Assembly (NCBI GenBank): GCA_030622395.1
Contig: JAUXGF010000018.1
Span: 1 to 12,750, forward strand
Direction of reading: 5' to 3'
DNA: 12,750 nt
DNA from: Calditrichaceae bacterium
GTDB taxonomy: Bacteria > Calditrichota > Calditrichia > Calditrichales > Calditrichaceae
Below the pieces are notes generated by a model. The model did no database searches. It saw only the letters and a program-made list of their open reading frames with translations, and was not told where the DNA came from. Below, piece by piece: positions 1-12,750 of the stretch (within the stretch, counting starts at the first letter, position 1; every line of letters starts with the position of its first letter). The position numbers and the translations under genes are program-made.

Positions 1-123
1 ATTGAATTCACTCCCAAAGGTATCATTGACAGAAAAATGACATTTGATGAGTATTTTTCCGATCCGGCGATTAAAGCAAAAAGAGATAAAATGTATGACG
101 GTCATCAGCGACCGGTTATTTAA
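1..123 (+). CDS. C-terminal 40 residues of an unrecognised protein (5' end outside window)
   Basis: Frame 1 is open from the first base to a TAA at 121-123. It gives 40 residues ending DKMYDGHQRPVI, with a hydrophilic, charged stretch (KAKRDK) before the end. The reading frame continues off the left edge, so the domain content is unknown, and I do not recognise the family from this tail. It converges on the methyltransferase gene, whose stop lies only 22 bp downstream. No terminator hairpin fits in that gap. The call rests on an open frame that ends cleanly just before the neighbour. It could in principle be a chance open frame, but the compact convergent arrangement makes a real gene end more likely. 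Confidence 0.55.
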   Translation: MEFTPKGIIDRKMTFDEYFSDPAIKAKRDKMYDGHQRPVI

Positions 124-145
124 TTGTGGTTCGTTTTGGTATAGA

Positions 146-1285
146 TCAGTACATCACATATTTAACCAGTCTTCCATCCAGCTCGCCGTTACTTAAAATC
201 CATTTATTGCTGGATTTTAAACCGATGTGCTTAATGTATTTACGATCACCGAAATAGATGAAAGCCGTCGAATTGGTGCAACGTTGCTTTAAAAAGTCAC
301 CCAGATTTTTATAAAAATCACCCAAATCTTTTTTCTGCTGCATCCGGATTCCGTAGGGCGGATTGCAAACGATGGTGGTATCTTCTATTCTTTCGATCTC
401 GAATATATCTTTTTGAGTGATTTTAATTTGTGTAGTAGGATCAATAACAGCGCTATTTTTTTGAGCGGTTGCTACCACTTTTGAATCAATATCACTGCCC
501 TGAATCAGGTTCTTACTAACCGGCTGTATTTTATTAAAGGCAGCTTTTTTAATTTTTGCCCACAATACAGCGTCAAAGTCTGGCAGGCGTTCAAAGCCGA
601 ACTTACTGCGCCGGTGGGCAGATGGCGTTTTAGTGGCCGCCAAATAGGCTTCGCATAGAAGAGTGCCCGAACCACAAAACGGATCGTAAAGCGGTGTTTG
701 TCCATCCCATTCGGCATAGCGAATAATCGAAGCTGCCAGGGTTTCACTCATTGGCGCCTGGGTTGTTTCCATGCGGTATCCGCGGCGGTGCAGGGAACCG
801 CCTGATGTATCCACACTAATAGTAGCCACATTTTTTTCAATGTATACATTCAGCCATAAATCGGGAGTACGCGTATCGATGGAAGGGCGTTTACCGTCGC
901 GCTCCCGGAAATAATCGACGATCGCATCCTTCAGGCGCAGCGCTGCAAACTTGGAATGGTTGATATTGCTTTGAGTAACGCTGGCAAAGACGGCCAGGGT
1001 CTGTTCCTGATTCAGAAAGTCTTCCCAGTGGATCTGTTGTCCCACCTGATAGAGGTAATTATCCGAATGGCAATCAAAGGTTTTAAGCGGAGCCAGTACC
1101 CGGTTGATCAAGCGGGAATGCAGATTAATCCGGTACAGTGATTCCGGGCCGGCGTTAAAATAAATACCGCGGTAGGAATGGCTGGTTTCTTCGGCGCCGA
1201 GTTCGAGTAATTCAGCTTCGGCAATATCTTTGATGTCATCGGCGACCTGCGCAAAATAGCGTCCTGATTTCTGGTATTCGTACAT
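146..1285 (-). CDS. THUMP-domain class I SAM-dependent RNA methyltransferase, RlmL/YpsC-like
   Basis: A 379-residue cytoplasmic enzyme expected to place an N2-methyl on a guanine of 23S rRNA, as the N-terminal half of E. coli RlmL does (m2G2445). Residues about 1-165 match the ferredoxin-like plus THUMP RNA-binding part. Residues about 170-379 are the Rossmann methyltransferase. Seen directly: SAM motif I DPFCGSGT at 201-208, an acidic motif GSDID at 263-267, and the catalytic NPPYG (motif IV) at 308-312, which is typical of N-methylation of exocyclic amines. It lacks the second methyltransferase domain (RlmK) fused in E. coli, so it is the short form, of similar length to Bacillus YpsC. The start is supported by AGGAA 7 nt upstream of the ATG. 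It appears monocistronic, convergent with the gene ending at 123. The family is confident; the exact target base is inferred. Confidence 0.9.
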   Translation of the reverse strand: MYEYQKSGRYFAQVADDIKDIAEAELLELGAEETSHSYRGIYFNAGPESLYRINLHSRLINRVLAPLKTFDCHSDNYLYQVGQQIHWEDFLNQEQTLAVFASVTQSNINHSKFAALRLKDAIVDYFRERDGKRPSIDTRTPDLWLNVYIEKNVATISVDTSGGSLHRRGYRMETTQAPMSETLAASIIRYAEWDGQTPLYDPFCGSGTLLCEAYLAATKTPSAHRRSKFGFERLPDFDAVLWAKIKKAAFNKIQPVSKNLIQGSDIDSKVVATAQKNSAVIDPTTQIKITQKDIFEIERIEDTTIVCNPPYGIRMQQKKDLGDFYKNLGDFLKQRCTNSTAFIYFGDRKYIKHIGLKSSNKWILSNGELDGRLVKYVMY

Positions 1286-1703
1286 TTGTATTCCTAATTC
1301 TTTAAAGTGTAAAGGTAAGCCAATTTCTCACTTTCAACAAAAGAATATTTTTATTAGATGGAATTAGAAAGCCAAATCCTGTTTAAACTATTCCTGGAAT
1401 TAAAACACTGGAAGAGTTTCTGGCGGTCGGAAATATTTTTTCAGATCAGGCCCTAAATGTGAATTTCATGTATAATTCGATTATCTAGAACAGCAGCGAT
1501 AATTTTTGTACTAAGGCTGCAAGCGGCTTTTTTGTTGTTCTGCAACACTCTGTATATCTGTATATATATATATCTTTGGATAGTATCAATCTAATAAAAA
1601 AGTAATAAAAAGTTTTACTTGTTAATAAATTTAGCGCTTGTTAATTTCTAACCTTCCGATTAATCAATTACTTAAATTTAATTAATAATGAAAGGCTAAG
1701 GTT
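1286..1703. promoter_or_regulatory. Divergent intergenic region between methyltransferase and metallopeptidase
   Basis: This 418-bp AT-rich spacer separates two divergent genes and should carry both promoters. It includes an alternating TA run ending in TATCTTTG at 1571-1578. That fits the TAnnTTTG -7 element used by Bacteroidota sigma factors, but I find no TTG at the right distance upstream, so it is only half a promoter. A direct repeat CTTGTTAAT occurs at 1618-1626 and 1637-1645, 19 bp start to start, close to two helical turns. It could be an operator upstream of the peptidase gene. A terminator-like hairpin at 1513-1533 is listed separately. Confidence 0.35.
1513..1536 (+). terminator. 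Possible rho-independent terminator
   Basis: AAGGCTG, loop CAAG, then CGGCTTT forms a 7-bp stem with two G-T pairs, followed directly by more T residues. The polarity is +, yet no + strand gene lies just upstream (the nearest ends at 123). It might end a small transcript that I cannot define, or be chance. Confidence 0.3.
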
Positions 1704-3383
1704 ATGAAGAAATTACAAGTTTTAAGTTTTATGTTGTTAATAGCCATTATTCTTTTTGGATGCAGCTCAAATGAAAAGGAGAAGCAATTGCAGGATTTCA
1801 TTACAACCCATGTAAAAAAAATCAAGCCCATGGAAAAAGCGGTTAAGCTTGCAAATTGGAACGCTTCAATCAGCGGTAAATCCGAAGATTATAAAAAAGC
1901 CGGCGAACTGGAACTCAAGCTCCGGCAGGTTTATAGTAATGCTCAGGAATTTGCAGCGCTTAAAGAGATTAAAAAATCAGGACAGGTGAAGGATTCCCTG
2001 TTAGCCCGTCAATTAACCGTATTATATAACGCCTATTTAAAGAACCAATTAGAACCGGAGCTTTTAGAGAAGATTGTTGATTTGGGCAGAGAGATCGAAA
2101 TGAAATTCAATACTTTTCGCGCTGCTATTAAAGGGAAAGCTGTCACCAATAATGATATTTTAGAAATTTTAAAAAATGAAAAGAATTCCAATCAAAGAAA
2201 AGAAGCCTGGCTGGCTGGTAAAAAGGTCGGCGCTGTTGTTGCAGATGATATTATTCGCTTAGTAAAGCTGCGTAATCAGGCTGCCCAAAAACTTGGCTTT
2301 AACAATTATCATACTCTTTCACTAACTACTAAAGAGCAGGATGCGGCGGAACTCGATCGGATTTTTAGTGAATTATTTGAATTAACTAATGAACCGTTTG
2401 CTAAATTAAAGGCTGAATTAGATGGTATTTTAGCTAAAAATTATGGCATTAATGTTTCGGAATTTATGCCCTGGCATTATCACGATCCATTCTTTCAGGA
2501 AACGCCCTTGGTATATGATATAGATTTAGATGTTTATTATAAAGATAAAGACGTCAAAGAATTAGCCGTTAAATTTTTTGCAGGTATAGGCCTCCCGGTG
2601 GAATCCATCATTGAGAACAGCGATTTATATGAGCGCGAAGGTAAATATCCGCATGCTTTTTGTGAGGATATAGACCGTCAGGGCGATGTGCGTATTTTAT
2701 GTAATCTAAAAAATAATGAATCGTGGATGGGGACTATTTTACATGAACTTGGTCATGCGGTTTATGATAAATATAATGATCCGCAAACGCCCTATTTACT
2801 GCGAAAGCCGGCTCATACTTTTACAACGGAGGCTGTGGCCATGTTTTTCGGAAGATTAAGCCGCAACGCCGCCTGGATGCGGCAAATGCTGGAACTAACG
2901 GATAACCAAAAAATAGAAATCGAAAAGGTAAGCGCCAAATACACCCGGCTTAAACAAATCATTTTTGCGCGTTGGGCTATGGTGATGTATGATTTTGAAA
3001 AACAGCTTTATGCAAATCCCGATCAAGACCTCAACGCCTTGTGGTGGCGGATGGTAGAAAAATATCAGCTCGTAACTAAACCTGAAGGACGCAATGAACC
3101 GGATTGGGCTTCAAAAATCCACATAGCTCTCTATCCCTGTTATTATCACAACTATTTATTAGGCGAAATGTTTGCCTCGCAAATGCATTACTATTTGGTT
3201 CATAATATTTTAAATCTTGAATCGGACGCAAATGTAAGTTATGTCAACCAGAGTAAGGTTGGAGATTTTCTGCGCAAAAAAGTCTTTGAACCGGGTGCGG
3301 TTTATAGTTGGAATGATATGATTAAACGGGCTGCGGGAGAGCCTTTAACATCAAAATTCTTTGTAGAGCAGTTTGTTAAATGA
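1704..3383 (+). CDS. Zinc metallopeptidase lipoprotein, M2 (ACE-like)/M3-type gluzincin
   Basis: A 559-residue predicted membrane-anchored peptidase. The N-terminus has a KK start, a hydrophobic core and a lipobox LFGC with the acylated Cys at 20, so it should be exported and lipid-anchored. The long helical middle part resembles M2/M3 peptidases. Zinc ligands are seen as HELGH at 347-351, and the third ligand is best assigned to Glu376 in TTEA. WHYHDPFF at 257-264 and the stretch before HELGH fit bacterial proteins usually filed as M2 metallopeptidases. The gap from the second His to Glu376 is 25 residues. ACE has 24 and M3 oligopeptidases have 25, so the family label M2 versus M3 is open. 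The ATG at 1704 has AAAGG upstream and gives the intact signal peptide. It is monocistronic. A role in turning over short peptides at the envelope is inferred. Confidence 0.85.
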   Translation: MKKLQVLSFMLLIAIILFGCSSNEKEKQLQDFITTHVKKIKPMEKAVKLANWNASISGKSEDYKKAGELELKLRQVYSNAQEFAALKEIKKSGQVKDSLLARQLTVLYNAYLKNQLEPELLEKIVDLGREIEMKFNTFRAAIKGKAVTNNDILEILKNEKNSNQRKEAWLAGKKVGAVVADDIIRLVKLRNQAAQKLGFNNYHTLSLTTKEQDAAELDRIFSELFELTNEPFAKLKAELDGILAKNYGINVSEFMPWHYHDPFFQETPLVYDIDLDVYYKDKDVKELAVKFFAGIGLPVESIIENSDLYEREGKYPHAFCEDIDRQGDVRILCNLKNNESWMGTILHELGHAVYDKYNDPQTPYLLRKPAHTFTTEAVAMFFGRLSRNAAWMRQMLELTDNQKIEIEKVSAKYTRLKQIIFARWAMVMYDFEKQLYANPDQDLNALWWRMVEKYQLVTKPEGRNEPDWASKIHIALYPCYYHNYLLGEMFASQMHYYLVHNILNLESDANVSYVNQSKVGDFLRKKVFEPGAVYSWNDMIKRAAGEPLTSKFFVEQFVK

Positions 3384-3390
3384 TAGAAGG

Positions 3391-3478
3391 ATAATGGGAA
3401 GAGTTGGAGTGATGGGGTAATGGGAAGAATGGAATGTTGGAATGATGGAATGTTGATGAAGAATTGGAGTGATGGGGT
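3391..3478 (+). repeat. Purine-rich intergenic repeat tract with near-octamer units
   Basis: Directly after the peptidase stop, the + strand is almost pure G/A/T. Units such as GAATGTTG and GAATGATG alternate with an 8-bp step around 3431-3453. A longer copy, TTGGAGTGATGGGGT, occurs at 3404-3418 and again at 3464-3478, exactly 60 bp apart. The second copy abuts the group II intron. No coding potential is seen. Confidence 0.7.
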
Positions 3479-4043
3479 TACCTGGCGCTGGTTCTCTGCC
3501 GAGAGAGAATAGGAAGCCCTCCTGAGTAAGGTATAGTCAACCGCTCAGTAGTGTAATGTCCATAAAGCGTAAGTTTTAAGGACAGATAAGCGAGTGTAAC
3601 GAGGTGAAGGGTGTAGCTCTGAATCTGAAACATAGCCCCGAGAACCAAGTATTTTGGGTGAGAGCCGATCCTGTCCAGTTTGGCGCAGGCTATAGGGTAA
3701 GGCACGCTAATGACGAGTGTTTACCCCCCCCCCGGGGTCTAAGACAGCATCAAGTACACAACGACAGAGAAGTAACCAGGCGAGCGACGGGAACTGGTAT
3801 GTCTATAAATAAGGTAGACTTAGCTATGAAGCGACTAACCCCCGCCGAGCGAAAGTTCCTGCGATTAATCGACCGTGAAAGGGAAACATAGACATTATGC
3901 AAGGAATGATTATTCGATGAGCACAAAACTTTCATGGATAGGTGAGAAGGCGAGATGATCCGCCGGGCTCGATCTCGAATAATAGGACATCTCAATTATT
4001 ACGCCATCACAGATAACTTGTGAATGTGCAGGGATTTTATATA

Positions 4044-4094
4044 TTACGCTACCCGAATATTGTTCAAATGGTTGAACAAGAAAAGTCAGCGTAA
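4044..4094 (+). ncRNA. Short stem-loop, candidate empty domain IV of the group II intron
   Basis: TTACGCT (4044-4050) pairs with AGCGTAA (4088-4094). Inside, TTGTTCAA (4060-4067) pairs perfectly with TTGAACAA (4072-4079) around an ATGG loop. Its place upstream of domain V suggests a domain IV reduced to a hairpin with no protein gene. The domain assignment is inference. Confidence 0.5.
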
Positions 4095-4214
4095 GTCTTA
4101 CACATGGCCTGGCTTTAATCAGTTAATTTCGTGGCTGAATTGGCCAGTTCCCGGAGTTCGTGTGAACCTGAATCCTTGTTGTAGAGCTTAAATATCACTG
4201 AATGGTTAATCGAA

Positions 4215-4249
4215 GAGCCGTGTGTATGGGAAATCCGCTTGTCCGGTTC
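4215..4249 (+). ncRNA. Group II intron domain V
   Basis: The 35-nt hairpin has a lower helix GAGCCG/CGGTTC containing the AGC catalytic triad and a GAAA in the apical region (4230-4233). The lower helix pairs fully. The upper helix (TGTATGG against TCCGCTTG) pairs poorly compared with typical domain Vs, which hints at decay. Confidence 0.8.
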
Positions 4250-4322
4250 TGTGAGGGGCGGGGTACAACTGTTGCTTTGCGCTACGGAAGACCCCGATCT
4301 ACTCGATAGTAATGGAGTGGTG

Positions 4323-4352
4323 CCGTCCGCCTAAGGCGGAGGCGGGCAGGCC
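4323..4352. repeat. GC-rich hairpin plus GGCGGGCAGGCC tail
   Basis: TCCGCC (4326-4331), loop TAA, GGCGGA (4335-4340) is a perfect 6-bp hairpin, followed directly by GGCGGGCAGGCC. The tail resembles the GGCAGGCAGGCC of the insert at 6664-6683. It stands out from its AT-rich surroundings and may be another copy of that small element. Confidence 0.5.
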
Positions 4353-4380
4353 AACCAGTATCTATTTTAATAATACATTT

Positions 4381-4441
4381 CCTCCCGATCACGCCAGTTC
4401 GCCGTTTAAAACCAGGTGATGTATTAATCGGGATCGGGAGG
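4381..4441 (+). promoter_or_regulatory. Leader inverted repeat upstream of archease-rtcB
   Basis: CCTCCCGATC (4381-4390) and GATCGGGAGG (4432-4441) are perfect 10-bp inverted arms with a 41-nt spacer, and ATCAC/GTGAT inside could extend the pairing. The arm ends 31 nt before the archease start. No T tract follows, so it is not a simple terminator. It could be an RNA leader structure, a protein binding site or another small repeat. Confidence 0.45.
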
Positions 4442-4472
4442 ACTATACAATTAAACAAAGGATTTTTTAACA

Positions 4473-4901
4473 ATGCCTGAATTTAGAGAAATTGAACATA
4501 CCGCGGATACCGGAATTGAAGTTTGGGGCGGCAATTTAAATACACTATTTTTAAATGCCGCAAAAGGTATGTACTCTTTGATATTTAATCCTGTTAAAAT
4601 TATTTCTTATGATTATTTTGAATTTTCTCTCAGTGAAGAGAATCCTGAAGACTTGTTGGTTTCATTTTTAGGCGAATTAAATTATTATATTTTTTTTAAA
4701 AAGATATTTTTTACACAATTTCAAAATATAAATATCGAACAAAAAGAAAACGTTTATTATCTTTTCTGCAGCGGACAAATTTTAAATGTACCTAAAGAAC
4801 AGGAAGATCAATTAATGGAAATTAAATCAGTAACCTATCATCAACTTAAAATTATCAGGCAAGACAAGAATTATTATACACGAATCATTTTTGATATTTA
4901 G
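4473..4901 (+). CDS. Archease, activator of the RtcB RNA ligase
   Basis: A 142-residue cytoplasmic protein of the archease family. Archease binds metal and speeds guanylylation of RtcB so that the ligase turns over many times. Seen directly: the N-terminal signature EHTADTGI at residues 8-15 with the conserved Asp12, the KSVTYH motif at 118-123, and a C-terminal Asp at 141 in the IIFDI ending. These are the conserved ends that form the metal site in known archeases. The length is normal for the family. The ATG at 4473 has AAAGGA about 10 nt upstream. It is the first gene of an operon: its TAG stop lies inside the Shine-Dalgarno sequence of rtcB, which starts 10 nt later, so translation is likely coupled. 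The pairing with rtcB is a known genomic association and strengthens both calls. Confidence 0.92.
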   Translation: MPEFREIEHTADTGIEVWGGNLNTLFLNAAKGMYSLIFNPVKIISYDYFEFSLSEENPEDLLVSFLGELNYYIFFKKIFFTQFQNINIEQKENVYYLFCSGQILNVPKEQEDQLMEIKSVTYHQLKIIRQDKNYYTRIIFDI

Positions 4902-4911
4902 GAGCGGAGCT

Positions 4912-6366
4912 ATGCAATTTAAAGAACATACAATTACACAGGTACATGAAAACCTGTTTGAAATTCCTCAGACAGGCGCCATGCATAAACCCGGCAGAAT
5001 CTATGCTTCGCTGGAAATGATGAAAAGTTTAATAGATGAAGGCGAGCCGCTTCAACAGGTAATTAACGTAGCCCACTTGCCGGGAATCGAAAAATATTCT
5101 CTGGCTATGCCCGATATTCACTGGGGATACGGATTTCCAATCGGCGGGGTGGCGGCGACAGACTGGCAGGATGGCGTTATATCGCCGGGCGGAGTCGGTT
5201 ATGATATTAACTGCGGGGTGCGTTTAGCTTCAACCTCATTAAAACGCGGGGATATTGACAATCGCCTTAATAAATTGATACAGGATTTATTCAGGACTAT
5301 ACCGACAGGGCTCGGCTCGTCTAACGCTATTAAAAAACTAACTAAACAGGAATTGAAAAAACTGCTGCAAACCGGCGTTTCATGGATAATTAAGCAGGGC
5401 TACGGAACAGAACATGATATTGAATACACCGAAGAAAACGGCTGCCTATCCTGGGCTGATCCTTCAATAATAAGCGAACGGGCTTTAGAACGCGGTCTGG
5501 CGCAGATGGGCACATTAGGTTCGGGCAATCATTTCCTCGAGGTGGATGTAGTCGATAAAATTTACGATCCTAAAGCCGCGGCGGCTATGGGCTTGTTTAA
5601 AGAGCAGATTGTAGTTTTAATTCACAGCGGCTCGCGCGGTTTTGGCTACCAGGTTTGCGACGATTACTTAAAGATTATGGGAAAAGCCGCTCAAAAATAC
5701 AACATCCATTTGCCTGACCGGCAGTTAGCTTCGGCGCCTATTCAAAGCAATGAAGGTAAAAACTATCTGGCGGCTATGGCTTGCGCCGCTAATTTCGCAT
5801 GGAGCAACCGCCAGGTGATCATGTCGTTAGCTAAACGCGTTTTTATGAGAGTATTTAATATTTCCGATTTGGATTTAAAATTTAATTTGGTTTATGACGT
5901 ATCGCATAATATCGCTAAAAAGGAAATACACAAAATCGATTCAAAGGAAAAGGCTGTTTGTGTTCACCGCAAGGGCGCTACCCGCGCTTTTGGACCTAAC
6001 AGTCCTTTTATTCCCAAAAAATATCAGGACATTGGACAGCCGGTGTTGATTCCCGGCGATATGGGCAGATATTCATTTGTTTGTACCGGCACTGAGAAAG
6101 CAGTTTCAGAGACATTCGGCAGCGCCTGCCATGGAGCCGGAAGATTATACAGCCGCAATAAAGCAAAAAGGATGGCAAAGGGTCGTAATCTAATCAAAGA
6201 GATATCTAAAATGGGGGTTATTGTTCAGGCAAGGGGCAAGGGAACAATCGCCGAAGAAATGCCTTTTGCTTATAAAGATGTGTCTGATATAGTAGATATT
6301 ATGCACAACAGCGGCATTAGTCTTAAAACAGCCCGGCTAAAACCGCTTGGGGTGATAAAAGGTTGA
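4912..6366 (+). CDS. rtcB: RtcB, 3'-phosphate/5'-hydroxyl RNA ligase
   Basis: A 484-residue cytoplasmic ligase that joins RNA 2',3'-cyclic phosphate or 3'-phosphate ends to 5'-OH ends using GTP and Mn2+, through a histidine-GMP intermediate. All active-site residues are visible (ATG numbering): Asp98 and Cys101 in GYDINCGVRL, His207 in GSGNHFLEV, His238 in HSGSRGFG, His332 in YDVSHN, and His407, the expected guanylylated histidine, in SACHGAGR. Spacing matches Pyrococcus horikoshii RtcB to within one residue. A TTG at 4891 would add seven residues, but the ATG at 4912 is preferred because AGGAG (4900-4904) lies 7 nt before it and the protein family starts there. It follows archease in the same operon. 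No rtcA or rtcR is nearby. A role in tRNA or damaged-RNA repair is inferred, since bacterial substrates vary. Confidence 0.96.
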   Translation: MQFKEHTITQVHENLFEIPQTGAMHKPGRIYASLEMMKSLIDEGEPLQQVINVAHLPGIEKYSLAMPDIHWGYGFPIGGVAATDWQDGVISPGGVGYDINCGVRLASTSLKRGDIDNRLNKLIQDLFRTIPTGLGSSNAIKKLTKQELKKLLQTGVSWIIKQGYGTEHDIEYTEENGCLSWADPSIISERALERGLAQMGTLGSGNHFLEVDVVDKIYDPKAAAAMGLFKEQIVVLIHSGSRGFGYQVCDDYLKIMGKAAQKYNIHLPDRQLASAPIQSNEGKNYLAAMACAANFAWSNRQVIMSLAKRVFMRVFNISDLDLKFNLVYDVSHNIAKKEIHKIDSKEKAVCVHRKGATRAFGPNSPFIPKKYQDIGQPVLIPGDMGRYSFVCTGTEKAVSETFGSACHGAGRLYSRNKAKRMAKGRNLIKEISKMGVIVQARGKGTIAEEMPFAYKDVSDIVDIMHNSGISLKTARLKPLGVIKG

Positions 6367-6511
6367 GAGGTATTATGTGAAATCCGCAGGAGATCACCGG
6401 TCAAAAATTTTAAAAAACTACGAGACGATATGAAAGCTGTCAGCGTTAATCCCTTATGAGTTGAATTCGTGAAAAATTGTTAAAAACTTTTTAACCGATT
6501 CTGTAATCCCT

Positions 6512-6550
6512 TTTTCTTGTATCAGAGTTAAGCGTAGCGGTCTCTGATAC
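6512..6550 (+). repeat. REP-like palindromic element, copy 1
   Basis: GTATCAGAG (6519-6527) and CTCTGATAC (6542-6550) are perfect 9-bp arms around a 14-nt loop carrying TTAAGCGTAGCGG. The preceding TTTTCTTG is also present in the copy at the window end, so it probably belongs to the element. Other copies lie at 6653-6703 (inverted) and 12729-12750 (cut by the edge). Confidence 0.75.
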
Positions 6551-6571
6551 ACACGGGGGTAATTATTCTGG

Positions 6572-6641
6572 CAGGTGTAAGGGCGGAGCGTTTCAGGCGA
6601 TGATATTGAAGTAACAGATGTAAGGGTGAAGCCTTTCTGGC
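6572..6641 (+). repeat. Two tandem imperfect copies, 43-bp period
   Basis: A 27-bp unit beginning CAGGTGTAAGGGCGGAGC at 6572-6598 recurs at 6615-6641 as CAGATGTAAGGGTGAAGC. Each continues with G or C, then TTTC, one variable base and GGC. The copies start 43 bp apart. They sit between two inverted copies of the REP-like element, so the whole 6512-6703 segment may be one composite unit. Confidence 0.65.
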
Positions 6642-6652
6642 AACGTCGTCAT

Positions 6653-6703
6653 GTATCAGAGACCATGTCAAAGGCAGGCAGGCCGCTTCGCTTAATCTGA
6701 TAC
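6653..6703 (-). repeat. REP-like element, copy 2 (inverted, carrying a 20-bp insert)
   Basis: The arms GTATCAGA (6653-6660) and TCTGATAC (6696-6703) enclose the reverse complement of the copy 1 loop (CGCTTCGCTTAA). The two copies agree base for base except for minor changes and about 20 extra bases at 6664-6683 (starting CATG, with GGCAGGCAGGC). Copy 1 therefore looks like the empty site. Confidence 0.7.
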
Positions 6704-6717
6704 GAGGGAAGTTAAAG

Positions 6718-6799
6718 TAGGAAGTGGGAAGTGGGAAGTAGCCCCGAGGGGGTCGCTGCGCGAGAAGTAAGAAGTAGGAATTAGTCCCGGCGGGACTAA
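6718..6799 (+). repeat. Heptamer repeat array with nested palindromes
   Basis: 7-bp units GTAGGAA, GTGGGAA, GTGGGAA run from 6718 to 6738. Then comes CCCC GA GGGG, a short GC-rich stretch, and three more units GAAGTAA, GAAGTAG, GAATTAG (6764-6784). It ends in the perfect hairpin TTAGTCCC, loop GGC, GGGACTAA (6781-6799). Confidence 0.7.
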
Positions 6800-7020
6800 A
6801 TGTTTGTAGGAAAAAAGAACCCCCAAAAAAGGGAAGCCCCATACGCAGTATCCCTGTGGGACGGGGCGTTATGAAAATTTTAATTAATGACTGCCCGATT
6901 CAAGTGGGTGACGCAGAAGAATGGAATCCTAAAAAATTGGTCCCGAACCTTCGGGATGAGATTTGTTGTTTCCAGTTTATCTAGCTTAGGCATAAACAAC
7001 AAAGATAGATGAACATGTTT

Positions 7021-7184
7021 CCCCTTAGAAAAGGGGATTAAGGGGTTGTAAAAACTGCTAGTTAGTACAATATGCCGGATTAAGTAGAAACATGCGGTTA
7101 ATGAACTCATTTTTCTTGTGAACACATTATAGACAACCCCCTTACCCATGCCTGACGGCAGGCACGGCCCCTTTTTTAAGGGGG
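7021..7184. repeat. MITE-like element with about 29-bp terminal inverted repeats
   Basis: The left arm at 7021-7049 starts CCCCTTAGAAAAGGGG and ends AAGGGGTTGT. Its reverse complement recurs at 7133-7184, from ACAACCCC to TAAGGGG. The right arm is interrupted by a 21-bp insert (7147-7167) that contains the hairpin TGCCTG ACGG CAGGCA. The 83-bp interior has no coding sequence. It has the form of a small non-autonomous element. No target duplication is obvious. Confidence 0.6.
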
Positions 7185-7306
7185 AATTAGTTTAATCCAT
7201 TTAAAAATATGAGGTTAATTCAAGAATTGATGAAAACTTTTGACACTACACGGATTAACCTAAGGGGGCGCTGCATGAAAAGATTGAGGATTTCTATTTA
7301 AAAGGA

Positions 7307-7384
7307 CAGGAGTAAGGGCAGAAGGCCCTGGTTTTTTTTACGCCTCACTTCTCTTACCTCCCCTCTGCCGTTTACTCCGCCCTG
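7307..7384. repeat. Imperfect inverted repeat around a pyrimidine-rich spacer
   Basis: CAGGAGTAAGGGCAGA (7307-7322) matches the reverse complement of 7364-7384 with a 4-base gap and two mismatches. Between them the + strand is mostly C and T. T8 runs follow both the left-side GGCCCTGG (7331-7338) and the right arm CCTG (7385-7392). It could end transcription from either side, but I regard it as one more member of the local repeats. Confidence 0.4.
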
Positions 7385-7542
7385 TTTTTTTTATAATATT
7401 CTTAGTTAGTTTGTAATAGTTCAGCTCCTGTATAAATTCAATTGCCCTGACACATCCGTGGAACATCGTATAGTGTAGAGCGGGAAGCGTTAAGCGAAGT
7501 AAGAAAAGAGTATTACGTAATTCCAATCTCCGCTCTTTTCCA

Positions 7543-7584
7543 CTCTCCGCTTCACGCTCTCCGCTCTCCGCCTCACGCCCTACG
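7543..7584. repeat. Heptamer array, six units (CTCTCCG type)
   Basis: Six perfectly phased 7-mers run from 7543 to 7584. CTCTCCG occurs three times, interleaved with CTTCACG, CCTCACG and CCCTACG. An isolated ATCTCCG lies at 7526-7532. Confidence 0.75.
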
Positions 7585-7641
7585 TTCTATAAATAATTAC
7601 CTTTAATAATAATGTGCAGTTTGAAATAGCTGAACTATTAG

Positions 7642-8505
7642 TTAGTTTTTTGCAAGAACTACTAAATACTTCATTTTCCAAAACTCATCCGGGTCTATAA
7701 TTTCTAAAACTGTCTTGTCTTCATCTTTTTTTGTCAAATGGTATGATTCCGGATTATGATTAGAAATTATTTTTATATCTTTAATATTCTGTTTGATGGA
7801 AATACTATCGGTATCGGAAATATCTGTAGCGGTAAAATCTGTTTTTTGCAAATCAGAGGCTAATATCTTTGTTTTCCCGAACCACAGGAAACCGCCTTTT
7901 TCGGTGATAATCTTTTTATTCTTTAATTCCTTATTTGTCCCGATAACATAGTAGGCTGTATTTATTTTTTCGGTTTGTTTTTCTATTACTTCATTACTTT
8001 TTTGCAGGTCTTCTTCAACCTCAGCCACTTGTATGTATAATTTGTCCACCTGTTCTTTTAATTCGATAATATGAGTTTCTTTTTCCTCTATAGTGCGGCT
8101 TAAGGTTTCAACCATCTCCTCGAAGGATGAGGATTTTACTTGTGAATTCTTTATCTTGGATTTTAATTGTTTAAGCTGGCTTTTACTGTTTTTTATGTAT
8201 GAGTCCATGCTGGCTATATTTTGCAGCATTTTATCTTTGATAGAAGCTTCTTTATCCTTTTCAACATTTTTAGAATATTTTGTGATGAAACCTTCGCGTT
8301 TGCGGATGTTTTCTAAATTGTCATAAATATCATTGACTGTTTTTGTATATTCTTCAACAAATTCGTCTTTCATATTAGACTGTTCGGCAAGAAGTTTAAC
8401 TTTGGATTGTAAAGTCTGATTTTCTTCTGTTAACTGGTCAATTTTTTGTTGATTGCCGCAGCCAAAGAAAGTTACTAATAAAATAAGAATTGCTGTGTAC
8501 TTCAT
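7642..8505 (-). CDS. Coiled-coil lipoprotein of unknown function
   Basis: A 287-residue predicted lipoprotein. The N-terminus has a hydrophobic core and FFGC with Cys16 as the acylated residue. Residues about 20-183 are rich in E, K, Q and L in heptad-like spacing and predict a long coiled coil. Residues about 184-287 form a separate globular tail with YYVIGT (185-190), KGGFLWFGKT (203-212) and DPDEFW (271-276). This layout resembles a coiled-coil lipoprotein type common in Bacteroidota. Some members are annotated as collagen-binding adhesins, but nothing here proves adhesion. It is the second gene of an operon. Its ATG lies 2 nt after the upstream stop, and its Shine-Dalgarno AAGGAG lies inside the upstream gene's last codons, so translation is coupled. 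A structural or envelope-tethering role is inferred. Confidence 0.8.
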   Translation of the reverse strand: MKYTAILILLVTFFGCGNQQKIDQLTEENQTLQSKVKLLAEQSNMKDEFVEEYTKTVNDIYDNLENIRKREGFITKYSKNVEKDKEASIKDKMLQNIASMDSYIKNSKSQLKQLKSKIKNSQVKSSSFEEMVETLSRTIEEKETHIIELKEQVDKLYIQVAEVEEDLQKSNEVIEKQTEKINTAYYVIGTNKELKNKKIITEKGGFLWFGKTKILASDLQKTDFTATDISDTDSISIKQNIKDIKIISNHNPESYHLTKKDEDKTVLEIIDPDEFWKMKYLVVLAKN

Positions 8506-8507
8506 GA

Positions 8508-8945
8508 TTATTTCTCCTTAATTTCCCAATAATTTAATGAATCTTGTTTAATTGACTCAAAAACAATTTTTCCTTCTTCTGTTTGAAAAATCTTTCCTTC
8601 ATCCAGCATGGCAAATTTGATGGTAGATTTATCCAAAAATATTTTACCTTGTTCATCTTTGCGGTTATTTTTTGAATTCATAGTGTATTGAAATTTGATT
8701 TCATTATCCAGAGAGTCAAGAGCTTTAATTTCCATAGTAAACAGATTTTTACAGCCTTCAGAATTATTATACCCAATATAAAACTTTTTAAAATCATTCA
8801 TATTCAGTTTATTAATACTGTTAGTTTGCGTCAGGCTGTCAGTAGTTTGTTGATTTTGTTCAGCCGCCTTTGTTTTTTGTCCTCCTTCATCATCTGCATA
8901 AGCTGTAATAAAAAAAAGAAAAAGAAAAATGATTACGCCCCGCAT
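8508..8945 (-). CDS. Small secreted protein of unknown function
   Basis: 145 residues when started at the ATG at 8945, which has a strong Shine-Dalgarno AGGAGGT just upstream (8949-8955 on the + strand). An ATG at 8993 would add 16 residues before the signal peptide and is rejected. The protein opens with a Sec signal peptide, MRGVIIFLFLFF, and a likely cleavage after AYA (residues 15-17). A Q/T/S/N-rich linker follows to about residue 45, then a compact, probably beta-rich domain to 145 with a single Cys in EGCKN. I do not recognise the family. It leads the two-gene operon with the coiled-coil lipoprotein, so the two products probably act together at the envelope. The single Cys gives no internal disulfide. 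No transfer signs are seen in the gene itself. Confidence 0.75.
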   Translation of the reverse strand: MRGVIIFLFLFFITAYADDEGGQKTKAAEQNQQTTDSLTQTNSINKLNMNDFKKFYIGYNNSEGCKNLFTMEIKALDSLDNEIKFQYTMNSKNNRKDEQGKIFLDKSTIKFAMLDEGKIFQTEEGKIVFESIKQDSLNYWEIKEK

Positions 8946-9042
8946 TTTACCTCCTATAATAATTGATGTATTGAAAATTGATAATTGGTACACCGATCTG
9001 CAATTGATTTACAATAATGAGTATCGGTATAACTGTCAAGAC

Positions 9043-9096
9043 GAAATGGTTAAACTGCCCCGCAGTCGGGATTTCATAAATTCAACAAACCATTTC
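9043..9096. repeat. Nested inverted repeat upstream of the secreted-protein operon
   Basis: GAAATGGTT (9043-9051) and AACCATTTC (9088-9096) are perfect 9-bp arms. Inside lies a second perfect hairpin, ACTGC CCC GCAGT (9054-9066). It starts about 100 bp upstream of the - strand gene start, so it could be regulatory, but it also looks like the small palindromic repeats elsewhere in the window. Confidence 0.5.
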
Positions 9097-9175
9097 TGTT
9101 CCAGTATATATTCTTTATTCTGTAATTTGATTTCTATATTCGGAATAACTTTAGAACTGGGAATTGCTTTAGTTT

Positions 9176-9196
9176 CTAATTCCTAATTCCTAATCC
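9176..9196. repeat. Heptamer run, three units (CTAATTC type)
   Basis: CTAATTC, CTAATTC and CTAATCC are exactly phased at 9176-9196. The unit is close to the reverse complement of the GAATTAG unit at 6778-6784 and to the AATTAGG units near 12705. Confidence 0.6.
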
Positions 9197-9400
9197 CCGG
9201 TTAAGCAAACATTGATTCTAAATTTCACCCTTAAGATTAGTTAGATCTTCAATTTTAATCTATCCTACAAATTGAATACCAAAGCCGCTGATATTTGATA
9301 AAAACTGAAATTATTTTTAATAATGTTAAAATAAATACGTTATTTATAGGTTCTTAAGTTTGTTAAATTGCAGGGATGAAAATGAAAATAAAACCGTATT

Positions 9401-9420
9401 AAAATAAAGCGCTTTATTTT
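9401..9420. promoter_or_regulatory. 20-bp perfect palindrome, possible operator
   Basis: AAAATAAAGC is followed directly by its reverse complement GCTTTATTTT, with no loop. Such full dyad symmetry suits a dimeric DNA-binding protein better than an RNA hairpin. It lies between the divergent operons, before the heptamer array. The regulator is unknown. Confidence 0.4.
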
Positions 9421-9454
9421 GTGCAATATCTATACATTAAAAAGATAAAACCTG

Positions 9455-9790
9455 TACTGGTTGCTGGATACTGGTTACTGGATACTGGATAAAGAGGCTT
9501 GAGCATCCCTGCATCCAGTAATCGGTAATCAGTAACCGGTAATCGGTATCCCAGCGAAAGTATGATTTCCGCTCCGCTCCAACCGGAATCCAGTAAGCAG
9601 TAGGCAGTAATCGGTAAGCAGTAATCGGTAATCAGTATCCAGCATCCAGAATCCAGCACCCAGTATCCCCCGCGAAAGCATGATTTCCGCTCCGCTCTAT
9701 CCAGCATCCAGCATCCAGTATCCCCGCAAAAGAAGGATTTCCGCTTCGCTCCAACCGGCATCCAGTAACCAGTAACCAGCATCCAGCGCC
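9455..9790. repeat. Composite heptamer array with three interspersed 34-37-bp cores
   Basis: 28 heptamers occur in five blocks: 9455-9489 (TACTGGA type, five units), 9516-9550 (five, CAGTAAT/CGGTAAT), 9591-9667 (eleven), 9702-9722 (three, CAGCATC/CAGTATC) and 9763-9790 (four). Three copies of a longer unit sit between blocks, at 9550-9586, 9667-9700 and 9722-9758. Each has CGAAAG or CAAAAG near the start and GATTTCCGCT followed by CCGCTC or TCGCTC. Two of the three end in CAACCGG. The first block is the reverse complement of the later ones. Because 7 is not a multiple of 3, the - strand frame across it reads as a repetitive W/Y/L/D peptide, which I treat as spurious. Confidence 0.85.
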
Positions 9791-9904
9791 AAGCGTCTAT
9801 TCTCTTAAATTTAATTTAAACTTTCTGTCATTTTTATTTTAGAATTATGAGTATTTTTCGTAAACTTATAAAATTTAATTGAAGATCAATCATAGGAGTA
9901 AAAC

Positions 9905-11401
9905 ATGCCCAAAGAAATCTACTTTGAACCATCCAGAACGCTGATGGAATTTCGACTTTTGCCCGGCTTAACTACGGAAGAAACAAAAATTGAAAATATA
10001 TCATTGCGCACTCCGCTTGTGCATTCCGAAAATAACCAGCCGAAATATTACCTCAATACGCCGGTCGTTGCAGCCGCAATGCAGTCGGTTTCAGGGGTAG
10101 ATATGGCTATCGAGCTTGCCAAGCTGGGAGGAACGGCTTTTATTTACAGCTCTCAAACCATAAAACAACAGGCGCAAATGGTGTCGGGAATTAAAAATTA
10201 TAAAGCGGGTTTTGTAGAACCCGAAACAGTAAAGCCTGAAACTTCTATTGTTGAGTTATACGAATTATCTCGCAAAAAAGGATATGGTACTTTTCCGGTT
10301 GTAGATTTAACCGGAGTGCTTCTCGGCGTTATCACAAAAAATGATTACGATGTTAAGCTTCATGAAAATCTTAAAGTGCATAACAGGATGATTAAAAGAG
10401 AAAATTTAACGGTTGGTATTAATATTGAGGACATAAAAGATGCAAACGCGCTTTTAATGGAAAGTCATCAATCAGTGCTGCCTATTGTGAATGATAAAAA
10501 TAAATTGCGCTATTTAGTTTTCAGAAAAGATATTAGGAATCATCTTGATAATCCTTTGGAAGTTGTAGATGAAGAAAAAAGGCTGCTGGCTGCCGCCGCT
10601 GTTAATACGCATGATTATAAAGAAAGAGTTCCCGCCCTGGTGGATGCGGGAGTTGATATTCTGGCAGTTGATTCTTCCGACGGGCATTCAGTTTTTCAGC
10701 AAAAAACTCTGCGCTGGATAAAAGAACATTATTCCGATCTGCCGGTGATCGGGGGGAACATCATAACAGGGCAGGGCTTTGATTTTCTTGTCGATGCCGG
10801 GGCGCGCGCTGTAAAGGTCGGTATGGGCGGCGGTTCAATCTGCATTACTCAGGAACAAAAGGGGACAGGCAGAGGACTGGCTACGGCTATTATCGAAGTA
10901 ACCGAAGCAAGGGACAAGTATTATCAAAAAAGCGGCAGATATATTCCTGTTATTGCCGACGGAGGCATTGTCAACGCCAAAGACGTCACTATCGCCCTTG
11001 CTCTCGGCGCTGATTATGTGATGATGGGAAGATATTTTGCCAGAATGGATGAGGCGCCCACAAGTAAGGTTACAATCCATAACCAGATTATGAAGCCGTA
11101 CTGGGGCGAAGGCGCTCCAAGAGCGAGGGAATGGAAAGCGGCGCGTTATTATCAAATGGAGTTTGCCGAAGGGGTGGAAGGATTTGTACAATACGCCGGA
11201 AAGTTAAGAGATAATCTGCCGGAAGCGCTGTCTAAAATCAAAGCTTCCATGTCGTCTTGCGGATCCGCTAATATTGAAGAATTTCATAAAAAAGCTAAAC
11301 TTGAAATTGTATCCGCGCTTTCTTTAAGGGAAGGACAGGTTCACGACATATATCTCCCACAGAAAGACGGAAACTATCATTCTATAAACTGGGGAAATTA
11401 A
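9905..11401 (+). CDS. guaB: Inosine-5'-monophosphate dehydrogenase (Tritrichomonas-like type)
   Basis: A 498-residue cytoplasmic enzyme that oxidises IMP to XMP with NAD+, the committed step to GMP. It is a TIM barrel with a two-CBS-domain insert at about residues 105-215. Seen directly: VDSSDG with Asp256, the GGN loop at 283-285, the catalytic Cys313 in GGGSICIT, the flap with EGAPRAREW (402-410), and the Arg414-Tyr415 pair that serves as the catalytic base. The Cys loop GGGSICITQEQKGTGRG and MKPYWGEG match the Tritrichomonas foetus enzyme and its bacterial relatives rather than the usual bacterial GPGSICTTR type. AGGAG at 9894-9898, 6 nt before the ATG, supports the start. It is the first gene of an operon with purA. 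The heptamer array ends 114 bp upstream. An AT-rich TTATAAAAT (about 9866-9874) may include the -10 region. Confidence 0.96.
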   Translation: MPKEIYFEPSRTLMEFRLLPGLTTEETKIENISLRTPLVHSENNQPKYYLNTPVVAAAMQSVSGVDMAIELAKLGGTAFIYSSQTIKQQAQMVSGIKNYKAGFVEPETVKPETSIVELYELSRKKGYGTFPVVDLTGVLLGVITKNDYDVKLHENLKVHNRMIKRENLTVGINIEDIKDANALLMESHQSVLPIVNDKNKLRYLVFRKDIRNHLDNPLEVVDEEKRLLAAAAVNTHDYKERVPALVDAGVDILAVDSSDGHSVFQQKTLRWIKEHYSDLPVIGGNIITGQGFDFLVDAGARAVKVGMGGGSICITQEQKGTGRGLATAIIEVTEARDKYYQKSGRYIPVIADGGIVNAKDVTIALALGADYVMMGRYFARMDEAPTSKVTIHNQIMKPYWGEGAPRAREWKAARYYQMEFAEGVEGFVQYAGKLRDNLPEALSKIKASMSSCGSANIEEFHKKAKLEIVSALSLREGQVHDIYLPQKDGNYHSINWGN

Positions 11402-11402
11402 T

Positions 11403-12623
11403 ATGTCAAAGTATATTGTATTAGGCGCTCAATGGGGAGATGAAGGAAAAGGTAAAATAGTCGATCTGATTTCAGGTAAAATGGATCTGGTGGTAAGATT
11501 CCAGGGCGGCGCAAATGCCGGTCATACGGTAGTAATCGGCGATAAAGAATATATTCTGCATATCATTCCCTGCGGTATTATTTCGGGTCACGCTAAAAAT
11601 GTTATCGGAAACGGATGCGTAGTCGACCCGCTGATATTTTGCGAGGAAGTTGATTACCTGAGTTCTAAGGGAATTAATGTAACTCCCGATGATCTTTTTA
11701 TATCGTCTCAGGCGCACATGGTAACGCCGATACATAAATTTTTAGACAGGATGCTCAATACGAAAATCGGTACTACAGGCAGGGGCATTGGGCCTTGTTA
11801 TGTGGATAAAGTTCAAAGAACGGGCATCAGATTAAATAGTATTTTAGACGGATCTTTTATAAAGACTTATCTTGAGCATGCGCAAATGTATAAGCAAATT
11901 ATCGAACAAGCTCCCAGTAAAATTTCTATCAATTTAGACGAATCGCTTGAACAGTTGAAAGCCGCCGCTGAACGATTATATCCTTTTATATGTGACAGCG
12001 TGGAGATTATATACGAATCCGTTCAAAAAGGGGATAATATTCTTTTTGAGGGAGCCCAGGGAACGCTGCTTGATATTGACCACGGAACATATCCTTTTGT
12101 TACTTCGTCATCAACGAGCATAGGCGGCGCTTATACGGGTTCGGGAGTGTTTGTAGAATTTGATAAGCGTATTGCAATTGTGAAATCCTATACAACCCGA
12201 GTCGGAGAGGGACCGTTTCCTACGGAACAGGATAATAAAATCGGTGAACAGTTGAGGAAAAACGGCAATGAATTCGGAGCTACCACCGGACGTCCCAGAC
12301 GCTGCGGCTGGCTTGACCTGCCTCTTTTGAAACGCTCATTTATTATTAATGGATTTAATTATATATCCTTAAGCAAGCTGAGCTGCTTATCCGGTTTTGA
12401 TAAGATAAAAGCAGCCGTTAAATATGATGACAAATTTCATCCAATATACAAAGACTTCCCGGGATGGAATGAAGAAATAGAAGGAATTACCGATATTGAC
12501 AAACTACCGGTTAATTGCCGGAAGTACATAGATTTTATAGAGGAATTTCTTGAGGTTCCCGTAGGAATGATTTCCACAGGCCCGAAGCGTAAGGATATTA
12601 TTTTTAAAGAACCGCTGTGGTGA
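11403..12623 (+). CDS. purA: Adenylosuccinate synthetase
   Basis: A 406-residue cytoplasmic enzyme that joins IMP and aspartate using GTP to give adenylosuccinate, the first step from IMP to AMP. The P-loop GDEGKGK is at residues 12-18 with the catalytic base Asp13. GGANAGHT carries His41, the acid that polarises GTP. TTGRGIGP, EGAQGTLLDIDHGTYPFVTSS and the TTGRPRRCGWLD stretch cover the IMP and aspartate sites. The end ISTGPKR is the conserved guanine-binding C-terminal motif. It is slightly shorter than the usual 425-430 residues, but no motif is missing. It starts 1 nt after the guaB stop, with a weak GGGGA Shine-Dalgarno inside guaB, so it is likely translated by coupled ribosomes. No convincing terminator follows. 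GTAAA/TTTAC at about 12635-12650 is only a 5-bp stem. Confidence 0.97.
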   Translation: MSKYIVLGAQWGDEGKGKIVDLISGKMDLVVRFQGGANAGHTVVIGDKEYILHIIPCGIISGHAKNVIGNGCVVDPLIFCEEVDYLSSKGINVTPDDLFISSQAHMVTPIHKFLDRMLNTKIGTTGRGIGPCYVDKVQRTGIRLNSILDGSFIKTYLEHAQMYKQIIEQAPSKISINLDESLEQLKAAAERLYPFICDSVEIIYESVQKGDNILFEGAQGTLLDIDHGTYPFVTSSSTSIGGAYTGSGVFVEFDKRIAIVKSYTTRVGEGPFPTEQDNKIGEQLRKNGNEFGATTGRPRRCGWLDLPLLKRSFIINGFNYISLSKLSCLSGFDKIKAAVKYDDKFHPIYKDFPGWNEEIEGITDIDKLPVNCRKYIDFIEEFLEVPVGMISTGPKRKDIIFKEPLW

Positions 12624-12683
12624 TGGCGGGGGAGTAAATTTGTTTTTACGAAATAGGGATGAGTTTGGAAGTAGGAATTTTTT

Positions 12684-12718
12684 AATTACGAATTACGAAT
12701 TTGGAATTAGGAATTGGG
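12684..12718. repeat. Heptamer array, five units (AATTACG/AATTAGG type)
   Basis: AATTACG, AATTACG, AATTTGG, AATTAGG and AATTGGG are exactly phased. The sequence before it (GGAAGTAGGAATT at about 12667-12679) echoes the GAAGTAG/GAATTAG units at 6771-6784. Confidence 0.75.
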
Positions 12719-12728
12719 CGCTTATGAG

Positions 12729-12750
12729 TTTTCTTGTATCAGAGTTAAGC
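12729..12750 (+). repeat. REP-like element, copy 3 (cut by window end)
   Basis: 22 bases identical to 6512-6533, starting TTTTCTTGTATCAGAG, in the same orientation as copy 1. The second hairpin arm would lie beyond the window. The identity includes the TTTTCTTG before the palindrome, which shows the element is longer than the hairpin alone. Confidence 0.7.

Follow-up and report, generated by a model that had tools for sequence, protein, structure and literature searches.

The short tandem arrays in the window, by which we mean the whole 12,750-nt stretch of a Calditrichaceae contig that was analysed, are read here as members of an S23-type hairpin element that lack the gene or have decayed. 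Arrays of heptamers and octamers of this kind are probably the arms of small intergenic hairpin elements, with a gene of family PF05635 in the loop of the gene-bearing copies. A preliminary description of the window had argued that a shared period without shared sequence points to a common generator rather than to the copying of one repeat; this idea is supported: one architecture recurs with different words, and in many genomes it brackets PF05635 genes.

Tandem arrays in the window and its genome

All the heptamer arrays named in the preliminary description are present in the window sequence. TRF reported repeats at period 7 or a multiple of it at 6715-6739, 7539-7571, 9176-9194, 12684-12715 and several places within 9455-9787, and the array at 6763-6784 was recovered afterwards by a custom array finder. 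At lag 7, non-coding DNA of the window had a match fraction of 0.324 (z 8.0 relative to 200 dinucleotide shuffles, which gave 0.265 +/- 0.007), with further excesses at lags 14 (z 5.4), 21 (z 3.3) and 17 (z 3.2); coding DNA had no lag-7 excess (match fraction 0.259). The suggestion that a lag-7 peak would extend to non-coding DNA across the genome held in a sample of 60 of the 522 contigs (319 kb without N; gene calls from a simple custom Markov model, annotation not curated), where lag 7 reached z 11.1, but lag 8 was at least as strong (z 14.6). Because lags 2-5 also gave z of 7.6-8.8 while yielding between 0 and 2 arrays, counting arrays gives a cleaner measure: there were 34 non-coding and 2 coding arrays at period 7 (0.75 expected), and 40 non-coding arrays at period 8, again against 0.75 expected. 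Seven is not the sole period, 8 being equally common in the genome sample and represented in the window by the octamer array at 3430-3455. Nor is 9455-9790 one array; it comprises several, in two orientations, with GC-rich spacer copies between them. The window arrays are also partly non-independent: 9457-9488 complements 9755-9786 (88% over 32 nt), and 7476-7503 pairs with 7539-7584.

We find two paired hairpins in the window (7476-7584 and 9455-9790), the remaining arms being single, truncated or unpaired (Table 1). RNA folding of 7440-7605 gave -48.6 kcal/mol, a value reached by none of 200 shuffles (z -6.14), and the composite hairpin folded with z -3.03 over 9440-9800; within it, 9457-9487 also complements 9619-9649 (84% over 31 nt). 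Four other window stretches folded without a hairpin (z -0.46 to 1.29), among them 3391-3478 alone (z 1.29), 6715-6784 (z -0.27) and the stretch with 9141-9167 (z -0.46). No opposite arm was found for 3391-3478, which lies immediately 3' of an M2/M3-like peptidase gene and is followed by a group II intron fragment, and no C-rich partner for 6715-6784 was found within 350 bp; that of 12684-12718 cannot be seen because the contig ends 32 bp later. On the window contig (C448) no PF05635 match was found, and Rfam at gathering thresholds reported only the group II intron in the window, with no 23S rRNA gene context.

Table 1. Array features of the window, with the best likenesses to arms at PF05635 loci; likeness was scored against 147 compared elements, and the maximum from shuffled sequence is given for each.
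Position	Strand	Feature	Basis	Matching arm: score (shuffled maximum)
3391-3478	+	G-rich octamer arm (TGGAATGT/TGGAGTGA)	TRF period 8 at 3430-3455	upstream arm of same-genome L210 (contig C474): 29.1 (18.9)
6715-6784	+	two G-rich heptamer arrays (GAAGTRG), 6715-6739 and 6763-6784, flanking a short palindromic insert	TRF, custom finder	6715-6739 with L466, L374: 20.6 (15.8)
7476-7503	+	G-rich 5' arm of gene-less hairpin (GTAGAGC GGGAAGC GTTAAGC)	pairs with 7539-7584	L209 (same genome, contig C357): 16.4 (13.3)
7539-7584	+	C-rich 3' arm (CTCTCCG) pairing with 7476-7503	TRF, pairing, RNA fold	L209: 28.8 (17.4)
9141-9167	+	candidate weak G-rich partner of 9170-9197	by eye; pairing score 8.1	
9170-9197	+	C-rich heptamer array (CTAATTC)	TRF, lag statistics, custom finder	best PF05635 arm: 17.6 (13.6)
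9455-9491	+	G-rich 5' arm (TACTGGA/TACTGGT) of composite gene-less hairpin	complementarity, fold	L381 (genome G029): 24.0 (15.1)
9515-9552	+	heptamer array (GTAATCGG) within composite hairpin	TRF	array beside same-genome broken PF05635 gene (L212, contig C376), same word family: 23.4 (14.2)
9588-9666	+	heptamer array (CAGTAAG/CAGTATC)	TRF	L318 (Microcystis): 28.9; L387/L394 (Pseudomonadota): 26.6/25.6 (15.0)
9695-9723	+	C-rich heptamer array (ATCCAGC)	TRF	L381: 24.6 (14.7)
9752-9790	+	C-rich 3' arm (CAACCAG/CATCCAG) closing composite hairpin with 9455-9491	pairing, fold, complementarity	
12684-12718	+	G-rich heptamer array (AATTACG to GAATTAG)	TRF	L480 (cyanobacterial set): 25.4; L244 (genome G001): 23.2 (19.0)

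Facing arrays often bracket PF05635 genes

The genome of the window has three four-helix-bundle genes (PF05635, 'S23', the 23S rRNA intervening-sequence protein), all of them among such arrays. We surveyed PF05635 genes with full flanks, 146 in all (118 from the main sets and 28 from a cyanobacterial set), over 250 bp on either side. A period-7 or period-8 array lay upstream of 110 genes, downstream of 110 and on both sides of 95, with one period common to both arrays in 93 of the 95; 21 of the 146 had such an array on neither side. Polarity was G-to-C at 77 of the both-sided genes and C-to-G at 5, with the same or no bias at 13. Arrays bracket PF05635 in Calditrichota (both sides at 20/28, 14/21 and 10/14 in three sets), Cyanobacteria (21/28) and Pseudomonadota (14/27) and at 16/28 genes of a cross-phylum set, and single bracketed loci occur in Bacteroidota, Chloroflexi, Nitrospirota, Acidobacteria and others. 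By contrast, arrays were found in 2 of 236 shuffled flanks, in 1 of 56 PurA flanks of at least 200 bp (on both sides of 0 of 26 genes), and in 0 of 50 flanks of 250 bp, or 1 of 50 of 400 bp, at genes of the RAYT type (PF01797). In five family members with full-length purA loci (L282, L287-L290), the 250 bp on either side of the gene contained no period-7/8 array.

Further periods around PF05635 genes are 9, 10 and 13. On the protein tree the period changes 10 times, against about 13 when shuffled; such loose clustering means that the protein exerts no strict control over the period. Two of the loci in the genome of the window depart from the general pattern: L209 has G-rich arrays on both sides and just a short C-rich stretch, and L210, folded as a complete element, is no more stable than its shuffles (z -0.78). 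One of the two S23 proteins tested had a weak match to bAvd (Avd-like family), at 30.8 bits, below the cut-off of 40.

Words vary between elements, and the two arms of one element tend to match. An element's own downstream arm ranked first of 78 for 45 elements and in the top three for 61, and scored above the 99th percentile of mismatched arms for 48 of the 78. Arms were similar in 3 of 3 pairs with protein identity above 75% (from three related loci), in 36% of 11 pairs at 60-75%, in 20% of 51 at 50-60% and in 1.4-5.2% at lower identity. Among 66 gene-less arrays of the genome, a complementary partner (score at least 14) lay on the side predicted by polarity for 27 and on the other side for 0; the paired arrays read G-rich arm, loop, complementary C-rich arm. 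The upstream arms of the genome's three PF05635 genes matched its gene-less arrays with scores of 26.2, 24.0 and 28.8, compared with a maximum of 23.2 for 46 arms from other genomes. GAAGTRG, with up to two mismatches, has 112 matches in this genome and its reversed pattern 0. A restriction of the unit families to this genome is not supported, GAAGTRG occurring in at least 118 stretches from records whose titles span more than 15 phyla, in a scan without a reversed-pattern control.

The orthologous gene junction that carries the L245 element in genome G001 is 21-54 bp long and array-free in four relatives (G003, G008, G013 and G014), and in G004 it is occupied by 268 bp of facing arrays that enclose no gene and are built of different words. 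Two copies, L366 and L367, share 1,836 bp of identical sequence, and their arms differ by exactly 35 bp, or five units; L366 adjoins N gaps, so this could be a strain or an assembly variant.

Relation to described repeats

Some intervening sequences (IVS) lack an S23 gene, and STRR is the name of the cyanobacterial heptamer repeats. In REPIN/RAYT systems, as among the present elements, small hairpins without a gene are numerous in a genome and those with one are few; identity was rejected, as the hairpin tie to a RAYT (Y1_Tnp) gene is absent from the 50 flanks of 250 bp given above.

A published precedent is the 23S IVS of Coxiella burnetii, whose terminal stem measures 28 bp and whose S23 gene is preceded by three or two GACAGAT heptamers, according to strain (PMC4990558). 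Like the present elements, this IVS, termed a selfish element in that paper, carries a gene of the S23/PF05635 type in a loop closed by complementary terminal arms, with a strain-variable number of heptamer units directly 5' of the gene. Unlike them, it lies inside the 23S rRNA gene and is cut out by RNase III, whereas the present elements are located between protein-coding genes, vary widely in their 7-8 bp words and are accompanied in a genome by numerous copies without a gene. As to complementary termini that form a stem, the two hairpins of the window fold with z -6.1 and -3.0, and four other stretches give z of -0.46 to 1.29. The window shows no insertion in 23S rRNA and no S23 gene in a loop; the S23 gene is present in gene-bearing relatives. 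The authors of the Coxiella paper find that the S23 protein is probably not produced in vivo and that the gene is undergoing decay (PMC4990558), which speaks against a needed protein there.

The preliminary description knew of no equivalent with so many unit families, and here the literature had more to offer: heptamer over-representation, with heptamers in Calothrix, Xanthomonas and Nostoc (PMC4692102), and the TAACTGA repeats of Beggiatoaceae, Cyanobacteria and Bacteroidetes (PMC4679880) are in print. As in STRR and the Nostoc GGGGA(C/T)T repeats, the window has tandem 7-bp units, dispersed and intergenic, and one PF05635 gene of the cyanobacterial set (L483) is bracketed by GGGGACT-type arms. 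The host here, however, is a member of the Calditrichaceae, and the passages that describe the cyanobacterial heptamers present them as free tandem repeats without a gene tie, with few paired (inverted) repeats in Nostoc PCC 7120 (PMC4692102). The GGGANTN heptamers of Xanthomonas are heterogeneous and mostly intergenic. Two species have 70 and 75 convergent pairs, and 83% of the repeats in one of them occur in the same gene context in the other (PMC4692102), which favours slow, inherited repeats over frequent movement. They differ in being read as G-quadruplexes and mostly kept in place, and in having no S23-gene tie in the passages that describe them. The structure of one S23 protein from Xanthomonas has been solved (PMC4990558; entry XCC0516, 2gsc). 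A G-quadruplex, with four G-tracts of at least three, does not fit the two window arrays that were read by eye, 6715-6739 having two GGG tracts and 12684-12718 one. The TAACTGA repeats are likewise heptamer direct repeats common to distant phyla, but consist of one word, mostly just 5' of start codons in the main genome described, where one is indirect (PMC4679880).

Proposed mechanism and alternatives

A complete element would comprise a G-rich array, in which some 7- or 8-bp word is repeated n times, then a loop and a complementary C-rich array, with one four-helix-bundle gene, PF05635 (S23/IVP), in the loop of a gene-bearing copy. Arms may gain and lose whole units by replication slippage, which would keep the strict step while the word drifts. 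The two arms would stay complementary because each could template the other in fold-back, and any word repeating in 7 or 8 would serve, so that the period would be kept and the sequence not. We suppose that the S23/IVP protein binds the arm hairpin, as RNA or DNA, and helps to copy or protect the element; the gene-less copies, several hundred in this genome by extrapolation, would be dependants or remnants.

Such an explanation would join two separate puzzles, the over-represented non-coding heptamers and the role of the S23/four-helix-bundle family; the bracketing of PF05635 by mirrored words of fixed polarity makes each a handle on the other, with testable predictions. More tentatively, and with slightly less than even confidence, we propose a widespread, unnamed class of mobile hairpins with S23/IVP as its own factor and with self-renewing inverted termini made of tandem arrays, conserved in their 7- or 8-bp step and G-to-C polarity. 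Gene-less derivatives could then be much of the heptamers in cyanobacteria, Xanthomonas and others, and the rRNA intervening sequences a special case that landed in 23S rRNA.

An alternative that we consider less likely is that the arrays came first: hairpins would arise by themselves through slippage and fold-back synthesis, and PF05635 genes would insert in their loops as favoured targets, the protein having no part in making arrays. The genome has 3 PF05635 genes and, in about a tenth of its length, 79 arrays, and 4 of the 118 GAAGTRG stretches, among the matches listed, have a PF05635 gene within 165 bp; many arrays may thus never have had one. The gene-less facing arrays of G004 at the L245 junction point the same way, as does genome G002, where the L245 query had 36 matches; all among the matches listed fall in the L245 arms, so the arm word appears to be dispersed there without a gene-bearing copy. 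Against this order of events stand the short, array-free junction in the four relatives, the tracking of protein identity by the arms, and array density: genomes without a PF05635 match (G015, G024, G026 and G027) had 0 period-7/8 arrays in 97.9 kb, while six with a match had 13 in 197.6 kb and G000, the genome of the window, had 79 in 319 kb, a small comparison confounded with family.

Plain replication slippage, with 7-8 bp as the polymerase's favoured slip length (a hypothesis for heptamers cited in PMC4692102) and accumulation in free non-coding DNA, fits the strict step, the drifting words and the whole-unit changes in L366/L367 and among Coxiella strains. It leaves unexplained the facing pairs of fixed polarity (77 vs 5 and 27 vs 0), the matching words of two arms, and the bracketing of PF05635 but not of PurA or RAYT; slippage is part of the best explanation, and as the whole story, against which these results already tell, it is improbable. 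We give still less credence to a regulatory role, in which a protein that binds DNA or RNA would recognise the arrays near start codons, as has been proposed for TAACTGA in Beggiatoaceae (PMC4679880). Although 61 of the 83 arrays with two neighbouring genes lie between co-directional genes, window arrays sit after genes as well as before them, and the words differ so freely from site to site that no single regulator could recognise them all by their sequence. An artefact of assembly or binning might be suspected in a draft metagenome genome that is 76.6% complete in 522 contigs, and the end sequence of the window contig recurs at about 6517; since the same architecture is found in G001, a genome that consists of one contig, and in named strains from culture, Winogradskyella vidalii among them, we regard this as negligible.

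Finally, the 122-aa open frame at 9414-9782 is a repetitive hypothetical protein called from the arrays; the reading of such arrays as hairpin arms would explain repetitive hypothetical proteins of this kind.

Arrays of period 7 and 8 in non-coding DNA

The heptamer arrays that a preliminary description placed in the window are indeed present in its sequence at those positions. Matches in the window's non-coding DNA exceeded those of dinucleotide shuffles at lag 7 (z 8.0), lag 14 (z 5.4), lag 21 (z 3.3) and lag 17 (z 3.2), and the same analysis gave no lag-7 signal in the window's coding DNA. The genome is a 3.05 Mb draft in 522 contigs, 76.6% complete, with the window being all of contig C448; our genome-wide survey used 60 sampled contigs (348 kb, 28.6 kb of that N). 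Sampled non-coding DNA (54 kb) contained 34 period-7 and 40 period-8 arrays with a score of at least 10, where shuffles gave 0.75, and sampled coding DNA (265 kb) contained two and one, respectively. The remaining lags yielded 0-5 arrays each, excepting multiples of 7 and 8. The predicted excess at lag 7 in non-coding DNA was therefore found in this sample, but 7 does not stand alone; because period-8 arrays are equally frequent, we reject a system of period 7 only.

A 19-base pattern of the GAAGTRG family, the heptamers at 6715-6784 of the window, has 112 matches genome-wide with up to two mismatches allowed, and its reversal has none. Species-representative genomes contain at least 118 stretches with an exact 26-base pattern of this family, scanned in its forward form; their record titles include Bacteroidota, Cyanobacteria, Chloroflexi, Nitrospirae, Fibrobacter, Acidobacteria, Gammaproteobacteria, WOR-3 and Elusimicrobia, among others. 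Among 200 Pseudomonadota genomes, the pattern GAAKTRG was found in two (G061, 100 matches; G155, two matches), both carrying the protein family PF05635 and too few for a two-by-two test; the reversed control had 14 matches in four of the same 200 genomes. One window array itself forms a 122-aa open frame, and annotation would probably label a frame of this type a hypothetical protein (see table).

PF05635 genes are often bracketed by arrays

We asked whether small four-helix-bundle genes are located among repeats of this kind. PF05635 (S23/IVP, the four-helix-bundle 23S rRNA intervening-sequence protein) has four matches in the window's genome, representing three genes, all among arrays; one, on contig C376, is broken by an insert, as judged by eye. 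A short repeat seen in the window also interrupts this C376 gene. The family was found in 36 of 40 genomes of the phylum.

We took the best PF05635 match per genome, with at most 30 loci per search, except where further copies were collected. With periods of 3-15 allowed, the best Calditrichota loci with full flanks had an array upstream in 25/29 cases, downstream in 24/29 and on both sides in 22/29; for further Calditrichota copies the counts were 17/21, 17/21 and 15/21. Loci from many phyla gave 24/30, 22/30 and 21/30 (L313 and L226 are one gene); their genomes are a biased set, since they were selected through their GAAGTRG arrays (one locus per organism, 50 of the 118). Bracketing also holds for Pseudomonadota and Cyanobacteria.

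We then applied one rule (period 7 or 8, score 9, flank 250 bp) to a pool of 146 genes, which are not independent, since they include close relatives such as L387, L390 and L394 (all armed) and L399 and L400 (without arms). The pool comprises 28 of 31 one-per-genome Calditrichota loci, all 21 copies from G001, G005 and G007, 14 genes from 16 further Calditrichota loci, 28 of 29 cross-phylum loci (L313 dropped as identical to L226), 27 genes from 29 Pseudomonadota loci and 28 of 30 cyanobacterial loci; loci were left out for a flank under 200 bp, more than 20 N or absence of the full domain by HMM, and the broken C376 gene (L211/L212) was excluded. Arrays lay upstream of 110 genes, downstream of 110, on both sides of 95 and on neither side of 21. 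A single period was shared in 93 of the 95 two-sided loci, whose polarity was G-to-C in 77, C-to-G in five, and the same or unbiased in 13. The both-sides rate was highest in Cyanobacteria (21/28) and lowest in Pseudomonadota (14/27). Arms of other periods also occur at PF05635 genes: 10 in a Fimbriimonadaceae locus (L310), 13 in WOR-3 (L305) and 9 in Calothrix (L473, genome G054).

By contrast, shuffled PF05635 flanks had a period-7/8 array in 2/236 cases. For PurA, counting all flanks of at least 200 bp, the figure was 1/56, with 0/26 genes bracketed; at 100 bp or more it was 2/57, where the additional hit is the array that follows purA in the window itself. RAYT genes (25 of 30 loci) had none in 50 flanks, and 11 of the 25 had complementary flanks of another kind. 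These near-zero controls indicate that the arrays accompany PF05635, rather than any small mobile gene. Around the 118 GAAGTRG arrays themselves there are five PF05635 genes. Genomes chosen by such an array carry the family in 44/50 cases (43 above the family cut-off), compared with 37/200 Pseudomonadota, 40/79 in the phylum of Calothrix and 0/14 control genomes, an enrichment that is indicative only, since the 50 genomes and the comparison sets differ in phylum composition. In small samples whose split follows family lines, period-7/8 arrays numbered 0 in 97.9 kb from genomes without a PF05635 match and 13 in 197.6 kb from six with matches.

Facing arms and gene-less arrays

Complete gene-bearing elements have a G-rich arm, a loop and a complementary C-rich arm. 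The word varies between elements, and the two arms within one element tend to match: the element's own downstream arm was the best match among 78 for 45/78 elements and in the top three for 61/78, and it exceeded the 99th percentile of mismatched arms in 48/78 elements, compared with 0/20 PurA loci (20 of 30 loci used). We dropped the idea of a single degenerate word behind all families, since the AATTACG, TTGTTGAG and GTAGGCA elements have a common architecture.

Arrays without a gene follow the same polarity. Neighbouring strand-biased arrays up to 250 bp apart in the sample of the window's genome were ordered G-then-C 14 times, G-G 10 times, C-C seven times and C-then-G never; a G-then-C pair stays G-then-C when reverse-complemented, such that this polarity is independent of contig orientation. 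When 66 gene-less arrays were each aligned to the reverse complement of the 300 bp on both sides, 27 had a complementary partner (score of at least 14) on the side predicted by polarity and none on the opposite side; the predicted side had the better score in 47 cases and the worse one in 17. In the window, one pair of stretches forms a long hairpin on folding (z -6.1) and a second pair is 88% complementary (fold z -3.0); four further array stretches gave no comparable hairpin. A stable RNA fold of the whole element was rejected (z -0.78 for L210, the C474 copy). A GC-rich spacer repeatedly interrupts the TACTGGA arrays of the window and of locus L050.

Upstream arms of the genome's three PF05635 genes scored 26.2, 24.0 and 28.8 against its own gene-less arrays, the maximum for 46 foreign arms being 23.2. 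All 13 window stretches compared with 147 elements outscored their own 20 shuffles; because shuffling destroys the tandem step and 250-bp flanks were compared, these matches (see table) show likeness of words, not descent.

Positions of array stretches, hairpin arms and other repeats in the window, with matching elements where scored
Feature	Position	Matching element	Score
Array stretch	3391-3478	L210 (window's genome)	29.1
Array stretch	7539-7584	L209 (window's genome)	28.8
Array stretch	9515-9552	L212 (window's genome)	23.4
Array stretch	12684-12718	L480 and L244	25.4, 23.2
Long hairpin by folding	7476-7503 + 7539-7584
Complementary stretches	9457-9488 and 9755-9786
GC-rich spacer GATTTCCGCTCCGCTC	window ~9553-9578, ~9669-9696, ~9726-9750; L050 ~5573-5600, ~5640-5657, ~5691-5720
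Open frame built of array	9414-9782, minus strand
Short repeat (TTAAACTGCCCCGCA...), by eye	window ~9030-9100; L212 ~1676-1770
Group II intron match	3513-3747, perhaps to ~4290
Domain-V-like end, by eye	~4200-4290
Imperfect palindrome (GTATCAGAG ... CTCTGATAC), by eye	~6517-6554, ~6650-6702, 12733-12750
AAGGGG / CCCCTT-type repeat	~7020-7060, ~7130-7190

Junctions with and without an element

The L245 element of genome G001 is located between two co-directional open frames. In G003, G008, G013 and G014 this junction is 21-54 bp without an array. In G004, of the same genus as G001, it is 268 bp and holds facing gene-less arrays with words that differ from those of L245, G-rich 8-mers and 7-mers being followed by C-rich 7-mers and 8-mers. 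Other relatives have different inserts; by eye, G005 has a RAYT-like frame here, G006 an MNT/HEPN-like pair and G012 a GIY-YIG-like frame (L415, L420 and L424), and the junction is perhaps a hot spot for small elements. Elements also lie within operon-like gene pairs (names by eye): hdrA-like/mvhD-like for L209, the C357 copy, and two FtsX-like permease genes for L367.

The two copies in G039 (L366 and L367) share 1,836 bp of identical sequence, and in one arm their lengths differ by exactly 35 bp; one copy is bounded by N, and we therefore reject the pair as proof of transposition. The hdrA-mvhD junction was set aside as an empty site for L209, since the upstream gene of L343-L345 appears different and L346 bears a heptamer-like stretch (by eye), as was the junction of L244, where the query hits members of a repeated gene family.

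Origin of the arrays

A common generator for the unlike heptamer arrays, as originally suggested, is supported in part: they are best read as a family of S23-type hairpin elements, in which 7 is not the only period. We consider it probable that the window holds gene-less members of this family. What we observe is the anatomy, the polarity, the specificity for PF05635, the matching of arms, one presence/absence junction and one whole-unit difference. The strongest competing reading, which we regard as rather unlikely, is that hairpin arrays arise earlier and serve as landing sites for the PF05635 gene. Alike arm pairs made up 1.4-5.2% below 50% protein identity, 20% at 50-60% (51 pairs), 36% at 60-75% (11 pairs) and 3/3 above 75%, the last all from one trio of related loci. 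This rise indicates that arms are inherited along with the gene, yet with a rapid turnover. The period, 7 or 8, clusters on the protein tree only loosely (10 changes versus ~13 expected; 75 proteins, few columns), and we therefore reject the protein strictly setting it. For the S23-type family, we propose that units may be gained and lost via slippage, that templating from arm to arm could keep the two words matched, and that the S23 protein might have a role in copying or protecting the element.

Slippage is cited as a hypothesis for heptamers in PMC4692102, and PMC4679880 describes TAACTGA heptamers common to distant phyla. According to PMC4990558, the 23S intervening sequence of Coxiella has the S23 gene in its loop and a terminal stem of 28 bp, and it undergoes RNase III cleavage; GACAGAT heptamers, three or two by strain, precede the gene; its authors consider the Coxiella protein not to be made in vivo; and the S23 protein of Xanthomonas forms a homopentamer of four-helix bundles. 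Beyond that paper, searches of the PubMed Central open subset yielded no tie of genome-wide heptamer arrays to S23 or four-helix-bundle genes. Sequence relatives of the L210 protein in the PDB are 2gsc (XCC0516) and, weakly, 2rld, plus short matches to two designed ankyrin-type chains.

Other repeats in the window include a group II intron match (RF02005, 69 bits) directly after the octamer array; a long intron protein frame was not seen between it and the domain-V-like end. The contig ends at 12750 inside a copy of the imperfect palindrome, and the two copies of the AAGGGG / CCCCTT-type repeat resemble, by eye, what G007 and G009 have inserted at the L245 junction.
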